NCBI RefSeq assembly: GCF_000092905.1
Contig: NC_014098.1
Coordinates: 434,001 to 498,000 of the forward strand
Source: Kyrpidia tusciae DSM 2912
GTDB taxonomy: Bacteria; Bacillota; Bacilli; Kyrpidiales; Kyrpidiaceae
Direction of reading: 5' to 3'
DNA length: 64,000 nt
Positions 1-64,000 of the stretch are shown here, piece by piece (the stretch's first letter is position 1; each line of letters starts with the position of its first letter). The notes under the pieces were generated by a model, which was not told where the DNA came from, made no database searches, and saw only the letters and a program-made list of their open reading frames with translations. A program made the translations under genes and the position numbers.

Positions 1-2
1 TG

Positions 3-560
3 GATCTTCCTCCGGACGAGGCTTTGGAATTCGCCCGGATGCACAGCCAGGTGACGCAGCCCGGGAGCTATTCTATCAATCCGTATCGCCTGGGGTTGGC
101 CATTTATGAAGCTCAGGGAGAAGACCTGGAGCGGCTGTTCGAGATTCGGGAAGGGGAGACGGACGTTTCTTTTCTGCGAAATTATTTGACCGAGTCATTG
201 GTCGAAGAACAGGATCTCTACCTGTGGGAGGCGGCCCGGGGGGAGCTCCGGGTGACGGAGAAAGACTGGCGGCGGGTCCGGGACGCTCTGGTGGCCGAAC
301 GGGTACACGGGGGGCTCCCGATGTTAGAAGTGGCCGGGGAGTCGCCCCGGGGGGAGTTGGTGTTGCACCATCGCTACGAGGGTGTCCCCCTGGACCTGAA
401 ACACCTCAAAAAAGCGCTGATGGCCGTGCGGCGGCTGTGGGGGACCACCGTTCATCTCGACACAGTGGTCGACGAGCGTCCGGTTCGGTTTACTGCCGCC
501 GCGGACGGAGTCCGGTCGGAACCGGTACACGCAGGAGGCGCCGGGCCGTCCGGGTCCTGA
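3..560 (+). CDS. spoVR: SpoVR family protein, C-terminal part (5' end outside window)
   Basis: The reading frame is open from the window edge, so only about the last 185 residues are seen. They contain the SpoVR C-terminal signature 'SINPYRLGLAIYE', then 'FLRNYLTE', a 'DLYLW' segment and 'EKDWRRVRDAL'. These align block by block with the complete SpoVR at 14132-15526, but identity is only partial, so this is a diverged paralogue and not a recent duplicate. SpoVR is needed for normal spore cortex in Bacillus; its molecular activity is not settled. The tail after 'PVRFT' is a low-complexity Gly/Ser/Pro extension absent from the other copy. The gene is convergent with the DUF59 gene that follows. 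What precedes it cannot be seen. Confidence 0.9.
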   Translation, partial: DLPPDEALEFARMHSQVTQPGSYSINPYRLGLAIYEAQGEDLERLFEIREGETDVSFLRNYLTESLVEEQDLYLWEAARGELRVTEKDWRRVRDALVAERVHGGLPMLEVAGESPRGELVLHHRYEGVPLDLKHLKKALMAVRRLWGTTVHLDTVVDERPVRFTAAADGVRSEPVHAGGAGPSGS

Positions 561-597
561 GGGCCGGCCGCGACGCCCAGCCTTGCCCGACCCTCGA

Positions 598-900
598 TTA
601 CGCCCACCCCAATCGGGCCCGGGCCGCCTCGGATAAGCGCTCCGGCGTCCAGGGGGGGTCCCAGACCACTTCCACCGCTGCCTTTTCAACCCCCGGCACC
701 CGGGCCGCGGCCCGGCGCACGGCTTCGCTCAGACTGGTGTGAGCCGGACACCCCGGGGTCGTCATCGTCATCCGGATGAGGACGACCCCTTCTTCCGGCT
801 CTTCGATTCCATAGATCAAACCGAGATCGACGACATTGATCCCGATCTCCGGGTCCAACACCATCTTCAGAGCCTCCCGGAGGATATCCTGGTCAATCAT
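598..900 (-). CDS. DUF59 / MIP18-family metal-sulfur cluster assembly factor
   Basis: A 100-residue protein consisting of a single DUF59 domain. It has the family core '[18 protein letters not shown]' and the '[10 protein letters not shown]' motif with its conserved cysteine. Members (SufT, PaaD and eukaryotic MIP18) help place Fe-S clusters or other metal centres into target proteins. It is the last gene of a four-gene minus-strand operon and its start overlaps the end of the upstream membrane protein by 8 bases, so the two are probably translationally coupled. The context suggests it matures a metal centre of a partner in this operon. That role is inferred; the family call is secure. Confidence 0.88.
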
Positions 901-2308
901 TGCCGCGCAACTCCCTTCCGATCTTGCCGAGGTCGACCACCGTCAAAAGGTGAAAGCAAAAGACCCCCAGGGCCAGGGACAGTACCGTTCCCCCCGCGGC
1001 CGCCGCCCAGGACTGCATCCAGGCGATGCCCGCGGTGAATACGATCAGTCCCACCGCAAACGCCCACAGCACCGGCCGGGGCTGCTCGGGGGAGATCAGA
1101 TCGCCGATCAACGGAACGTTTTCCTTACCGGCCCTTTGGCTGTACCGGCGGGTCCAGATCAAAAACGGAACGATTTTGTAGGCGTAGCCCATCACCGTTA
1201 AAGTCACCCAGCCGAGGAGATACAAAGCGGCCACACCGGCCCATACCTTCGGGTTTCGAATGCCCGGGGCGAGGACGAACCCGGCGGATCCGATGAGTCC
1301 GGCGGCACCCGCGACGATTGCGGCCCGAAGGGTGGGCTCTATTTTTTTGCGCAGCCGTTTAGCCAGGATCTCCCGCAGGTGGAACAGGTGCAGGGCAAAG
1401 GTGGCCAATCCCGCGATGCCCCCGAGTACCGTTGCGAGGGCCACATGAGTCCAGGCTCCGACGATGACCAGCCAAATTGCGGCATGGGCGAAGGCGAAGG
1501 TCCAATCCCGCAAGCGCACCGAAAAACCGTGGGAAAGGGTGAACATCGGCAGCAGCTTAAAACTGAAACCAATGATCAAGAACGTAAAGAAGCCGCCGGC
1601 GGCGAGCACAATGTGGGTGACCAACAGAGGCTCGATCCCGTTGCGCAGCCCGGGGATGCGAGGGGCGACGATGAGCAGCCATCCCACGGTCACCGCCAGG
1701 GGTAGGTACACGTGGGCCGAGCGCACAAACCGGAACATGGCGTCGCGAGTTGGTGCCTTTTTGAGGGACGCACTGACAATTCCCGCGTAGGCGCCGATGG
1801 AGATCGTCGCGGCCGCGCCGAACAATAACAGTCCCGGGTTCCACCAGGCGGCCATCGATGCTGTGAGCCCTGCTATGGACAAGGCGTAAAGCCAAAAGTT
1901 CCACTTAGCCGCCCGTTCCGAAGCGATGGGGATCAAAAAGGCAACGCTTGCCAATTGGTACACGGCCCCCATGACGAAAGACAGCAAGGAACCCAGGGTC
2001 AGCAAATGGGTTAACGCGATCCCCGCCGCTCCGAACAGGCCGCCCTGAAATCCCCGGAGGGACTGAATGAGGAGATCCCCGGCAAACACCGCGAATCCGA
2101 TCAACCCGAGGAGCAGGTGCCGCATGGGCAGAGAAAATGCTGGAGAATAATCCGTCGCCCCCGGGGGTAACATCCCGGATACGGCTGCCCTTCCGCCCGG
2201 CGGTGTGGACGCTGTAACCCGAACCGCTGCGGGATCCCCCCGGGCACCTGGGGACGCCGCCCGACCCGTACTGGCTTCTGTCGGCCGTTCTCGTTTGGTT
2301 TTGGGCAT
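893..2308 (-). CDS. Polytopic membrane protein of NnrS / heme-copper-oxidase-like type
   Basis: A 471-residue protein with about 50 polar N-terminal residues followed by roughly 12 hydrophobic helices. Several helices carry histidines in oxidase-like positions: 'MRHLLLG', '[20 protein letters not shown]', 'SAHVYLP', '[12 protein letters not shown]' and '[12 protein letters not shown]'. This spacing recalls NnrS and subunit I of heme-copper oxidases, which bind heme through such histidines, but I cannot prove heme binding or choose between the families. The start is the ATG at 2308, with GGAGGTG five bases upstream. It sits between a tandem DUF2249 gene and a DUF59 gene behind an Fnr-type box, which suggests work under low oxygen or with nitrogen oxides. 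The long polar N-terminus is unusual. Confidence 0.65.
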
Positions 2309-2397
2309 GATCGCACCTCCTCAAAGCGGCTGTCCCGGTTTTTAGCCCGGGCGGGTGGAGGAAGCCCCTGACAATCGCCGACTAACAGGTCCCTCCG

Positions 2398-2868
2398 TCA
2401 TTGGGTTCGATAAATTCTGACCCGGACTGTTCCACTCTCTTCCTGCTCAATCTCGTAGCGATACCCTCGTTCTTCCAGTTCAGGGAGCAGGAAGGCGGGC
2501 ACGCGCTCATTCCAGATTTCGAGTCCCAGTTCGCCGGCTTGGCATTCGGGATGTTGCTCCAAAAAGTTCAAGGTTCGCATCATGGGCTCCGGCGGCTCCA
2601 GCCCGCGGTTGTCCAGGTGAAAAAAGGGCCGCTCCGTCTCCTCCCGATAGAACTGCACGATAAAATGTTCTTCGCCTTCTTGGACAACCGTACTCCGATA
2701 CCCTTGACGCCCCAGAACCCGGATCAAAGGGTCTGGGCGAAAAGTTGCGTGCAGCTGGAATACGTCTCCGGGTTCCAGGCCGCTGACCGTCTCCATGATG
2801 CGTTCAAAGGGCTCTTGCTTCGCCCGAAGCATGTCCCGGACGTCTAAATCGACAATCCGCATTATCAT
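2398..2868 (-). CDS. Tandem DUF2249-domain protein
   Basis: A 156-residue protein with two related halves. Residues about 1-75 are a DUF2249 domain ('IVDLDVRDML', 'LEPGDVFQLHATF', 'DPLIRVLGRQGY'). Residues about 80-156 look like a second, more diverged copy ('LDNRGLEPPEPMMRTLNFLEQ', 'FLLPELEERGYRYE'). DUF2249 folds like the SirA/TusA family, but the usual catalytic cysteine is not evident here. The ATG at 2868 was chosen because GGAGGAGGAG lies just before it; a second ATG at 2862 is possible. A longer frame to 3018 would overlap the upstream gene and has no ribosome site. DUF2249 genes often accompany denitrification and Fnr-controlled genes. The exact function is unknown. Confidence 0.8.
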   Translation of the reverse strand: MIMRIVDLDVRDMLRAKQEPFERIMETVSGLEPGDVFQLHATFRPDPLIRVLGRQGYRSTVVQEGEEHFIVQFYREETERPFFHLDNRGLEPPEPMMRTLNFLEQHPECQAGELGLEIWNERVPAFLLPELEERGYRYEIEQEESGTVRVRIYRTQ

Positions 2869-2956
2869 CGCTCCTCCTCCGGCACCGGCAGATGGGCGGT
2901 CGGGGCCCTCGACGAAAGACGCGGGGGATTCCCGAACCGCCTTGATCCGAGTTTTC

Positions 2957-3193
2957 TCACCGCTTCCCCAGTTGCACCTTCCACTCCGTCGGGCCTTCTT
3001 GAACGTAGTTCCAGTCAAACCGATCCGTTTGTTCTGCCGCGAATTGGTAATAGAGCGGCCTGGGATCGTGATCGTTAATCAAGAGCAGTTGTTCTCCCGG
3101 CGGCAGTGCCTCCCAGACGAAAAAGATCGTCCGGTGTTTGTCCGCAGGAGCGAACCTGCGCACATCGAGCACAGCGGCGTAACGGTTTTCCAT
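2957..3193 (-). CDS. Single-domain DUF2249 protein
   Basis: A 78-residue stand-alone DUF2249 domain with typical features: 'LDVRRFAPADKHRTIFFVWEAL', the 'PPGEQLLLINDHDPRPLYYQF' strand-helix unit, and a C-terminal 'WNYVQEGPTEWKVQLGK'. It is the first gene of the operon that continues into the tandem DUF2249 protein, the membrane protein and the DUF59 protein. The ATG at 3193 has a strong GGGAGGGG ribosome site. The operon promoter carries a perfect Fnr/Crp-type box 66 bases upstream of the start, so induction by oxygen limitation is likely. No enzymatic activity can be assigned from sequence. Confidence 0.85.
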   Translation of the reverse strand: MENRYAAVLDVRRFAPADKHRTIFFVWEALPPGEQLLLINDHDPRPLYYQFAAEQTDRFDWNYVQEGPTEWKVQLGKR

Positions 3194-3230
3194 CTTCTCC
3201 CCTCCCGAAAAAAATCAGGCTGATGCCTTC

Positions 3231-3236
3231 ATTATT
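3231..3236 (-). promoter_or_regulatory. Predicted -10 element of the DUF2249 operon
   Basis: On the minus strand the hexamer AATAAT (3236 to 3231) is the only good -10 match between the Fnr-type box and the first gene. No -35 is evident, as expected for a promoter that depends on a class II activator. The predicted start is near 3224. Confidence 0.5.
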
Positions 3237-3258
3237 CAGGTTGGCGGGGTTGCACGTC

Positions 3259-3274
3259 TGTGAGGTGCATCACA
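3259..3274 (-). promoter_or_regulatory. Fnr/Crp-type operator (TGTGA-N6-TCACA)
   Basis: A perfect 16-bp palindrome, TGTGA followed by GGTGCA and TCACA, matches the binding consensus of Bacillus Fnr and related Crp-family regulators. Its centre (3266.5) lies about 42 bases upstream of the transcription start predicted from the -10 at 3236-3231 on the minus strand. That is the class II activation position used by Fnr. It is therefore best read as an activator site for the DUF2249 operon. Confidence 0.75.
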
Positions 3275-3337
3275 GTGGGGCGAAAGCAGTCATCCAAAGG
3301 GACCTAGGCCCAAGGGGCCGACTGGACGTTGCGCACG

Positions 3338-3346
3338 TGGTACAAT
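3338..3346 (+). promoter_or_regulatory. Extended -10 promoter for the zinc-ribbon gene
   Basis: TGG followed by TACAAT forms an extended -10 element 50 bases before the ATG at 3396. A convincing -35 is not visible. Confidence 0.5.
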
Positions 3347-3395
3347 AGAAAGGAACTCCGCGAGCAACGCTAGAGCATCGAAGGGAGGGAGCGGG

Positions 3396-3776
3396 ATGGA
3401 TGGGTTGTTGTACTGCCGGTGTGAGGGACTGCCGATGTACCGAGGGCGGGATCGGCAGGAGTACGTCTGCCCCCATTGTCGGGCATCGGTACCCCTCTGG
3501 CGGGTGGAAGAAGCCATCCTGCACGCTCTCGATGCGGTGCTCAAACAGGAATTGGATTACGGCCGGCTGATCGCTTCGGCCCTGGATCTCGCCGCCCGGA
3601 GCGGGGTGGAGGTCGGTAATCTGTTTTCCGAAGTGGAAGGGGCCCTCTCCTTGTACCCGGATGATCCGGTAAAGCGGCACCGGTTGATGCGGCTCATGGT
3701 CTCCCGGGTGGAATATGTTCCCTACCACGGAACCCTGGAGGTGGCTTTCGAATTCGGAAGCCGGACGGAAGCGTAA
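3396..3776 (+). CDS. Small zinc-ribbon protein resembling the C-terminal part of serine recombinases
   Basis: A 126-residue protein. The N-terminus has a two-knuckle zinc ribbon (Cys residues in 'YCRCEG' and 'YVCPHCRA'). A helical region with 'VEEAILHALDAVLKQEL' follows, and the end is 'RLMRLMVSRVEYVPYHGTLEVAFEF'. This order of ribbon, helix and short beta end resembles the C-terminal half of large serine recombinases, but no resolvase catalytic domain or DNA-binding core precedes it. It has its own start (ATG 3396, GGGAGG upstream), extended -10 promoter and terminator, so it appears to be a complete gene and not debris. It may be a domesticated DNA-binding fragment. The function is unknown. 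Confidence 0.7.
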   Translation: MDGLLYCRCEGLPMYRGRDRQEYVCPHCRASVPLWRVEEAILHALDAVLKQELDYGRLIASALDLAARSGVEVGNLFSEVEGALSLYPDDPVKRHRLMRLMVSRVEYVPYHGTLEVAFEFGSRTEA

Positions 3777-3782
3777 CGGGTC

Positions 3783-3819
3783 GCCCGGGGGCCTGTGGGG
3801 CAGCCTGGGCTTTTTTTTT
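3783..3819 (+). terminator. Rho-independent terminator after the zinc-ribbon gene
   Basis: GCCCGGG (3783-3789) pairs with CCTGGGC (3804-3810) with one G-T pair, followed directly by nine T residues (3811-3819). It separates this gene from nrdR. Confidence 0.85.
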
Positions 3820-3843
3820 ATGGATTTCGTTCTCTTGTGCCTG

Positions 3844-3872
3844 TTGAGGGAGGAAGGAGAAGTCGTTACAAT
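3844..3872 (+). promoter_or_regulatory. Promoter of nrdR-nrdJ
   Basis: A -35 TTGAGG (3844-3849) and a -10 TACAAT (3867-3872) are separated by exactly 17 bases, predicting a start near 3879. The NrdR box begins 8 bases further on, a good position for repression. Confidence 0.75.
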
Positions 3873-3886
3873 GGGACTTGTCCACC

Positions 3887-3902
3887 ACACTACATATAGT
3901 GT
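3887..3902 (+). promoter_or_regulatory. NrdR box
   Basis: ACACTACATATAGTGT is a 16-bp near-perfect palindrome that matches the NrdR box consensus acaCwAtATaTwGtgt at all but one position. It lies just downstream of the predicted start of the nrdR-nrdJ transcript, implying autoregulation and control of ribonucleotide reductase by NrdR. NrdR usually binds two boxes. A shorter symmetric element (ACACT...AGTGT, 3929-3942) spans the nrdR start codon and may be a weak second site. Confidence 0.85.
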
Positions 3903-3933
3903 TTGATTTGCATGATTTCGAGGGGGAAACACT

Positions 3934-4398
3934 ATGCAGTGTCCCTATTGCGCGCATGGGGATTCAAAGGTGATTGAGAGCCGCACGACCGCCGATGCTG
4001 TGCGCCGGCGGCGGGAATGTCTCGCCTGCGGCCGCCGGTTTACGACGTACGAGCGGGTGGAGGTCTCCCCCCTTCAGGTTATCAAAAAAGACGGGATGCG
4101 GGAGACTTTTTCCAGGGAGAAACTGCGCCGCGGTCTGCTCAAAGCCTGTGAAAAGCGCCCCATCACCTCGGAAACCATCGATGCTATGGTGGATCGGGTG
4201 GAACGGGATTTGCGCCAGGCGTTTGAGCGTGAGGTGACCACGAACCAGATCGGCGAGCGGGTCATGGCTGTCCTCCGGGAGGTCGACCAGGTGGCCTATG
4301 TCCGCTTTGCCAGTGTATACCGCGAATTTAAAGACGTGGAGACGTTTCTTCGGGAAATTCTTCCGCTCCTGGACAAAGAGAGGGGTCAAGGGTTGTGA
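3934..4398 (+). CDS. nrdR: Transcriptional repressor NrdR
   Basis: A 154-residue protein of standard NrdR length. The N-terminal zinc ribbon has CPYC (residues 3-6) and CLAC, and the ATP-cone domain follows ('[16 protein letters not shown]'). NrdR senses ATP/dATP through the cone and represses ribonucleotide reductase genes. It is immediately upstream of nrdJ and their ends overlap, so the two are one operon. A NrdR box lies in its own leader, which predicts feedback control of both genes by the deoxynucleotide pool. Confidence 0.97.
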
Positions 4399-7300
4399 TG
4401 GAACAAAAAGATCGGACCATGCTGCCGTTCACCGAGGAGGACCGCCTCTCACCCACCGGGGAAAGGATTGTGGCAGATCGGTATTTGCTGAAAGACGCGA
4501 AAAAGGAGTCGCTGAAACCCGGCAGCCTTGTCGTCGCCGTAATTGACAAAAAGCGGGCCTACCACGAGCTGGGCAAGGTCGTCACCGTCGACCCCTCCCG
4601 GCGCACCGCTGTGGTGGAACTTCGGGATGGCCATCAGATTGAGCAGTCTTACGACGACTTCGACGTGCTGAAGGAGCAGTCACCCCGGGAAATGTGGCGG
4701 CGCATTGCCAAAGGGGCGGCGGCGGTGACCAAGGACCCGGCCCTGTGGGAAGAGCGGTTTTATCAACTGCAGAGCGGATGGAAATACGTCCCCGGCGGGC
4801 GCATCAACGCCTCGATGGGCACGGGTTTCCAGACCACCAGTTACAACTGTTTTGTCATCCCCAGCGTCGGCCCCCGGCTGCGGGATTACGCGAAATCCTT
4901 TGGCCAGACCTTGGAGATCCAGGCCCGCTCCGGCGGGGTGGGCATGAACCTCTCCCGAATACCGCCCCGGGGCAGTCTCATTCCCGTGTCAAAGGGTCCC
5001 CGGCGGTCTCACCTGCAATTGGTGCTGGACGTTTGGCACCCGGACCTCTTTGATTTTCTGCAAGAGGCTTACCCTCACAGCACCAAGGTGGTTCGGGTCA
5101 ACCGGGCGTTCTTGCAAGCCGTGGAGGACCGGGCCGACTGGACCTTTGTGTTCCCGGATTCTTCCTTCGAAGGATACGATGACCTGTGGGACGGGGATTT
5201 GGCCAAATGGATGAAACAGGATCTGCCAGTCAAATATGGCACCACGGTACCCGCCCTGACGGTGTACGACAAAATCCTCGAATCCGGCGTGGTGATGACC
5301 GAAGAGGTGCTGGGTACTGTATTGGTACCCGGGGATAGCCGGGGGACCATCGCCGAGACCCTGGGGGATATGTGGGAGGAAATGGCCCGGGGCCGCCGGA
5401 CGGCGGTGATCCTGTCTTCCCTGCGCCCTCGTTACACGTACGTGAAAGGGGTTAACGGGCGGAGTTCCGGGGCGTACTCCTGGGGGATCCTTTACGATAA
5501 GGGGAACCAGGTGTTTGGAGATGGTTTTGGCCCTGTGGGGGTCGGGGAAATCATGTCGGTGGGCTGCCAATTGACCCTCCAAGGCGGATCCCGGCGGGGG
5601 GCCCTGATGTTGATCCTGAACGACCGCCACGCCGATCTTCACCGGTTCATCCAGGCCAAGCAGGTCGAAGGGGTGATCACCGGGGCCAACGTTTCGGTGG
5701 GCATCTCCGAAGAGTTCATGCAGGTGAAACAGCGGGGCGGCGATTGGAGTTTAGGATTTCCCCGGATGGAGGAGATGGACGAGTTCGATGGCGACTTCGG
5801 CCGCTGGGAGGCGACGGGTCGGAAATTGGTGGTCACCGAGACCCTTCCGGCGGAGGAGTTGTGGGAGGAAATCATCACCTCGGCGTGGAAATCCGCCGAA
5901 CCCGGCGTGGTTTTCCTCGGGCGCTACAACGCCATGAGCAATAGCTGGTATTATAATCCGATCATCGCCACAAACCCTTGCTTCCATCCGGACACCCGGG
6001 TTGCGACGGAATTCGGGTACCTGCGTATTGAGGACCTCTATCATCGGGTCGGTTCGGCGTCGTTTCAAGTCCTCACGGATGACCGCGTTCATCGTCGGGT
6101 CGAAGTGGTCAACGGCCGATCCTACGCGGTACCGGGGGTGACATCCCGGCCGGCGGTCGTCTTTCCCACGGGGCGAAAACAGACGGTGAAGGTGGCGCTG
6201 AAAAATGGCATGGAGTTGAAAGTGACGCCGGATCACCGGCTCCTTACATCGGATGGGTGGAAAGAAGCGGGAGAACTGCAGCCCGGCGACTTGGTTCTCA
6301 TCCAGTCCGGGGAGGGGTTGTTCTCGGAAAAGGATGGTCTGGGACGGGATTGGGGTTGGTTTTTGGGATGGTTGGTCGGCGATGGTTGGATCTCAAAGCG
6401 CGGAGATGTCGGGATGGTCTTCGGTCGCGAAGACGCAGAAGTCATTCCGGAGATGATCAGGATCGGCAAGGAGCTATCCGGGGCGGAAGCCAAGGTATTC
6501 GAAAGGGAGAACGGGGTTTTTCAAGCTTTCTGGTGGAAAAAGGAATTTCGCGACCGGCTCCTGTCTCTAGGGGTCAAACAGGTCAGGGCCGAGGACAAAA
6601 GGGTGCCCGAGGCGGTGTTTGAGGCCTCGAGGGAAACGGTGAGAGCCTTTCTTCAGGCCCTTTTCAGTTCGGATGGCACGGTTTATGAAAATGACGAACA
6701 TCACCGCACCGTGCGAATGACCTCGGCTTCAAAAAGCTTACTTCAAGACGTGCAACTTTTGCTATTGAATTTCGGGATCCATGGAAAGATATATGATCGA
6801 CCCAAAAGGAACCAGGCGAAATTCCAGTACCAGACGATTTCCGGTGAATCCCGGGTGTACGAGAGTAAGGGTTTCTACGAGCTGATTCTGTCTGACAACA
6901 ATGTGGCGGTGTTTGCCGAGAAGATCGGGTTTGCACTCGTGACCCGAAAACAGGAGGCTCTCCAGCGAATCAGCCGGCCTTCTCGAAAACGGGAAAATTT
7001 TTATAGCGCCGTGGCGGGGGTGGAGCCAGGGGAGGAAGTGACGGTCTACGACGTCAGTGAACCGGAAACCCACTCCCTGTTGGCTTCGGGCATCGTCGCC
7101 CACAACTGCGGAGAACAGGGACTGCCGGCCTTTGGGATCTGTAACCTCGGAGCCGTGGTGTTGAGCAAATTCACCACCGGCTTTGAGGACAGCGGGGTCG
7201 AGGCGACTTTTTCGGATCCCGCCAAAGAAGAGTACATCCGCGGATGGCTCCGCAAACATTTTGACGACGAGCGGGCGGAGTTTTTCCTCCACCACATCCG

Positions 7301-8849
7301 CTGGGAGGCCCTGGAGGAGACGGTCCGCACCGGTGTGCGCTTTCAGGATGCGGTGATCGATGCTACGTACTATCCGTTTGAAGAAAACCGGGAAAACCAA
7401 CTGGGCGAGCGGCGGGTCGGCCTCGGCATCATGGGGCTGCACGATTTGCTCATCCACTGCGGGGTCCGTTATGGCAGTGAGGAGTCGACCCGGCTGATTG
7501 ATGTGTTGATCGGGATGATGGCGGAATGGTCCTACCTGGAGTCGGTGGAGCTCGCCAAGGAGAACGGCCCCTTCCCGCGATTCGAAACGGAGAAGTTTCT
7601 CCAGTCCGGGTACATGCGGCACATGGCCGCGGAGCGGCCGCACGTCGTGGAAGCCATTCGCAAATATGGCGTGCGCAACGTGACCACCATGACCATCGCG
7701 CCGACGGGGACCACCGGCACGATGGTGGGGTGTTCCACCGGGTGCGAGCCGTACTATGCCTGGTCGTATTTTCGCAACTCCCGTCTGGGGATGTTTGAGG
7801 AGAACGCCCAGATTGTCGACGATTACCTCGCCCTTCACCCCGGCGCGGACCGGGAGCACCTCCCGGATTACTTTGTCACCGCCATGGAGTTGACCCCCGA
7901 GGAGCACGTCCGGGTGCAGGCGGCATTGCAAAAGTGGATCGACTCCAGCATCTCGAAGACCTGCAACGCGCCGGAATCCTACACCGTCGAGGACACGAAG
8001 CAATTGTACGACCTGGCTTACGACCTCGGGTGCAAGGGTGTGACCATCTACCGGGACGGCTCCCGCTCGGAACAGGTCTTGGCCCTGAGCGAGGACAAGC
8101 TCAAGAAAGAGGGGGCGGGCGTCGGGGAAGGGGCCCAGACCGGGACGGCGGCGGTGGAAGCGGGTGCCGCGGCGCCCCAGGCGGCGGTTGCGGCGGAGTC
8201 GCCGGGGACGGGCCGGCCGAGCACGACAAAATATGTCAAGCGCAAACGCCCGGATGTGCTGTACGGGGCGACGTATAAAAAGGAGACGCCCCTCGGCACT
8301 GCGTACATCACCATCAACGACGACCCGGAAGATCACCTGGCCCGGGAGATCTTCGTGAACATCGGGAAGGCGGGCAGCGACGTGTACGCGGCGAATGAGG
8401 CCTTGGGCCGGGCGATCACCCTGTATCTCATGGACTCGCAAAATCCGGATAAAGAAGCGGTGTTGGTGCGCCACTTCTCGGGGATCGGAGGATATAGCGC
8501 CGTGGGGTTCGGGGAGCGGCGGATCACCAGCGTTCCCGATGCCATCGCCAAATCCCTGATCGAGCACTCGGAAACTTTTCCCCTCCGCCACGGCGGGGTC
8601 TACCATGCGGCCGCATCCCAGGGCGATCCTGACACCGGTCGGGGTGCAGACGCCGAGGACGCTTCCGAAGACGGACATGGCCGCGGAACAGGCGGTGGGC
8701 ACGGAGATCATGGCCGCGGAAACGGCAACGGGCGATCCCTGCGGGGTTTCAATATCGGCAAAGACCTGTGTCCGAACTGTCACCGCATGTCTTTGGTGCG
8801 TCAGGGCGGGTGTTTCGAATGTGAAGCCTGCGGGTACAGCAAGTGCTGA
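4398..8849 (+). CDS. nrdJ: Adenosylcobalamin-dependent (class II) ribonucleotide reductase with intein
   Basis: A class II reductase that makes dNTPs with a B12 radical, interrupted by a 376-residue intein. The ATG at 4398 overlaps the nrdR stop; a GTG at 4395 is an alternative. The N-terminus has a short beta-rich insert (about residues 40-80) before the reductase core. The core cysteine motif NPCGE is split after NP by the intein and resumes as CGEQGLP. Later come 'MTIAPTGTTGTM', 'SISKTCNAPESYT', a TSCPD domain ('LYGATYKKETPLGTAYI', 'NEALGRAITLYL') and a terminal zinc ribbon with CPNC and CEAC. Without the intein the protein is about 1107 residues, normal for the family. It needs B12, as does the mutase at 28760, and can work with or without oxygen. 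Confidence 0.96.
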   Translation: MEQKDRTMLPFTEEDRLSPTGERIVADRYLLKDAKKESLKPGSLVVAVIDKKRAYHELGKVVTVDPSRRTAVVELRDGHQIEQSYDDFDVLKEQSPREMWRRIAKGAAAVTKDPALWEERFYQLQSGWKYVPGGRINASMGTGFQTTSYNCFVIPSVGPRLRDYAKSFGQTLEIQARSGGVGMNLSRIPPRGSLIPVSKGPRRSHLQLVLDVWHPDLFDFLQEAYPHSTKVVRVNRAFLQAVEDRADWTFVFPDSSFEGYDDLWDGDLAKWMKQDLPVKYGTTVPALTVYDKILESGVVMTEEVLGTVLVPGDSRGTIAETLGDMWEEMARGRRTAVILSSLRPRYTYVKGVNGRSSGAYSWGILYDKGNQVFGDGFGPVGVGEIMSVGCQLTLQGGSRRGALMLILNDRHADLHRFIQAKQVEGVITGANVSVGISEEFMQVKQRGGDWSLGFPRMEEMDEFDGDFGRWEATGRKLVVTETLPAEELWEEIITSAWKSAEPGVVFLGRYNAMSNSWYYNPIIATNPCFHPDTRVATEFGYLRIEDLYHRVGSASFQVLTDDRVHRRVEVVNGRSYAVPGVTSRPAVVFPTGRKQTVKVALKNGMELKVTPDHRLLTSDGWKEAGELQPGDLVLIQSGEGLFSEKDGLGRDWGWFLGWLVGDGWISKRGDVGMVFGREDAEVIPEMIRIGKELSGAEAKVFERENGVFQAFWWKKEFRDRLLSLGVKQVRAEDKRVPEAVFEASRETVRAFLQALFSSDGTVYENDEHHRTVRMTSASKSLLQDVQLLLLNFGIHGKIYDRPKRNQAKFQYQTISGESRVYESKGFYELILSDNNVAVFAEKIGFALVTRKQEALQRISRPSRKRENFYSAVAGVEPGEEVTVYDVSEPETHSLLASGIVAHNCGEQGLPAFGICNLGAVVLSKFTTGFEDSGVEATFSDPAKEEYIRGWLRKHFDDERAEFFLHHIRWEALEETVRTGVRFQDAVIDATYYPFEENRENQLGERRVGLGIMGLHDLLIHCGVRYGSEESTRLIDVLIGMMAEWSYLESVELAKENGPFPRFETEKFLQSGYMRHMAAERPHVVEAIRKYGVRNVTTMTIAPTGTTGTMVGCSTGCEPYYAWSYFRNSRLGMFEENAQIVDDYLALHPGADREHLPDYFVTAMELTPEEHVRVQAALQKWIDSSISKTCNAPESYTVEDTKQLYDLAYDLGCKGVTIYRDGSRSEQVLALSEDKLKKEGAGVGEGAQTGTAAVEAGAAAPQAAVAAESPGTGRPSTTKYVKRKRPDVLYGATYKKETPLGTAYITINDDPEDHLAREIFVNIGKAGSDVYAANEALGRAITLYLMDSQNPDKEAVLVRHFSGIGGYSAVGFGERRITSVPDAIAKSLIEHSETFPLRHGGVYHAAASQGDPDTGRGADAEDASEDGHGRGTGGGHGDHGRGNGNGRSLRGFNIGKDLCPNCHRMSLVRQGGCFECEACGYSKC
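5979..7106 (+). mobile_element. Intein with LAGLIDADG homing endonuclease, inside nrdJ
   Basis: An in-frame insertion of 376 codons. It starts at Cys (5979-5981) with block A 'CFHPDTRVATEFGYLRIEDL'. Block B is 'VTPDHRLLTSDGW' with the TxxH motif. Two LAGLIDADG-type motifs follow: 'FLGWLVGDGW' and 'FLQALFSSDGT'. Block F is 'VTVYDVSEPETHSLLASGI', and the end is His-Asn (7101-7106) before Cys+1 (7107). All splicing residues and both endonuclease acidic residues are present, so it looks able to splice and perhaps to home. The insertion point is the conserved NPC/GE site of reductases, where inteins are known. Base composition is slightly less GC-rich than the flanks by eye. Confidence 0.95.
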
Positions 8850-8859
8850 AACCCCGGGC

Positions 8860-8895
8860 GGCCCGGGCCAAAGGAACACCCGGGCCCCGGTCTTT
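8860..8895 (+). terminator. Probable terminator of nrdR-nrdJ
   Basis: GGCCCGGG (8860-8867) pairs perfectly with CCCGGGCC (8879-8886) across an 11-base loop. A modest TCTTTT follows at 8891-8896. It lies 10 bases after the nrdJ stop. Confidence 0.6.
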
Positions 8896-8936
8896 TGGGC
8901 CCCGGCCGGTGTTGTTGAGGGAGAGGGGGTGTGGGA

Positions 8937-9587
8937 ATGGGATGCCGAACGTTCATCGTGGACGATAACCGGCGGGCCCGGCAGGCGGTGCGGGCCATTC
9001 TCGGAGGGGACTCGTTCTTCGAAGTCGTCGGAGAGGCGGAAAACGCCCGGGAGGCCTTGGAGCGGATTCCCGGGCTGCGCCCGGATCTGGTTCTGATGGA
9101 TATTCGGATGCCGGAAACGGACGGCATCGCCCTGACCCGGGTGCTCAAAGACCGGCTGCCCGAAATCAAGATCGTCATCTTGACCGTGTCCCACGATCCG
9201 GCTGACCTCCTGCGGGCGGTGCGGGTGGGGGCCCAGGGGTATCTGGTCAAGAGCCTGGATCCCTCGGATTGGATCAGTTACCTGCGGGCCGTGGCGGACG
9301 GCGCTTCTCCCATCGCCGAAGAGGTGGCGGCCCGCCTGGTGACCACCCTCGCCGCCCCGGCACAGGGGTCTGCTGCAGAGGTGGCCAAACGGCTCACTCC
9401 CCGGGAACGGGAGATCCTCGGGTTGATCGCCCGGGGCAGGTCCAACCGGGAGATTGCCCAGGCCCTCACGATTAGTGAGAACACGGTCAAAAACCACTTG
9501 AAAAACATCATGGCCAAGCTCGATGTCAAAAATCGCGCCCAGCTGGCGGCCTTGGCGGTTCGGGGGCCCGCACCTCCCGAGGCGTAA
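8937..9587 (+). CDS. NarL/LuxR-type response regulator (orphan)
   Basis: A 216-residue two-domain protein. The receiver domain has the acidic pair in 'TFIVDDN', the phospho-Asp in 'PDLVLMDIRMPETDG', Thr in 'VILTVSHD' and Lys in 'GYLVKSLD'. The C-terminal GerE/LuxR helix-turn-helix runs from 'LTPREREILGLIARGRSNREIAQ' to 'ENTVKNHLKNIMAKL'. No histidine kinase gene is adjacent, so its partner lies elsewhere. The ATG at 8937 is preferred over GTG 8931, with GGGAGAGGGGG upstream. It is a single-gene unit, convergent with the acyltransferase gene. Signal and targets cannot be told. Confidence 0.92.
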   Translation: MGCRTFIVDDNRRARQAVRAILGGDSFFEVVGEAENAREALERIPGLRPDLVLMDIRMPETDGIALTRVLKDRLPEIKIVILTVSHDPADLLRAVRVGAQGYLVKSLDPSDWISYLRAVADGASPIAEEVAARLVTTLAAPAQGSAAEVAKRLTPREREILGLIARGRSNREIAQALTISENTVKNHLKNIMAKLDVKNRAQLAALAVRGPAPPEA

Positions 9588-9607
9588 TGTCCGTGTGCCC
9601 GCGGGAT

Positions 9608-10816
9608 TCAGGAGGAAAGGGATCGTCCGGCGGGGACGGCCCGTCCGCGCCAGGGGGATTTTTGCCCGCTGCCGAGCAGCCAGCCGAGAACGGGAACGCG
9701 ATTCGTCCCGGCCATCAGCAGCCAGGACAAAACCATCGTCATTGCCCACAACAGGGCGGTTTCCGCCCACCAGAAGCGATGGGAGCTGCCGGCAAAGAGA
9801 TTTTGCTCCAACAGGAACAGGATCAGGGGATGGCTCAGATAAATGCCGAAGGAGAAGCGGCCCACGGCGTGAACCCATCCCCGTTCCTGGCCGTGTTCCC
9901 GTTTCCACCTGCCAGTCAGATACAGCGCCATGGACACGGCGATGCCATAAAATACATAAGACGGCTGCATGATGTTTACGGCTCCTGCATAGGACCATCC
10001 CGATTTTAAGCGCACCACGAAGACGGTCCCGACGTAGAGGGCGGCGATGCCCGCTGCGATCCAACCCAGCCATACGCTCCTCCGGGAGAGGCGCCGGCCC
10101 GGATCGGCCAGGGCCACCGCGGCGCCGAGGGCGGATCCAAACAGAAAATACACGAAGTAGTAGGCGAGAAACCGGTCCCGATATAAAAACCACTTGGCTG
10201 AACTGGTGTACTGAAGCGTCCAGTGAAAGTCCACGTATAACAAGACAAGGCCGGCCGCCGCGAGGAAGATCGTCCACCCTTGACGACGTTTCGGGGCCAG
10301 GCTTTGAAACCAGCGAATCCACCAGGGAAAGAGCAGGTAAAACTGAAGGGTCAGCACGATGTAATACAGGTGGTACATGGCGCCCCCGGTGAGCAGCGCT
10401 TCGATCACCGCCCAAGGATTCCACACGTCGATCCCCGTCGCGCCCCCCAGGGCCGGCAGGACCGTGAGATAGATGGCACTCCACACCAGATACGGAACCA
10501 CCACCGATTGGACCCGGCGGTTCAGAAACGGCCCGGGCTCCACCGTTCTTCCCCAATACTGGTATGTCAGGACGAACCCGGTGATCACCATGAAGATCTG
10601 CCGGGCAAACCGCAGGGATGCCACGGAAGCCATGGGCAAAAAAGGATCTCCCCCGGCCCCGGGGACGACCGCGACAGCGTATCCCAGAACGTGCAGAAGC
10701 ACCACCACGCCCATGGCGGCTCCCCGCATCCACGTGACTTCCTCGAGACTCGGTTTGCGCTTCGCCACCGCTCTCCCTTCTTTCCTCACTTTTTCCGTTC
10801 CGGCCCCCTTTGTCAT
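9608..10816 (-). CDS. Membrane acyltransferase, acyltransferase-3 family
   Basis: A protein of up to 402 residues with about ten hydrophobic helices and the acyltransferase-3 pattern: 'EEVTWMRGAAMGVVVLLHVLGY' near the N-terminus, 'RFARQIFMVITGFVLTYQYWGR', and 'RRVQSVVVPYLVWSAIYL'. Family members transfer acetyl or other acyl groups to sugars, peptidoglycan or exopolysaccharide at the membrane. Two starts are possible. The ATG at 10816 has GGAGG only three bases away and lies almost on the transcript start predicted from the extended -10 TGGTACAAT (10833-10825). The GTG at 10768 has the better spaced AAGGGAG. It is a single gene divergent from prkA. The substrate is unknown. Confidence 0.85.
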   Translation of the reverse strand: MTKGAGTEKVRKEGRAVAKRKPSLEEVTWMRGAAMGVVVLLHVLGYAVAVVPGAGGDPFLPMASVASLRFARQIFMVITGFVLTYQYWGRTVEPGPFLNRRVQSVVVPYLVWSAIYLTVLPALGGATGIDVWNPWAVIEALLTGGAMYHLYYIVLTLQFYLLFPWWIRWFQSLAPKRRQGWTIFLAAAGLVLLYVDFHWTLQYTSSAKWFLYRDRFLAYYFVYFLFGSALGAAVALADPGRRLSRRSVWLGWIAAGIAALYVGTVFVVRLKSGWSYAGAVNIMQPSYVFYGIAVSMALYLTGRWKREHGQERGWVHAVGRFSFGIYLSHPLILFLLEQNLFAGSSHRFWWAETALLWAMTMVLSWLLMAGTNRVPVLGWLLGSGQKSPWRGRAVPAGRSLSS

Positions 10817-11073
10817 TGTCCTCCATTGTACCAGAACAATGTCAAGGACCTGTGGAGGAGCTCTGGAGAGCCCATGGACTTGCAGGTTAAAAACTCCCTG
10901 TCCCGGGAATGATAATTCGATGGCCCAGGTCTACCTCCGGGTATCCGGGTCCATACTGAGACTGAGACGAGATTCTGAACGAGGTGCGGCTCCGGAAAGA
11001 CACTGTAGCCATCATCGTAGAAAAGACCTTGACACCCAAGGAGAGGGGGCCGCCCGACAGGGGAGGTTGGATC

Positions 11074-12966
11074 ATGGGGATTCTCCAGCTCATTGAGGAT
11101 TTTCACGATGAGGAGCAGCGGCTGAATTGGGAGGGGACTTTTGCCGAGTACCTGGAGCTCGTGGAAAAGAACCCGCATCTGGCTCAAACCGCCCACGCCC
11201 GGATTTACAACATGATTGTAGATGCCGGGGTGGAGAAGGAGGAGGGGCGCACCCGGTACCACTTTTTTGACCGGGAACTGTTCGGACTGGAAGAGACCAT
11301 CGAACGTCTGGTGGAGGAATATTTTCATTCCGCCGCCAGGCGCCTGGACGTCCGCAAACGGGTGCTTCTTCTCATGGGGCCGGTGAGCGGGGGGAAATCC
11401 ACCATCGTGACCCTTCTCAAACGCGGCCTGGAGGCGTACACCCGCACCGATCGCGGCGCCGTGTACGCCATCAAGGACTGTCCCATGCACGAAGACCCGT
11501 TGCATCTGGTGCCCGATTCCTTGCGCCCGCAGTTCGAGCGGGAGTTCGGCATCCGGGTGGAGGGGCACCTGTGTCCGGTGTGCCGCCTGAATCTCCGGGA
11601 GCAGTACGGCGGCCGGGTGGATCAGGTCCGGGTCAAGCGGGTGCTATTTTCCGAAGACGATCGGGTGGGGATCGGAACCTTCAGCCCCTCGGACCCCAAG
11701 AGCCAAGATATCGCCGATTTGACCGGAAGCATCGATTTTTCCACCATCGCGGAGTACGGGTCGGAGTCGGACCCCAGGGCCTATCGGTTCGACGGGGAGC
11801 TGAACAAGGCGAACCGCGGGCTCATGGAATTCCAGGAAATGCTCAAATGCGATGAAAAATTCCTCTGGAACTTGTTGTCCCTCACCCAGGAAGGAAATTT
11901 TAAAGCCGGGCGCTTCGCCCTCATTTCAGCCGACGAACTGATCGTGGCCCACACCAACGAGACCGAGTACCGGTCCTTTATCAACAACAAAAAGAACGAG
12001 GCGCTCCACTCCCGCATCATTGTCATGCCGGTGCCCTATAACCTCAAAGTCGGCGCCGAAGTGAAGATTTATGAGAAATTGATCGAACAAAGCGACGTCA
12101 AGGGCGTCCACATCGCCCCTTATGCGCTTCGGGCGGCCGCCATGTTTTCGGTGCTGACCCGTTTGAAGGAAACGAGCAAACCCATCAGCTTGGTGGAAAA
12201 AATGCGCCTGTACGACGGGGAAGATGTGGAAGGGTACAGCGAGGCGGACGTGAAAGAGCTCAAACAGGAGCATCCCAATGAGGGCATGAGCGGCATCGAT
12301 CCCCGGTACGTGATCAACCGCATCTCCAGCGCCCTGATTCGCCAGGAGACTTCCTGCATCAACGCCCTGCACGTGCTGCGGGCGCTCAAAGAAGGTCTGG
12401 ACACCCATCCGAGCATTTCTAAAGAGGACCGGGAGCGTTACCTGCACCTGTTGTCCCTGGCCCGAAAAGAGTACGATGAAATGGCCAAAAACGAGGTCCA
12501 AAAGGCCTTCGTCTATTCCTTTGAGGAGCAGGCGAAGGTGTTGCTGAACAACTATCTCGACCACATCGAAGCCTATTGTCACCTCAAAAAGCTCGTGGAT
12601 CCCCTGACCGGTGAAGAAGTGGAACCCGATGAGAACTTGATGCGTTCCATCGAGGAGCAGATCGGGGTGTCGGAAACGGCGAAAAAACCTTTCCGGGAAG
12701 AAATTCTCATTCGGATTTCCAGCTATGCCCGAAAAGGCAAGACCTTTGATTACCGGTCCCACGACCGCCTCCGGGAAGCGATCGAAAAGAAACTGTTTGC
12801 CGACCTGAAAGATGTCATCAAAATCACCACCACCAGCGCGGTGCCGGATGAGCAGCAGCTCAAGCGCATCAACGAGGTCACCCGCCGACTGATCGATGAA
12901 CACGGATATTGCCCGGTGTGCGCGAACGAACTCCTTCGCTATACCGGAAGCCTTTTGAATCGCTAG
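11074..12966 (+). CDS. prkA: PrkA AAA+ serine protein kinase family protein
   Basis: A 630-residue protein, matching the usual PrkA length. The N-terminus 'MGILQLIEDFHDEEQRLNWEG' is typical, and the ATG at 11074 has GGGGAGG upstream; a longer in-frame extension to 10984 has no such support. A Walker A motif 'GPVSGGKST' is at residues 102-110. The C-terminal kinase-like region follows and ends with a CPVC pair near the C-terminus. PrkA of Bacillus acts in sporulation, and its AAA+ domain has been linked to both kinase and protease activity. It is the first gene of the conserved prkA-yhbH-spoVR triad (yeaG-yeaH-ycgB in enterobacteria), so the three probably form one stress or sporulation unit. 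Confidence 0.95.
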   Translation: MGILQLIEDFHDEEQRLNWEGTFAEYLELVEKNPHLAQTAHARIYNMIVDAGVEKEEGRTRYHFFDRELFGLEETIERLVEEYFHSAARRLDVRKRVLLLMGPVSGGKSTIVTLLKRGLEAYTRTDRGAVYAIKDCPMHEDPLHLVPDSLRPQFEREFGIRVEGHLCPVCRLNLREQYGGRVDQVRVKRVLFSEDDRVGIGTFSPSDPKSQDIADLTGSIDFSTIAEYGSESDPRAYRFDGELNKANRGLMEFQEMLKCDEKFLWNLLSLTQEGNFKAGRFALISADELIVAHTNETEYRSFINNKKNEALHSRIIVMPVPYNLKVGAEVKIYEKLIEQSDVKGVHIAPYALRAAAMFSVLTRLKETSKPISLVEKMRLYDGEDVEGYSEADVKELKQEHPNEGMSGIDPRYVINRISSALIRQETSCINALHVLRALKEGLDTHPSISKEDRERYLHLLSLARKEYDEMAKNEVQKAFVYSFEEQAKVLLNNYLDHIEAYCHLKKLVDPLTGEEVEPDENLMRSIEEQIGVSETAKKPFREEILIRISSYARKGKTFDYRSHDRLREAIEKKLFADLKDVIKITTTSAVPDEQQLKRINEVTRRLIDEHGYCPVCANELLRYTGSLLNR

Positions 12967-12977
12967 GAGGCGGGGCC

Positions 12978-14135
12978 ATGACGGAACCGTTGTTCATCCT
13001 CTCCCAGGAAGATTGGTCTTTGCACCGCAAGGGGTACGATGATCAACGCCGGCACGGGGAGAAGGTCCGGGAGGCCATTCGCCGACACCTGTCCGATCTC
13101 ATCGCCGATGAGAGCATCGTCCTGAGCGACGGCAAACAGGTGATCAAAGTGCCCATCCGGACTCTCGATGAATACCGCTTCCGATTTAATGAAAACAAAG
13201 GGAAGCAGGTGGGGTCCGGAAAAGGGAACAGCCGGGTGGGCGACGTTCTGGGAAAGGCGGGGGATCCGGTCCAGGCCGGGGGGATGGGCCAAGGGGCGGG
13301 GGACGCCCCGGGCATGGACTATTACGAGGCCCAGGTGGAATTGGAAGAGATCGAGGAGATGGTGTTTGCGGATTGGCGACTGCCAAATCTGCAGAAAAAG
13401 GAAGAGGTGCAAAGTTCTGCAGACGGTCTGGCCTGGACGGATGTCCGCCCCAAGGGCCTGACCGGCAACTTGGATAAGCGTCGGACCTTGCTGACCCACC
13501 TGAAACGAAACGGCCTGCGGGGGGACCGGGGGCTGGGCCGCATCCGGGAGGATGATCTGCGCTACAAAGTCTGGGAAGATGCCCCGGCCCCGGACAGCCG
13601 GGCGGTGATCTTCGCCTTGATGGATACCTCGGGGTCGATGGGGGAGTTTGAGAAATACGTGGCGCGCACGCTGTTTTTCTGGATGATCCGGTTTTTGCGC
13701 CGGCAGTACAGCCACGTGGCCATCGAGTTTATCGCCCACCACACCGAGGCCAAACGGGTGACTGAGGAAGAATTTTTTACCCGGGGCGAGAATGGCGGCA
13801 CCAGTTGCTCCAGCGCTTACCGCCTGGCTCTGGATTTGGTTCGGGAGGAGTACCCGCCGAGTCGATACAACATCTACAGCTACCATGTTTCCGACGGAGA
13901 TAACCTGCCGTCGGACAACGACCCGTGCCTGGCGGGGATCAATGAACTGTTGAACGTCGCCTGCGCCGTGGGCTTCGCCGAGGTCAATCCGTACAATCGC
14001 CCGTCCCTTTTGATCAGCCAGCTGCAACGGCTGCAACACCCCTTTTTCCGCATGGCGCGCATCCGACAGCGGGGTGACATCCTCGGGGCACTGAGCGACT
14101 TTTTCCGCCCGGACGGCAGGGAGGCGGTTTCATGA
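12978..14135 (+). CDS. yhbH: YhbH/YeaH family protein (DUF444)
   Basis: A 385-residue DUF444 protein. The start region is '[26 protein letters not shown]', with GGAGG just upstream of ATG 12978. A Gly-rich linker follows ('GQGAGDAPG' region). The C-terminal half is a von Willebrand A-like domain with the metal-ion site '[13 protein letters not shown]'. The protein is expected to work with PrkA and SpoVR; in Bacillus it is a sporulation gene. It lies 11 bases after prkA and its stop overlaps the start of spoVR (ATGA), indicating translational coupling. Confidence 0.95.
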
Positions 14136-15526
14136 GCCTTTCGGCCTTGGAGAGGTCTCGTTTGGAGACGGCCATCGAGCGGATCACCGAGACGGCCCTA
14201 AACCTCGGCCTTCAGCCCTTTCCCATGCGGTACGAAATCACCCCGGTGGATGTGCTCTACACCATCGGCGCCTACGGGATGCCCACGCGGTTTTCCCACT
14301 GGAGCTTCGGAAAAGCGTTTTACCGCATGAAAATGCAGTACGATCTCGGCCTGAGCAAGATTTATGAGCTGGTGATCAACACCAATCCATGTTACGCCTT
14401 TCTCCTGGATACCAATACGTTGGTTCAAAATGAGCTGATCGTCGCCCACGTGCTGGGACACAGTGATTTTTTCAGGAATAACGCGTATTTTCAGCGCACT
14501 CCCCGGGATATGGTCGACCGCATGGCCGCGGCGGCAGACCGGATTCGACACTATGAGCGGGAGTTCGGGACAGAGGCGGTGGAATCCTTCCTGGATGCGG
14601 CCCTGGCGATCCAGGAGCACATCGACCCGTCCCATTTTTCAAATCCCGGTCAGGAGAAGGACCTGTCCGAAGGGACGAAAGGGCCGGGTCCCTACGATGA
14701 CCTGTGGGCCCTGGACCGGGAGCCGATGGTCGATGAAAAGGAAGAGGCTCTTCGCAGCGTGATGCGTCAGATCAAGGAAAGAGCAGATGCCCGAAAGCGA
14801 GGAAAGCGCCCGGAAAAAGACTTGTTGATGTTTTTGATGGACAACAGCCCCGTCCTTGAGGATTGGCAACGGGATGTGCTCACCATCGTCCGCCAGGAGA
14901 TGCTTTATTTTTGGCCCCAACTGGAGACGAAAATCATCAACGAAGGTTGGGCGACGTTCTGGCATTTGCGGATCATGCGGGAGTTCGACCTGGATCCCGC
15001 GGAGAGCTTCGAGTTCGCCAAACTTCACGCCGGGGTCGTGGCCCCCTCGCCGGTTCAGGTGAACCCCTACGCCGTGGGCCTGGCGATCCTGGAGGACATC
15101 GACAAGCGGCTCGGCCGGGAGGCGCTGTTCGAGGTGCGAGAGATTGAATCCGACCAGAGTCTGCTGCGCAACTATCTGACCAAAGAGATCGTCGACCGGC
15201 TGGACCTGTACCTTTATCAACGGGTGGGCTCGGAGTACCGGGTGGTGGACAAAGACTGGGAAGCGGTGCGGGATCGGCTGATCACCGCCCGGAACAACGG
15301 AGGGTTTCCGTACATCGTCGTGATGGACGGAGATTATGAGAATCGGGGAGAATTGTACCTGCGCCATGAATTCGAAGGCGCGGAATTGGATCTCAAATAC
15401 GTGGAAAAGACGCTGCCCTATGTCCATGCCTTATGGGGTCGACCGGTCCATTTGGAGACGGTGGTGGACGGCCTGCGGGTGCAGTTCACGTGTCAAGACG
15501 ACAGAGTCACCCGCAGGTTTCTCTAA
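14132..15526 (+). CDS. spoVR: SpoVR family protein (complete copy)
   Basis: A 464-residue full-length SpoVR. Family motifs include '[21 protein letters not shown]', '[18 protein letters not shown]', '[17 protein letters not shown]', 'HVLGHSDFF' and '[17 protein letters not shown]'. The last, with the HVLGH stretch, resembles a metal-binding arrangement, but no activity is established. It is required for proper cortex formation in Bacillus subtilis. It is the third gene of the triad, overlapping yhbH by four bases. A diverged second copy ends at 560, so the organism has two SpoVR paralogues about 14 kb apart. Confidence 0.96.
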
Positions 15527-15537
15527 ACGGGTGGCGG

Positions 15538-17013
15538 CTAAAGGCTGCCCGATTGTCCGTCGGCTCCGCCGTCCTCTGGGTCGTCCAATTCCCGGTCGGT
15601 GCTGAGGTCGCGGCGCAGGCCCTTCGGATAATGATTCTTCAGTTGGCCGGCGGAGATTTTGCCCCATCCCAAAGGGAAGCCGTCCACTCCCACCCGTACC
15701 CATCCCGGCTTTGCGCCGGGTGGGGCGGGCAGAGAGCGGCCCTTCAGCCACTCGACCACCTCCGGGGTGTTCGCAGGCCAGGTGATGGCCCGGGGGGACT
15801 CTTCAAAGGGAAGGGACATGGCCAGACTGTGGGCGGGGAGAAAGGTGGCGCCCCGAACCGCCCCCCAGGCTACGCCCTTGGCCATGATGCGCATGCCGTC
15901 CAAACTTCCCAGACGAGGCAAATCTTCGGGCAGGGCAATCCAGGTGTCCCCCCGCTGTTCCCACAGGGCCGGCAGGGAGATTTCCGGCAACTGGCGGCGA
16001 ATGGCCGCCGCGGCCCGATCGGGAAGCCGGGAAGTCTTCATGCTCCGCCCGATCCGGGGCCCTGTCTGCCTCCGGCTGGCGCCCCGGGGGCGGGCGTCTT
16101 CGGCCCGCTCCAAGAGTGCGTAAAAATGCCCGTCAGCCGGTGTTCGGTGAGGCCATAGGCGACAACACCGGGACAACTCCTCGTTGCCGTCCGCCCACTC
16201 CGGGCGCCCCGGGCTAGAGCCCGGCAACTCGGCGGGGACCAGGTGAAAATCCCTTCGCTCCCGGAGAAACCGGGCGATGACCTGTTCATTTTCTTCCGGC
16301 GCAAAGGTGCAGGTCGCGTAAAGCAATCGTCCTCCCGGCCGGACGAAATCTGCGGCCACCGAGAGGATATGCTGTCCGCGCTCGGCGTTGCGGGTGATGC
16401 GCCGGAGGCTCCAGGCCTCGGTCACGGACGGATCTTTGCGAAACATACTCTCTCCGGTGCACGGGGCGTCGAGGAGCACCCGGTCGAAGAGGCCAGCAAA
16501 CCGGAGGAGCGCCTCGGGCTGTTCCTGGGTGATGAGGGCGTTCGTGACGCCCAGCCGTTCGAGATTTTGCGCCAAGACGCGACAGCGCCTCGGGTTTGGC
16601 TCATTGGCCACGAGAAGGCCCCGGTTCTCCATCCGGGCGGCGAGATGGGACGATTTTCCTCCCGGTGCCGCAGCCAGGTCGAGAACCCACTCCCCGGGTT
16701 GGGGAGCCAGCAGCACCGCTGCGGCCATGGCGGCGGGTTCTTGGATATAGTAAACCCCGGCGTCGTACCAAGGGTGAAGCCCCGGTCGGTCCGGGTGGTG
16801 GTACAAGAAGCCCTCCGGAGCCCAGGGAACCGGGGAGAGGGAGAACGGGGAACGTATCGCCAGGGCGTCCGGTCTGGCCCGGAGAGTGTTCACCCTGAGG
16901 CCCCGGGATCGGGGTTGGCGCAGGGCTTCAAAAAAATCCTCGGCTTCGGGGCCGAGCAACTCCCGCATGCGATGGACGAAGAGGTCGGGCAAGGCTACCA
17001 CAAAGCGTTCCAT
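15538..17013 (-). CDS. rsmF: RsmF-type 16S rRNA (cytosine-C5) methyltransferase, NOL1/NOP2/Sun family
   Basis: A 491-residue protein from ATG 17013, which has AAGGAG six bases upstream; an in-frame extension to 17079 lacks support. The SAM-binding motif is 'VLDLAAAPGGKSSHLAARM'. The catalytic cysteines are in 'LLDAPCTGESMFRKDP' and 'GRLLYATCTFAPEENE', the two motifs of RNA m5C methyltransferases. The C-terminal part after about residue 300 matches the RsmF/YebU accessory region and may bind rRNA. It is convergent with spoVR, 11 bases apart, and divergent from ispH. The family is certain; the exact rRNA site is inferred. Confidence 0.92.
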   Translation of the reverse strand: MERFVVALPDLFVHRMRELLGPEAEDFFEALRQPRSRGLRVNTLRARPDALAIRSPFSLSPVPWAPEGFLYHHPDRPGLHPWYDAGVYYIQEPAAMAAAVLLAPQPGEWVLDLAAAPGGKSSHLAARMENRGLLVANEPNPRRCRVLAQNLERLGVTNALITQEQPEALLRFAGLFDRVLLDAPCTGESMFRKDPSVTEAWSLRRITRNAERGQHILSVAADFVRPGGRLLYATCTFAPEENEQVIARFLRERRDFHLVPAELPGSSPGRPEWADGNEELSRCCRLWPHRTPADGHFYALLERAEDARPRGASRRQTGPRIGRSMKTSRLPDRAAAAIRRQLPEISLPALWEQRGDTWIALPEDLPRLGSLDGMRIMAKGVAWGAVRGATFLPAHSLAMSLPFEESPRAITWPANTPEVVEWLKGRSLPAPPGAKPGWVRVGVDGFPLGWGKISAGQLKNHYPKGLRRDLSTDRELDDPEDGGADGQSGSL

Positions 17014-17044
17014 GTCTCGGCTCCTTTTCTTGGTGTGTCGCCGT

Positions 17045-17073
17045 TTGGCCGGATTGGCCGCTTCAACTATAAT
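17045..17073 (+). promoter_or_regulatory. Promoter of ispH
   Basis: TTGGCC (17045-17050) and a perfect TATAAT (17068-17073) are 17 bases apart, about 60 bases before the ispH start. Confidence 0.7.
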
Positions 17074-17135
17074 AAGCATATCGAGGCCGGTTCAGGCAAG
17101 GTCAGGGCTCGGCTGTGGGGAGAGGGGGATTCGGG

Positions 17136-18080
17136 GTGGAAGTGGTCAAGATTGCGCCCCGGGGATACTGTTACGGCGTGGTCGATGCGATGGTCTTGGC
17201 GAAACGGGCGGCGGATGATCCTCGCTTGCCCAGGCCGATTTATATTCTCGGCATGATCGTTCATAACCGCCACGTGGTGGAAGCTTTTGAACGCGAGGGC
17301 GTGATGACCCTGGACGGGGGGGATCGCCTGAGCTTATTGGAGAAGATCGACCGGGGAACGGTGGTGTTTACCGCCCACGGCGTGTCCCCGGAGGTGCGAA
17401 AGCGTGCCGTTGAGAAAGGGCTTACGGTGGTGGATGCCACCTGCCCCGATGTGATGCGTACCCACGAACTGATCCGGGACCGGGTGGCCAAGGGCTACCA
17501 GGTGATTTATATCGGGCGACGAGGGCATCCGGAACCCGAGGGGGCGCTGGGCGTGGCGCCGGGCCGGGTTCACTTGGTGGAGAATTTCCAGGATATTGAG
17601 GAGTTGGATCTTCCTCCGGGTCCTGTGCTGGTGACGAATCAGACCACCATGAGCCAGTGGGACACCCGGGAGCTAATGGAGCGGGTCAAGGAGCGATTCC
17701 CCCAGGCCGAGGTCAAAAATGAAATTTGCCTGGCCACCCAACTTCGTCAAGAGGCGGTGGCCGAGCAGGCGAAAGGCTGTGATTTGGTGGTGGTGGTGGG
17801 GGACCCCCGAAGCAACAACACGGCCCGACTGGCTCAGGTGGCCGAAGAAATCGCGGGCGTGCCGGCCAAGCGGGTGGCGGATGTCACCGAGTTGGACATT
17901 GCCTGGCTTCGCGGGGTGCGCCGGGTCGGGGTTACCGCTGGAGCATCGACTCCCACCCCCATCACCCGGGAAGTAATCACTTTTCTGGAACGGTTTGACG
18001 AAAAGGACGACTCCACCTGGGTGCCCGTTCGTACGGTGTCTCCGGACCGCCTGCTCCCGGTGGGGCGAAGAGAGCCCTGA
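17136..18080 (+). CDS. ispH: 4-hydroxy-3-methylbut-2-enyl diphosphate reductase
   Basis: A 314-residue enzyme of the last MEP-pathway step, making IPP and DMAPP from HMBPP with an Fe-S cluster. Its three cluster cysteines are in '[13 protein letters not shown]' (Cys12), '[12 protein letters not shown]' and '[14 protein letters not shown]'. Substrate-binding 'GMIVHN' and 'TAHGVSPEV' are also present. The GTG at 17136 gives the standard N-terminus and is preceded by GGGAGAGGGGG; a GTG at 17115 would add seven residues with less support. It is a single gene with its own promoter. Confidence 0.96.
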
Positions 18081-18406
18081 ATTGGAAGAGGCGGCAGGGA
18101 ATTGTCTATGACCGAAACCTCATGTACGTCGTCTGGTCTGCTGTGATTGACGACGGCCGGATGGCGCTTTTCGTTTTGACGTGAAATCTTATAAGAAAAT
18201 TTACAAGAAATCAATGGGTCGAGTCGGCAGGATTCTGGGTTTCAATCGCGAATACTTCACCTGCCCGAGTGTTAAGGGTCGTTTCGCTAACCAAAGGTTC
18301 CTGCTCTATAGGTCGATGTAATCATCAGAATATATCGCCTTAATTGGCGCCAACTCCAAACGGCCGTGATTCGTCGGGTGCCACAGAGGAGGGCATTACG
18401 GGAAGG
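18081..18406. other. Intergenic region, AT-richer than surroundings
   Basis: About 325 bases between ispH and the next gene. The middle (about 18160-18350) is clearly more AT-rich than the rest of the window and contains short A/T tracts, but I see no open gene, clean promoter pair, hairpin with T-run, or known riboswitch motif. It may hold the promoter of the following gene. Confidence 0.5.
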
Positions 18407-18826
18407 ATGGCAGCTTCCCAGCCAGGGGGAGTGGGACAGGTGAGGTGTTGGGCCGACATCCGGGGAGACATTGTCGTGTTCACCCTCGAGGAAACGTCTT
18501 CCGGTCAAGTGCAGCCCCGCCCGCCGGTGTCTCCCGAGGTGTCGAGAGCGATGCCCGGGCGTTCGGGGGTGCTGATTCATGCGGTGGGTGGAGTGGGCTT
18601 GAACCAGATCGGGGGATGCATCGATGTCCTCAATATTCACGCATACGTGAAACAGATCGACGTACCCCGGCTGGCCTACGTGGCCACCGATGTGCGGCAG
18701 TTAACGGCGTTTATGCGGGTGGCCAAAGCTTGGGGGCTTCACGGGCGAGCGAGCTACTTCAATCATATGGCGGACGCCCTGGAGCATCTGGGTGGTTCAT
18801 CTGTCCGCGCGGTGATGACCGCATAA
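18407..18826 (+). CDS. Unrecognised protein, possible STAS-like fold
   Basis: About 139 residues. I do not recognise the family. The alternation of 'CWADIRGDIVVFTLEE', 'SGVLIHAVGGVGLNQIGGCIDVLNI', 'VPRLAYVATDVRQLTAFMRV' and 'ADALEHLG' recalls the strand-helix order of STAS domains (anti-sigma antagonists), but the similarity is weak. The ATG at 18407 has no well-spaced ribosome site; the GTG at 18440 has AGGGGGAG eight bases upstream and may be the true start. It stands alone on the plus strand, convergent with queC, beside an AT-rich intergenic region. Confidence 0.5.
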   Translation: MAASQPGGVGQVRCWADIRGDIVVFTLEETSSGQVQPRPPVSPEVSRAMPGRSGVLIHAVGGVGLNQIGGCIDVLNIHAYVKQIDVPRLAYVATDVRQLTAFMRVAKAWGLHGRASYFNHMADALEHLGGSSVRAVMTA

Positions 18827-18852
18827 GACGCCTAGGTTTGTTCGGGCCGCCC

Positions 18853-19689
18853 TCAGTTGGGGCGGTCCGATTGCCATGCAATGGGAACGGCGTACGGGAT
18901 CGGGTCGACGAGGCCGGCCTCCCGGAATCCCTGGATGCGGATTCGACAGGAGTCGCATACTCCGCAGGCGGGAACCGTTCCCTGATAGCAGGAATGGGTC
19001 AAAGCGTAGGGAGCGCCCAGTTGGGATCCCCGGCGGATAATCTCGGCCTTGGTGAGATGTACCAGGGGAGCCTTGAGGCGGATCCCGGCTCCTTCGGTTC
19101 CGGCGACGGTGCCCGTGTCGATGACGCGTTGGAACGCCTGGAGAAACTCCGGCCGGCAGTCGGGGTAACCCGAGTAATCCAAGGCATTGACACCGATGAA
19201 GATGGCCTGGGCGTCGATCCTCTCGGCGAAGGAAAGGGCTAGGCTGAGAAAGACGGTATTCCGCCCCGGCACGTAGGTGGAGGGGACGCCGGTTCCGATT
19301 TCCTCCAGGCTGCGCCCGACGGGGATCGATTGATCCGGGTCGGTCAAGGAAGAACCGCGGATAAAGTTTCCCAGGTCGACCACCCGGTGGCGATCGCCCA
19401 CGCGGTAGTGGGCAGCCACTTGTTTTGCGGATTCCAGTTCCACCGCGTGTTTCTGCCCGTAAGAAAAGGTGATGGGATAAAGTTCATACCCTTCGTGGTC
19501 GGCGATGGCCATACAGGTTGTCGAGTCCAAACCCCCCGATAAAATCACCACCGCCCGGAGGGCCCTATGTTCCAAACCGAGGTTTGTCGGCCCCTGCCAC
19601 GGTGCCCAGGTCGGGTTTTGCGGCTCCACCTCCTGGGAAGAAGTGGGTCGGCTGGTCGCCGGTCGGGTTTCTCCTTTTCTTTCTTCCAT
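18853..19689 (-). CDS. queC: 7-cyano-7-deazaguanine synthase QueC
   Basis: A protein of about 278 residues that converts CDG to preQ0 with ATP and ammonia, in queuosine synthesis. The PP-loop is 'ILSGGLDSTTCMAIA'. 'TFSYGQKHAVELESA' and 'YVPGRNTVFLSLALSFAE' are also diagnostic. The zinc site is near the C-terminus, 'HSCYQGTVPACGVCDSCRIR'. Before the PP-loop there is an unusual polar, Pro-rich N-terminal extension of about 45 residues. The ATG at 19689 with AGAGGGG is the best-supported start, but an internal start would remove the extension. It is third in queD-queE-queC, two bases after queE. Confidence 0.94.
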   Translation of the reverse strand: MEERKGETRPATSRPTSSQEVEPQNPTWAPWQGPTNLGLEHRALRAVVILSGGLDSTTCMAIADHEGYELYPITFSYGQKHAVELESAKQVAAHYRVGDRHRVVDLGNFIRGSSLTDPDQSIPVGRSLEEIGTGVPSTYVPGRNTVFLSLALSFAERIDAQAIFIGVNALDYSGYPDCRPEFLQAFQRVIDTGTVAGTEGAGIRLKAPLVHLTKAEIIRRGSQLGAPYALTHSCYQGTVPACGVCDSCRIRIQGFREAGLVDPIPYAVPIAWQSDRPN

Positions 19690-19691
19690 GG

Positions 19692-20348
19692 TTATACCCC
19701 TCTCTTTTCGGGTTCCCACAGCCACTTGTGCAATTGTACTTGTAGTCTGACATCCCACTCATCTTGGAGAATCCACTCCGCCAGGGTACGAGGCTCCAAC
19801 ACGCCGTACACGGGGCTGAACAACAGCCGATACCCCCGCTCCGGGCTGATTTCGTACCGGCGGATGATCTCTTTTGACCAGAGATAATCCTCTTCGTTGC
19901 CCACCACAAACTTGATTTCGTCCCGCTCGGGGACAATTCGTTTCAAATTGTCGAAATCCATGTAGGTGTGCATGTCTGAGGAAGGCACTTTGATATCGAG
20001 GATGAACCGTTGTTTAGGGCGCAGTTTCACCCGCTCGATATCGATGGAACCGTCTGTTTCGATCGACACCTCGTAATTATTTCCTCCGAGCAGATCCAAA
20101 AGTTGTTGCAATTCTTCCCGAGGTTGAATCAGCGGTTCGCCGCCTGTCAAACACACCCGACGAACGCCGTATTCTTGAATCTGCCGGAAAATCTCTTCGG
20201 GGGTCGTCCGAGTGCCCTCAAAATAGGCGTAGGTGGTGTCACAGTACGAACAGCGGAGATTGCATCCCGTGAAGCGCACAAACACCGTGGGCAGCCCCAT
20301 GGAGGAGGATTCGCCTTGAATGGAGAAAAAGAGTTCATTCAGTTTCAC
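19692..20348 (-). CDS. queE: 7-carboxy-7-deazaguanine synthase QueE (radical SAM)
   Basis: A 218-residue radical SAM enzyme that forms CDG from carboxytetrahydropterin. The cluster motif 'GCNLRCSYCDTTYAY' and the motif 'CLTGGEPLIQ' are clear. The start chosen is GTG 20348, giving 'KLNELFFSIQGES' near the N-terminus as in relatives, with AAAGGGAGG upstream. An ATG at 20381 lies before that ribosome site and is less likely. It overlaps the end of queD by 14 bases and is followed by queC two bases later, so the three are one operon. Confidence 0.94.
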   Translation of the reverse strand: MKLNELFFSIQGESSSMGLPTVFVRFTGCNLRCSYCDTTYAYFEGTRTTPEEIFRQIQEYGVRRVCLTGGEPLIQPREELQQLLDLLGGNNYEVSIETDGSIDIERVKLRPKQRFILDIKVPSSDMHTYMDFDNLKRIVPERDEIKFVVGNEEDYLWSKEIIRRYEISPERGYRLLFSPVYGVLEPRTLAEWILQDEWDVRLQVQLHKWLWEPEKRGV

Positions 20349-20769
20349 GTCTGATGATATCCTCCCTTTGTACTTCGGCATAGCTGGTGGGAGTTTCCCA
20401 CAGGCGCACCCGTTCAAGGTTCACGTCGGTGGCCCGGGGGGTCTGCCGCAAGGCTTTGGCGAGCTCTTCATAGAGAAACACCACAAGGTTTTCCGCTGTG
20501 GTGTTGAAGGGAACCTCGTCGTTGAGATAACGGTGGTCGAACCGTTCAAGGACCACCCGCTCAACCAAAGCTTTAATCTCATTAAAATCAATGACAAGTC
20601 CCCGGGGATCCGGGTGTCCTTTGATCTCGACCTCCAAACGATAGGTGTGTCCGTGCAATTGGGCACATTTTCCCTCGTAGGCTTCGAGGCGGTGTGCGGC
20701 ATCAAAGGTGAATTGTTTCACGACAGAAACCGGCAGCGCACGATAACGAAGCGGGTTCTGTGCAACCAC
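20335..20769 (-). CDS. queD: 6-carboxytetrahydropterin synthase QueD
   Basis: A 144-residue enzyme that converts dihydroneopterin triphosphate to carboxytetrahydropterin, first step of the deazapurine path after GTP cyclohydrolase. The zinc histidines are in 'FDAAHRLEAY' and 'LHGHTYRLEVEI', and the catalytic region 'RFDHRYLND' is present. The GTG at 20769 is preferred because AAGGGAGGTG lies six bases upstream; the ATG at 20790 has no ribosome site. It is first in queD-queE-queC. No preQ1 riboswitch is visible in the 60 bases before it, and queF is not in this window. Confidence 0.93.
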   Translation of the reverse strand: MVAQNPLRYRALPVSVVKQFTFDAAHRLEAYEGKCAQLHGHTYRLEVEIKGHPDPRGLVIDFNEIKALVERVVLERFDHRYLNDEVPFNTTAENLVVFLYEELAKALRQTPRATDVNLERVRLWETPTSYAEVQREDIIRRETE

Positions 20770-20829
20770 GATACCCACCTCCCTTTTCATGATAGCCTGT
20801 GCCCAGTCTTTCGTCCATAAGTGAATCCT

Positions 20830-21585
20830 TTAGATGGGCCAGCCGAGAAGATCTCTCACCACCACGCTGGCCAGAATCATCCCGGCCACCGGGGGAACAA
20901 AGGCAATACTGGCCGGGGGCATGGCGGACTTTCTCGTACGGGCGGCGGCCCGGTCTTCCGGAGTTAGCATTCGGGCGAGCACGTCGAGCCTCGGTTCCCG
21001 CGGCTGTTCATCAGAACAGACGGTGCGCACCCCGGAAACGATGCCGCGCTTGCGCAGTTCACGGCGCACGACTTTGGCGATGGGATCCACCCGGGTTTCC
21101 GATAGATCCACCACCCGAAATCGCGTCGGGTCGATTTTGTTTGCGGCTCCCATGCTGGAGACCACGCGGACATCCCGCCTGACGCAGGATTCGATCAGGT
21201 CGATTTTGGCGCTGATCGTGTCCATGGCGTCCACCACGTAGTCGGGTTGGTGGCGAAACAGCGCTTCCTCGTTATTTCTGGCAAGGCGCGTCTGTGCGGC
21301 AACGACGTCGCACCCGGGGTGGATGCGGGCGATCCGCTCCTTCATGACTTCAACTTTGGGACGCCCGACCGTGTCGATCAGGGCGGGGATTTGCCGATTG
21401 ATATTGGTAATGTCCACGGTATCCGGATCGAAGAGGATCAGTCGCCCGATACCGGTGCGGGCCAAAGCTTCCGCGGCAAAGGAGCCGACGCCGCCCACGC
21501 CGATGACGGCCACGGTGCTCTTGGCCATTATGTTAAGCCCTTCCGGGCCGATGACCAACTCCGTTCTGGAGAATGAATGCAGCAT
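20830..21585 (-). CDS. tcdA: tRNA threonylcarbamoyladenosine dehydratase (ThiF/MoeB superfamily)
   Basis: A 251-residue E1-like protein. The nucleotide-binding loop is 'VAVIGVGGVGSFAAEALARTG'. 'LFDPDTVDITNINRQIPAL' and 'VVDAMDTISAKIDLI' are typical of the TcdA/CsdL subgroup, which cyclises the t6A modification at tRNA position 37. The ATG at 21585 has AAGGAGAG upstream; a longer frame to 21888 would run into the divergent promoter of the next gene. It lies just upstream of queD on the same strand with 60 bases between, so the two tRNA-modification units may be co-transcribed. Confidence 0.9.
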   Translation of the reverse strand: MLHSFSRTELVIGPEGLNIMAKSTVAVIGVGGVGSFAAEALARTGIGRLILFDPDTVDITNINRQIPALIDTVGRPKVEVMKERIARIHPGCDVVAAQTRLARNNEEALFRHQPDYVVDAMDTISAKIDLIESCVRRDVRVVSSMGAANKIDPTRFRVVDLSETRVDPIAKVVRRELRKRGIVSGVRTVCSDEQPREPRLDVLARMLTPEDRAAARTRKSAMPPASIAFVPPVAGMILASVVVRDLLGWPI

Positions 21586-21628
21586 TGACTCTCTCCTTTG
21601 CCCATCCCACCCCGAAGACCCGGGCGGT

Positions 21629-21656
21629 TTGAGCCTGTCCGGGGGCGTGCTATACT
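21629..21656 (+). promoter_or_regulatory. Promoter of the Spx/ArsC-like gene
   Basis: An extended -10 TGC-TATACT (21648-21656) follows a weak -35 TTGAGC (21629-21634) by 16 bases. The start lies about 24 bases downstream. Confidence 0.55.
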
Positions 21657-21679
21657 TAAACCGGGGGAGGGTAGGGCTG

Positions 21680-22030
21680 ATGGTGACGTTTCTAGGATAT
21701 CCGAGATGCGGCACCTGCCGCAAGGCCAAAGCGTGGTTGAGCGAGCAGGGCGTGGCCTTTGTCGAGCGAGACATTGTGAAGCATCCTTTGAACCGGGAGG
21801 AACTCGGATCTCTGGTGGCGGCGGCGGGGGTCGCCCCGGGTGAGTTGGCCAATCCCAAGGGCACCCGGTATCGGGAGCTCGGGCTCAAGGATCAGACCCT
21901 GAGCGACGAGGAGTGGTTGGCGCTGCTCAGTGAGGATGGAAAGTTGTACAAGAGGCCGATTCTGTGGACCGACCGCGCAGTGGTGATCGGTTTTGCGCCC
22001 GATCGCTGGGTTGAAGTGCTGAAGAACTGA
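21680..22030 (+). CDS. Arsenate reductase / Spx-family thioredoxin-fold protein
   Basis: A 116-residue thioredoxin-fold protein with 'FLGYPRCGTCRKAKAWL' carrying a CxxC at the N-terminus and 'KRPILWTDRAVVIGF' carrying the cis-Pro region. It resembles the YffB/Spx/ArsC-like group. An Arg triad needed for arsenate reduction is not clear, so a redox role is as likely as arsenate reduction. ATG 21680 has GGGGGAGG upstream. It is followed 47 bases later by a ferredoxin gene on the same strand. Confidence 0.85.
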   Translation: MVTFLGYPRCGTCRKAKAWLSEQGVAFVERDIVKHPLNREELGSLVAAAGVAPGELANPKGTRYRELGLKDQTLSDEEWLALLSEDGKLYKRPILWTDRAVVIGFAPDRWVEVLKN

Positions 22031-22077
22031 ACCGGGTCTCGGGTATGCATGGTTGTGGAAAGATGAGGAGAACGTGA

Positions 22078-22299
22078 ATGCCGAAGACTTGGGTGGAACG
22101 GGAGACATGCATTGCGTGCGGAGCGTGTTCCGCGGCTTGCCCGGAAGTTTACGCCGAGGACGAGGACGGGTTTGCTTTCGTAAAATTACCCGGGGGCCGG
22201 GAGGGATTCGTGGAGATTCCCGAGCAGCATGTGGCGGATGCCCGGGATGCTTTTGAGGGATGCCCGAGCGAATCGGTAAAATGGCAGGAGGACGAATAG
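22078..22299 (+). CDS. fer: Ferredoxin, single [4Fe-4S] cluster type
   Basis: A 73-residue small acidic ferredoxin. The cluster ligands are CIACGACSAACP near residues 11-22 and a remote Cys in 'EGCPSESV', the arrangement of Bacillus-type [4Fe-4S] ferredoxins. It could serve as electron carrier for Fe-S enzymes here, such as IspH, QueE or the KorAB complex; that is inference. ATG 22078 has GAGGAG upstream. Confidence 0.95.
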   Translation: MPKTWVERETCIACGACSAACPEVYAEDEDGFAFVKLPGGREGFVEIPEQHVADARDAFEGCPSESVKWQEDE

Positions 22300-22300
22300 G

Positions 22301-22323
22301 CGCCTGCGTCGGTGGGCGTTTTT
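22301..22323 (+). terminator. Possible weak terminator after ferredoxin gene
   Basis: CGCCT (22301-22305) can pair with GGGCG (22314-22318), followed by five T residues. The stem is short, so this is tentative. Confidence 0.4.
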
Positions 22324-22429
22324 CGCCCGTTGCCGCACGTTTGATGAGTCTCTAAACCTGCGGGAACGGGCGAACGCAACGCAGGAAAGAATGCGGCGGA
22401 GAACAGGCGAACATCGGAGGTGCGCGTCG

Positions 22430-22993
22430 GTGGGGCGATACTTTTGGGGTATAGGGGTTCCCGAGGAGATCGGGTTGCGAATGGAGGAGTGGATTGCCGA
22501 CCGGGGCGGACAGATCCCGGTGAAACGGTGGTATCGCTCGGTACAGTTCCACGTGACCCTGCTTTTTTTTGGTGACCTGATTGACGCGAATCTGGAAGAG
22601 GCTCACCGGGCTGCGGAAGAGGCGGCCGAAGCGACGGCATCGTTTGTTCTGACGTCGGACGGCGTCGGGGCGTTCAGCCGTAGCCGGGTCGTTTGGCTCG
22701 GGCTGAAGGCCAGTCCGCCCTTGTTCGCGTTGCGCCGCCGACTTTGGGAGGTCGCCGTTTCCCTGAATGCAGCCGACAATGATCGGCCGACGTATCGCCC
22801 GCATATCACCCTGGGGCGTCTATCCCGACCCTGGGACCCCACCCAAGTCGATCCGGAGAATCTGCGTCTTCTGAAGGGACTGCAGTTTCCTGTGGATCGT
22901 TTTCATCTGTATGAGTCCCGGCTGTCCCCGGCCGGGCCGGAATACCGAATCGTCCGCAGTTTTATGTTCCTGGGCGAAAAAACCGAGGGATGA
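22430..22993 (+). CDS. thpR: RNA 2',3'-cyclic phosphodiesterase (2H family)
   Basis: A 187-residue 2H phosphoesterase with the two catalytic HxT motifs, 'QFHVTLLFFGD' and 'RPHITLGRLS'. The family opens 2',3'-cyclic phosphates on RNA and was first named 2'-5' RNA ligase. The GTG at 22430 has GGAGGTG seven bases upstream and gives 'RYFWGIGVPEEI', matching relatives; a longer frame from 22391 has no ribosome site. It is a single gene ahead of the 23-33 kb catabolic region. Confidence 0.9.
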   Translation: MGRYFWGIGVPEEIGLRMEEWIADRGGQIPVKRWYRSVQFHVTLLFFGDLIDANLEEAHRAAEEAAEATASFVLTSDGVGAFSRSRVVWLGLKASPPLFALRRRLWEVAVSLNAADNDRPTYRPHITLGRLSRPWDPTQVDPENLRLLKGLQFPVDRFHLYESRLSPAGPEYRIVRSFMFLGEKTEG

Positions 22994-23143
22994 GAGATTT
23001 GCTCGGGAGGCCGTGAAAGGATGCGGCAAAATTATACACATAATTTCAGGAATAAGAACTTGAACCAAAGATTTAATTGATATATATTTATTATACGTAG
23101 TGGCGATTCTTTATGGGCCGGATATGCGCGCGACCCTGGTGTT

Positions 23144-23172
23144 TTGCAATGATGGTCGGACAATAGGATTAT
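23144..23172 (+). promoter_or_regulatory. Predicted promoter of the MFS-M24-AEC operon
   Basis: TTGCAA (23144-23149) and GATTAT (23167-23172) with a 17-base spacer; each matches its consensus at four of six positions. Operator copy 1 lies entirely inside the spacer, so bound repressor would block polymerase. Confidence 0.5.
23152..23164 (-). promoter_or_regulatory. GntR (FadR-type) operator, copy 1
   Basis: On the minus strand this reads ATTGTCCGACCAT. It fits TnGTnnnACnA, the pattern of FadR-subfamily GntR regulators, and matches the copies at 23247 and 27754 at 12 of 13 positions or better, allowing Y at two positions. Confidence 0.7.
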
Positions 23173-23246
23173 AGGAACGATCAACAGCGGCGCGTGTCCG
23201 GAAAGACCTTAGGATGGGAGGGATCGGTCGATTGCGATTCGGACAG

Positions 23247-23259
23247 ATTGTCTGACTAT
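23247..23259 (+). promoter_or_regulatory. GntR (FadR-type) operator, copy 2
   Basis: ATTGTCTGACTAT lies in the leader, 95 bases (about nine helix turns) downstream of copy 1. The spacing would allow two bound dimers on the same face of the DNA to loop together. Confidence 0.7.
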
Positions 23260-23315
23260 ACGACGAAGCCGAGTGCGTTAAGAAAAACGGAGTATCAAAA
23301 GGAGGGCGGATTGTT

Positions 23316-24593
23316 GTGAACAGCCAGAGCCAGACGATCGCACAGAAGAAAAGCAAAGCGCGTTACTGGATCATGATCTTGATTTTTTTCAGCACGGTGA
23401 TTGCGTATACAGATCGGTCGAATATTTCGGTTGTTGCCACGACGATGATGAAAGAGTTCGGATGGAACGAGAGTCAATTCGGCCTGTTGTCGTCCGCCTT
23501 TTTCCTCGGTTATCTGCTGTTGGGGATTCCGGCCGGTTGGCTGTCGGACAAATGGGGCGGCGTAAAGTTGTTGGCTTTCGGCGTCGTCATGTGGTCGATC
23601 TTCACCGGGCTGACGCCTCTGGCCTGGAGCTTTCTCTCCATGCTGGTCGTCCGATTTTTGTTGGGAGTCGGAGAGGCCGTCAATTTTCCCTCTCATACGT
23701 CCGTCGTCTCCAGGTGGTCTCCGACCCATTCCCGGGGCAGATGGCAAGGTCTGAACATGTCGGGTATGGCCATCGGTGTGATGATTGCAACGCCCATCAC
23801 CTCATGGTTGACAGAGAGTATTCATTGGCACGCATCTTTCTATTTTTTCGCGATCATCGGGATTATTTGGGCGATTCTCTGGTTATTCATTGCCACTGAC
23901 GATCCGCGTCAAAATCGCTTGATTTCTTCAACAGAACTTGAGGAGTTAACCGATGTAACGGAAATGCACGAAAAGAACTCTCAATCCAGAACATGGGTAA
24001 ACATGCTGAAAGTGAAAGAGGTGTGGGGCTTAACCTTAACGTACTTTTTCCAGAACTACAACTGGTATCTGTATCTGACCTGGCTGCCGGCCTATTTCAT
24101 GAAAGCTCGCGGGTTCAGCCTTCTGAAGGTGGGTATCTACGGTATGCTGCCGTGGATCGGGGCGTTCATCGCCATGAACGTGGCGGGCCTCATTTCGGAT
24201 CGCCTGGCCAAAGGCCGTTCCTTGACCGAGGCCAGAAGAATTCCGGTCTATGTCTCGTTCATCGGTACGGCGATCTTCATGGCTTTGGGTGCATATACCC
24301 CCAATCAATGGATGGCCCTTTTGTATATCACCCTGTCCGTGACATGCCTGGGCATCAATTTCGCGATGTTCTGGACGTTGCCCATTGACATCGGCCCGAA
24401 AAGTGCGGGGACCGTTTCCGGAATCATGAATACCTCGGGAACCATCGCCGGGATCGTGGCGCCGGCGCTCACCGGTTTTCTCATCGTTTCTCTCGGTTCT
24501 TGGCAGTACGTGCTTTTCGTCGGTGCGGCGTTGGCTCTGATCGGCGCGGTGCTGACTCGATTCATGATTTCGGCCAATCGCGTGCTGGATTGA
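23316..24593 (+). CDS. MFS transporter, anion:cation symporter (ACS) type
   Basis: A 425-residue protein with about 12 transmembrane helices. The start of helix 1 reads 'VIAYTDRSNISVV', and 'GLLSSAFFLGYLLLGIPAGWLSDKWG' contains the MFS loop motif. 'RFLLGVGEAVNFPSHTSVVSRW' is typical of the ACS group (GudP, ExuT, GarP), which imports small carboxylates such as sugar acids or phthalates with H+. The GTG at 23316 has AAAAGGAGGG upstream. It is the first gene behind operators 1 and 2. With the acyl-CoA enzymes downstream, import of a branched hydroxy acid is the likely job; that substrate is inferred. Confidence 0.9.
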   Translation: MNSQSQTIAQKKSKARYWIMILIFFSTVIAYTDRSNISVVATTMMKEFGWNESQFGLLSSAFFLGYLLLGIPAGWLSDKWGGVKLLAFGVVMWSIFTGLTPLAWSFLSMLVVRFLLGVGEAVNFPSHTSVVSRWSPTHSRGRWQGLNMSGMAIGVMIATPITSWLTESIHWHASFYFFAIIGIIWAILWLFIATDDPRQNRLISSTELEELTDVTEMHEKNSQSRTWVNMLKVKEVWGLTLTYFFQNYNWYLYLTWLPAYFMKARGFSLLKVGIYGMLPWIGAFIAMNVAGLISDRLAKGRSLTEARRIPVYVSFIGTAIFMALGAYTPNQWMALLYITLSVTCLGINFAMFWTLPIDIGPKSAGTVSGIMNTSGTIAGIVAPALTGFLIVSLGSWQYVLFVGAALALIGAVLTRFMISANRVLD

Positions 24594-24722
24594 CAGATGA
24601 ACCGTTGATCAGATTATATGATGAACTATATAATGGGGAAAAAGCGGAACAGGGGGAATATCCCGGTCATACGAGCGCATCGACGCCCGCGGTTCGGCGT
24701 TAGGCATGAGGGGGGGACGAGA

Positions 24723-25925
24723 ATGGCCGTTGAGACGGAGGAACCGGATCTTCATGTAAGACGCATACGAATTCTTCAGAAACAGTTGGCAAACGGCGGG
24801 TTTGACGCTGCCCTGATCATGCAGCCGCGAGACCTCTTCTACTACGCCGGCACCGCCCAACCGGCGAATCTCTGGATTCCCGCCGCCGGCGAGCCGATTC
24901 TGTTCACCCGACGCGCTCACTCCCTGGCCCGGAAAGCCACGTGGATCCGCCGAACGGTTGAAGCGAACAGCTACGGCGACCTTCGACGATCGTTGGCTGA
25001 AGTCGGCGCTCTCCCCAAGTCGGGCGCGGTTGTAGGAGTTGAGCAGGATGTGGTGCCGGCCGCCTTGGTGAACAATCTTGCGCGGCATTTTGCCGACGTA
25101 ACGTTGAAGAATGTTTCTCCGTTGATCTTGCGCCAGCGTTTTGTGAAAGATCCGACGGAGATCGCCCGGATCCGGGAAGCGGTTGAAGCGTGGAAGGCGG
25201 GACACCACCAGGTGCTGTCCCGGCTCGTTGTCGGCAGGGCGGAGTATGAGATCGCGGCCGCCATGGAATATGGAGCGCGGAATGCCGGAGGTGACGGGGT
25301 CGTTTGGTTTCGCCGATGGGACGGATGTCTACCGGGCGGCGGGATTGTGAGTTCAGGCCCGAACGCTTGGGTCGTGTCCGGCCACGCCATGACGGTGACC
25401 GGGGTGGGGATGAATCAAGGTTTGCCCTGGGGAGCGTCCGCCCGGGTGATCGAGCCGGGGGATTTGGTTGTCGTGGATTACGGGGTTACGAGAGAAGGCT
25501 ATCATGCCGACATGGCGAGAACTTACTGCGTCGGCAAGCCCTCCGCTGAACAAAAAGCTCTTTGGGATCGATTGATTGAACTTCATTTTACGGTGATCGA
25601 TCGCATTCGGCCCGGGGTGACTGGAGAAGAACTCTACCGGATTGGGGCCGAGACGGCGGACAAGATGGGGTTGGCGGAGTTTTTTATGGGGGTGGGTGCC
25701 GACCGGGGGAGGTACGTCGGCCACTCCATCGGACTTGAGGTGGATGACTGGCCGGTTTTGGGAGAAGGCTCCCAGGATCCCTTGGTGCCGGGGGCGGTGG
25801 TGACGATCGAACCTAAGTTTATGGTGCCGGGGCTCGGTGCCGTGATGGTGGAAGACGATATTCTGGTGACGGAACAAGGTCATGAAATTGTCAGTACCCT
25901 CGGCCATGAGTTATTCTATGTGTGA
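24723..25925 (+). CDS. M24 family metallo-hydrolase (Xaa-Pro dipeptidase/creatinase-like)
   Basis: A 400-residue pita-bread fold protein. An N-terminal creatinase-type domain covers about residues 1-150. The C-terminal catalytic domain has all five metal ligands: two Asp in 'VVDYGVTREGYHADMART', His in 'GHSIGLEVDD', and Glu in 'TIEPKF' and 'VMVEDDILV'. It should be an active dinuclear metal hydrolase of a C-N bond. The ATG at 24723 is favoured over upstream ATGs, which lie in a sequence without coding character. Its place between a carboxylate importer and an AEC carrier, under the same operator, suggests it releases the catabolic substrate from a conjugate and is not a housekeeping peptidase. 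Confidence 0.88.
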   Translation: MAVETEEPDLHVRRIRILQKQLANGGFDAALIMQPRDLFYYAGTAQPANLWIPAAGEPILFTRRAHSLARKATWIRRTVEANSYGDLRRSLAEVGALPKSGAVVGVEQDVVPAALVNNLARHFADVTLKNVSPLILRQRFVKDPTEIARIREAVEAWKAGHHQVLSRLVVGRAEYEIAAAMEYGARNAGGDGVVWFRRWDGCLPGGGIVSSGPNAWVVSGHAMTVTGVGMNQGLPWGASARVIEPGDLVVVDYGVTREGYHADMARTYCVGKPSAEQKALWDRLIELHFTVIDRIRPGVTGEELYRIGAETADKMGLAEFFMGVGADRGRYVGHSIGLEVDDWPVLGEGSQDPLVPGAVVTIEPKFMVPGLGAVMVEDDILVTEQGHEIVSTLGHELFYV

Positions 25926-26010
25926 TCGGGATTGAAAGTGGTGGGAGGAGTCGAGTGCCCGAACCGATTCCCGGGTCTGCGAGAAGGGGGGCGAGGCTCT
26001 GTTTCTACAT

Positions 26011-26901
26011 GTGGTTGTTCCGGTCATCTTTGTAATCGGTATCGGGTATCTGTTTGGACGCTATGCATCGGCGGACTTGGGTTCGATCTCGAAATTTTCG
26101 ATGGTCGTTCTCAGCCCGGCCCTGATTTTCAGTTTTCTGGTTCGCAATCAACTGGATTCCCATCAGTTGGTGAAAATCGTCGCCGCCGTCCTGTTGTTTA
26201 CCGTTGTGATGGCGGCGGTAACCCTAGTCGTCATGGGGCTGTGTGGAATGAAGCCGTTCATGAAGCCGGCCCTGTTGGCCACGGTGTTTCCAAACACCGG
26301 AAATTATGGATTGCCTATTCTTTTGTTTGCGTACGGTCAGCAGGCGTTCTCTATGGGGGTCGTCATCGTCGTTGTGAACTTTATCCTCATGTACACTCTG
26401 GGTGTGTATTTTGCTTCCCTGGAGCGGGCGAGTTGGCGCACCGCAATCACCGATGTGTTTCGGCTTCCGACGACGTATGCGACATTGGCGGCCATCATTG
26501 TAAGTTTATTGCACATCCCGATCCCGAGTTATATCTATGACCCCCTGAAAATGATGGGGGATGCCATGATTCCCGTGGTCATGTTGATTCTCGGGATGCA
26601 GTTGGCGCACGTGAAGCCCCGGGGTGACACGGGTCCTACGGTGATATCCAGCCTCGTGCGGCTGGTTGTGTCTCCGGCGGTGATGCTGGGCATCGTGTAT
26701 CTTTTCGGGATCGGAGGGCTCATGGCCAAGGTTTTGATCGTCCAAAATTCCATGCCCACGGCGGTCATTATGACGATGATCGCGGCGGAATACCGCGCTC
26801 GTCCGGATTTCGTAGCCGGGACCACCTTCCTGTCGACGCTGATGAGCTTTGGCACGATCACTGGGCTGCTCTACGGGGTCAACCGATTGTTCGGCAGTTA
26901 G
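26011..26901 (+). CDS. AEC family (auxin efflux carrier-like) transporter
   Basis: A 296-residue protein with about ten hydrophobic helices. It has the family pattern 'VIGIGYLFGRYASADLGSISKF', 'ATVFPNTGNYGLPILLFAYG' and 'IPVVMLILGMQLAHV'. Bacterial AEC members carry dicarboxylates such as malate, or related acids, in either direction. The GTG at 26011 is the only normal start codon in place but has a distant ribosome site; an upstream CTG at 25999 sits eight bases after AAGGGGGG. It is third in the MFS operon, giving the cluster two carriers. Direction and substrate are unknown. Confidence 0.82.
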   Translation: MVVPVIFVIGIGYLFGRYASADLGSISKFSMVVLSPALIFSFLVRNQLDSHQLVKIVAAVLLFTVVMAAVTLVVMGLCGMKPFMKPALLATVFPNTGNYGLPILLFAYGQQAFSMGVVIVVVNFILMYTLGVYFASLERASWRTAITDVFRLPTTYATLAAIIVSLLHIPIPSYIYDPLKMMGDAMIPVVMLILGMQLAHVKPRGDTGPTVISSLVRLVVSPAVMLGIVYLFGIGGLMAKVLIVQNSMPTAVIMTMIAAEYRARPDFVAGTTFLSTLMSFGTITGLLYGVNRLFGS

Positions 26902-27006
26902 TGCGATGGGGCGCCCGCGAAACAGGCCGCCGGGGGAGTTCTGCCCGACGGGTTGTCCGGGGAAGGTACGTGACGTGGAAACTACGTTGGGGAATGGTGT
27001 GAGACG

Positions 27007-27717
27007 ATGTTTCAATCCGTAAGGCATAAAAAGGTATTCGAAGAGATACTGGATCAGATCAAGGAAATGCTCGTCAACGAGCAGCTTTCGGTCGGACAGC
27101 GAATTCCGTCGGAGATTCGGTTGGCGGAAACCTTGGGGGTGAGCCGATCATCTCTTCGTGAGGCGCTGCGGATCCTCGATGTGTTGGGAATCATTGAGGC
27201 AAAGACCGGCGAGGGGACGGTCATCCGCAAAGCTGATCCGGAGAACCTCAAGAACCTCATGACGTTGGTGGCCGTATCCGGCGGTATCGACACGGTGGAT
27301 CTGTACGAGGCACGGTGTGCCATCGAAGTGGAGGCGGCGATGTTGGCGGCGGCTCGGCATACCGCCGAAGATCTGCGTACGATGGAACGGGCGTTGAAAG
27401 AGATGGACGAATGTCGGGATGCCGAGGCTTCGGCTCATTCCGATTATCTGTTTCACCGGGCCATCGTCCGCGCGTCGCAAAATGACGTTTTGAAGATGAT
27501 GATGAGTTTTATCAGTGATTTGTTGGGAGAGCAGATTCGAGATACCCGCTCCAGATTGGCGCCGGAGATCCTGGACCGATTCCAGGTACAGCATTGGATG
27601 ATTTTCGAGGGTATCGCCGGCTGCAATCCGGAAGCCGCCGGCAAAGCCGTTCGGGAGCATCTCACCTATGCCCAGGAAAAAATGGGTTTCTTACGTGAGC
27701 GAGGGCTCGGTAGGTAG
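27007..27717 (+). CDS. GntR family transcriptional regulator, FadR/FCD subfamily
   Basis: A 236-residue regulator. The winged helix has 'KVFEEILDQIKEMLVNEQLSVGQRIPSE' and 'LAETLGVSRSSLREALRILDVLGII'. The all-helical FCD ligand domain follows, with metal-binding residues in 'HSDYLFHRAIV' and a C-terminal 'VREHLTYAQ'. FCD regulators usually repress and are released by an organic acid or acyl-CoA. It lies between the MFS operon and the mutase operon. The only three copies of ATTGTCYGACYAT that I found lie at the fronts of these two operons, so it is the probable regulator of both. No full operator was seen directly before its own start. Confidence 0.93.
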   Translation: MFQSVRHKKVFEEILDQIKEMLVNEQLSVGQRIPSEIRLAETLGVSRSSLREALRILDVLGIIEAKTGEGTVIRKADPENLKNLMTLVAVSGGIDTVDLYEARCAIEVEAAMLAAARHTAEDLRTMERALKEMDECRDAEASAHSDYLFHRAIVRASQNDVLKMMMSFISDLLGEQIRDTRSRLAPEILDRFQVQHWMIFEGIAGCNPEAAGKAVREHLTYAQEKMGFLRERGLGR

Positions 27718-27746
27718 TTGATTCGGAGTACTCGCTTCTCCATAAC
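27718..27746 (+). promoter_or_regulatory. Predicted promoter of the mutase operon
   Basis: TTGATT (27718-27723) and CATAAC (27741-27746) with a 17-base spacer; each is a four-of-six match. The predicted start near 27753 touches operator copy 3. Confidence 0.5.
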
Positions 27747-27753
27747 TCGTATG

Positions 27754-27766
27754 ATTGTCCGACTAT
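27754..27766 (+). promoter_or_regulatory. GntR (FadR-type) operator, copy 3
   Basis: ATTGTCCGACTAT lies at the predicted transcription start of the mutase operon, about 40 bases upstream of the first start codon. Repression by the neighbouring GntR protein is the simplest reading. Confidence 0.7.
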
Positions 27767-27806
27767 CTGATTAACTAAGAATCCTGGGCAGAAGGAGGTC
27801 AAGCCT

Positions 27807-28745
27807 TTGCAAGAGCTTCTCTCGCGATTCGATGCCGGGGATCCCGTAGCCCTCGGCAAACTGTTGAAAGAAGTCGAAAACGGAACATCGTCGGGAAAAG
27901 AGGCCCTTCGTTGCACCGCGTCCCGTCAAGGTCGCGCCCACGTGGTGGGGATCACCGGCCCGCCGGGGGCGGGCAAGAGCACGCTCACCGCAAAACTCTC
28001 CAAACGGTGGGCGGAGGCGGGTCGGGAGGTGGGGATTGTCTGCGTCGATCCGACGAGTCCTTTTTCCGGGGGGGCGTTGTTGGGAGATCGGATACGGATG
28101 TTGGAATTATCATCCTTTCCAAATGTTTTCATTAAGAGTCTTGCCACTCGGGGAAGTCTGGGGGGGATGGCCGCCTCCACCGCGGATATCATCCAGTTGA
28201 TGGACGCCTACGGGAAAGAAGTGGTGGTCGTTGAAACGGTGGGGGTCGGCCAAGTGGAATTCGATGTGATGGACCTTTCGGATACCGTGGTCCTGGTCAA
28301 TGTTCCGGGCCTCGGGGATTCCATCCAGGCGCTGAAAGCCGGGATTCTGGAAATCGCCGATATCTTTGTGATTAACCAAGCGGACCGGCCGGGCGCTGAG
28401 GATAGCGTTCGAGACCTGCGACAAATGCTGGCGGACCGGAAAGAGACGGGTTGGCTCTGGCCGGTGGTGAAAACCGTGGCCACAAGGGGTGAAGGGATCG
28501 ATCGGTTGGCGGAAGCGATTGAAAGTCACCGGGCGTACCTGAAGCGAGAACAATTGTGGGAGGAAAAACGTTGCCGCCGAAATCGTCAACGGTTGATGCA
28601 GGAGATGGATCGGTTGTTCCGCCAACATGTTCTTACGCGGATCCGGACGGACCCAACCGCCCGAGCACTGTTCGAAGAGGTTGAAAAAGGGACCCAAGAC
28701 CCCTATTCGGCGGCCAGGCACCTTTTTCAAGAAATTGTGAATTAA
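27807..28745 (+). CDS. MeaB/ArgK-type G3E GTPase, mutase chaperone
   Basis: A 312-residue P-loop GTPase. Walker A is 'GITGPPGAGKSTLTAKL', followed by 'VCVDPTSPFSGGALLGDRIRM', 'VVVETVGVGQVEFDV' and the base-recognition motif 'NQAD'. MeaB proteins load and protect adenosylcobalamin on methylmalonyl-CoA mutase and its relatives. The start is TTG 27807, with an ideal AAGGAGGTC ribosome site. It is the first gene of the mutase operon and lies 14 bases before hcmA, which supports pairing with this mutase and not with a methylmalonyl-CoA mutase elsewhere. Confidence 0.93.
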   Translation: MQELLSRFDAGDPVALGKLLKEVENGTSSGKEALRCTASRQGRAHVVGITGPPGAGKSTLTAKLSKRWAEAGREVGIVCVDPTSPFSGGALLGDRIRMLELSSFPNVFIKSLATRGSLGGMAASTADIIQLMDAYGKEVVVVETVGVGQVEFDVMDLSDTVVLVNVPGLGDSIQALKAGILEIADIFVINQADRPGAEDSVRDLRQMLADRKETGWLWPVVKTVATRGEGIDRLAEAIESHRAYLKREQLWEEKRCRRNRQRLMQEMDRLFRQHVLTRIRTDPTARALFEEVEKGTQDPYSAARHLFQEIVN

Positions 28746-28759
28746 GGAGGGAGACCCTG

Positions 28760-30451
28760 ATGGCTGATCAAGAGAAGCTCTTTAATGGAGACGAGATCCG
28801 GCGAATTCGACAGGAAAAGGAACGTTGGTACCGAGAGACGGTCAAAGGAAACGACGGAGGAAACGACTATGTGACGGATTCGGGAATTCCTGTCAACCTG
28901 ATCTACGGCCCGGACGACATCGCGGATTTCGATTATTTGAAAGAAAGCGGTTTTTCCGGAGAACCGCCCTATGTTCGGGGCGTTTATCCGAATATGTACC
29001 GGGGTCGACTCTTCACTATCCGCCAGATCGCGGGATTCGGAACTCCGGAAGACACCAATCGGCGATTCAAATTCCTCTTGGAGAACGGTGCGACAGGCAC
29101 CAGCGTGGTGTTGGACCTGCCGACGATCCGCGGCTACGACTCCGATGATCCCAAAGCCGAGGGCCATGTTGGCGCCGCCGGAGTCGCCATTGACTCCCTG
29201 GAGGACATGGAGGCGCTCTATGACGGAATCCCCATCGATCAGGTGTCTTCGAACATCGTCACGCATTTGCCGAGCACCACGGTGGTGTTGATGGCGATGT
29301 TTGTGGCGATGGCCGAGAAACGGGGCCTGCCCCTCGAGAAGTTGTCCGGCACCAACCAGAATGATTTCTTGATGGAGACGACCATCGGCAGCTCGCTGGA
29401 GATTCTGCCGCCGAAGGCTTCCTTCCGGCTGCAGTGCGACTCCATTGAATACGCGAGCAAACGGCTCCCGAGGTGGAACCCTGTGAGCTACAACGGGTAC
29501 AACCTTCGAGAAGCGGGAACCACAGCGGTGCAGGAGGTGGGGTGCGCCATTGCCAACGCTATCGCCACGACGGAAGAGTTGATTCGCCGGGGAAATGACG
29601 TCGATGACTTTGCAAAACGGCTGTCCTTTTTCTGGAACTTGTTCAACGATTTCTTCGAGGAGATTGCGAAATGCCGGGCATCGCGGCTGGTCTGGTACGA
29701 CGTGATGAAAAATCGATTCGGCGCCAAGAATCCTCGATCCTATCTCATGCGTTTTCACGTGCAGACCGGGGGCATCACGTTGACGAAGGTGGAACCCCTG
29801 AACAACATTGCGCGGTCTGCGATTCAGGGACTGGCCGCCGTTTTGGGCGGGGCCCAGTCTTTGCACATCGATTCTTACGACGAAGCCTATTCGGCGCCCA
29901 CTGAACAGGCGGCTCTGGTCTCCCTGAGGACCCAGCAGATCATTCAAGTGGAGACGGGCGTAGTCAACACCGTTGACCCCTTGGCCGGCTCCTATTACGT
30001 GGAATATTTGACCCGAGAGATGGCCGAACACATCCGGGCCTACATCGACCAGATCGAATCCCGGGGAGGAATCATCGCTGTCGTGGAAAGTGGGTGGCTG
30101 CACCGGGAAATCGCCGAATTCGCGTATCGAACCCAGCAGGACATCGAGACCGGGAAGCGAAAAGTGGTCGGTCTGAATTACTTCCCGTCCAAAGAAGCTG
30201 AAACCAAGGTCGAGGTGTTCCGTTATCCCGAAGATGCCGAGCGCATGCAGAAGGAAAAGTTGGCCAAACTGCGGGCTCGCCGGGACCCGGTGAAGGTGGA
30301 GCAGACCCTGCGGGTTCTTCGTGAGAAATGTCACGAAGATGTGAACATCCTGCCCTACGTAAAAGATGCCGTCGAAGCGTACTGCACCTTGGGCGAGATT
30401 CAAAACGTGTTCCGGGAAGAGTTCGGGCTGTGGCAGTTCCCTTTGGTTTGA
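28760..30451 (+). CDS. hcmA: 2-hydroxyisobutyryl-CoA mutase-type B12-dependent acyl-CoA mutase, large subunit
   Basis: A 563-residue TIM-barrel subunit of the methylmalonyl-CoA mutase family without a fused B12 domain. 'VYPNMYRGRLFTIRQIAGFGT' and 'VVLDLPTIRGYDSDDP' are the substrate and cofactor segments. The residue after 'TIRQ' is Ile90, where methylmalonyl-CoA mutase has Tyr and isobutyryl-CoA mutase has Phe. Ile here marks 2-hydroxyisobutyryl-CoA mutases. Position 117 is Val, not the Asp of the Aquincola enzyme; that site is known to affect stereo-preference for 3-hydroxybutyryl-CoA. I recall a characterised Kyrpidia tusciae mutase of this type that favours the (R) form. ATG 28760 has AAGGAGGG. 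The B12 subunit follows 40 bases later. Confidence 0.92.
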   Translation: MADQEKLFNGDEIRRIRQEKERWYRETVKGNDGGNDYVTDSGIPVNLIYGPDDIADFDYLKESGFSGEPPYVRGVYPNMYRGRLFTIRQIAGFGTPEDTNRRFKFLLENGATGTSVVLDLPTIRGYDSDDPKAEGHVGAAGVAIDSLEDMEALYDGIPIDQVSSNIVTHLPSTTVVLMAMFVAMAEKRGLPLEKLSGTNQNDFLMETTIGSSLEILPPKASFRLQCDSIEYASKRLPRWNPVSYNGYNLREAGTTAVQEVGCAIANAIATTEELIRRGNDVDDFAKRLSFFWNLFNDFFEEIAKCRASRLVWYDVMKNRFGAKNPRSYLMRFHVQTGGITLTKVEPLNNIARSAIQGLAAVLGGAQSLHIDSYDEAYSAPTEQAALVSLRTQQIIQVETGVVNTVDPLAGSYYVEYLTREMAEHIRAYIDQIESRGGIIAVVESGWLHREIAEFAYRTQQDIETGKRKVVGLNYFPSKEAETKVEVFRYPEDAERMQKEKLAKLRARRDPVKVEQTLRVLREKCHEDVNILPYVKDAVEAYCTLGEIQNVFREEFGLWQFPLV

Positions 30452-30491
30452 TCCGGTGTGTTCGGCTAAATCGCGAAAGGGGTTTGTACGG

Positions 30492-30890
30492 ATGGAGAAA
30501 AAGATCAAGGTGATCATGGTCAAATTGGGACTCGACATTCATTGGCGCGGAGCGTTGGTGGTGTCCAAGATGCTTCGCGATCGGGGCATGGAAGTGGTCT
30601 ATCTCGGCAATCTGTTCCCCGAACAGATCGTCCAAGCGGCCGTCCAAGAGGGGGCCGACGTGGTGGGCTTGAGCACCCTAGGCGGCAACCATCTGACGTT
30701 GGGTCCCAAGGTGGTGGAGTTGTTGCGGGCGAAGGGAATGGAGGAGGTTCTCGTGATCATGGGCGGCGTGATCCCCGAGGAGGACGTCCCGGCCCTCAAG
30801 GAGGCGGGAATCGCTGAAGTGTTCGGGCCGGAAACCCCCATTGACGCCATCGAATCGTTCATTCGAAGCCGGTTTCCGGATCGGGATTGA
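30492..30890 (+). CDS. hcmB: B12-binding small subunit of the acyl-CoA mutase
   Basis: A 132-residue cobalamin-binding domain. It has the base-off motif DxHxxG as 'LGLDIHWRGALVV' (His17), 'VVGLSTLGGNHL' and 'LVIMGGVIPEEDV', the three loops that hold adenosylcobalamin. It pairs with HcmA to form the heteromeric mutase that interconverts 2-hydroxyisobutyryl-CoA and 3-hydroxybutyryl-CoA. The ATG at 30492 has AAAGGGG nine bases upstream; the open frame extends further upstream but overlaps hcmA and lacks support. Confidence 0.93.
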   Translation: MEKKIKVIMVKLGLDIHWRGALVVSKMLRDRGMEVVYLGNLFPEQIVQAAVQEGADVVGLSTLGGNHLTLGPKVVELLRAKGMEEVLVIMGGVIPEEDVPALKEAGIAEVFGPETPIDAIESFIRSRFPDRD

Positions 30891-30915
30891 CCAACGTGAC
30901 CAGGAGGAGTGTTCG

Positions 30916-31653
30916 TTGAGAGTCAAGGACAAAGTGGTCGTTATTACCGGAGGAGCACGTGGGATTGGAAAGGCGACGGCGGAGAAATTCCTGGAAGAAG
31001 GGGCCCGTGTCGTCTTTTGCGATCGGGATGCCGAGGCCGGGAGGGAGACCCTGGAGGAACTCCGATCCCTGGGGCCGGTGTCCTTCTATCCTGTTGATGT
31101 CACTGCCGAGGAAGACATCCTGGATTTCATCGGCAAAGTGGTGGAGGTCCATGACCGGGTGGATGTTCTCATTAATAATGCCGGGATCACTATGGACGGC
31201 CTGCTCACCAAGTTGGCTGAAGAAGCCTGGCATAAGGTTCTCGCCGTGAATTTGACGGGTGTGTTTCTATGCACGAAGGCGGTGGCGCCTTTCATGATCG
31301 AACGCGGACGGGGGGTGATTCTCAATGCCTCCTCGGTGGTGGGGCTCTATGGGAATTTTGGCCAAACCAATTATGCGGCCACCAAGGCGGGGGTGATCGG
31401 TCTTACCCGCACCTGGGCCAAAGAACTGGGGCCGAAAGGAATCCGGGTGAACGCTGTGGCACCCGGCTTTATCGCCACGGATATGACGGCCAAAGTGCCG
31501 GAGAAGATTCTGGAACGGATGCGGGAGCAGACCCCCCTCCGGACGTTGGGCCGTCCCGAGGACATTGCGTCGGCGTACCTCTTTCTGGCGTCCGACGAAG
31601 CCCGGTATATCAACGGTGCGGTGTTGTCCGTGGACGGCGGTCTGGTGTTGTGA
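30916..31653 (+). CDS. SDR oxidoreductase, FabG/PhaB-like (probable (R)-3-hydroxybutyryl-CoA dehydrogenase)
   Basis: A 245-residue classical short-chain dehydrogenase. The cofactor motif is 'VVITGGARGIGKATAEKF', 'INNAG' follows, and the catalytic Ser-Tyr-Lys are in 'ASSVVGLYGNFGQTNYAATKAG'. It resembles 3-oxoacyl-ACP reductase and acetoacetyl-CoA reductase, which act on the (R)-3-hydroxy form. In this operon it would oxidise the mutase product to acetoacetyl-CoA. The start is TTG 30916, six bases after AGGAGGAG. It lies 25 bases after hcmB. The cofactor (NAD or NADP) is not certain. Confidence 0.88.
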   Translation: MRVKDKVVVITGGARGIGKATAEKFLEEGARVVFCDRDAEAGRETLEELRSLGPVSFYPVDVTAEEDILDFIGKVVEVHDRVDVLINNAGITMDGLLTKLAEEAWHKVLAVNLTGVFLCTKAVAPFMIERGRGVILNASSVVGLYGNFGQTNYAATKAGVIGLTRTWAKELGPKGIRVNAVAPGFIATDMTAKVPEKILERMREQTPLRTLGRPEDIASAYLFLASDEARYINGAVLSVDGGLVL

Positions 31654-31706
31654 CGACATGTGGGACGAAATCAGCGTGAGGAAAGAGAGAAGGAGGAGCG
31701 AAGACA

Positions 31707-33125
31707 ATGGTTCGTCTTCCCGAACAATGGCCACCGGTGTATGATCGCACCTATGTTCCCGGGCCGGAAGAGAGGTATTGGAACCCGACGGTGGAAACGA
31801 TGACTCAGGAACAACTGCAGGATCTTGTGTTGCAAAAATTAAAGCGGCAAATCCGATATGTCTATGACCATTCGGAGTTTTATCGAAAAAAGTGGGCGGC
31901 GGTGGGATTTGAACCCGGCGACCTGAAGGATTTTGAGGATTTTGAACGCCTCCCGTTCACAACCAAGCAGGAATTGCGCGAAGACCAGATGGAACATCCA
32001 CCCTACGGTAGCAATTTGTGCATTTCTCACGAAGAGATTTTCCACATTCACGGGACGTCGGGCACCACGGGAAAACCGACCGTATTCGCGTTAAGCAGGG
32101 GGGACTGGGAGCGGATGGCCGAAGCCCATGCCCGGGTGATGTGGGCATTTGGCTTGCGGCCGTCGGACAAGGTGTTTATCGGTTCCGTGTTCAGCCTTTA
32201 TGTCGGAAGTTGGGGGGCTCTCGCCGGCGTGGAGCGGCTTGGGGCGGCGGCGTTCCCGTTCGGTGCGGGGCAACCCGGGCAGACGGAGAAGGCCGTTCGG
32301 TGGATGTGGGAAGTCAAACCCTCGGCCTTTTACGGTACTCCGTCGTATGCGCTCTATTTGGCTGAAAAGGCGAAAGAACTGGGTATCGATCCCAGGGAAT
32401 TCGGGATTCGCATCTTGTTTTTCTCCGGCGAACCGGGTGCGGGGGTTCCGGCGACTCGGCGGCGGATCGAAAGCACCTACGGCGGCATCTGCGTGGATAC
32501 CGGATCCATGGCGGAGATGACCCCGTGGATGGCCAACGGGGAATGTCAGCACCGGCAGGGGATGCATGTGTGGCAAGATATTGTCTACACGGAGGTGGTG
32601 CATCCCGAGACCAAACAGAGGGTTCCCTATGGCCGGGAAGGGGTGCCGGTCTACACCCACCTCGAGCGGCAGGCTCAACCGATGGTGCGGTTGTGGTCGG
32701 GGGACTTAACGTTGTGGACGAACGAACTCTGCCCGTGCGGGCGCCCGTATCCCCGGTTTCCCAAGGGCATCTACGGTCGGGTGGACGATATGGTGGTGGT
32801 TCGCGGCGTCAATGTGTATCCGAGCGCCGTGGAAGACGTCGTTCGTTCCATACCCGGGCTGGGAGACGAGTTCCGGCTGGTGGTGTCCAGGGAAGGGATC
32901 ATGGACGAACTGGCTGTCCAGGTGGAGATGAACACAACTGCGCATGAAGACCCGGCGATCGCGGCCGATTCCCTTCGTCAGAAACTGAAAAGTGTCCTCG
33001 GGCTGTCGGTGCACGTCGAAGTGTTGCCGGGCGGCACCTTGGAACGGACCGAGTTTAAAGCTCGGCGGGTGGTGGACAAACGGCGGATGCAGGGCGCGGC
33101 GCCCGAAGGCTCGAGCGGGGCCTGA
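31707..33125 (+). CDS. AMP-forming acyl-CoA ligase, phenylacetate-CoA ligase (PaaK) type
   Basis: A 472-residue adenylate-forming enzyme. The P-loop 'HGTSGTTGKPTVFALS' and 'AFYGTPSYALYLAEKA' are in the N-terminal domain; 'DTGSMAEMTPWMANGE' and 'MVRLWSGDLTLW' follow. A CPCG site and 'RVDDMVVVRGVNVYPSAVEDVV' mark the PaaK C-terminal domain. PaaK-type ligases activate aryl or short branched acids with CoA and ATP. As last gene of the mutase operon it is the natural candidate to make 2-hydroxyisobutyryl-CoA or a close analogue; this substrate is inferred. ATG 31707 has AAGGAGGAG. Confidence 0.88.
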   Translation: MVRLPEQWPPVYDRTYVPGPEERYWNPTVETMTQEQLQDLVLQKLKRQIRYVYDHSEFYRKKWAAVGFEPGDLKDFEDFERLPFTTKQELREDQMEHPPYGSNLCISHEEIFHIHGTSGTTGKPTVFALSRGDWERMAEAHARVMWAFGLRPSDKVFIGSVFSLYVGSWGALAGVERLGAAAFPFGAGQPGQTEKAVRWMWEVKPSAFYGTPSYALYLAEKAKELGIDPREFGIRILFFSGEPGAGVPATRRRIESTYGGICVDTGSMAEMTPWMANGECQHRQGMHVWQDIVYTEVVHPETKQRVPYGREGVPVYTHLERQAQPMVRLWSGDLTLWTNELCPCGRPYPRFPKGIYGRVDDMVVVRGVNVYPSAVEDVVRSIPGLGDEFRLVVSREGIMDELAVQVEMNTTAHEDPAIAADSLRQKLKSVLGLSVHVEVLPGGTLERTEFKARRVVDKRRMQGAAPEGSSGA

Positions 33126-33194
33126 AAACCCGGTCGAACGCCGTGCCGACTCGGAGCGGGGAGGGGGAATCCCGAACGCCCGCACCAAGATGAA

Positions 33195-33229
33195 GACACC
33201 GGGCACAAGCGGCCCGGTGTCAAGTTTTT
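33195..33229 (+). terminator. Terminator of the mutase operon
   Basis: GACACCGGGC (33195-33204) pairs perfectly with GCCCGGTGTC (33212-33221) across a seven-base loop, followed by TTTTT at 33225-33229. It ends just at the stop of the convergent MBL gene. Confidence 0.85.
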
Positions 33230-34161
33230 CATCGGTTCCCAATCCAGTGAAGCAATCCCATGGCATTGAGGAGCATGTCATCGTCCAAGAATACGTCACT
33301 GCGGGGGGCACCGACTGTTTGTTTCATATCATCCAAGGCGAAAGATTTCAGGTGACGGGCCATCTCCTCGAGGGTGATGTCCGGTCGATACACCTTCTCG
33401 GTCAACTGGACTACAGCGTCCACCAACCGCTCGGTTTCGTCGAACACCCAGTCCACCGCATCGGTGGCGCCAAAGTGGCCGAAGAAAACTTTGGCCGGTC
33501 GCAAAGATCGCAAAAGGGCCACCGATTCGTGCGTTGCCTGAGGATCAAAATCCACCGGCGTGGTGGTCGGGAACAAGTAGTCCCGGTCGAGTCCGGTCAA
33601 CTCTCGATGATAGCGAATCCCCGTCGTGTCGCCGGTGAACACCCCTCGACTCACCGGATCAAAAATGCTGATATGGTGTTTCGCATGCCCGGGGGTGTGA
33701 TAGAAGGTCAACTTCCGGCTGCCGAGGTCGAGGGTCCCTCCGTGATCCGCGGCGATGAGGCGATCGGCGGGAATCGGGAGAACCTCTCCGAACAAGGACT
33801 CCAGTCTATCCCCGTAGACGGCCCGGGCGCCGGCCACCAGCCGGGTGGGATCTGCCAGGTGCCGGACCCCCCGGGGATGGACCACCACTTTGGCCTTCGG
33901 ACAGGCAGCCGCCAGACTACCGGCGCCTCCGGCGTGATCCAAGTGAATATGCGTGAGGAGGATATAATCGATCGCTTCGAGCGACAGACCCGCCTCCTGT
34001 ATCCCAGCAGTGATTTGTGGTAAGGACAAACTGCCTCCGGTTTCAATGACGGCGTTCTTTTCTCCGGGAAGAATGTACGAACCCGTGCGGCCGGACAAGC
34101 CGCGTTCCATCAGATCCACCATCCAAATTCCATCTCCGAGATCGAATAGTGAGCGGTTCAA
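33229..34161 (-). CDS. MBL-fold metallo-hydrolase
   Basis: A 310-residue metallo-beta-lactamase fold protein. The metal motif is 'LLTHIHLDHAGG', with 'YHTPGHAKHHISIF', 'VFTGDTTG' and a late 'FFGHFGATD' giving the remaining ligands. It is close to the glyoxalase-II-like or thioesterase-like groups. The start is TTG 34161 with GGAAGGGAG nine bases upstream. It lies convergent to the mutase operon, so shared regulation is not implied, although a thioesterase role for the nearby acyl-CoA pathway is possible. The substrate is unknown. Confidence 0.85.
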   Translation of the reverse strand: MNRSLFDLGDGIWMVDLMERGLSGRTGSYILPGEKNAVIETGGSLSLPQITAGIQEAGLSLEAIDYILLTHIHLDHAGGAGSLAAACPKAKVVVHPRGVRHLADPTRLVAGARAVYGDRLESLFGEVLPIPADRLIAADHGGTLDLGSRKLTFYHTPGHAKHHISIFDPVSRGVFTGDTTGIRYHRELTGLDRDYLFPTTTPVDFDPQATHESVALLRSLRPAKVFFGHFGATDAVDWVFDETERLVDAVVQLTEKVYRPDITLEEMARHLKSFALDDMKQTVGAPRSDVFLDDDMLLNAMGLLHWIGNR

Positions 34162-34276
34162 CAGGCAAGACTCCCTTCCGTGGTAAAATCCGCGCGCAGG
34201 TCAAAGCGCGGCGACCGGGCTGGGCGTACGGGGTCGCCCGCCGACAGGTTACTTTCATTGTACCACGCCTCCCCCT

Positions 34277-35431
34277 TTAGCCCGAGGCGGGCCGCCGGCT
34301 GGGGCCTGGAGAAGTGTAGGCGGCCTCCGGCACCTCCCCTGTGCGGGTATATCTCGAAATGTTGAGCAGCATCCCCGAAGCGGCCAGCTTGATCAACAAG
34401 GAACTACCCCCATAACTGATGAAGGGAAGTGGGACTCCGGTGACGGGGAGGATTCCCGTCACCGCCCCGAGGTTGATGAACGTGCTCAGTCCGATCATGG
34501 CCGTGATGCCCCCCGCGGTTAAAGATAGGAAACGATCCGGAACATGCAGGGAAATCCACAACCCCCGCCAAACGTACAGGGCAAAAAGCGTCACCAGGGC
34601 AATGGCCCCTATAGCACCCAGCTCCTCGGCGATGACGGCGAAGATAAAATCTGTGTGGGATTCAGGGAGCCACAGATATTTTCCGATCCCATAACCGAGC
34701 CCCCGCCCGAACCACCCGCCGGAGGCAAAGGCGTAAAATGCCTGGATCATCTGGTAGCCGTCCCCGTGGGCGTCTTTCCAAGGGTTGAGAAACACGGTGA
34801 GCCGGGCCAGGCGATAGGGTTCGAACAGGATCAACAGGCCGATCCCCAGGCCGCCGGTCGCGATCAGGGCGGCGAGGTACCGAAGCGGTGTGCCCGCCAG
34901 AAATAATAAGGAGAACACGGTGCCCATGATGATCATCCCCGTTCCGAGATCCGGTTCGAGCATGATCAGCATGAAAACCAAAAACGCAATGACCAGGGGC
35001 GGCATCACCGCGCGGCGGAATTCCATGAGATGATGCTGGCTCTTATCGAGAAGATAAGCGCTGTACAAGATGACCGCCAGGCTGGCCAACTCCGAAGGCT
35101 GGAGGTTGATCGGCCCCAGATCCAGCCACCGCCGGGCGCCGTTGACCGAGGTTCCCACGTGGGGGATGGCCACCATCACCAACAGTAAGAGGCTCAGGAG
35201 GAAAAGCGGCTTGGTCAATCGCCGAAGCCCCTGGGCAGTTTGTTTCATGAACAGAAACAGGAGGATGAACCCCAGCCCCGCCCAAATGCATTGGCGCACA
35301 AAAAAATACGACGCCTGCCCGTACAGGGTGACCGCTGTCACGCTACTCGCGCTGTAGACCATGGTCAGGCCTCCACCGACTAGACACAGGATGAGAAAAA
35401 ACAACAGAAAATCCGGGCGGTGTCTCTGCAT
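34277..35431 (-). CDS. ftsW: FtsW/RodA/SpoVE family peptidoglycan glycosyltransferase
   Basis: A 384-residue SEDS protein with about ten helices. 'PDFLLFFLILCLVGGGLTMVYSASS' starts helix 1; 'GARRWLDLGPINLQPSELASL', 'LEPDLGTGMIIMG' and 'GVPLPFISYGGSSL' are SEDS signatures. SEDS proteins polymerise lipid II into glycan strands at division, elongation or spore cortex. The sequence fits FtsW or SpoVE better than RodA; no partner PBP gene is adjacent, so the exact role stays open. ATG 35431 has GGGAGGG upstream. It is a single gene, divergent from the DUF1802 gene. Confidence 0.9.
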   Translation of the reverse strand: MQRHRPDFLLFFLILCLVGGGLTMVYSASSVTAVTLYGQASYFFVRQCIWAGLGFILLFLFMKQTAQGLRRLTKPLFLLSLLLLVMVAIPHVGTSVNGARRWLDLGPINLQPSELASLAVILYSAYLLDKSQHHLMEFRRAVMPPLVIAFLVFMLIMLEPDLGTGMIIMGTVFSLLFLAGTPLRYLAALIATGGLGIGLLILFEPYRLARLTVFLNPWKDAHGDGYQMIQAFYAFASGGWFGRGLGYGIGKYLWLPESHTDFIFAVIAEELGAIGAIALVTLFALYVWRGLWISLHVPDRFLSLTAGGITAMIGLSTFINLGAVTGILPVTGVPLPFISYGGSSLLIKLAASGMLLNISRYTRTGEVPEAAYTSPGPSRRPASG

Positions 35432-35494
35432 CCTCCGCTTCCCTCCCCGTTCACTGTCTCTACATTCGACGTCGGGACGGACAGTTCCTGTTGT

Positions 35495-35524
35495 TTGCCC
35501 GGGATTTCTGCGCTGCCGTATAAT
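35495..35524 (+). promoter_or_regulatory. Promoter of the DUF1802 gene
   Basis: A perfect -10 TATAAT (35519-35524) follows a weak TTGCCC (35495-35500) by 18 bases. The start codon is 31 bases downstream. Confidence 0.6.
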
Positions 35525-35555
35525 GGGGTCAGAACGGGGAGGAGGTGGCGTTTCC

Positions 35556-36200
35556 GTGTTAACGGTGAAGGAATATACTCCGATCTCGTCCTCGGACGGC
35601 GTTATGCATCGTGACGCCGGGGTGGCGGACGGATTGGCGTTAAAAGAGTGGGCGGTGGCGATTCGGGCTCTTGACGCAGGGGATCAAATCCTCCTTTTGC
35701 GAAAAGGAGGGATCGTCGAGGAAACGAAAGATTTTCGCGTCCGGGGGGCGAGCTTCTTTCTATACCCCACCTATGAGCATCAAAAAAAAGAGTTGGTGAA
35801 ACCGGAGTGGCACAGGCAATTAGAAGCGACCCTCCGGGGCAGGGAGATGCCACCCAAAGAAGTGGAAATTACCCACGCCGCCCGGGTGGTGGAAGATATT
35901 GAACTGCAAGATGAGGCTGCCCTGGCCAACCTCGCCGATTTGCACATCTGGACCGAAAACTACGCGAGTCAGCGGCTTCATTGGCGTCCGTATAAGCCTT
36001 TGCACGTGTTGGCCGTGCGCGTTTATCGTTTGGATGAGCCCCGAATCCTGCCGGTGCGGGAGACTTATCTCGGGTGCACCTCGTGGATCCGGCTTGAGGA
36101 TCAGGTGTCTTCCCGGGGAGTCCCGGTTCTCGGTGACCAGGAGTTTCGGGAGCGGCTGGAGGCCGTACATCGGCGGGTGGGGTGGGCCGGTACGCCGTGA
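35556..36200 (+). CDS. DUF1802 family protein
   Basis: A 214-residue protein with the DUF1802 pattern: 'LKEWAVAIRALDAGDQILLLRKGGI', 'FRVRGASFFLYPTYEHQKKELV' and a late 'YLGCTSWIRLED'. Function unknown; the family is common in Bacilli and cyanobacteria. The GTG at 35556 has GGGGAGGAGG and a perfect -10 upstream; the open frame extends to 35361 but that part overlaps the divergent ftsW start and has no ribosome site. It ends about 70 bases before the GlnR box of glnA. Confidence 0.85.
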   Translation: MLTVKEYTPISSSDGVMHRDAGVADGLALKEWAVAIRALDAGDQILLLRKGGIVEETKDFRVRGASFFLYPTYEHQKKELVKPEWHRQLEATLRGREMPPKEVEITHAARVVEDIELQDEAALANLADLHIWTENYASQRLHWRPYKPLHVLAVRVYRLDEPRILPVRETYLGCTSWIRLEDQVSSRGVPVLGDQEFRERLEAVHRRVGWAGTP

Positions 36201-36271
36201 CCAGCTCCGACGCTCCTCTTGTCGGTGCTTCTCGGCACGATTCAAGGCGGCAAAAAATTTCTTAGCACTTG

Positions 36272-36288
36272 CGTTAGATTATCTAACA
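36272..36288 (+). promoter_or_regulatory. GlnR/TnrA-type operator before glnA
   Basis: CGTTA-N7-TAACA matches the TGTNA-N7-TNACA consensus with one mismatch, and its inner 15 bases form a perfect palindrome with one central base. It lies just upstream of the -35, about 52 bases before the predicted start. It implies nitrogen control of glnA; no glnR gene is in the window. Confidence 0.65.
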
Positions 36289-36295
36289 CAAACAG

Positions 36296-36325
36296 TTGAC
36301 CTTTCTTTCACTCCCATCGTATAAT
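36296..36325 (+). promoter_or_regulatory. Promoter of glnA
   Basis: TTGACC (36296-36301) and a perfect TATAAT (36320-36325) are 18 bases apart, next to the GlnR-type operator. Confidence 0.8.
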
Positions 36326-36356
36326 AGCCGCAACGTTGGGAATGGGAGAGAGGAAG

Positions 36357-37781
36357 ATGACTGTACAAGACGTGTTGGATTTGATCCGCGACAAAGGGAT
36401 CAAAATGGTCGATTTTCGCATTGTGGACGTCCCCGGTCGTCAGCATCATGTGACGGTCCCGGCGACCCACGTGGACGAGGAGACTCTGCGGCGGGGCTTG
36501 CCCTTTGACGGGTCCAGCATCCAAGGGTTTCGGGGGATCGAAGAAAGTGACATGGTCATGCGGCCGGACCTGGATACCGCCTTCGTGGATCCCTTCACCA
36601 AGGTCCCCACTCTGAACTTGATGTGCGACGTATACGAACCGAGCGGTATTCGGTACGATCGGGACCCCCGGTTTATCGCCCAGAAGGCCGAGGCGTATCT
36701 CGAACGAACGGGACTGGCGGACAAGGCGTATTTTGGTCCGGAATTAGAGTTTTTCGTTTTTGACGACGTGCGGTTCGATACGGGGCAAAACGGCGCGTTC
36801 TACTCGGTAGATTCCGAGGAGGGAATTTGGAACAGCGGAAAAAGCGGGGAAGCGAATCTGGGGTACAAGATCCGCAACAAAAGCGGATATTTTCCCGTGG
36901 CGCCTTCGGATACGCAGCAGGATCTGCGCTCGGAGATCGTTCTCGCATTGGAGGAAGCCGGGCTCCCGGTGGAGCGGCATCACCACGAAGTCGCCACCGC
37001 CGGGCAGGCAGAGATTAACTTCCGGTTCGATACGCTCACCAAAACGGCGGATCATGTCCTGTTATACAAGTACATCGTCCGGAATGTCGCCCGGAAGTAC
37101 GGAAAGGTCGCCACTTTCATGCCCAAGCCCCTCTTTGGCGACAATGGGTCAGGGATGCACGTCCACCAGAGCCTCTTCCGGGGTGAGGTGCCGCTGTTTT
37201 ACCAGGAAGGAGCCTACGCCAGCCTCAGTGAGACGGCACTGCAGTACATCGCCGGGATTCTTTATCACGCTCCGGCCATTCTCGCTTTCTCGAATGCGAG
37301 TACCAATTCGTACAAGCGATTGGTCCCCGGGTTTGAGGCTCCGGTGAACCTGGTGTTTTCTCAGGGCAACCGCAGTGCCGCTATCCGGGTCCCCGTGGCG
37401 GGGGTTACCCCGAAAGCCGCCCGCATCGAATTCCGGACGCCAGATTCGACTTCGAACCCCTATCTGGCCTTTGCCGCTATGCTGATGGCCGGGCTGGACG
37501 GCATCCAGAAAGGGATGGATCCCAAAGCTCTGGGTTACGGTCCTTTGGACAAGAATATCTATGAATTGTCTCCGGCGGAGAAAGAAGGGATCCGCAGCGT
37601 TCCGGGGTCTTACGCTGAGGCGCTGGCGGCGCTGGAAGCGGATCACGAGTTTCTCTTGGCGGGAGACGTGTTCAGCGAAGATTTCATTCACAACTGGATC
37701 GCACTGAAAAACACCACCGAAGTCAATCAGGTGGCCATTCGGCCGCATCCGTACGAGTTCCACCTCTACTTCGATTTATAA
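36357..37781 (+). CDS. glnA: Glutamine synthetase, type I (beta-like subgroup)
   Basis: A 474-residue GSI. 'LPFDGSSIQGFRGIEESDM', 'FFGPELEFF'-type 'YFGPELEFFVFDD', 'NGSGMHVHQSL' and 'RSAAIRVPVAGV' mark the active site. It carries the insertion 'SEEGIWNSGKSGEANLGYK' and a longer C-terminus typical of GSI-beta, and Tyr402 in 'DKNIYELSPAEK', equivalent to the adenylylated Tyr of Escherichia coli. Bacilli normally have the shorter GSI-alpha. The ATG at 36357 is favoured by GGGAGAGAGG; ATG 36342 is possible. The GlnR-type operator suggests control by repression, as in other Firmicutes, so the protein and its regulation seem to come from different traditions. Confidence 0.95.
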   Translation: MTVQDVLDLIRDKGIKMVDFRIVDVPGRQHHVTVPATHVDEETLRRGLPFDGSSIQGFRGIEESDMVMRPDLDTAFVDPFTKVPTLNLMCDVYEPSGIRYDRDPRFIAQKAEAYLERTGLADKAYFGPELEFFVFDDVRFDTGQNGAFYSVDSEEGIWNSGKSGEANLGYKIRNKSGYFPVAPSDTQQDLRSEIVLALEEAGLPVERHHHEVATAGQAEINFRFDTLTKTADHVLLYKYIVRNVARKYGKVATFMPKPLFGDNGSGMHVHQSLFRGEVPLFYQEGAYASLSETALQYIAGILYHAPAILAFSNASTNSYKRLVPGFEAPVNLVFSQGNRSAAIRVPVAGVTPKAARIEFRTPDSTSNPYLAFAAMLMAGLDGIQKGMDPKALGYGPLDKNIYELSPAEKEGIRSVPGSYAEALAALEADHEFLLAGDVFSEDFIHNWIALKNTTEVNQVAIRPHPYEFHLYFDL

Positions 37782-37956
37782 AACCCACGTGGAATCGGTG
37801 TATAAACCGGCATCGCTTTGCGCAACGGCACCTGGGGTGGGAGAGGCAGGCGTGGCCTTTCCCGCCCTTTGTGTTTACGGCCTTCCCGGGTCCCATTTCC
37901 CTTTCGGGTTCCATATCATGATAGCGTGAGCGCAAAGGGACTGGGGAGGGAGAGCC

Positions 37957-38523
37957 GTGTGGGCGGCGTTGGCAGCGGCCGTTTTCATCGGTTTTCCGCT
38001 TGGTCTGAACATGCGCGGGGTGCTTTATCCGCCCCGGCCGGCGGACGTATTGCTGATCCTCGGGGCCAAAATAATGGGGAGAGAGCCGGGCGCCGCGCTC
38101 AGGGCCAGGTTGGAAGCCGGGTTGGATCTGTACCGCCGCGGTTATGCCCCCCGGATTCTGGTCAGCGGCGGACAGCGGCGGCCGGGAGCTCCCAGCGAGG
38201 CCGATGTGATGGCAGACTACCTGCGGGTTCGAGGGGTTCCACCCCGGGCGTTGATTGTCGAGGATCTTTCGTCAGATACGGTGGAGAACCTCCTGTTCTC
38301 CAGCCGCCTGATGAAAATTCACGGATGGCGCCGGGCTGTGGTGGTGACCAGCGCCTATCATCTCCCCCGGGCGCTCTGGCTGGCCAGGCTCGCGGGCCTG
38401 GACGCATCGGGTTACGCCCCGGCCAGCGCCGACGTCCTCGGCACCTGGATGTATGCCCTCCGGGAGATTCCCGCCTTCTGGCGTTCCTATCAAAAGTGGA
38501 AATGGTTGCAGGGCCGGGAATGA
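37957..38523 (+). CDS. YdcF-like DUF218 family protein
   Basis: A 188-residue protein with one N-terminal hydrophobic helix, then the DUF218 core: 'ADVLLILGAKI', 'LYRRGYAPRILVSGG', 'VEDLSSDTVENLLFSSRLM' and 'VVVTSAYHLPRALWLARLAG'. Members include YdcF and SanA/ElyC, linked to envelope integrity. GTG 37957 has GGGGAGGGAG upstream. It follows glnA by 175 bases in which I see no clear terminator. Precise function unknown. Confidence 0.85.
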   Translation: MWAALAAAVFIGFPLGLNMRGVLYPPRPADVLLILGAKIMGREPGAALRARLEAGLDLYRRGYAPRILVSGGQRRPGAPSEADVMADYLRVRGVPPRALIVEDLSSDTVENLLFSSRLMKIHGWRRAVVVTSAYHLPRALWLARLAGLDASGYAPASADVLGTWMYALREIPAFWRSYQKWKWLQGRE

Positions 38524-38547
38524 GCCCGGTATAATACACTATACCGG
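38506..38547 (+). promoter_or_regulatory. Promoter of ywhD-speA embedded in a palindrome
   Basis: TTGCAG (38506-38511) and a perfect -10 TATAAT (38530-38535) are 18 bases apart. The -10 lies inside an inverted repeat, CCGGTATA (38526-38533) and TATACCGG (38540-38547), with a six-base centre. The repeat covers -10 and the start, so it could be an operator. Confidence 0.6.
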
Positions 38548-38594
38548 AATGCTACAGGTGCCGGCCGGAACGGCGCGACAAAGGGGGAGCCCGG

Positions 38595-39059
38595 GTGGAA
38601 GAGCTGGAGTTGACCGGACAGACACGACACAAAACGCCGGACGAACTCAGCGGCTTGACGGCCGTGATTCTCGATGGCGAGAACGTTTATGTGGACAAGG
38701 GGGCACTGCACGCCAAGAGCCGGGTGGAGCGGGGCATCTCATTCTCCGACGATCCGGCCCGGCGCGGGCAGGGCAGGCGGGTGGCTCTGGTGTGGGTGTC
38801 CTTGGGGCGCAGTGAGCAACATCAACCTTGTGTCCACGGGCTGGGCGCCTGTGAGATGTGGGTGAACGAAGACGATCAAACCGGCTATAAGCGGTTGGCG
38901 GAACACGTGAACCAGATGGATCAGGCGGTCAAAGGACGAGTGAGCGTGGATGTTCTCGGTTCAGAGGAACGGCGGCGGTTGGCGGACTTTTTTGCCGAGA
39001 ACCACCGGGATGTATGGGAGGCTTCGTCGGCGTCCCTGCGGGATGCCTTGCTGAGATGA
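38595..39059 (+). CDS. ywhD: YwhD family protein
   Basis: A 154-residue protein matching Bacillus YwhD: 'DKGALHAKSRVERGISF' and 'ACEMWVN' followed by 'GYKRLAEHVNQMDQAVKG' are the conserved blocks. Its function is not established. GTG 38595 has AAAGGGGGAG upstream. The gene directly precedes speA; the arginine decarboxylase frame begins at or just after its stop, so the pair is co-translated. In Bacillus ywhD also lies near polyamine genes, which suggests a link, but this is inference. Confidence 0.88.
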   Translation: MEELELTGQTRHKTPDELSGLTAVILDGENVYVDKGALHAKSRVERGISFSDDPARRGQGRRVALVWVSLGRSEQHQPCVHGLGACEMWVNEDDQTGYKRLAEHVNQMDQAVKGRVSVDVLGSEERRRLADFFAENHRDVWEASSASLRDALLR

Positions 39060-39076
39060 AAAAGGAGCGGGACTCT

Positions 39077-40555
39077 TTGGACCAAGGGTCGACGCCTTTG
39101 TTCACCGCCTTGATGGAGCACGCTAGGCGTCGGCCTCTCCAATTTCATATACCCGGACATAAGGCGGGGACCGGGGCGGACCCGGAGTTTCGGGAGTTCC
39201 TCGGGGATGCCGCCTTTTCCATTGATTTGATCAACATTGCCCCCCTGGACGATTTGCACCACCCGGAGGGGGCGATCCGGGACGCCCAGCGGTTGGCCGC
39301 GGCCGCCTTTGGCGCCGACCATACATTTTTTTCCGTCCAGGGAACCAGCGGTGCCATCATGACGATGATCATGGCGGTGTGCGGGCCAGGGGACAAGATT
39401 CTGGTTCCGCGCAACGTACACAAGTCGGTCATGTCCGCCATCATTTTGTCCGGGGCCCATCCGATTTTTATGCCGCCGGAGATCGACGAACGAATCGGCA
39501 TCGCCCACGGCGTCAGTGTGTCCACCGTGAAAACGATGCTGAATTGGCATCCCGACGCCCGGGCGGTGCTGGTGATCAATCCGACCTATTACGGAGTTGT
39601 CGCCGATCTCCGCGCCATCGTGGCCCTCGCCCACGACCGGGACATACCCGTCTTAGTCGACGAGGCGCACGGCGCTCACATCCATTTTCATGAGGATCTT
39701 CCGATATCGGCCATGGACGCCGGGGCGGACATGGCGGCGACTAGCGTTCACAAATTGGGCGGATCGCTGACGCAAAGTTCGGTGCTCAACGTCCGGCAAG
39801 GTCGGGTGGATCCCCGGCACGTTCAGGCTGTCCTCAGCATGCTGACCACCACGTCGACATCGTACTTGTTGCTCGCCTCCCTGGATACGGCCAGGCGCCA
39901 GTTGGCGGTCCGAGGGCGGGAATTGATCGCCCGGGCTCTGGATCTGGCTCGGGAGGCCCGGGATCGGATCAATCAGATCGAGGGGCTGTATTGTTTTGGG
40001 GAAGATGGCCTGAAAGGTTCGGCGGCGGTGGCCTACGATCCGTTGAAGCTCACCGTGTGTGTGAAAGATCTGGGGATCACCGGGTACGACGCGGAGCAGA
40101 TCCTCCGGGAACGGTTCGGCATCGAGGTGGAGTTGAGCGACCTGTACAACATTCTCTGTATTGTCTCCCCGGGGGACGGAGAGGAGGAAATGAGAGCGCT
40201 TGTCGAAGCCCTGGAGGCCTTGGCGGCGGAGTTTCACCACCAGATCGGCCAATATCCCGTGGAAGTGAAAACCCCGGTGATGCCCCTGCTCGCCATGACG
40301 CCGAGGGAGGCGTTTTATGCCGAGACCGACACCGTCTCCCTCCAGGATTCGGTGGGACGGATCTTCGCGGAAATGTTGATGGTCTATCCCCCGGGGATTC
40401 CAATCCTGGTACCCGGGGAGATCGTCACCGAGGCCAGTCTGGAGTACATTCGCGAGCATATGAATGCCGGTCTGCCGGTGCAGGGCACCGATGATCCCGA
40501 GGTGCGCCGGGTGAAAGTTGTTCGCCGTCCGGTGGAAGAACTCCTTCGCATATAA
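39077..40555 (+). CDS. speA: Orn/Lys/Arg decarboxylase family protein, probable arginine decarboxylase
   Basis: A 492-residue fold-type I PLP enzyme. The early motif 'LQFHIPGHKAGTG' is typical. The PLP region has 'VLVDEAHGAHIHFHEDLP' and 'ATSVHKLGGSLTQSSVL', with Schiff-base Lys226. The C-terminal Orn/Lys/Arg decarboxylase domain ends 'EYIREHMNAGLPVQGTDDP'. Short proteins of this type in Bacilli are SpeA, making agmatine for spermidine. The TTG at 39077 is preferred because AAAAAGGAG precedes it; the ATG at 39056 overlaps the ywhD stop and lacks a site. A strong terminator follows. Confidence 0.9.
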   Translation: MDQGSTPLFTALMEHARRRPLQFHIPGHKAGTGADPEFREFLGDAAFSIDLINIAPLDDLHHPEGAIRDAQRLAAAAFGADHTFFSVQGTSGAIMTMIMAVCGPGDKILVPRNVHKSVMSAIILSGAHPIFMPPEIDERIGIAHGVSVSTVKTMLNWHPDARAVLVINPTYYGVVADLRAIVALAHDRDIPVLVDEAHGAHIHFHEDLPISAMDAGADMAATSVHKLGGSLTQSSVLNVRQGRVDPRHVQAVLSMLTTTSTSYLLLASLDTARRQLAVRGRELIARALDLAREARDRINQIEGLYCFGEDGLKGSAAVAYDPLKLTVCVKDLGITGYDAEQILRERFGIEVELSDLYNILCIVSPGDGEEEMRALVEALEALAAEFHHQIGQYPVEVKTPVMPLLAMTPREAFYAETDTVSLQDSVGRIFAEMLMVYPPGIPILVPGEIVTEASLEYIREHMNAGLPVQGTDDPEVRRVKVVRRPVEELLRI

Positions 40556-40574
40556 GAAACGGGTATCCAACATA

Positions 40575-40604
40575 CTCTCCAGCCCATGGCTGGGGAGTTT
40601 TTTT
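40575..40604 (+). terminator. Rho-independent terminator after speA
   Basis: CTCTCCAGCC (40575-40584) pairs with GGCTGGGGAG (40588-40597), ten pairs with one G-T, around a three-base loop, followed by seven T residues to 40604. Confidence 0.9.
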
Positions 40605-40648
40605 GTGCCATGGGGAATACTACCGGTGCTGTTGGAGGAGGTGTTCGG

Positions 40649-42598
40649 GTGTTGGATTTCCGGCGGTGGGTGAAGCGGCTGTTCACCGTGGACGATTCGA
40701 TTCTGGATGCCACCTTTTCCCTGGGAGAACGGGAGAATGGGATGAAGGGGCCGGGTGGGGGTTCCGAGGGCGACGAGAAAAAAAGCGCAGGTAAACCGGA
40801 CAAACCCAACGAGGCTCGGGACGACGACCGGGACGATGAACAAAAGCCGTTGAGCCTGCAAAAACCGATTCCCTTGTCGGAATGGGCCAAAAAGGAAGGG
40901 AAAAGGGAAGTCGTCCGGGGGGGATCTGAGCCGGACGCCGGGGACGACCCGATCCCTGTGTCCCTCGACTCCCTGGAAGACATGCTGAACAAGACCTTTA
41001 CCCTCCCGCAGAATAAAGACATTATCGTCCGCCATCTCACCATTGGCCTTCCCGAACCCCGGCGTGCCCTCCTCGTCTTTGTCGACGGCATGGTGGACAA
41101 AGTCGTCATCAACAATTTTATCCTCGAACCTCTTATGCTCCTGGCTTCGGTCCGGCCGGATACCGATTCCGGGACGAAGGATATGGAGCGGGTTTTGCGC
41201 ACCCTGGTGCCCGGCAACCAAGTGGAGCGGGTCTCCAAATTCCGCAATGCCGTCAAGCAGTTGCTCATGGGCAACAGCGTCCTGTTTATCGAGGGACTCG
41301 GCGAAGGATTGGCGGTGGAAACCAAAGGCTGGGACACCCGCAGTGTCTCCGACCCGAAGTCCGAGCAGGTGATTCGGGGTCCCCACGAAGCGTTCACCGA
41401 GAATTTCCGCACGAACACCGGCCTGATCCGAGCGCGGCTGCGCTCTTCCCGACTGGTGACCGAAATCATCCAGGTCGGGCAAACCACCAAGAACGACGTG
41501 GCCGTGATGTATTTGAAGGGCGTGGCCAACCCCAAGCTGGTGGAGGAGGTCAAGCGCCGGGTCAACGGGCTGAGTTTAGATGCGTTGATCGACAGTGGGC
41601 TTTTAGAGCAGTACTTGGAAGATCCGCCCACCACTTTGTTTCCGAAAATCCTCTCCACCGAACGGCCGGACCGGGTGGTGGCGTTTCTCGTGGAGGGGCA
41701 CGTGGCGCTGCTGGTGTCCGGGAGTCCCTATGCTCTCGTCGTGCCTCTCAGTTTTTGGTCTTTGCTCCATACGCCAGAGGACGCCTATCTTCGCTGGCCT
41801 TTCGGGTCTTTCATCCGGGTGATTCGGTTTGTGTCTCTGCTCATCGCCGTCCTCCTCCCAGGGCTGTACATCGGCGTGGTGAATTACCATCCGGAGATGA
41901 TTCCTACGGACCTGATGATGGCCATCGCCGCCTCAAGAGAGACGGTCCCCTTTCCGGTCATCGGCGAGGTACTCCTCATGGAGTTGGCCATTGAGCTGAT
42001 TCGGGAGGCGGGCATTCGGATCCCTTCGGTGATCGGCCCGACCATCGGCATCGTCGGGGCATTGATTCTGGGGCAGGCGGCCGTCCAAGCGGGCATCATC
42101 AGCCCCCTGCTGGTCATCGTCGTGGCCGTCACGGCCTTGGCCTCTTTCACCACGCCGAACTACAACCTTTCCTTTGCCGTGCGGGTGATGCGGTTTTTCT
42201 TCATCGCCCTGGCGGCGGCCTTCGGTTTTTACGGGGTCACCCTGGGGCTGGCCGCAGTTCTGGGGAATCTGGTCAGTGCCAAATCCTTCGGAGTGCCCCT
42301 GATGTCGCCGGTGGCGCCCCACCGGCATTCCAATCCCGACATTGTCCTGCGCGGCCAAGCCTATGAACAGGAGTTGCGCCCCGAGTATCTGCGCACGGGC
42401 GATTCGCGAATGCAGGAACCCATCAACCGCCGGTGGGATGCGTGGAGCCAGGCCATTCGCCCGCAGCCTGCCAAGGAGGGATCGCGGGTGGATGATACCG
42501 GGGCCAACCGGCGAAAGGACGATTCCGGCGCAAGGGGGCAGGGCCAAGATCGCGGAAATGGCGAATCCGGTGGAGAAGGCGGGGGGAAAGACTCATGA
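40649..42598 (+). CDS. gerAA: Spore germination protein GerA family, A subunit
   Basis: A 649-residue GerAA-type subunit of a nutrient germinant receptor of the spore inner membrane. The N-terminal third has a charged Gly/Lys/Asp-rich linker (about residues 30-110). The soluble domain has 'NKDIIVRHLTIG' and 'LLVFVDGMVDK'. The membrane domain has 'SPYALVVPLSFWSLLHTPEDAY', 'LYIGVVNYHPEMIPTDL' and 'RIPSVIGPTIGIVGALILGQA'. The C-terminus is a long disordered tail. GTG 40649 has GGAGGAGGTG five bases upstream. It overlaps gerAB (ATGA), the first of a three-subunit operon. The germinant is unknown. Confidence 0.95.
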   Translation: MLDFRRWVKRLFTVDDSILDATFSLGERENGMKGPGGGSEGDEKKSAGKPDKPNEARDDDRDDEQKPLSLQKPIPLSEWAKKEGKREVVRGGSEPDAGDDPIPVSLDSLEDMLNKTFTLPQNKDIIVRHLTIGLPEPRRALLVFVDGMVDKVVINNFILEPLMLLASVRPDTDSGTKDMERVLRTLVPGNQVERVSKFRNAVKQLLMGNSVLFIEGLGEGLAVETKGWDTRSVSDPKSEQVIRGPHEAFTENFRTNTGLIRARLRSSRLVTEIIQVGQTTKNDVAVMYLKGVANPKLVEEVKRRVNGLSLDALIDSGLLEQYLEDPPTTLFPKILSTERPDRVVAFLVEGHVALLVSGSPYALVVPLSFWSLLHTPEDAYLRWPFGSFIRVIRFVSLLIAVLLPGLYIGVVNYHPEMIPTDLMMAIAASRETVPFPVIGEVLLMELAIELIREAGIRIPSVIGPTIGIVGALILGQAAVQAGIISPLLVIVVAVTALASFTTPNYNLSFAVRVMRFFFIALAAAFGFYGVTLGLAAVLGNLVSAKSFGVPLMSPVAPHRHSNPDIVLRGQAYEQELRPEYLRTGDSRMQEPINRRWDAWSQAIRPQPAKEGSRVDDTGANRRKDDSGARGQGQDRGNGESGGEGGGKDS

Positions 42599-43686
42599 TG
42601 CACACCGGGTATGTCGGCTCCAAGGAAGCCAGGAGCTTTTTAGCTATTGTTTTTAGTGCGTCGATTGCCTTGACACTCCCTCAGGATCTGGCTTTGTCGG
42701 CCGGCCGGGCCGGATGGCTGTCCATGGTGATCGCCCTGCTCGTGGCCCTTTTGGCCTGTGCGCTATTCTCCCGCATCGCCGAGCTCGCCCCGGGGAATTC
42801 GGTGATCGCCATGGCCGGACAGTGGTGGGGGAGTGCAGGCCGGTGGATTGTGGGCGTGATGTTGTGGGGATATTTCGTCCTCATCACCGCTTTGGTGACC
42901 CGAGCTTTTGTCGAGGCGGTGATCGGCACGATTCTGCCCAGGACCCCGGCCCACGTCGTGATGTTTCTGTTCATGGCCGTCACCGTGTATATCGCTTACT
43001 ACGGGATCGAGACCCTCAGTCGGCTCTCCCAGCTGGTGGCCGTCGTCCTGTTGGTGGGATTTTTGCTTCTGTTGGTCGCGGATCTGGGCTGGATGGATCA
43101 TCGTTACTTGTACCCCGTGCTCGGTCCAGGTCTCGGCACGGTGGTGGCCGCGGGTGTGGCAAAGTCCTCGTATTTTTCCGAGCTTGTCCTTTTGGGGCTT
43201 ATGTTCCCCAGCATTCGGGTCGTTCGGGATAGCGGCCGCATTGCCCGGGGCGCCGTATGGATTGCCGGAGTGTTGATGATCCTCATGGTTTTGGGCTACA
43301 CCCTGTCCTTCCCTCCGCCGTCCGGGGCGGACAACCCGTTTCCTTTTTATCAATTGGCCCGCTTGGTGTACCTCGGCCGTTTCATGCAACGGATGGAAGC
43401 GATCTTCGATGTTCTCTGGGTGCTGTCCGCCGTCATCTATATTGCCGCCGGGCTGTGGGCTGCAACGCAAAGTTTGGCGCAAGCGGGCGATTTGCCGGTT
43501 TACCGGCCTCTGGTGTTTGCGACGGCCGCCCTGGTGTACGGAGTGGCTTCTCTGCCCGCTGATTACGTGCAGACCGCCGACCTCACAAATCGTTACCTGC
43601 GCACCTGGGGATGGGTCATGTTGCTGGGCCTTCCGGCGGTGCTATGGGTCGGGGCGGTCATCAGCCGGCGCCGAAGGGAGGGGTAG
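42595..43686 (+). CDS. gerAB: Spore germination protein GerB family, B subunit
   Basis: A 363-residue protein with about ten helices, related to APC amino-acid transporters: 'KEARSFLAIVFSASIALTLPQ', 'ELAPGNSVIAMAGQWWGSAGRW' and 'YYGIETLSRLSQL'. GerAB-type subunits bind the nutrient germinant in the spore inner membrane. Start and upstream stop overlap (ATGA with gerAA), and gerAC starts two bases after its stop, so all three are one transcript. Confidence 0.94.
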   Translation: MMHTGYVGSKEARSFLAIVFSASIALTLPQDLALSAGRAGWLSMVIALLVALLACALFSRIAELAPGNSVIAMAGQWWGSAGRWIVGVMLWGYFVLITALVTRAFVEAVIGTILPRTPAHVVMFLFMAVTVYIAYYGIETLSRLSQLVAVVLLVGFLLLLVADLGWMDHRYLYPVLGPGLGTVVAAGVAKSSYFSELVLLGLMFPSIRVVRDSGRIARGAVWIAGVLMILMVLGYTLSFPPPSGADNPFPFYQLARLVYLGRFMQRMEAIFDVLWVLSAVIYIAAGLWAATQSLAQAGDLPVYRPLVFATAALVYGVASLPADYVQTADLTNRYLRTWGWVMLLGLPAVLWVGAVISRRRREG

Positions 43687-43688
43687 AG

Positions 43689-45020
43689 GTGCGGCGGTGG
43701 TGGTTGGCGATGATGGCCGTGGCTTTTCTATTCGTCAGTGGTTGCTGGGATCGCACGGAATTGGAGGAAGAGGGGTTCGTGCCGAGTTTTGCCATCGATA
43801 CGGGGCCGGCTCCGGGGATGTACGTCTACACCTTTCGCATTGCCGTTCCCCGGGAAATGAGCGGCCCTTCGGGTTCCCCGGGAGGAGGTGGGGGCGGCGG
43901 CGAAGGAGGCGGGGAGACGGAAAAAGGCAGCAGATCGGTGAGCGTTGTGGCCAGAAGCCTCGGGGAGGCTATCAATTTGGTGAACAGTACGGTGGAGCGG
44001 CGGTTGGATTTTGTTCAGTGCCAATATGTCCTTTTCGGCGAGGGCGTCGCCAGGGAGGGAGTTTCTCCCCACGTCCTCGATCTCCTGCGGTTCCGGCAGT
44101 TCCGGCGGACCATGTTCGTGGCAGTGGTTCGGGGCAAAGCGGCGGATTCGTTTAAAGAAAACAAGCCCGTGTTGGAGAGCTCTGTCACCCGGTATATCGA
44201 GGGGTTGCAGAGGCTGAAGACCTTTACGGGGATGGTCCCCGTGGTGCAGCTTCATCGCTTTGCCCGGGCGATGGATACCGATTCCGAAGACGCCTTTACG
44301 TCGGTCTTGGCGATCAATCAGGCGGTGAAAGCCCAGGACCGGAGTAAGGCGTCCCAGAAGCCCGGGGCGAGTCAAGGCGGCGGAAAGGAATCTGAGAGCT
44401 CGGGTGAAAAGGCTCGCAGTGAGCAACAACTGCAGAATCCCTCGGTGAATTTTGAGGCGGGGAGAATGCAGCGGGTAGGGGGAAACCCCGAGGAGTTTCC
44501 GGGTGCTGCAGTGTTTCGGGGGGACCGCTTAGTGGAGATTTTGGATGGTCAGGAAGGGAGAATGCTGTTGGCGCTGCGAGGGGAGTTGCTCCACGCCTTC
44601 CTGACGTTTCGCGTCCCCCAGGGTCGGTTCACAGTGGAAGTTCAGCAGCACGAAGGGGGACCGGCGATGAGTTACAACTTGGCGGGGAGTCGCCCCGTCT
44701 GGCGCATTGCCCCGGAGTTCGACGTCGATCTGGTGAGCGCCGTGGGGAATTTTGACACCCAAAGCCATCAAGGGCTGTCTCAGTTGCGCCAGTGGGCGGA
44801 GCAGGAGTTTAATCGCCAGGCGGAACGACTGGTGGCGAAATTGCAGCGGGACGGATCGGACGCTCTCGGCCTGGGGCTTTATGCCCGAAGAGATTTTCTC
44901 ACCGATGCTGAGTGGCAGAACTACCGGTGGCGGGAACGCTATCCTCAATTCTCGATTCAAGTGCAGAGCCGGTTCGTGATCCGCCGGGTGGGCAATCTGT
45001 TGACGTCCAAGAGGATCTGA
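43689..45020 (+). CDS. gerAC: Spore germination lipoprotein GerC family, C subunit
   Basis: A 443-residue lipoprotein. The signal peptide ends in lipobox 'LFVSGC' with the lipid-carrying Cys19, followed by the GerC hallmark 'WDRTELEEEGFV'. Two low-complexity insertions are notable: a Gly/Glu run around residue 65-80 and a Ser/Gly/Lys/Gln stretch around residues 215-260. The C-terminal domain has 'FNRQAERLVAKLQRDGSDALGLG', matching the family. GTG 43689 is used, with GGGAGGGG upstream. It completes the receptor with GerAA and GerAB. Confidence 0.93.
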   Translation: MRRWWLAMMAVAFLFVSGCWDRTELEEEGFVPSFAIDTGPAPGMYVYTFRIAVPREMSGPSGSPGGGGGGGEGGGETEKGSRSVSVVARSLGEAINLVNSTVERRLDFVQCQYVLFGEGVAREGVSPHVLDLLRFRQFRRTMFVAVVRGKAADSFKENKPVLESSVTRYIEGLQRLKTFTGMVPVVQLHRFARAMDTDSEDAFTSVLAINQAVKAQDRSKASQKPGASQGGGKESESSGEKARSEQQLQNPSVNFEAGRMQRVGGNPEEFPGAAVFRGDRLVEILDGQEGRMLLALRGELLHAFLTFRVPQGRFTVEVQQHEGGPAMSYNLAGSRPVWRIAPEFDVDLVSAVGNFDTQSHQGLSQLRQWAEQEFNRQAERLVAKLQRDGSDALGLGLYARRDFLTDAEWQNYRWRERYPQFSIQVQSRFVIRRVGNLLTSKRI

Positions 45021-45046
45021 CGGAGGGCACAAGGGAGGGATGGAGG

Positions 45047-45223
45047 GTGCTCCTGAAATGGTTGATCGCCGGGGTGATCCCGTTTGTGGTGTTGGTGTAT
45101 ACGTACAATCTCAGTCGGTGGCTGTGGAGGCGGGGGCTGCGCTCGGGGGCGGTGGGATCGCTGTTCGTCGGCGTTCTGGGATTCGTGCTGTCGGTGTTGG
45201 GGGCTTGGCGCCCCTGGGAGTAA
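45047..45223 (+). CDS. Small two-helix membrane protein at end of gerA operon
   Basis: A 58-residue protein with two hydrophobic helices: 'LIAGVIPFVVLVYTYNL' and 'AVGSLFVGVLGFVLSVLGA', joined by 'RWLWRRGLRSG'. It begins 27 bases after gerAC at GTG 45047, with GGAGG upstream, so it belongs to the operon. Small fourth genes (D-type subunits) occur in some germinant receptor operons and modulate the receptor; this may be one, but sequence alone cannot prove it. It is convergent with ytaF, four bases apart. Confidence 0.6.
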   Translation: MLLKWLIAGVIPFVVLVYTYNLSRWLWRRGLRSGAVGSLFVGVLGFVLSVLGAWRPWE

Positions 45224-45227
45224 CGAG

Positions 45228-45965
45228 TCAAGAGAGACACTCATAGACCCCCAGGAGCACGAGGAGGATTCCTGCGATAAAATGCGAGTATCGTCCGAAC
45301 CAATGCTGCCCTGCGTACTGGCCAATGCGCACGCCGAGGTCTGTGAGCAGGTAGCTGAATATAGCGGTCAGGACCGCAGCTCCGGCGGCAGAGAGATCGG
45401 TCAGGCCGGCTGCAAAGCCTCCCGCCAGACAGTTGATTCCCAGGGCAATTCCCAATATGAGCGCTTCCTTCCAGGAGATCGATCCACTTCGGTCCGCGTC
45501 CGCGGAGACCGGAGTGCGAAAAACGGCGAACACCGCCGGAGGCTCGGCGCTCGCCGAGGGCGTGGACGCTGCCGTTCGCCGGGATTCCGGGCGAGGTGAG
45601 GTCCGAACGGCATGGGGGTCCGCGAGATTTCGGGACCCTCCGGCCTCAAAAGGGGTTTCCGGCGCATTCCGGGAGTCGTTCGGCGAGTCTTTGTCCGGTG
45701 GGGTCTGTCCTCCGGATCGAACCACCCAAACCCCGATGGCGATGATGATCACCCCACCGAGAACATTGGCCATCTGCCTGGGAAGGAACAGGGCCACGGT
45801 GCGGCCGCCATACGCGGCGAGGCCGGTGGCCAAAGCGGCCATTCCGGCGATCAGGGCGTTGGAGGTCCAGGGCAGTTTCACCCGTTTGAGTCCCAAACCG
45901 ATGCCGATCCCGAGGTTGTCGAGATTCGATGCTAGGGCCAGGACCAGGAGTGCGATCCATTGCAC
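45228..45965 (-). CDS. ytaF: Sporulation membrane protein YtaF
   Basis: A 245-residue MntP-like membrane protein. Twin halves are marked by 'LALASNLDNLGIGIGLGLKRV' and 'LGIALGINCLAGGFAAGL', the YtaF pattern, with about six helices. Between the halves is a long polar linker, about 75 residues, rich in Pro, Ser, Asp and Arg, much longer than in Bacillus. The GTG at 45965 is chosen since AGGAAGGGGG lies upstream; a frame to 46031 has less support. Its role in the spore is unknown. It is a single gene, convergent with the gerA operon. Confidence 0.87.
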   Translation of the reverse strand: MQWIALLVLALASNLDNLGIGIGLGLKRVKLPWTSNALIAGMAALATGLAAYGGRTVALFLPRQMANVLGGVIIIAIGVWVVRSGGQTPPDKDSPNDSRNAPETPFEAGGSRNLADPHAVRTSPRPESRRTAASTPSASAEPPAVFAVFRTPVSADADRSGSISWKEALILGIALGINCLAGGFAAGLTDLSAAGAAVLTAIFSYLLTDLGVRIGQYAGQHWFGRYSHFIAGILLVLLGVYECLS

Positions 45966-46165
45966 GGGAAAGCCCCCTTCCTGGGTGTCTGCCCACAACA
46001 TATGAAGGAGCCCATCGGGGGGTTCCGGCACGGGAAGATGCCTGTGATTTCGGAAACGTTACTCTTCTTTGGTGCCGCCGGGGTGCCGCCGGGTCGACGG
46101 GAAGGCGCTGAGGTGGTAACCTGTAGAGGCGGGCTTTGTCTGATGGCGATGTGGGGGACGGGCGG

Positions 46166-47437
46166 ATGGAGCAGGCAAAAGAAAAAGTGTTGAAAGATCC
46201 GGTCCACAATTACATCCGGGTGAGGGATCCATTCATCTGGCGGCTGATTAACACCCGGGTTTTTCAGCGACTTCGGCGGATTCGACAGTTGGGGACTTCC
46301 TTCTTGACGTTCCACGGCGCCGAACACAGCCGGTTCACCCATTCCCTTGGCGCGTACGAGACCATGCGCAAAGTTGTCGAGCATTTTATGCGGAATTACG
46401 GGTGGACCCCCGGGGAGCGAACTCGGCTGTTGGCTTTGGCTGCGGCTTTGCTTCACGACATTGGGCACGGGCCTTTTTCCCACGCCGTGGAACCGGTGAC
46501 AGGCCAGCGGCATGAAGGGTGGACCGTTCGGCTGTTGCGGGAAGAAGCGGAATTGCGGGCAGTGCTCGACGATGTGGATGACCGGTTTGCCGAAGACGTG
46601 GCAGGGGTTATTGCGGGGGAAACTGATTTTCCGCTCCTGCACCAGCTGATCACCGGTCAACTCGATGTGGATCGCATGGATTATTTGCTTCGGGATGCGC
46701 TTTATACCGGGGTGGCGTACGGGCAGTTTGAGTTGGAGCGATTGATACGCGTCATGATTCCAGGACGGGCTGAGGTCTTGGTTCGGCCGAGCGGACGCCT
46801 CACCGTGGAGCAATACATGTTGGCCCGGTATTTTATGTACGCCCAGGTGTATTTGCATCCAACGACGGTGGGGTCAGACCTCCTGGTGCGGAAGATTGTG
46901 GAAAGGGCGATAATGCTTCGCCGGGAAGGGGTCTTAAAAGATGTACCCCCTTTGTGGGATTCGTGGATGAGCGGCCTGGAGGATCCCGGGGAATTGTCCA
47001 TCGAGGCCTTTCTCGGCATGGATGACGCCGTGTTTTTGGCAGGCTTACCCGGATGGGAGCGCTCCGGGGATCCGATACTCTCTGACCTCGCCGGGAGGTT
47101 GCTTCATCGGCGATTGTTTGAATCGGTGCCTGTGGCCGAATGGACTCCGGAAGTGGAGCGCTTGGTCCGGGAGGCTTTTGTTCAGGCCGGGCTCGATCCG
47201 GACAGTTACGCGGGCTTTGTTCACGTGAGCATCGATGGCTCCGGGAACCGGGAACCCGTGTGGCTCTCGGACGGGGGCGGCAAGTGGGTGAATTTCTTTG
47301 AACAGTCTGTGCTCCTTCGGAATCTGCCGCCCATTGCGGTAAAACGTTTGTACTTCCCGGGCGACTTGGTGGAGTCCGGGGGGGATCGGGCGGCGTCCCT
47401 CCGCAAACTCCTTGCTTCCTTGTCCCACGAAGGCTGA
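46166..47437 (+). CDS. ywfO: HD-domain phosphohydrolase, YwfO type (dNTPase-like)
   Basis: A 423-residue protein. The N-terminus 'KDPVHNYIRVRDPFIWRLI' and 'RLRRIRQLGTSFLTFHGAEHSR' are as in Bacillus YwfO. The HD metal site is 'FTHSLGAYE', 'LLHDIGHGPFSHA' and 'LDVDRMDYLLRDAL'. Relatives hydrolyse dNTPs, so this enzyme may affect the deoxynucleotide pool. ATG 46166 has a weak GGGGG site. It is divergent from ytaF and unlinked to nrdJ, although both concern dNTPs. Confidence 0.9.
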   Translation: MEQAKEKVLKDPVHNYIRVRDPFIWRLINTRVFQRLRRIRQLGTSFLTFHGAEHSRFTHSLGAYETMRKVVEHFMRNYGWTPGERTRLLALAAALLHDIGHGPFSHAVEPVTGQRHEGWTVRLLREEAELRAVLDDVDDRFAEDVAGVIAGETDFPLLHQLITGQLDVDRMDYLLRDALYTGVAYGQFELERLIRVMIPGRAEVLVRPSGRLTVEQYMLARYFMYAQVYLHPTTVGSDLLVRKIVERAIMLRREGVLKDVPPLWDSWMSGLEDPGELSIEAFLGMDDAVFLAGLPGWERSGDPILSDLAGRLLHRRLFESVPVAEWTPEVERLVREAFVQAGLDPDSYAGFVHVSIDGSGNREPVWLSDGGGKWVNFFEQSVLLRNLPPIAVKRLYFPGDLVESGGDRAASLRKLLASLSHEG

Positions 47438-47638
47438 GGGTGAACGCGCGTCCCGGGTTCTCCATAGTCTCGGGTGCGGGCCTGGTCAAGGGGGGTTGTG
47501 TAAGATTTTCCGCCCGTGGTATAGTGGGTGAGAACTGAGCTGTCTGTGTCATACTATGCCCTGACGGCGCCGGCTGGCCGAAGGCGGCGGTGTCGCGGGG
47601 ACGGCCCTGCGGGGACGGGAAAAGAGAGGGAGTCGTGG
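47438..47638. other. Leader region before the glycosyltransferase gene
   Basis: About 200 bases with the predicted promoter at 47496-47525 and a GC-rich leader of about 110 bases. An in-frame extension of the next gene reaches 47528, but it has no ribosome site. No riboswitch was recognised. Confidence 0.45.
47496..47525 (+). promoter_or_regulatory. Promoter of the glycosyltransferase gene
   Basis: TTGTGT (47496-47501) and an extended -10 TGG-TATAGT (47517-47525) with an 18-base spacer. Confidence 0.6.
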
Positions 47639-48886
47639 ATGGATTTTGTATACGCAATGACGAACGGCTTTTTTATCCTCCTTCAGGTGGTGGCGGCGGT
47701 GGTGGGCATGTACCAGGTCGCCCTGTCGTTGTTTGGACTGCGGCGCCGCCATAGGACGAAGGAGCATCCACCGACGAAATCGTTTGCTGTCCTCATCGCG
47801 GCACACAATGAGGAAAAGGTCATTGCTCCGCTCATTGAAAACTTGAAGCATCTGGACTATCCGAAGGAACTGTACGATGTCTTCGTGATTTGTGACAACT
47901 GTACAGACCGGACCGCCGACATTGCCCGGGAAGCCGGGGCAATCGCCTACGAGAGGTTCGAGCCGGAAAAACGTGGCAAGGGTTTTGCCATTGAGTGGAT
48001 GTTGGGACAGTTGTGGAAACGGCCCCGGGAGTACGATGCCGTCGTCATGTTTGACGCGGACAACCTCGTCTCGCCCAATTTCCTACAGGTCATGAATAAC
48101 AAGCTGTGCGAAGGGGCCAAGGTGGTACAGGGGTATTTGGATGTGAAAAACCCCTTCGATTCCTGGGTGAGTATTTCTTACGGATGTTCCTACTGGTACA
48201 CGAACCGCATGTGGCAGTTGGCGCGGTACAATCTTCATTTACCCAACGCTTTGGGTGGAACCGGGGTCTGTGTCGAGACCGCGCTATTAAAGGAGATCGG
48301 GTGGGGGGCGACGAGCCTGACCGAGGATCTCGAATTCGGAGTGCGCTGTGTGATGCGCGGGGTGTACCCGACCTGGGCGCATGATGCCCGGGTGTATGAC
48401 GAAAAACCACTGACGCTCAAAGCATCGATGCGCCAGCGGCTACGTTGGATGCAGGGTCATTTTGATTGTTTTCATCGGTATTTCTGGTCATTGTTGCGGG
48501 AGAGCCTGCGAAAACGCAGCTTGGCCATGTTTGATTCGGCGCTCTATCTGTTTCAACCCATGCGGATGTTGATCGTGCTCTTGACGACGGGGATGTTGTA
48601 TTTTCAAGTGTTCTCCCCGGGTTTCTTTGAACTCACGAACATCAGCACCCTCTTTCCGAACTGGTTTTGGGTCAGCATGAACATTTTCTTGTTCGGGCAG
48701 CTGCCCCTTGCCATGTTGTTGGAGAGAGTGCCCTTGAAGGCGTTGTTGGGCTTGGTGATTCTTCCCGCATTTACGTTGACCTGGTTTCCGGTGACGACAG
48801 CGGCTTTCTTTACTCGCAAGAATCGAGTGTGGGACCATACGCTACATACCCGGGCGATTCGCTTGGACGAGATCCGGAGCCGATGA
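47639..48886 (+). CDS. Processive family 2 glycosyltransferase (membrane polysaccharide synthase)
   Basis: A 415-residue protein with one N-terminal helix, a cytosolic GT2 domain and about four C-terminal helices. Catalytic motifs: 'VLIAAHNEEKVIAPLIENL', 'VMFDADNLV' (DxD), 'LTEDLEFGVRCV' (TED) and 'RQRLRWMQGHF' (QxxRW). The last two mark processive beta-glycosyltransferases such as hyaluronan or poly-N-acetylglucosamine synthases. ATG 47639 has AGAGAGGGAG upstream. No other exopolysaccharide genes are adjacent. A deacetylase lies far away at 62626, so no pathway link is claimed. The sugar is unknown. Confidence 0.9.
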   Translation: MDFVYAMTNGFFILLQVVAAVVGMYQVALSLFGLRRRHRTKEHPPTKSFAVLIAAHNEEKVIAPLIENLKHLDYPKELYDVFVICDNCTDRTADIAREAGAIAYERFEPEKRGKGFAIEWMLGQLWKRPREYDAVVMFDADNLVSPNFLQVMNNKLCEGAKVVQGYLDVKNPFDSWVSISYGCSYWYTNRMWQLARYNLHLPNALGGTGVCVETALLKEIGWGATSLTEDLEFGVRCVMRGVYPTWAHDARVYDEKPLTLKASMRQRLRWMQGHFDCFHRYFWSLLRESLRKRSLAMFDSALYLFQPMRMLIVLLTTGMLYFQVFSPGFFELTNISTLFPNWFWVSMNIFLFGQLPLAMLLERVPLKALLGLVILPAFTLTWFPVTTAAFFTRKNRVWDHTLHTRAIRLDEIRSR

Positions 48887-48895
48887 GATTCTTTT

Positions 48896-48921
48896 GACGG
48901 CCCGCCCCGGCGCGGGCCGTC
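48896..48921. other. Perfect stem-loop without T-run
   Basis: GACGGCCCGC (48896-48905) and GCGGGCCGTC (48912-48921) form ten perfect pairs around a six-base loop. No T-run follows on either strand, so it may stabilise or weakly terminate the convergent transcripts. Confidence 0.45.
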
Positions 48922-48973
48922 GGTGTCGTTCCGGCAGGGGGTAACGTCGCTGTGGCGAGTTGGACGGGATGTG

Positions 48974-49312
48974 CTAGACGGTTTTTCCAGATGCTTTTTC
49001 CCGGGCCAAGAGGAGAGCGATGGCGGTTCGTCCGCGAATCCCGGGATGCCAGCCGACGGCCGCTGCGGCGTCGGTTACTTGTTCTAAAGGAGCTGCCAGA
49101 AGCTCTTCCAGGGTTCTGACGCCAACCGCCCGTCCGGCGATGATCTCCCGGTTTCGGAGGCGGGTGTTGAGCAGGGATACGTCCAGTGCACCGCACATGA
49201 TGTATCCCGTAGCGGTGGCGACGGCGAGAAGATTCGTCTTTGGGAGGGCGATCTGGACAGCGATGGCGGTTCCTTCATCGAAGGTCAAAGGCTCCACACG
49301 GATCACGCTCAT
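48974..49312 (-). CDS. yunC: YunC family protein (DUF1805)
   Basis: A 112-residue protein matching Bacillus YunC: '[28 protein letters not shown]' and '[21 protein letters not shown]' are the conserved blocks. The function is not established. ATG 49312 has GGGGGAGG upstream. It is a single gene, convergent with the glycosyltransferase and divergent from the M42 peptidase. Confidence 0.9.
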
Positions 49313-49486
49313 GCCTCCCCCGTTGGGATATTTCCCACCGAACCATTCTATGGCCGGTCGACACCTTGCGGTGACGGCGGAAGGCTAAACTCCCGGTTTG
49401 AGATGAGATTTCCAGGCGGAGGAATGTGCACAGCTGGTCATGGATTGGTGGAGAGATCTGGGGAATGGAATGGAGGAGAGAGTGCT

Positions 49487-50560
49487 ATGGATGCTTCACT
49501 GGAGTTGTTGAGGGAGTTAACGGAAGCCCCCGGCGCCCCGGGAGCCGAGGGGCCTGTACGGGAATTGATGAGGAAGCATCTCGAGGGGCTGACCGACGAA
49601 GTTTCGCAGGATGGCCTTGGCAGCATTGTCGGCAAGAAGGTTGGGGATCCTGCGGGTCCCAAGGTCATGGTCATGGGGCATATGGATGAAGTGGCTTTTT
49701 TGGTCACCCATATCACCCCGGAGGGTTTTTTGCGTTTTGAGACCTTGGGCGGTTGGTGGGAGCAGGTGATGTTGGCCCAGCGGGTGCGGGTCCTCGGGCG
49801 AAAAGGGGAGATCATCGGTGTGATCGGTTCCAAACCTCCCCATGTTCTCCCGAAGGAAGAGCGGGACAAGGTGGTTCGGAAGAAGGACATGTTTATTGAC
49901 ATTGGCGCCGGGAGCCGGGAAGAGGCGATGGAGTTGGGCGTGCGACCCGGCGATCCGGTGGTGCCGATTTGTCCGTTCACCGTCCTGTCGGGAGGCAAAT
50001 TTATCATGGCGAAGGCGATCGACAATCGCTCGGGTTGCGCGGCGGTGATCGACGTCCTGCGCCGATTGAAAGATACCGACCATCCCAACGTCGTGTATGC
50101 CGGGGCCACGGTGCAGGAAGAAGTGGGTTTGCGGGGCGCGCAAACGGCGGCTCAATGGATTCAGCCCGATGTGTTTATCGCCGTGGATGTGGGCATCGCC
50201 GGAGACACCCCCGGCTTGTCGGAGCGCGAGGCGCTCGGCAAGTGCGGTCAAGGGCCGCTCGTCCTTCTCTACGACGCCACGTTGGTACCGAACGGTCCGC
50301 TCCGGGATCTGGTCATCGATACGGCGGAAGAATTGGGGATCCCGTACCAGTTTGACGCCATGGCCGGGGGAGGAACCGATGCGGGCCGGGCTCATCTGGC
50401 AGGGCGGGGGATCCCCTCTATCGTGATCGGATTTCCGACTCGGTACATTCACAGTCACGCGGCTCTGCTGCACCGGGATGATTATGACCGAGCGGTACGG
50501 TTGCTGACTGAGGTGGTGAGGCGGCTGGACCGGGAAACGGTGGACCGCCTGATGCAGTAG
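49487..50560 (+). CDS. M42 family metallo-aminopeptidase
   Basis: A 357-residue M42 peptidase. The metal and catalytic residues are in '[17 protein letters not shown]', '[17 protein letters not shown]', '[14 protein letters not shown]', '[10 protein letters not shown]' and '[14 protein letters not shown]'. M42 enzymes are cytosolic tetrahedral aminopeptidases that trim short peptides; the family also holds proteins once called endoglucanases (YsdC). ATG 49487 with GGAGGAGAG is the best start; an upstream frame extension has none. Confidence 0.92.
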
Positions 50561-50631
50561 CTCCACGAATACCGGCGATTCGCCCGGAAAAGTGTGAAAG
50601 TGGCCCCGGGGAAGGGAAATTGGGCGGGCAG

Positions 50632-50889
50632 TTACTCTTTCACCTGGTCCCGTTGGATCTTGTCGATGACTATCTGAAGGGCCAGGGCTGCATCGGGGAC
50701 CACCGGGCTGCCGTAAACGATGATTTTATCGGTGGCCCGGGGCGTGCCCATGGCGTAATACTCACCTTCCATCGTCTCGAATAGTTCGATATCGTAATCT
50801 TGCTGTTCCATCTGAAGAGTGAATGTTTCCTTGCGCAACAAGCGCGCATCGGGTGGGAGTTCTACGGAAGTCCAACTACCGGGGTTCAC
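50632..50889 (-). CDS. Small protein of unknown function
   Basis: An 85-residue acidic protein I do not recognise. It starts at GTG 50889 ('NPGSWTSVELPPDARLLRKETF'), nine bases after AAAGGAG; the frame continues to 51015 but would overlap the divergent gene. It shows alternating strand-like stretches ('YDIELFETMEGEYYAMGTP', 'DKIIVYGSPVV') and a C-terminal helix. No signal or membrane segment is seen. It is convergent with the M42 gene. Confidence 0.6.
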   Translation of the reverse strand: MNPGSWTSVELPPDARLLRKETFTLQMEQQDYDIELFETMEGEYYAMGTPRATDKIIVYGSPVVPDAALALQIVIDKIQRDQVKE

Positions 50890-50990
50890 ACCATTCGCTC
50901 CTTTCTTTCCAGCGGGTTCTATGACTATTGTACCGATTGTGACGCCCCGGCGCCAGGGAGGTCGGGGCGTCCGCCAAAGGGGGAAAGTCA

Positions 50991-52160
50991 ATGGTGCAGC
51001 CGCTCGTTTTGCCATTTATACACGCAGAGTGGTTTGAGACACCGGCTGTGGTGGTCCACCGCCCTACCCTTGATCGCAACATTGCCCGAATGGCCGCTTT
51101 GGCTGCCGACGCCAAGGTGGCGCTGCGGCCGCACGTCAAGGCCCATAAAACGGTGGAAATTGCCCGCCGACAGCGGATGGCGGGGACCCAGGGCATCACC
51201 GTGGCGAAACTGGGCGAGGCAGAAGTGTTCGCCGAGGCGGGGTTTCGGGATATCACCGTGGCCTATCCGGTGATATCGGCGGTGAAACGGGATCGGTTGG
51301 CCGCTCTGGCCGCCCGGGCTCGGGTTACGACGGTTGCAGATGATCTGGAACAAGTGGACCTCCTGGCCCGAATGGCCGAGGAACGGGCGGTGACGGTGGG
51401 GTTGTGGCTGAAGGTCGACACCGGGCTGTACCGCTGTGGCATTCCGACGGCCGAGGAGGACCGTGCTGCCGCTGTCGTCTCAAGGATCCTTTTGTGGGAA
51501 AAGCGCTGGCGGGAAGAGCCGGGGGGAGGGGTGTATTTTGCCGGTCTGTTGACCCACGCCGGCCACGCGTACGGGGCCGAGTCGAAGGAGGAGGTCGAGG
51601 CCATCGCCGAGAGCGAAGGCGAGCAGTTGGCGGCCTTAAAAAAAGCGCTGCAGATGAGGGGCCTGCCCACCCCGGCCCTCAGCGCGGGCTCCACACCGAC
51701 GGCCGCCCGCGTATCCAAAGTCCCCGGGATTAGCGAGATTCGACCGGGCAACTATGTGTTTAATGACCGAACCCAGGTCCGCCTGGGTGTGGCTAATCCG
51801 GAGGACTGTTCCCTTCGGGTGGTGGCCCGGGTGGTGAGTCGGCCGACCCCAGACCGATGTGTCATCGATGCTGGGTCCAAGACGCTCGCTCTGGATCAGG
51901 GAGCCCACGGTTCTTCCGGGCTCGAGGGGTTCGGGGTTGTTTGTGGAAAGGAAGGGCTCAGGGTGACTCGGTTATCCGAGGAACACGGGGTAATCGAAAG
52001 GCCGAATTCTCGTGTTGAACTTCCTCGGGTCGGACAGGTGGTGGAGCTCATCCCCAATCACGCTTGTCCGGTGGTGAACCTCACCCGGCGATTGGGGGTT
52101 GTGGGAGAAGCGGGGTGGGAAGGGTGGTGGTCGGTGGACGCCCAGGGGCGGGTGGAATGA
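50991..52160 (+). CDS. D-threonine aldolase / D-serine dehydratase-like PLP enzyme
   Basis: A 389-residue alanine-racemase-fold protein. The PLP Lys is in 'LRPHVKAHKTVEIAR' (Lys50), 'LKVDTGLYRCGI' is in the barrel, and the C-terminal metal site His-Cys is 'LIPNHACPVVNL'. This combination is typical of D-threonine aldolases and DSD1-type D-serine dehydratases, which use PLP and a divalent metal. ATG 50991 has GGGGGAAAG upstream. It is divergent from the small 85-residue gene. Which D-hydroxy-amino acid it uses is unknown. Confidence 0.9.
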   Translation: MVQPLVLPFIHAEWFETPAVVVHRPTLDRNIARMAALAADAKVALRPHVKAHKTVEIARRQRMAGTQGITVAKLGEAEVFAEAGFRDITVAYPVISAVKRDRLAALAARARVTTVADDLEQVDLLARMAEERAVTVGLWLKVDTGLYRCGIPTAEEDRAAAVVSRILLWEKRWREEPGGGVYFAGLLTHAGHAYGAESKEEVEAIAESEGEQLAALKKALQMRGLPTPALSAGSTPTAARVSKVPGISEIRPGNYVFNDRTQVRLGVANPEDCSLRVVARVVSRPTPDRCVIDAGSKTLALDQGAHGSSGLEGFGVVCGKEGLRVTRLSEEHGVIERPNSRVELPRVGQVVELIPNHACPVVNLTRRLGVVGEAGWEGWWSVDAQGRVE

Positions 52161-52268
52161 TCGGGATGAGGAACAAAATCCCTGCTCCCATCGTCTTATA
52201 GACTGGATGGACCCGGAAGAGCCCATAACCAGGGCCCTCGGGTGTCCGGGAAGAAGGGAGTGGGGAAG

Positions 52269-52433
52269 ATGTCTTTGGCGGTTTTACCTCGCGGTCGCTC
52301 GCCCAGGCTCAAAACTCCATGCCCACATTGCCACAGTGAGCGGACCCGCTTGGTTCGAATGCTGGTTCAACAGCGTCACGAAAAGTGGATCTGCCTGCGG
52401 TGCCGGGAGCAGTTTGAAGTTCGGGGGCGCTAG
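52269..52433 (+). CDS. Small zinc-ribbon protein
   Basis: A 54-residue basic protein with CPHC and CLRC knuckles 27 residues apart (Cys pairs in 'TPCPHCHSER' and 'WICLRCREQF'), which can hold one zinc. It may bind nucleic acid or act as an adaptor. ATG 52269 with GAAGGGAG upstream is the likely start; a frame to GTG 52242 is possible. It follows the PLP enzyme by about 110 bases on the same strand. No family was recognised. Confidence 0.55.
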   Translation: MSLAVLPRGRSPRLKTPCPHCHSERTRLVRMLVQQRHEKWICLRCREQFEVRGR

Positions 52434-52563
52434 CTGATATCTTTCGGCGAGGGACAATATCTGGGGACACGATACATAATCCGGCGATCCGCCCCAGAAC
52501 AAAGGCTGATTCGAGCAGACCGCTTAATCATAGAAAGGACACACCGTTTTTATGGAAGTGAAA

Positions 52564-52590
52564 GGCCCGGGATATGCCCCGGGCCTTTTC
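52564..52590. terminator. Probable bidirectional terminator
   Basis: GGCCCGGG (52564-52571) pairs perfectly with CCCGGGCC (52578-52585) around a six-base loop. TTTT follows on the plus strand and TTT on the minus strand. It can end both the plus-strand zinc-ribbon transcript and the korAB operon. The rest of the 52434-52690 gap shows nothing else. Confidence 0.7.
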
Positions 52591-52690
52591 CTTGTGCGCC
52601 CTGTATTCCTTGTACCTCCGCCCTGTGTTCGTGTCGGCTTTCCGCTCCCGGCGGGAAAGCGGCGACCCTGCGAAACCCAAGCCTCGTCTC

Positions 52691-53554
52691 TCAGGCGAAC
52701 TCTGCGACCAATTCGCGAAACACATCGGGATCCATCTGTAGATTGTGCCGCGCCACGGGCTCGGCTTGGAAACCGGGGATCAACTCCTCATAGGAGGGCC
52801 GCTCCTCCCTGTAGATCAATCCGGTACACAGCCCGCCGGTTTCCAATACTTTCTGCATCGCCCGGCTGCGATCCGTCGGGTCGTAGGTCGGGTCGTTCTC
52901 CAGGTTGACGATGTGTTGCTTAAACCAGTCGTAGGTGTTGATCTTATTGAAGGTGACGCAAGGACTAAATACATTCACCAAAGAGAAGCCTTTGTGTTGA
53001 ATCGCCAATTCCACCAGCCGAGTCAATTGGTTGATGTCGCTGGAAAACCCCTGAGCCGCGAATCCGATGCCAGCCCCCAGGGCGAGTTCGATGGGCCGGA
53101 CGGCGTGCTCGATATTGCCGGTTGGGGTGGTCTTGGTTTTAAATCCGTGACCGCTTGTGGGCGAAGTCTGCCCCTTGGTCAGGCCGTAAATCTGGTTGTC
53201 CATGGTTACGTAGGTGATATCCAGATTGCGGCGAACAGCGTGGATAAAATGTCCCAGACCGATTCCGAACCCGTCTCCATCCCCGCCTGCGGCGATGACG
53301 GTCAAATCCCGGTTGGCGAGTTTTAGTCCCTGGGCCAAAGGCAATGCCCGACCATGAACCCCGTGGAATCCGTAGGTGTTGATGTAACCGGAAATTCGCC
53401 CGGAGCAGCCGATCCCGGATACCACCGCCACCTGTTCCGGCTCCACACCGAGGTTGGCCAGGGCCCGTTGAATCGCAGCCTGCACGGAAAAATCGCCGCA
53501 GCCCGGGCACCAGTTCGGCCGGACGTTGTTTCGAAACTCTTTGACCGTCGCCAT
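52691..53554 (-). CDS. korB: 2-oxoacid:ferredoxin oxidoreductase, beta subunit
   Basis: A 287-residue TPP-binding subunit. 'NWCPGCGDFSVQAAIQRAL' has a cluster-type CxxC, 'AAGGDGDGFGIGLGHF' is the TPP/Mg motif, and 'VTMDNQIYGLTKGQTSPTS' follows. With the alpha-gamma subunit it oxidises a 2-oxoacid, probably 2-oxoglutarate, to the acyl-CoA with reduction of ferredoxin. ATG 53554 lies directly after the korA stop; its frame could start at GTG 53566, but that has no spaced ribosome site. The ferredoxin at 22078 is a possible partner. Confidence 0.94.
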   Translation of the reverse strand: MATVKEFRNNVRPNWCPGCGDFSVQAAIQRALANLGVEPEQVAVVSGIGCSGRISGYINTYGFHGVHGRALPLAQGLKLANRDLTVIAAGGDGDGFGIGLGHFIHAVRRNLDITYVTMDNQIYGLTKGQTSPTSGHGFKTKTTPTGNIEHAVRPIELALGAGIGFAAQGFSSDINQLTRLVELAIQHKGFSLVNVFSPCVTFNKINTYDWFKQHIVNLENDPTYDPTDRSRAMQKVLETGGLCTGLIYREERPSYEELIPGFQAEPVARHNLQMDPDVFRELVAEFA

Positions 53555-53556
53555 CG

Positions 53557-55287
53557 TTACATCCACTCCTTCAACTGTCGGTACAACTCACCGGGCAAGA
53601 ACGGATTGCCATCGAACTTTTTCACAGACACCGTCGGCGTCGTGACGCCGAAAAACCGCATCAAGTGGGCGAGTTCCCCTGTGGCGTTGTTCTCCACCAC
53701 GATCACCTTTTTTGCCCTTTCGGTGTACGCCGATAGGGCCCGGGTCGGGAAAGGGGCCAGCACCTTCACATGGACGTGGCCGATTCGGTACCCGTCTGCG
53801 GTGAGGCGTTCCGCCGCTTCTTCAATCGGCCCCCGGGTGGACCCGATACCGATCACCAGGGTGTCGTAGTGTTCATCACCGGAGAAGGTCAGGCTGCCGT
53901 CCAGCTCCACATTCTCGAGCTTGCGCAGGCGCTTTTCCATCATCTTGGCGCGGTTTGCACTTCCTTCGTCCGGTCGGCCGACCTCGTTGTGTTCCACGCC
54001 GGTCACGTGATGGATTCCGCCTTTGACGCCGGGGATGACCCTGGGAGAGATGCCGTCCGGTGTAAGGGCATAGCGCTTGAACAACGATCCGCTCTGCATG
54101 GAAGGATCGACTTCGGTAATCAGTTTGCCGCGATCGATCTCGATGGTCTCCGGATGCAGCGGCTCCACCGTCTGTTTCGCCAAGGACAGGGCCAGGTCGG
54201 TGATGAGAATGACCGGGCACTGATACCGCTCCGCCAGATTAAACGCCCGGGCCGCTTCATAGAAGCATTCCTCGGCTGTGCTCGGAGCCAACACGATCTT
54301 GGGAATCTCGCCGTGATTGCCAAACAGGACGGCGTACAGATCGCTCTGCTCGTGTTTGGTCGGAAGCCCTGTCGACGGGCCACCCCGTTGGGTGTCCACG
54401 ATCACCACCGGCGTCTCCGTCATGCCGGCCAAGCCGATCGCTTCCATCATGAGAGACAGGCCGGGGCCGGAAGTGGCGGTTATCGCCCGGGCTCCGCCGT
54501 AGGCGGCGCCGATGATCATGTTGATCGCTGCGATCTCGTCTTCGGTCTGCACCACCACGCCCCCGACTTTGGGCATTTTTTTAATAAGATATTCCATGAT
54601 GTCCGATGCCGGGGTGATGGGATAGGCTGCCATCACCCGACATCCGCCGGCCAGAGCGCCGAGAGCCACGGCGTCATTCCCCATCATAAACAGGTGGGAA
54701 CCCTTGCCCGCCGGGGGTTGCAGCTTCATGTGGGTCCCATCTTTGAGCTGTTCCTTCATGAACTGATAGCCTTGGCGGATGGCTTCCATGTTTTGGTCGA
54801 CGATTTTCTGGCCCTTCCGGGCAAAGGTGTCGTGAATCACCCCGGAGAAAATATCCACCGGGAGGTCGAGGAGGTACACGGAGGCGCCGAGGGCCACCAT
54901 ATTTTTCATGATGCTCGATCCGGCCGTCTCGGCGAGCTTCGTGAACGGGACGACGTAGAGCTCGGCCTTTACACCCTCCGGCAAGGCGGGATGAAACTTC
55001 TCGTCCGCGATGACCACCGCTCCAGGTCGGAGTTCTTTTGCGTTAAAATCGATCGACTCCTGATCGAAGGCGATGAGGATGTCTAGAAAATCGGCGCTGG
55101 CCAAGCGGCGCTTTGTGGAGACCCGAACTTTATAGTTCGTATGTCCACCCTTGATGCGCGAGGAAAAATGTCTGTACCCGTAGATGTAATACCCCTGCCG
55201 ATTCAGGGCCGTGGCGAAGGTTTCGCCGGTACTGTCGATCCCTTCCCCCTGCTGTCCTCCGACCTTCCACGACAATTCCTCCAACAT
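53557..55287 (-). CDS. korA: 2-oxoacid:ferredoxin oxidoreductase, fused gamma-alpha subunit
   Basis: A 576-residue fusion. The gamma domain comes first ('GGQQGEGIDSTGETFATALNRQGYYIYG', 'HFSSRIKGGHTNYKVRV'), then the alpha domain ('GNDAVALGALAGGCRVMAAYPITPASDIMEYL', 'TATSGPGLSLMMEAIGLAG', 'DTQRGGPSTGLPTKHEQSDLY'). This gamma-alpha plus beta plan is that of the two-subunit Kor enzymes, used in aerobes and anaerobes. ATG 55287 has AGAGGAG upstream. It is followed by korB within the same operon and preceded by a GntR gene on the same strand. Confidence 0.94.
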   Translation of the reverse strand: MLEELSWKVGGQQGEGIDSTGETFATALNRQGYYIYGYRHFSSRIKGGHTNYKVRVSTKRRLASADFLDILIAFDQESIDFNAKELRPGAVVIADEKFHPALPEGVKAELYVVPFTKLAETAGSSIMKNMVALGASVYLLDLPVDIFSGVIHDTFARKGQKIVDQNMEAIRQGYQFMKEQLKDGTHMKLQPPAGKGSHLFMMGNDAVALGALAGGCRVMAAYPITPASDIMEYLIKKMPKVGGVVVQTEDEIAAINMIIGAAYGGARAITATSGPGLSLMMEAIGLAGMTETPVVIVDTQRGGPSTGLPTKHEQSDLYAVLFGNHGEIPKIVLAPSTAEECFYEAARAFNLAERYQCPVILITDLALSLAKQTVEPLHPETIEIDRGKLITEVDPSMQSGSLFKRYALTPDGISPRVIPGVKGGIHHVTGVEHNEVGRPDEGSANRAKMMEKRLRKLENVELDGSLTFSGDEHYDTLVIGIGSTRGPIEEAAERLTADGYRIGHVHVKVLAPFPTRALSAYTERAKKVIVVENNATGELAHLMRFFGVTTPTVSVKKFDGNPFLPGELYRQLKEWM

Positions 55288-55392
55288 ACTTTGAGTCACT
55301 CCTCTAGTCGTCTTGAAAACATCTGGGAACCGCTCCAGCCGCCCTCAGCCACAATATAACCGAAACCTGGTATCTTTACGCGATGCGCGTTC

Positions 55393-56355
55393 TCACCCCC
55401 GGCGCACGTCAATGAGTGCCGCGCGCAACAAGTTAATGGATGCCACATCGGGTTGATAGATGAATTCGATGACCTCCTGGCGCCGGCGACAGAGTCGTTC
55501 CACCTCGCGCCGCCGTCCCGGGGAGACGATGACACTGTCCATCTCTTCGACGAACCATGCGAGTTCCTCGGGATCCGACGTGGTGGTCACCGACAGGTCC
55601 AGACCGTCCAGGCCGGCATTTTTCAACGCCAGCTGCACTTTTCCCGCGAAGTTTTCCGAACGGCACACAAGGCCGATCCGCCGACCGGCGGGAATGCGGG
55701 CGATGCGAACAATGGTGTCCATCTGCGGTTCTAAGGAGATGGCCAGCACATTGCGTTTCGGTCCCAACAACTCCTTGACCTCATCGTAATGAAAAAATGT
55801 CGTGATCACGAGGTCTGCGGAGGTCACCTTGGGGAGGTGCACTTCGACATTCTGCCGGAGTTCATCGAGGACGACGGGTGTGATGGACACCCCCGAACGG
55901 AACTGAATCCGACGGGCAAAATAATCCACTTGCTCACGGTTACACTCGATAAAGGTCACCTGGATGAGGGTGAGCAACTCCCGCTTCTGCCTGGCCCGCA
56001 CCGCCGTCAGTTCGGCGAACTCTTCAATCGAGAAACCGAGCTGCAGACCTTCTTCCATCGCCACGTCGATGATCTTCATTAAAAGGTCTTTGCGGTTCTC
56101 AATGCGGACGGCGTCGTCTCGATCACACACAAAGGTTCCCCGTCCCTGAATGGACGTGAGAACCCCTTCGGCTTCAAGCTCTTGATAGGCTTGGCTTACG
56201 GTGTTGCGGCTCACCTGGAGACGTTCGGACAGTTCTCGTTCCGTCGGAAGTTTGTCGCCCGTCTTCCAATGTCCGTTCCGGATCTGTGCGAGGACGGCCT
56301 CCTTGACCTGTATGTACAAGGGGATGCCGTTCTTGCGGACGATGGGAAAGGACAT
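55393..56355 (-). CDS. GntR family regulator with Rossmann-like effector domain
   Basis: A 320-residue regulator. The GntR winged helix is at residues about 8-75 ('PLYIQVKEAVLAQIRNGHWKTGDKLPTE', 'LSERLQVSRNTVSQAYQELEAEGVL'). The C-terminal part is a long alpha/beta domain, with 'ADLVITTFFHYDEVKELL' and 'RRIGLVCRSENFAGKVQLAL', unlike the usual UTRA, FCD or aminotransferase partners. It lies 105 bases upstream of korA on the same strand, so korAB is a likely target. ATG 56355 has GGGAGGTGAG upstream. A palindrome at 56398 may be its own operator. Confidence 0.85.
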   Translation of the reverse strand: MSFPIVRKNGIPLYIQVKEAVLAQIRNGHWKTGDKLPTERELSERLQVSRNTVSQAYQELEAEGVLTSIQGRGTFVCDRDDAVRIENRKDLLMKIIDVAMEEGLQLGFSIEEFAELTAVRARQKRELLTLIQVTFIECNREQVDYFARRIQFRSGVSITPVVLDELRQNVEVHLPKVTSADLVITTFFHYDEVKELLGPKRNVLAISLEPQMDTIVRIARIPAGRRIGLVCRSENFAGKVQLALKNAGLDGLDLSVTTTSDPEELAWFVEEMDSVIVSPGRRREVERLCRRRQEVIEFIYQPDVASINLLRAALIDVRRG

Positions 56356-56397
56356 CTAGGGCTCACCTCCCGGTTGTGGTGAGGGCGACTGTGGCTC

Positions 56398-56413
56398 AAT
56401 GGATTGATCCATT
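56398..56413. promoter_or_regulatory. Palindrome before the GntR gene, candidate operator
   Basis: AATGGAT-TG-ATCCATT is a perfect seven-base inverted repeat with a two-base centre. It lies about 43 bases before the GntR start and about 22 bases downstream of a -10 TATAAT on the minus strand (56440-56435), consistent with autoregulation. Confidence 0.5.
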
Positions 56414-56538
56414 AACCTTTTTCAATGCAGCCCTATTATACTCCAACGGTCAAGAGAAAGGGAAGGACTCTTGAAGATTTCGTGAACAACCTGTAGACGA
56501 TAACCTTCGTCCCTTCGTCGGCACCGGGAACGCTGTTC

Positions 56539-56553
56539 GAGCCTTTTTCGATG
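56539..56553 (+). repeat. IS left terminal inverted repeat
   Basis: GAGCCTTTTTCGATG, perfectly complementary to 58220-58234. The CTGTTC copy just outside is the left target duplication. Confidence 0.85.
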
Positions 56554-56750
56554 CCGAAAAGGCCAGGAGGGATAAGGGGTAAGGAGCAGGGACCAGAAAA
56601 CTTTCCCCCAAAGAGGGCCAGGAAAGACAGGGGTTTTGAATGGGGGGAGGGATAGATTCGGACAAATTCACCCCAGTCCAATAAGACAGGTGAGTCCTCT
56701 TTTGTTAGAATAGTGGTTAGACAAATGATCCAACAAGGAGGACTCACCCT

Positions 56751-58052
56751 ATGGCCATTATACCACAACTCGAACTGTTTTCCTGGGAAGACATTGAGCC
56801 GCTTGGAGACTTGGAACGCCTCCGGCTGGTTCTGGAACATCTGCCGGACGAAGCGCTCATGGCGCATCTGGAGAAATCGAGAGGTCATGGACGAGATGAC
56901 TACCCGGTACGGGCGATGTGGAACTCGATGTTGGCAGGAATCGTGTTTCAGCACCCGTCGATCGAGAGCTTACGTCGGGAACTCTCTCGAAACGGGCAGT
57001 TGCGATCGATCTGTGGGTTGCGCGCAGTTCCCAGCGCAGCTGCTTACACCCGATTTCTCCGCAGCTTGATGGAGCACGGATCGTGGATCGAATCGATGTT
57101 CGACGAGCTGGTGAAGGCCCTGAGTGAGGAACTTCCGGAGTTCGGGCGTCGTTTGGCGATGGACAGTAAGGCAATCGCCTCGTGGGCGTCCCGTCCCTCG
57201 AAAGAAAAGAAGGAAGACGGACGGCGGGATCTGGATGCAGCATACGGGGTAAAAACCTATCGTGGGACCCGCGAGGACGGGAGTACATGGGAGAAAGTGG
57301 TCCGGTGGTTTGGCTACAAGCTCCACCTGGTGGTGGATGCTCAGCATGAATTGCCGGTGGCGTATACGGTGACCAAGGGGTCGCGCTCGGACGTCAAAGA
57401 AGGGCATGTCCTGCTGGATGAGTTGGAGAAACGCCATCCGGAGATGTTGAAAAAGGCCGAGGTCCTGACGGCCGATCGGGGGTACGACGACTCGAAACTC
57501 TTGAGTCGCTGCTGGGATGAATATGGGATCAAGCCCGTGATCGACACGAGGCGACTGTGGAAAGACGGGGAGCAAACGCGGTTGTTACCGGGACACACGA
57601 ACGTGGTGTATGACGAACGGGGAGCGGTGTACTGTTACTGTCCAGAGACAGGGGCCCGGCAACAGATGAGCAATGGTGGGTTCGAGAAAGACCGGGGGAC
57701 GCTGAAAAAAGTATGTCCAGCCAAGGCGTACGGGATCACGTGTCAAGGGCGGGAACAGTGCCCCGTGGCCGGAGGGGTGCGGGTGCCGCTCGCGGTGGAC
57801 CGGCGGATCTTCACGCCGATTGCCCGGGAGAGCTACAAATGGGCAAAGGAATACCGGTACAGGACGGCGGTGGAGAGGGTGAACAGTCGCTTGGACGTCT
57901 CGTTTGGGTTTGAACGGCACACCGTTCGAGGGCTAAGGAAGATGCGGATACGTTGCGGTTTGGCGTTGTGCGTGATGCTGGCGATGGCATTGGGGAGGGT
58001 GCGGGAGAAGCAGCAAGAACGCATGAGGAGCTTGGTTCGCAGCGTGTCCTAA
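56751..58052 (+). CDS. DDE transposase
   Basis: A 433-residue transposase. The N-terminal InsH-type domain (about residues 30-110) has 'YPVRAMWNSMLAGIVFQHPSIESLRREL'. The catalytic triad fits D138 ('LAMDSKAI'), D242 ('TADRGYDD') and E375 ('RTAVERVNSRL'), with the usual late YREK-like context. A Cys-bearing insertion lies between the second D and E. All residues are present and the frame is intact, so it is probably active. ATG 56751 has a strong AAGGAGG. It has its own ribosome site within the IS ends. Confidence 0.92.
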   Translation: MAIIPQLELFSWEDIEPLGDLERLRLVLEHLPDEALMAHLEKSRGHGRDDYPVRAMWNSMLAGIVFQHPSIESLRRELSRNGQLRSICGLRAVPSAAAYTRFLRSLMEHGSWIESMFDELVKALSEELPEFGRRLAMDSKAIASWASRPSKEKKEDGRRDLDAAYGVKTYRGTREDGSTWEKVVRWFGYKLHLVVDAQHELPVAYTVTKGSRSDVKEGHVLLDELEKRHPEMLKKAEVLTADRGYDDSKLLSRCWDEYGIKPVIDTRRLWKDGEQTRLLPGHTNVVYDERGAVYCYCPETGARQQMSNGGFEKDRGTLKKVCPAKAYGITCQGREQCPVAGGVRVPLAVDRRIFTPIARESYKWAKEYRYRTAVERVNSRLDVSFGFERHTVRGLRKMRIRCGLALCVMLAMALGRVREKQQERMRSLVRSVS

Positions 58053-58219
58053 ACGGAACGCGATCGTAGAAGGTGGAGCTCCTGGGCCAGGTAACCAAGA
58101 ACCTGACCCTGGTTCAGCATGGCCTGAACCATCCAACCTGTGGATGATAAACCAGATAATGGACATACCAAACTCGCCACGCCGATGGGATTCGTGCTGA
58201 AGGTTCGGGGAAAAAGGGA

Positions 58220-58234
58220 CATCGAAAAAGGCTC
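58220..58234 (-). repeat. IS right terminal inverted repeat
   Basis: Complement of the left repeat. The CTGTTC at 58235-58240 just outside is the right target duplication. Confidence 0.85.
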
Positions 58235-58249
58235 CTGTTCAGTCTCGGT

Positions 58250-58278
58250 TTGCAATGGGGGGGTATGTCCAGTAATAT
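58250..58278 (+). promoter_or_regulatory. Promoter of serS
   Basis: TTGCAA (58250-58255) and TAATAT (58273-58278) with a 17-base spacer. It lies just outside the right IS end, so the IS removed DNA upstream of it but left the core promoter. Confidence 0.6.
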
Positions 58279-58311
58279 AAAATTTGAATGTCGTGAAGAT
58301 GGAGGCTTCCC

Positions 58312-59598
58312 ATGCTTGACATCCAGTACATCCGCCGCCACCCGGACCGGGTGCAAAAAGCGGCCCGGGACAAGGGGATTTCCTTTGATGTCCAAGATTT
58401 ATTAGAGGTTGACGAACGCCGCAGGCAATTGCTCGGACAGATCGAAGAGCTGCGGGCCCAGCGCAATCAGAAATCGAAACGGACCCCAACCCTTCAGGGC
58501 GAGGAAAAACAGTTGAACATCGCAGAGGTGCGACAACTGAACGAGCGTATCAAGGGATTGGAAGACGAACTCGATACGGTCAAGAATCGGTATGAAGAAT
58601 TGATGCTGCGGGCCCCGGCGGTGCCCTTCGATGATGTGCCGGTGGGGGAGAGCGACGCCGACAACGTGGAGGTGCGCCGGGAAGGACAAGCCCCAATCTT
58701 TTCCTTCCCGGTTCGCGACCACGTGACCCTCGGGGAGATGCACGATTTGATCGACATTCCCCGGGGCGTGAAGATCGCCGGCAGTCGGATGTATTTTTTG
58801 AAAAACGAGGCGGCTTTGTTGCACCGTGCGGTTATTCAACTGGCGGTGGACCATTTGGTGGCGAAAGGTTTTACCCCGATGATCGTCCCCGTCATGGTCC
58901 GGGATCGGGCGATGTTCGGGACGGGGTATTTTCCCTTGGGCAAAGAACAGACCTACGTGATTCCCGAGGATGAATTAAATCTAGTGGGGACCGCTGAGGT
59001 GCCCCTGGTTTCTTACTACGCAGATGAGGTCCTCTCCGAGGAGGAGCTTCCGAAAAGGATGCTCGGGATCTCCAACTGTTTTCGGCGAGAGGTGGGATCG
59101 GCAGGTAAAGATACCCGGGGTCTGTACCGGGTCCATCAGTTTACAAAGGTGGAACAGGTCGTGATCACCCGGGCCGATGGGGACGAGGCCATGCGGCTGC
59201 ACTGGGAGCTTTTGCACAATGCCGAGGAGTTGTTGCGCCTCTTGGAGCTGCCCTATCGGGTGGTGGAGGTCTGCACCGGGGATATGGGCCAAGGCCAGGT
59301 GAAAAAGCACGATATTGAGACCTGGATGCCCAGCCGCAATGCCTACAGCGAAACCCATTCCTGCTCGAGCTTTTTGGATTTTCAGGCCCGGCGGTCCGGC
59401 CTTCGGTACCGGGATGGCGATGGGCAGCTGCACTACTGTTATACCTTGAACAACACGGCCATCGCGTCTCCCCGGATCTTGATCCCATTGTTGGAAGTTC
59501 ATCAGCAAGAGGATGGATCGATTCACATACCCGCCGCTCTTCGGCCATATCTGGGGGGCCGGGAGTGGTTGCGGCCAAAGCGCGAGGTACAGGAGTGA
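58312..59598 (+). CDS. serS: Seryl-tRNA synthetase
   Basis: A 428-residue class II synthetase. The N-terminal coiled coil ('IRRHPDRVQKAARDKGISF') is followed by class II motifs: motif 2 'ISNCFRREVGSAGKDTRGLYRVHQF' region and motif 3 'NNTAIASPRILIPLLE'. It charges tRNA-Ser. ATG 58312 has GGAGG upstream. Many Firmicutes control serS with a T-box; none was found here. The IS lies directly upstream. Confidence 0.96.
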   Translation: MLDIQYIRRHPDRVQKAARDKGISFDVQDLLEVDERRRQLLGQIEELRAQRNQKSKRTPTLQGEEKQLNIAEVRQLNERIKGLEDELDTVKNRYEELMLRAPAVPFDDVPVGESDADNVEVRREGQAPIFSFPVRDHVTLGEMHDLIDIPRGVKIAGSRMYFLKNEAALLHRAVIQLAVDHLVAKGFTPMIVPVMVRDRAMFGTGYFPLGKEQTYVIPEDELNLVGTAEVPLVSYYADEVLSEEELPKRMLGISNCFRREVGSAGKDTRGLYRVHQFTKVEQVVITRADGDEAMRLHWELLHNAEELLRLLELPYRVVEVCTGDMGQGQVKKHDIETWMPSRNAYSETHSCSSFLDFQARRSGLRYRDGDGQLHYCYTLNNTAIASPRILIPLLEVHQQEDGSIHIPAALRPYLGGREWLRPKREVQE

Positions 59599-59689
59599 GG
59601 GGCCGGCCTGGGCGCTTGAACCCTGGGCCCGGCGGGCAGGACCTCCGGCACATCGGCGGCCCTGCCCGAGAGGACCGGGTGAAAGGGGT

Positions 59690-60808
59690 CTAACGCCGGG
59701 TGATTCGGAGAGGGTCGAAAGCCTCGAGCAGAGGATCTCGCTCTCCGCTGACCAGCCACTTGGCCATCAATCGGCCGGTGATGGGCGTGAGCAGGATACC
59801 GTTGCGGCCGTGCCCCGCGGCGATCCACAGGTGCTCCGTATCGGGGATCGGCCCGAGATAGGGAAGATTGTCGTCCGACCACGGCCGAAGGCCCACCCGC
59901 ACTTCAGACACCGCGAGGCCCTGGAGGTCGGTCACCCGGGACCCCGCCCGGGCGGTCAGTTGAGCGATTCCCGCAGCGGAGGGCTCTCTGGACCAGGTTT
60001 CCCGCTCTTCGGTGGCCCCGAGGTATATGCGCCCGTCTTGTTTCGGAACCAGGTAGATGTCTTTGGTAAAAATAGTGTGGCGCAGGGGCACGAGCCCCGC
60101 GTCGAGAAAAACCGCTTCTCCTTTGACCGGGAATATCCGGCCGCGCCATTCCGGCCGCTGGAGGAGCAGGGCAGACCACGCCCCCGCCGCCACCACCACG
60201 GTGCCCGCGGTATACGTGTCCAGGGCCGTGGTGAGTTGAACCCCGCCGTTGGTCTCTTCCAATTGAAGAATCGGCTCACCTTCGCGGATCGTGGCTCCTG
60301 CTTGTACGGCGCCCCGGGCTAAAGCTTTGGCCAGACGGGGCGACTCCACCCGGTGGTCGTCCGGGAGGTACAGTGCGCCTTCGCAAGGGGGCAGGGGGTA
60401 GCCCAGGGCGTTTCTCACGTCTTCGGGTGACCACCACTCCGCCCGCTGCCCGGCCCGGCGCTGCCACTCACCCCGGGCCCTGAGTTCTTCCGCTTCCTCG
60501 GGAGTCGATGCGACCCGCACCATTCCCTCGGCGGCGTATTCCGGATCAATGCCCGTTTCCTCTTTTAACGACTCACACAGCGCAGCAAATTCTTTGCGGC
60601 TGGCGACCCCCAGTTCGAACAAAGGCCCGGGCTCGTGCATTTCCACCTGGGCACCGAGCATGCCGGCGCCGGCGTGGCTCGCTTGGCTGGAGAGGGTCTC
60701 GGCCTCGAACAACCACGGCCGCACGCCTTGCTTCGTTAAGTGATACGCGATGGACGCTCCGATCAACCCTCCGCCGATGACGGCAATTTCGATCCGCTGT
60801 TCCCTCAT
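59690..60808 (-). CDS. thiO: Glycine oxidase ThiO
   Basis: A 372-residue flavoprotein. The FAD motif is 'IAVIGGGLIGASIAYHLTKQG', with 'HAGAGMLGAQVEM', and the C-terminal 'LWIAAGHGRNGILLTPITGRLMA' as in glycine oxidases. It makes the dehydroglycine used for the thiamine thiazole. ATG 60808 has GGAGGAGG upstream; a longer frame to 61144 overlaps tenI and is not supported. It is second in a TPP-riboswitch-controlled operon behind tenI. thiS, thiG and thiD are not present here. It is convergent with serS. Confidence 0.92.
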   Translation of the reverse strand: MREQRIEIAVIGGGLIGASIAYHLTKQGVRPWLFEAETLSSQASHAGAGMLGAQVEMHEPGPLFELGVASRKEFAALCESLKEETGIDPEYAAEGMVRVASTPEEAEELRARGEWQRRAGQRAEWWSPEDVRNALGYPLPPCEGALYLPDDHRVESPRLAKALARGAVQAGATIREGEPILQLEETNGGVQLTTALDTYTAGTVVVAAGAWSALLLQRPEWRGRIFPVKGEAVFLDAGLVPLRHTIFTKDIYLVPKQDGRIYLGATEERETWSREPSAAGIAQLTARAGSRVTDLQGLAVSEVRVGLRPWSDDNLPYLGPIPDTEHLWIAAGHGRNGILLTPITGRLMAKWLVSGERDPLLEAFDPLRITRR

Positions 60809-60917
60809 GATTGAACCTCCTCCAATCCGTTCCAAGGGGTGAATGGCTGCCCTGGGCACCCTCGGCGACAGCCCGGATGTCGGGGTGGGCGGCGCCGGCG
60901 GCCGCCGCCTGTCCCGT

Positions 60918-61574
60918 CTAGCTGGCGGGCCAACGAAAGGGGTGTGCCGGGGCGGCGCCGGACGCCTCCAGGGCGCTGGCCAAAGCGGACAGGGCGGCAC
61001 CGGGGTTTGCGTGATCCATGACCGCTCCGATGACGGCGACGCCGGCGCAGCCTGTGCGGGCCGCCTCTGCGGCATTGTCCGGAGTGATTCCCCCGATGGC
61101 CAGGACCGGGATGTCCAAAGACTCCACGATCCGCCGGAGGGCATCGGGGCCCCGGGGAGGTGCGCCGGGTTTGGAGCGGGTGGTGAAGACGTGGCCGAAG
61201 GTGACGTAGTCGGCGCCCGAACGCTGGGCTTCCAGGGCTTCTTCCAGGCTGTGCACCGAACGGCCCACCACCATCGGGGCGGGAAGGAGTGCCTTCACCC
61301 GGTCCACCGGCAGGCTTTTGGCTGCCAGATGAACCCCGTGAGCTCCGGCCGCCAAGGCGACGTCCACCCGGTCGTTGATGAGGAGCCTCGTGGATGTGCC
61401 GTCCAGCACCGGTAGGAGCTGTTCGGCCAGCCGGTACAGCTCCAGGGCGGGAGCCGCCTTGTACCGCAACTGCACGGCATCCGCCCCGGCCTGGGCCACT
61501 TTGCGGACCACCTCGGCCAATTCCCCCGCTGCCTTCTGTCCATCCGTCACCACGTGAATCTGAAATAAGCCCAA
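60918..61574 (-). CDS. tenI: TenI-type thiazole tautomerase (ThiE-like fold)
   Basis: A 218-residue TIM-barrel protein. 'IHVVTDGQKAAGELAEVVRKV', 'LINDRVDVALAAGAHGVHLA' and 'VGRSVHSLEEALEAQRSGADYVTFGHVF' match TenI closely, including the His in 'FGHVF' used as catalytic base. ThiE-specific phosphate residues are less clear, so thiazole tautomerase is preferred over thiamine phosphate synthase. The start is TTG 61574, with AAAGGAGG upstream. It follows a TPP riboswitch and is first in tenI-thiO, the same order as in Bacillus. Confidence 0.88.
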   Translation of the reverse strand: MGLFQIHVVTDGQKAAGELAEVVRKVAQAGADAVQLRYKAAPALELYRLAEQLLPVLDGTSTRLLINDRVDVALAAGAHGVHLAAKSLPVDRVKALLPAPMVVGRSVHSLEEALEAQRSGADYVTFGHVFTTRSKPGAPPRGPDALRRIVESLDIPVLAIGGITPDNAAEAARTGCAGVAVIGAVMDHANPGAALSALASALEASGAAPAHPFRWPAS

Positions 61575-61611
61575 TGAAAAACCTCCTTTCGCTCCCCGGG
61601 CCCACCCGGGA

Positions 61612-61654
61612 CAAAAGAAAGGCCGCGCCATGACAAACCCGCCAGGACGCGGCC
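61612..61654 (-). terminator. Leader terminator of the TPP riboswitch
   Basis: On the minus strand GGCCGCG (61654-61648) pairs with CGCGGCC (61627-61621), followed by TTTCTTTT (61620-61613). It lies between the riboswitch and tenI, where a TPP-bound aptamer would favour termination. Confidence 0.7.
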
Positions 61655-61765
61655 CTCCAGTCTGGAGCCGAACCAGTGAATCCCGGATGTGCAGTTTCGC
61701 CGCATGTCGATCAAGTTCATAAAAAATGCCGCCTTCCGGCAGCCTTTGCCGATCCTGTTCCACCG

Positions 61766-61863
61766 TCCCTTCGCTGGCATGACCCAGACAGGTTCCAAGG
61801 GTTAAGGCTGCCGACCTTTCTCAGCCGTGCTCGCCTCCTCCCGGCGGCACGGCACCCCCCGCG
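61766..61863 (-). promoter_or_regulatory. TPP riboswitch (THI element)
   Basis: On the minus strand the conserved pieces occur in order: GGGGGGTGCC, CTGAGA, then AACCCTTGGAACCTG and CATGCCAGCGAAGGGA. This is the TPP aptamer. It lies about 190 bases before tenI, with a promoter upstream and a terminator hairpin downstream, so thiamine pyrophosphate should shut off tenI-thiO by early termination. Confidence 0.93.
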
Positions 61864-61885
61864 GAACATCTTTGAAATTGAGGCC

Positions 61886-61914
61886 AGTGTACCACGCTTG
61901 GCGGGGGGCGTCAA
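61886..61914 (-). promoter_or_regulatory. Promoter of the tenI-thiO operon
   Basis: On the minus strand TTGACG (61914-61909) and an extended -10 TGG-TACACT (61894-61886) are 17 bases apart, just upstream of the TPP riboswitch. Confidence 0.75.
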
Positions 61915-61954
61915 TGGTGAGGTCCGCCATGGCTCAGGCCGGGTACGGGGATCG

Positions 61955-61983
61955 TTGCAGACGGACCTGAGGGCGTCTACAAT
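61955..61983 (+). promoter_or_regulatory. Promoter of the DUF86 gene
   Basis: TTGCAG (61955-61960) and TACAAT (61978-61983) with a 17-base spacer; the gene starts about 41 bases downstream. It is divergent from the tenI promoter. Confidence 0.7.
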
Positions 61984-62023
61984 GGGGTCTGAACGTCAGA
62001 GCTTTGGGAAAGAGGTGACCGAG

Positions 62024-62443
62024 TTGTTTCTCGATCGTTCCTGGGTTCGCGCCCGCCTGGAATTGATGAGTTCCTATGCCGAGGGCGTTAAAGAGGTCAA
62101 GGGCCGCGGGCGGTCGGCGTTTGATAGCGATCCTTTGATTCGCATGGCCGCCGAACGCAGTTTGCATATGTCCATCGAATGCCTGATCGATGGCTGCAAC
62201 CACATCATCGACGGGTACGCCATGCGGGACCCCGTCAGCTATCAAGACATTTTGCAGATTATGATGGAAGAAGGTATTTTCGACCGGTCCTTCGGGGAAT
62301 CGTTTCTGCCGGTGGCGGATCTCCGCCGGCTTTTGGCCAAGGATTACGATCGGTTGACCCCGGAGCAGGTCTGGGACGCGGTGGAAAAATATGCAGACGC
62401 CTTTGATGAAGCGCGTCGATCTCTTGAGAAGTTTCTGGGTTGA
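62024..62443 (+). CDS. DUF86 / HepT-like protein (YutE type)
   Basis: A 139-residue helical protein with the DUF86 pattern: 'RSAFDSDPLIRMAAERSLHMSIECLIDGCNHIID' and 'DPVSYQDILQIMMEEGIF'. HepT toxins share the fold and use an RxxxxHxY site; this copy has R and H nearby, but no clean motif, and no MntA-like antitoxin gene is adjacent. It resembles the solitary YutE of Bacillus. TTG 62024 has AGAGGTG seven bases upstream; GTG 62015 is an alternative. Confidence 0.8.
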   Translation: MFLDRSWVRARLELMSSYAEGVKEVKGRGRSAFDSDPLIRMAAERSLHMSIECLIDGCNHIIDGYAMRDPVSYQDILQIMMEEGIFDRSFGESFLPVADLRRLLAKDYDRLTPEQVWDAVEKYADAFDEARRSLEKFLG

Positions 62444-62625
62444 CACGGGGCCGGGCGGGAAAATGATTCCGGACCCTTTCGCCGGCCGGGTCGGAATAAT
62501 GGGCGAAATGTCCGTCATGTATCGTTGTTCTTCGCAACGTTACGATTTTGTACAGCCATAGACGATGTGACACATTTCACGGTAAGATGATAGAGGGGGC
62601 TTCTCGCTGTAGGAGGCAGGACATC

Positions 62626-63930
62626 ATGGCGTGGTTGACGGTTGCTCTTCTCGTGATGGTGGGGTATACCGTGGTACCCACTTTTCTCGGAAGGACGATG
62701 GGGATTGGATGCATCAAGCGCTTACCACCCGGGATGAAGTTGGCGGCCCTTACCTTTGACGATGGACCGAGCCCGGAGTACACCCCCAAGATCCTCGAAA
62801 TTCTACGGGCGGAGAGCGTCCGAGCCACCTTTTTCGTCTTGGCGGAAAAGGCGCTTCGTCACCCCGATCTCATCAGGATGATGGTGGGCGAAGGACACGA
62901 TGTGGCGATCCACGGCCTGACCCACCGGCCCCTGTGGCTCCTCGGGCCCGGGAAGACCAGACAGGAAGTGGTTGAGGCGGCAAGGTGCTTGGAAGATACT
63001 TTTGGCGTGCAGATCCGCTGGTACAGGCCCCCGTGGGGGTTGTTGAACCTGCCGGCGTACATCTGGTCACTGCGTCAGCACATCCGGCCCGTCCTGTGGA
63101 GCCATATGAGTTGGGACTGGGCGGCAAAGGGGTCTCCGGCCGAACTCGCCCGCAGAATGATCCGGACAATGAAAGACGGGGCCATTGTTCTTCTCCACGA
63201 TTCGGGGGACACTTTTGGGGCTCGCCGGGATGCCCCGGCGGTGGTGGTTGAGGCTCTGCCCCTGTTTGTGGAATGGGCCAAAGAGGACGGATGGCGGTTG
63301 GTGAAATTGTCGGAGGTGCCAAGGCGAACCTTCCGAGAACGGCTCTGGAACTGGGTGGATCGCTTAGGCGCTCGGTTGATGCATTCTCAACCCCTGGGAG
63401 GGCCGGGGGAGTGTCTCTTCCGCCTCGGGCGAAGGCGCTATTGGGGCTGGCCGATCACCCTGAAGAACGGAACTCGGTTGCGGTTTGGGGATCCGGTGGC
63501 GGAGATTCATTTTGACAATACACTTTTAGAATCACTGATGAAAGACGCGAAGAATGAGTGGCAATTGTCCCTTCGTTATATGCAGATCGGGCGCCGGTCT
63601 CTCCCGATCCTGGCCCGGGCGGTGGAGGAGGATCCGCGATGGCGCGGGGTAAAAGTGGTGTACGGCCTGAGCGTACTGAGCCGGGGAACCGACCGGGCGG
63701 GGTTTATCGTCTCCCCCCTTCGGCCAAGGTGGTTAAGGCGTCTGGTTTCCCGTTATCTTCAGGGTGTGCTCCTCGCGCACCATCCGGAGGGTCGAGACAG
63801 GTTGTCCCAAGGCCTTCAGACCCTGCAAGCGGATTGGATCTACATTTCACCGGAGACGTTGATTCAGCTTTACGGTTCTCGGCGGGGAGAGAAGCCCCCC
63901 GGCGCGGGTTCCGCCGATGACCGGGGATGA
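62626..63930 (+). CDS. Polysaccharide deacetylase with YkoP-like C-terminal domain
   Basis: A 434-residue protein. One N-terminal helix anchors it ('MAWLTVALLVMVGYTVVPTF'). The NodB domain follows with 'LTFDDGPSPEYTPKILEIL', the metal His in 'HGLTHRPL', 'WYRPPWG' and 'VLLHDSGDTFG'. After about residue 240 comes a second domain ('YWGWPITLKNGTRLRFGDPVAEIHFDN' region, 'VVYGLSVLSRG') similar to Bacillus YkoP. It should deacetylate an envelope glycan at the cell surface. ATG 62626 has AGGAGG upstream. The role of the C-terminal domain is unknown. Confidence 0.88.
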   Translation: MAWLTVALLVMVGYTVVPTFLGRTMGIGCIKRLPPGMKLAALTFDDGPSPEYTPKILEILRAESVRATFFVLAEKALRHPDLIRMMVGEGHDVAIHGLTHRPLWLLGPGKTRQEVVEAARCLEDTFGVQIRWYRPPWGLLNLPAYIWSLRQHIRPVLWSHMSWDWAAKGSPAELARRMIRTMKDGAIVLLHDSGDTFGARRDAPAVVVEALPLFVEWAKEDGWRLVKLSEVPRRTFRERLWNWVDRLGARLMHSQPLGGPGECLFRLGRRRYWGWPITLKNGTRLRFGDPVAEIHFDNTLLESLMKDAKNEWQLSLRYMQIGRRSLPILARAVEEDPRWRGVKVVYGLSVLSRGTDRAGFIVSPLRPRWLRRLVSRYLQGVLLAHHPEGRDRLSQGLQTLQADWIYISPETLIQLYGSRRGEKPPGAGSADDRG

Positions 63931-64000
63931 CGATGCCCGCCGCACCTGCCAGGTGTGGGCTGCGGGAGGGAGTTGAGGGATTGGGACGGGGGATTCTGCT

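Follow-up and report, generated by a model that had tools for sequence, protein, structure and literature searches.

Why should a gene annotated as an Xaa-Pro peptidase lie among genes for a B12-dependent acyl-CoA mutase? The question is raised by a locus of Kyrpidia tusciae DSM 2912. The gene is within a 64,000-nucleotide stretch of DNA (contig NC_014098.1, positions 434,001 to 498,000; hereafter, the window). An earlier note, made from these letters alone, had proposed that the encoded M24 protein is no housekeeping prolidase but part of a 2-hydroxyisobutyrate regulon. Relatives of this protein are currently annotated as 'Xaa-Pro peptidase family protein'.

The M24 gene encodes a full-length pita-bread fold

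The open reading frame occupies positions 24723 to 25925 on the forward strand, from an ATG at 24723 to a stop at 25925, and encodes an M24-fold metalloenzyme of 400 amino acids. Initiation at an alternative in-frame start upstream (24618) would yield 435 amino acids. However, the start at 24723, and the purine-rich sequence preceding it, are both kept in a second genome (G002), which favours the shorter product. This 400 amino acid protein matches Peptidase_M24 (PF00557; 1.4e-48, 165.9 bits versus a cut-off of 23) and Creatinase_N (1e-16, 62 bits versus a cut-off of 22). The gene is under purifying selection (dN/dS of 0.13, compared with G002), similar to its neighbours. An AlphaFold2 model (pLDDT 94) has the pita-bread fold over its full length.

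We compared the model with known structures using VIA-align. The alignment with T. maritima 2zsg covered 349 residues with 30% identity (Z of 41.4). The Z scores were 41 for Xaa-Pro peptidases, 39.8 for the ectoine hydrolase DoeA, 39.2 for creatinase, 32 for SPT16 and 31 for the DMSP lyase DddP. Since values are high for Xaa-Pro peptidases, DoeA, creatinase and DddP alike, fold alone picks no function.

The metal site is kept and the peptidase second shell is replaced

Like PepQ and aminopeptidase P (M24B; T. maritima 2zsg and P. horikoshii 1wy2), the Kyrpidia protein has two domains and five metal ligands. As the earlier note stated, the ligands are intact; D252, D263, H334, E363 and E377 are all present and, in our alignment, invariant in 91 of 91 relatives. 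The second shell is different. In aminopeptidase P, the proton relay is formed by H243 and H361 (PMC5774706), and mutation H243A abolishes activity of P. aeruginosa PepP (PMC5723419). Using E. coli aminopeptidase P numbering, the equivalent of H243 is W236 in Kyrpidia (His in 17 of the 91 relatives, mostly Gln) and that of H350 is R330 (His in 2 of 91). H361 is replaced by D341, with Asp in 89 of 91 relatives, a count partly selected for because the scan patterns used to collect relatives contained D341 and K365. Finally, Y387 and R404 correspond to M367 and M375; Tyr and Arg, respectively, occur in none of the 91. By contrast, four PepQ-like proteins, including this genome's own, keep H, H, H, Y and R at these positions. 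By alignment, then, all five M24B second-shell catalytic residues are replaced and the five-ligand dinuclear metal site is kept. The residues for cleaving Xaa-Pro bonds being gone, Pro-containing conjugates are unlikely substrates.

Unlike PepQ and aminopeptidase P, the M24 protein carries R197, K365 and Q46, and is linked to a mutase regulon. These residues are newly conserved in the family: R197 in 89, Q46 in 87 and K365 in 85 of 91 relatives, with only R197 and Q46 free of the collection bias noted above. In the SGHAMTVTG.G region, the M24 protein also has approximately 27 inserted residues, absent from the Kyrpidia PepQ. Scores against NCBIfam peptidase equivalogs fall below cut-off (137 versus 630 bits for NF040821, archaeal PepQ; 98 versus 393 for NF007310). 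In a quick tree, well-supported branches set the protein apart from four PepQ-like rows. Note that the complete genome (3,384,766 bp) encodes only two other PF00557 proteins, one PepQ-like (C1:711 kb) and one MetAP-like (C1:164 kb). Given the lost second shell, the missed cut-offs, the position in the tree and the PepQ encoded elsewhere, we reject a housekeeping prolidase, in agreement with the earlier note.

Comparison with other M24-fold enzymes

Creatinase (1chm, 7yto) is a small-molecule catabolic enzyme that shares the M24 fold. It requires no metal and is characterized by a catalytic His232 and guanidinium-binding Glu262 and Glu358. Conversely, the M24 protein keeps its metal site, is only about 20% identical and has no guanidino-related neighbour genes. 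The kinship is one of fold only. Ectoine hydrolase DoeA/EutD (6twk) has the M24 fold, a catabolic context and a profile, NF038259, to which our protein has a weak full-length match. Membership was rejected, because scores are far under the cut-offs (59.5 versus 575 bits for NF038259; 29 versus 613 for TIGR02993). Furthermore, the DoeA compared (L118) is without the metal ligands that the M24 protein keeps.

DddP (4b28, 4rzy) is a non-peptidase with the M24 fold and a conserved metal site. It keeps the metal ligands, Asp297 being among them, and uses Tyr366 and Asp377 near the metals (PMC4108388), the Asp as proposed base. In the M24 protein, this sixth ligand (D295+2) is replaced by Gly254 (V-V-D252-Y-G); identity is about 20% and the gene context is different. 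Counting positions, rather than aligning residues, D341 stands at metal His +7, compared with His +6 for Asp377 and His -5 for Tyr366.

The M24 gene lies between operator-bearing transcription units

The Kyrpidia gene order, entirely on the forward strand, is MFS-M24-AEC-GntR-MeaB-RcmA-RcmB-SDR-HCL. Profiles confirm the two transport neighbours named in the earlier note. Upstream is an MFS transporter of the anion/carboxylate type (ACS/2A0114-like; 23316 to 24593), a probable importer (PF07690, 6e-68; TIGR00893 is the best NCBIfam match, below cut-off). It is conserved at 76% in the RCM loci of two further genomes, G240 and G053. Downstream is an AEC-family (Mem_trans) carrier (26011 to 26901; PF03547, 2e-31), conserved in Alteribacillus locus L034 and in G002. 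There follow genes for an FCD-type GntR regulator (LldR/GlcC-like; 27007 to 27717), present in all four RCM lineages, and for a MeaB-type GTPase chaperone of the mutase (27807 to 28745; TIGR00750, over cut-off). Profiles then identify RcmA, the 2-hydroxyisobutyryl-CoA mutase large subunit (28760 to 30451), and RcmB, the B12-binding small subunit (30489 to 30890). The last two genes encode an SDR dehydrogenase, from its profiles a probable (R)-3-hydroxybutyryl-CoA dehydrogenase (30919 to 31653), and HCL, a PaaK-like acyl-CoA ligase (31707 to 33125; 51% to Methylibium HCL). The GntR-meaB-rcmAB-hcl core is like known 2-hydroxyisobutyryl-CoA mutase clusters (K. tusciae RcmAB, Aquincola and Methylibium HcmAB). 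The K. tusciae RCM mutase and its cluster are already described, in a paper that makes no mention of the M24 gene (PMC7176365).

Convergent with HCL, on the reverse strand, is a gene for an MBL-fold hydrolase (33229 to 34161). Since homologues are found near haloarchaeal M24/mutase clusters (40% in L114, 31% in L116), this hydrolase may belong to the same pathway.

A pattern search identified operator-like palindromes upstream of the MFS gene, TGGTCGGACAA (23153 to 23163; equivalent site at L150:10743 in G002) and TTGTCTGACTA (23248 to 23258), and upstream of meaB, TTGTCCGACTA (27755 to 27765; G002 equivalent at L150:15335). These three are among four sites for TNGTCNGACNA in the window, where 1.2 are expected. 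Genome-wide the pattern is not enriched, and a backwards control gives more sites. Hence, the argument is one of position, not count. A search of the 3.38-Mb genome with the stricter TTGTCNGACWA gave four distinct sites; those at 23248 and 27755 are intergenic and the other two are inside open reading frames. Operator sites are also present in G002, G240, G053 and Alteribacillus, and two of these read as the perfect palindrome CGATTGTCAGACAATCG. In Alteribacillus, two sites are directly before the M24 gene (L034:7816 and L034:7921).

The earlier note had placed the M24 gene and its neighbours under the same operator. Both flanking transcription units do carry operator sites; none is directly upstream of the Kyrpidia M24 gene itself, which follows the MFS gene across a 129-nt gap. 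This gap contains a promoter-like TTGATC-18-TATAAT (24605 to 24634, forward strand), a consensus match only, with both hexamers unchanged in G002. The M24 gene may, on this basis, have a promoter of its own. Because the gene is second in its unit, and possibly has this promoter, we can only infer operator control.

Linkage to RCM and HCM-type mutases across rearranged loci

We surveyed 348 Bacilli genomes, where G000 is the Kyrpidia genome of the window. RcmA is encoded, with at least 79% identity, in G000, G240 and G053, and the relevant contig of G002 breaks off within an rcmA that is 92% identical. An intact Kyrpidia-type M24 gene was found only in G000, G002 and G240, all three of them RcmA carriers (chance p of 6e-7, ignoring relatedness). 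The fourth carrier, G053, has, following the ligase gene, a decayed M24 fragment with in-frame stops and an interrupting transposase-like open reading frame. A further genus, Alteribacillus (L034), has an intact M24 gene with RcmA. Hence, M24 is in every RcmA locus found, spanning four genera and three gene orders, with one copy decayed. Besides the Kyrpidia arrangement, these orders are GntR-SDR-RcmA-RcmB-M24-ligase-MFS-MeaB in G240 and M24-ligase-GntR-MeaB-RcmA-RcmB-SDR, with AEC upstream, in Alteribacillus. Since gene order differs by lineage, inheritance of a single block does not suffice to explain the linkage. Conserved linkage and operators in G000, G002, G240 and Alteribacillus thus give strong support to membership of the 2-hydroxyisobutyrate regulon, as proposed in the earlier note; in G053 the gene is decayed.

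Two features of individual loci were apparent. In G053, the M24 N-terminal remnant and transposase-like open reading frame are directly after HCL (L152:13643-14860). The SDR of this cluster is also reduced, to a fragment of 42 amino acids, and MFS, GntR, MeaB, RcmA, RcmB and HCL look intact. In RCM loci L151 (13310-15121) and L034 (9183-10826), the place of HCL is taken by an AMP-binding ligase unrelated to it (about 22% to HCL, and 60% between the two), which suggests that the acid substrate is different, or its range wider.

Two haloarchaeal plasmids encode a TPP enzyme (annotated in Natrinema), HCL, mutase A and B, MeaB and M24. The ligase is 51% identical to Kyrpidia HCL and the mutase only 44% identical to RcmA. 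In our alignment the haloarchaeal mutases carry I90 and D117, like Methylibium HcmA, where RcmA has I and V; we take the I90/D117 pair to be the HcmA-type signature, and the alignment agrees. Hence, one M24 clade accompanies two mutase types that are 44% identical. Note that support for placing the Kyrpidia protein next to the haloarchaeal rows is modest (SH-aLRT of 81). The Natrinema cluster also encodes a class I SAM-dependent methyltransferase, between MeaB and M24 (L114:8818-9912).

Unlike the Kyrpidia cluster, the HcmAB cluster of Methylibium is without M24; no M24 gene was found within 8 kb of the HCM-like clusters in Methylibium, Shinella and Sinorhizobium. Together with loss of the G053 copy, this places the M24 step outside the core ligase-mutase route.

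M24 relatives beside other B12-dependent mutases

Among fetched loci for the wider M24 set, B12 acyl-CoA mutases (PF01642) are the commonest neighbour family (21 loci). Context could be read in 58 loci. A mutase lies near the M24 gene in 24 of them, IcmF operons included; the other 34, with 5 kb or more to either side, show no mutase. With 8 parsimony changes on the tree, the link must have arisen, or been lost, several times. We found no literature linking peptidase M24 with methylmalonyl-CoA mutase operons, or a peptidase with IcmF neighbourhoods.

The arrangements are varied (gene names beyond the Pfam scan were read from sequence). In Geobacteraceae, the order is DUF6125-IcmF-nitroreductase-M24-thiolase-hbd-crt-acd. 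At L102:3400-9149, DUF6125, IcmF, a nitroreductase-family protein and M24 stand in a row ahead of butyryl-CoA oxidation genes; the nitroreductase-family protein recurs in eight loci. In Syntrophomonas, the order is CobA-mutA-mutB-MeaB-B12-C_GCAxxG-IF2B-M24. In Syntrophomonadaceae (L043:5603-9203 and L040), MeaB and M24 are separated by genes for a second B12-binding protein, a redox protein of the C_GCAxxG type and a protein like IF-2B/MtnA. A Chloroflexi MAG has propionyl-CoA carboxylase genes around M24, and MCM nearby. In several Bacilli, the M24-family gene adjoins sdh genes, not a mutase.

At the genome level, of the 27 Bacilli genomes that encode the M24 family, 26 also have an MCM-type mutase, compared with 110 of 348 overall, a baseline that leaves out IcmF-only genomes; the 27th genome has IcmF. 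The corresponding p is 2e-13 ignoring relatedness and approximately 0.007 by taxonomic family. Since relatives have IcmF, ICM-like and MCM neighbours, a function confined to 2-hydroxyisobutyrate could apply to the Kyrpidia clade at most.

Discussion

What might the M24 protein do? Our evenly balanced judgement is that it represents an undescribed subfamily, which has abandoned prolidase chemistry to become a specialised partner feeding B12-dependent acyl-CoA mutase pathways. On our preferred reading, it would be a metal-dependent hydrolase (or lyase) that supplies the ligase-mutase pathway with a branched or hydroxy acid. The GntR regulator of Kyrpidia would derepress the MFS-M24-AEC unit along with the mutase operon, and the MFS protein would import a small carboxylate. 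The two-metal centre would then activate water, or polarise the substrate, with R197 and K365 holding the carboxylate and D341 acting as acid/base instead of H361. An acid, either 2-hydroxyisobutyrate itself or a branched or 2-hydroxy acid close to it, would be released from the imported carboxylate-bearing precursor by breaking an amide, ester or other bond, and passed via the CoA ligase to RcmAB. Of the interpretation in the earlier note, separation from the housekeeping prolidase and membership of the regulon are supported; the amide conjugate that it suggested is a plausible candidate substrate. The lysine 2-hydroxyisobutyryl modification is widespread (PMC8760513), making 2-hydroxyisobutyrate conjugates, such as modified lysine, candidate substrates. 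HCM-like clusters without M24 fit a feeder step needed for some carbon sources only. Against a feeder, the family also occurs in beta-oxidation and propionyl-CoA carboxylase operons, beside IcmF, ICM-like and MCM mutases. In such operons, a role in acyl-CoA or mutase maintenance comes to mind more readily than release of acid from an external conjugate.

The M24 family follows mutases of several types, which makes an accessory or maintenance factor the main rival; it would act on the mutase or its B12 cofactor, or else on a damaged acyl-CoA by-product. The prominence of PF01642 among neighbours, the IcmF-nitroreductase-M24 and CobA to M24 arrangements, and the co-occurrence with MCM or IcmF in all 27 Bacilli genomes are consistent with such a factor. 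However, HCM-like clusters in three genera manage with no M24 nearby, the gene lies beside sdh genes and not a mutase in several Bacilli, 34 loci have no mutase and the chemistry is not obvious. We consider this role unlikely, if worth keeping in mind. Less likely again is a DddP-like lyase, where metals would bind the substrate carboxylate, D341 would take the C-alpha proton and a leaving group would be eliminated. While DddP provides the precedent of an M24-fold non-peptidase with metal ligands kept (PMC4108388), and an Asp is nearly invariant at a nearby position, the Asp297 ligand is Gly254 here and the fold is nearer to prolidase, DoeA and creatinase (Z of 39 to 41, rather than 31). Moreover, 2-hydroxyisobutyrate has no C-alpha hydrogen. 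Hence, alpha-proton abstraction cannot handle that acid itself.

An ordinary Xaa-Pro dipeptidase or aminopeptidase P, brought into the regulon by position, is very improbable. Prolidases are the best sequence and structure matches, and the metal ligands are intact, but the altered second shell, the separate PepQ, scores far under every NCBIfam peptidase cut-off and linkage maintained across rearranged loci all argue otherwise. Pseudoenzymes usually lose metal ligands. A pseudoenzyme that only binds or regulates is thus hardly credible since, although M24 pseudoenzymes exist and SPT16 is among the structural matches, the five ligands and the family-specific polar set are strictly kept.

The RCM cluster was already known; what is new is the unexpected, reproducible link between M24 and B12 mutases. 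The protein is probably a little-known partner of the B12 mutase pathway, not a peptidase. More broadly, and tentatively, the rewired subfamily could be an unrecognised partner of RCM, HCM, IcmF, ICM-like and MCM mutases across bacteria and archaea, with chemistry (hydrolase, lyase, or cofactor or acyl-CoA repair) new for M24. B12 enzymes are also employed in synthetic CO2-fixing pathways (PMC11599936). The proteins studied here, annotated as Xaa-Pro peptidases, are without the known peptidase catalytic set and accompany B12 mutases. Provided that the link is functional, a step of branched-acid metabolism, or a helper of B12 enzymes, is hidden by a common misannotation. This bears on the natural source of 2-hydroxyisobutyrate, the acid that forms a widespread modification of lysine.
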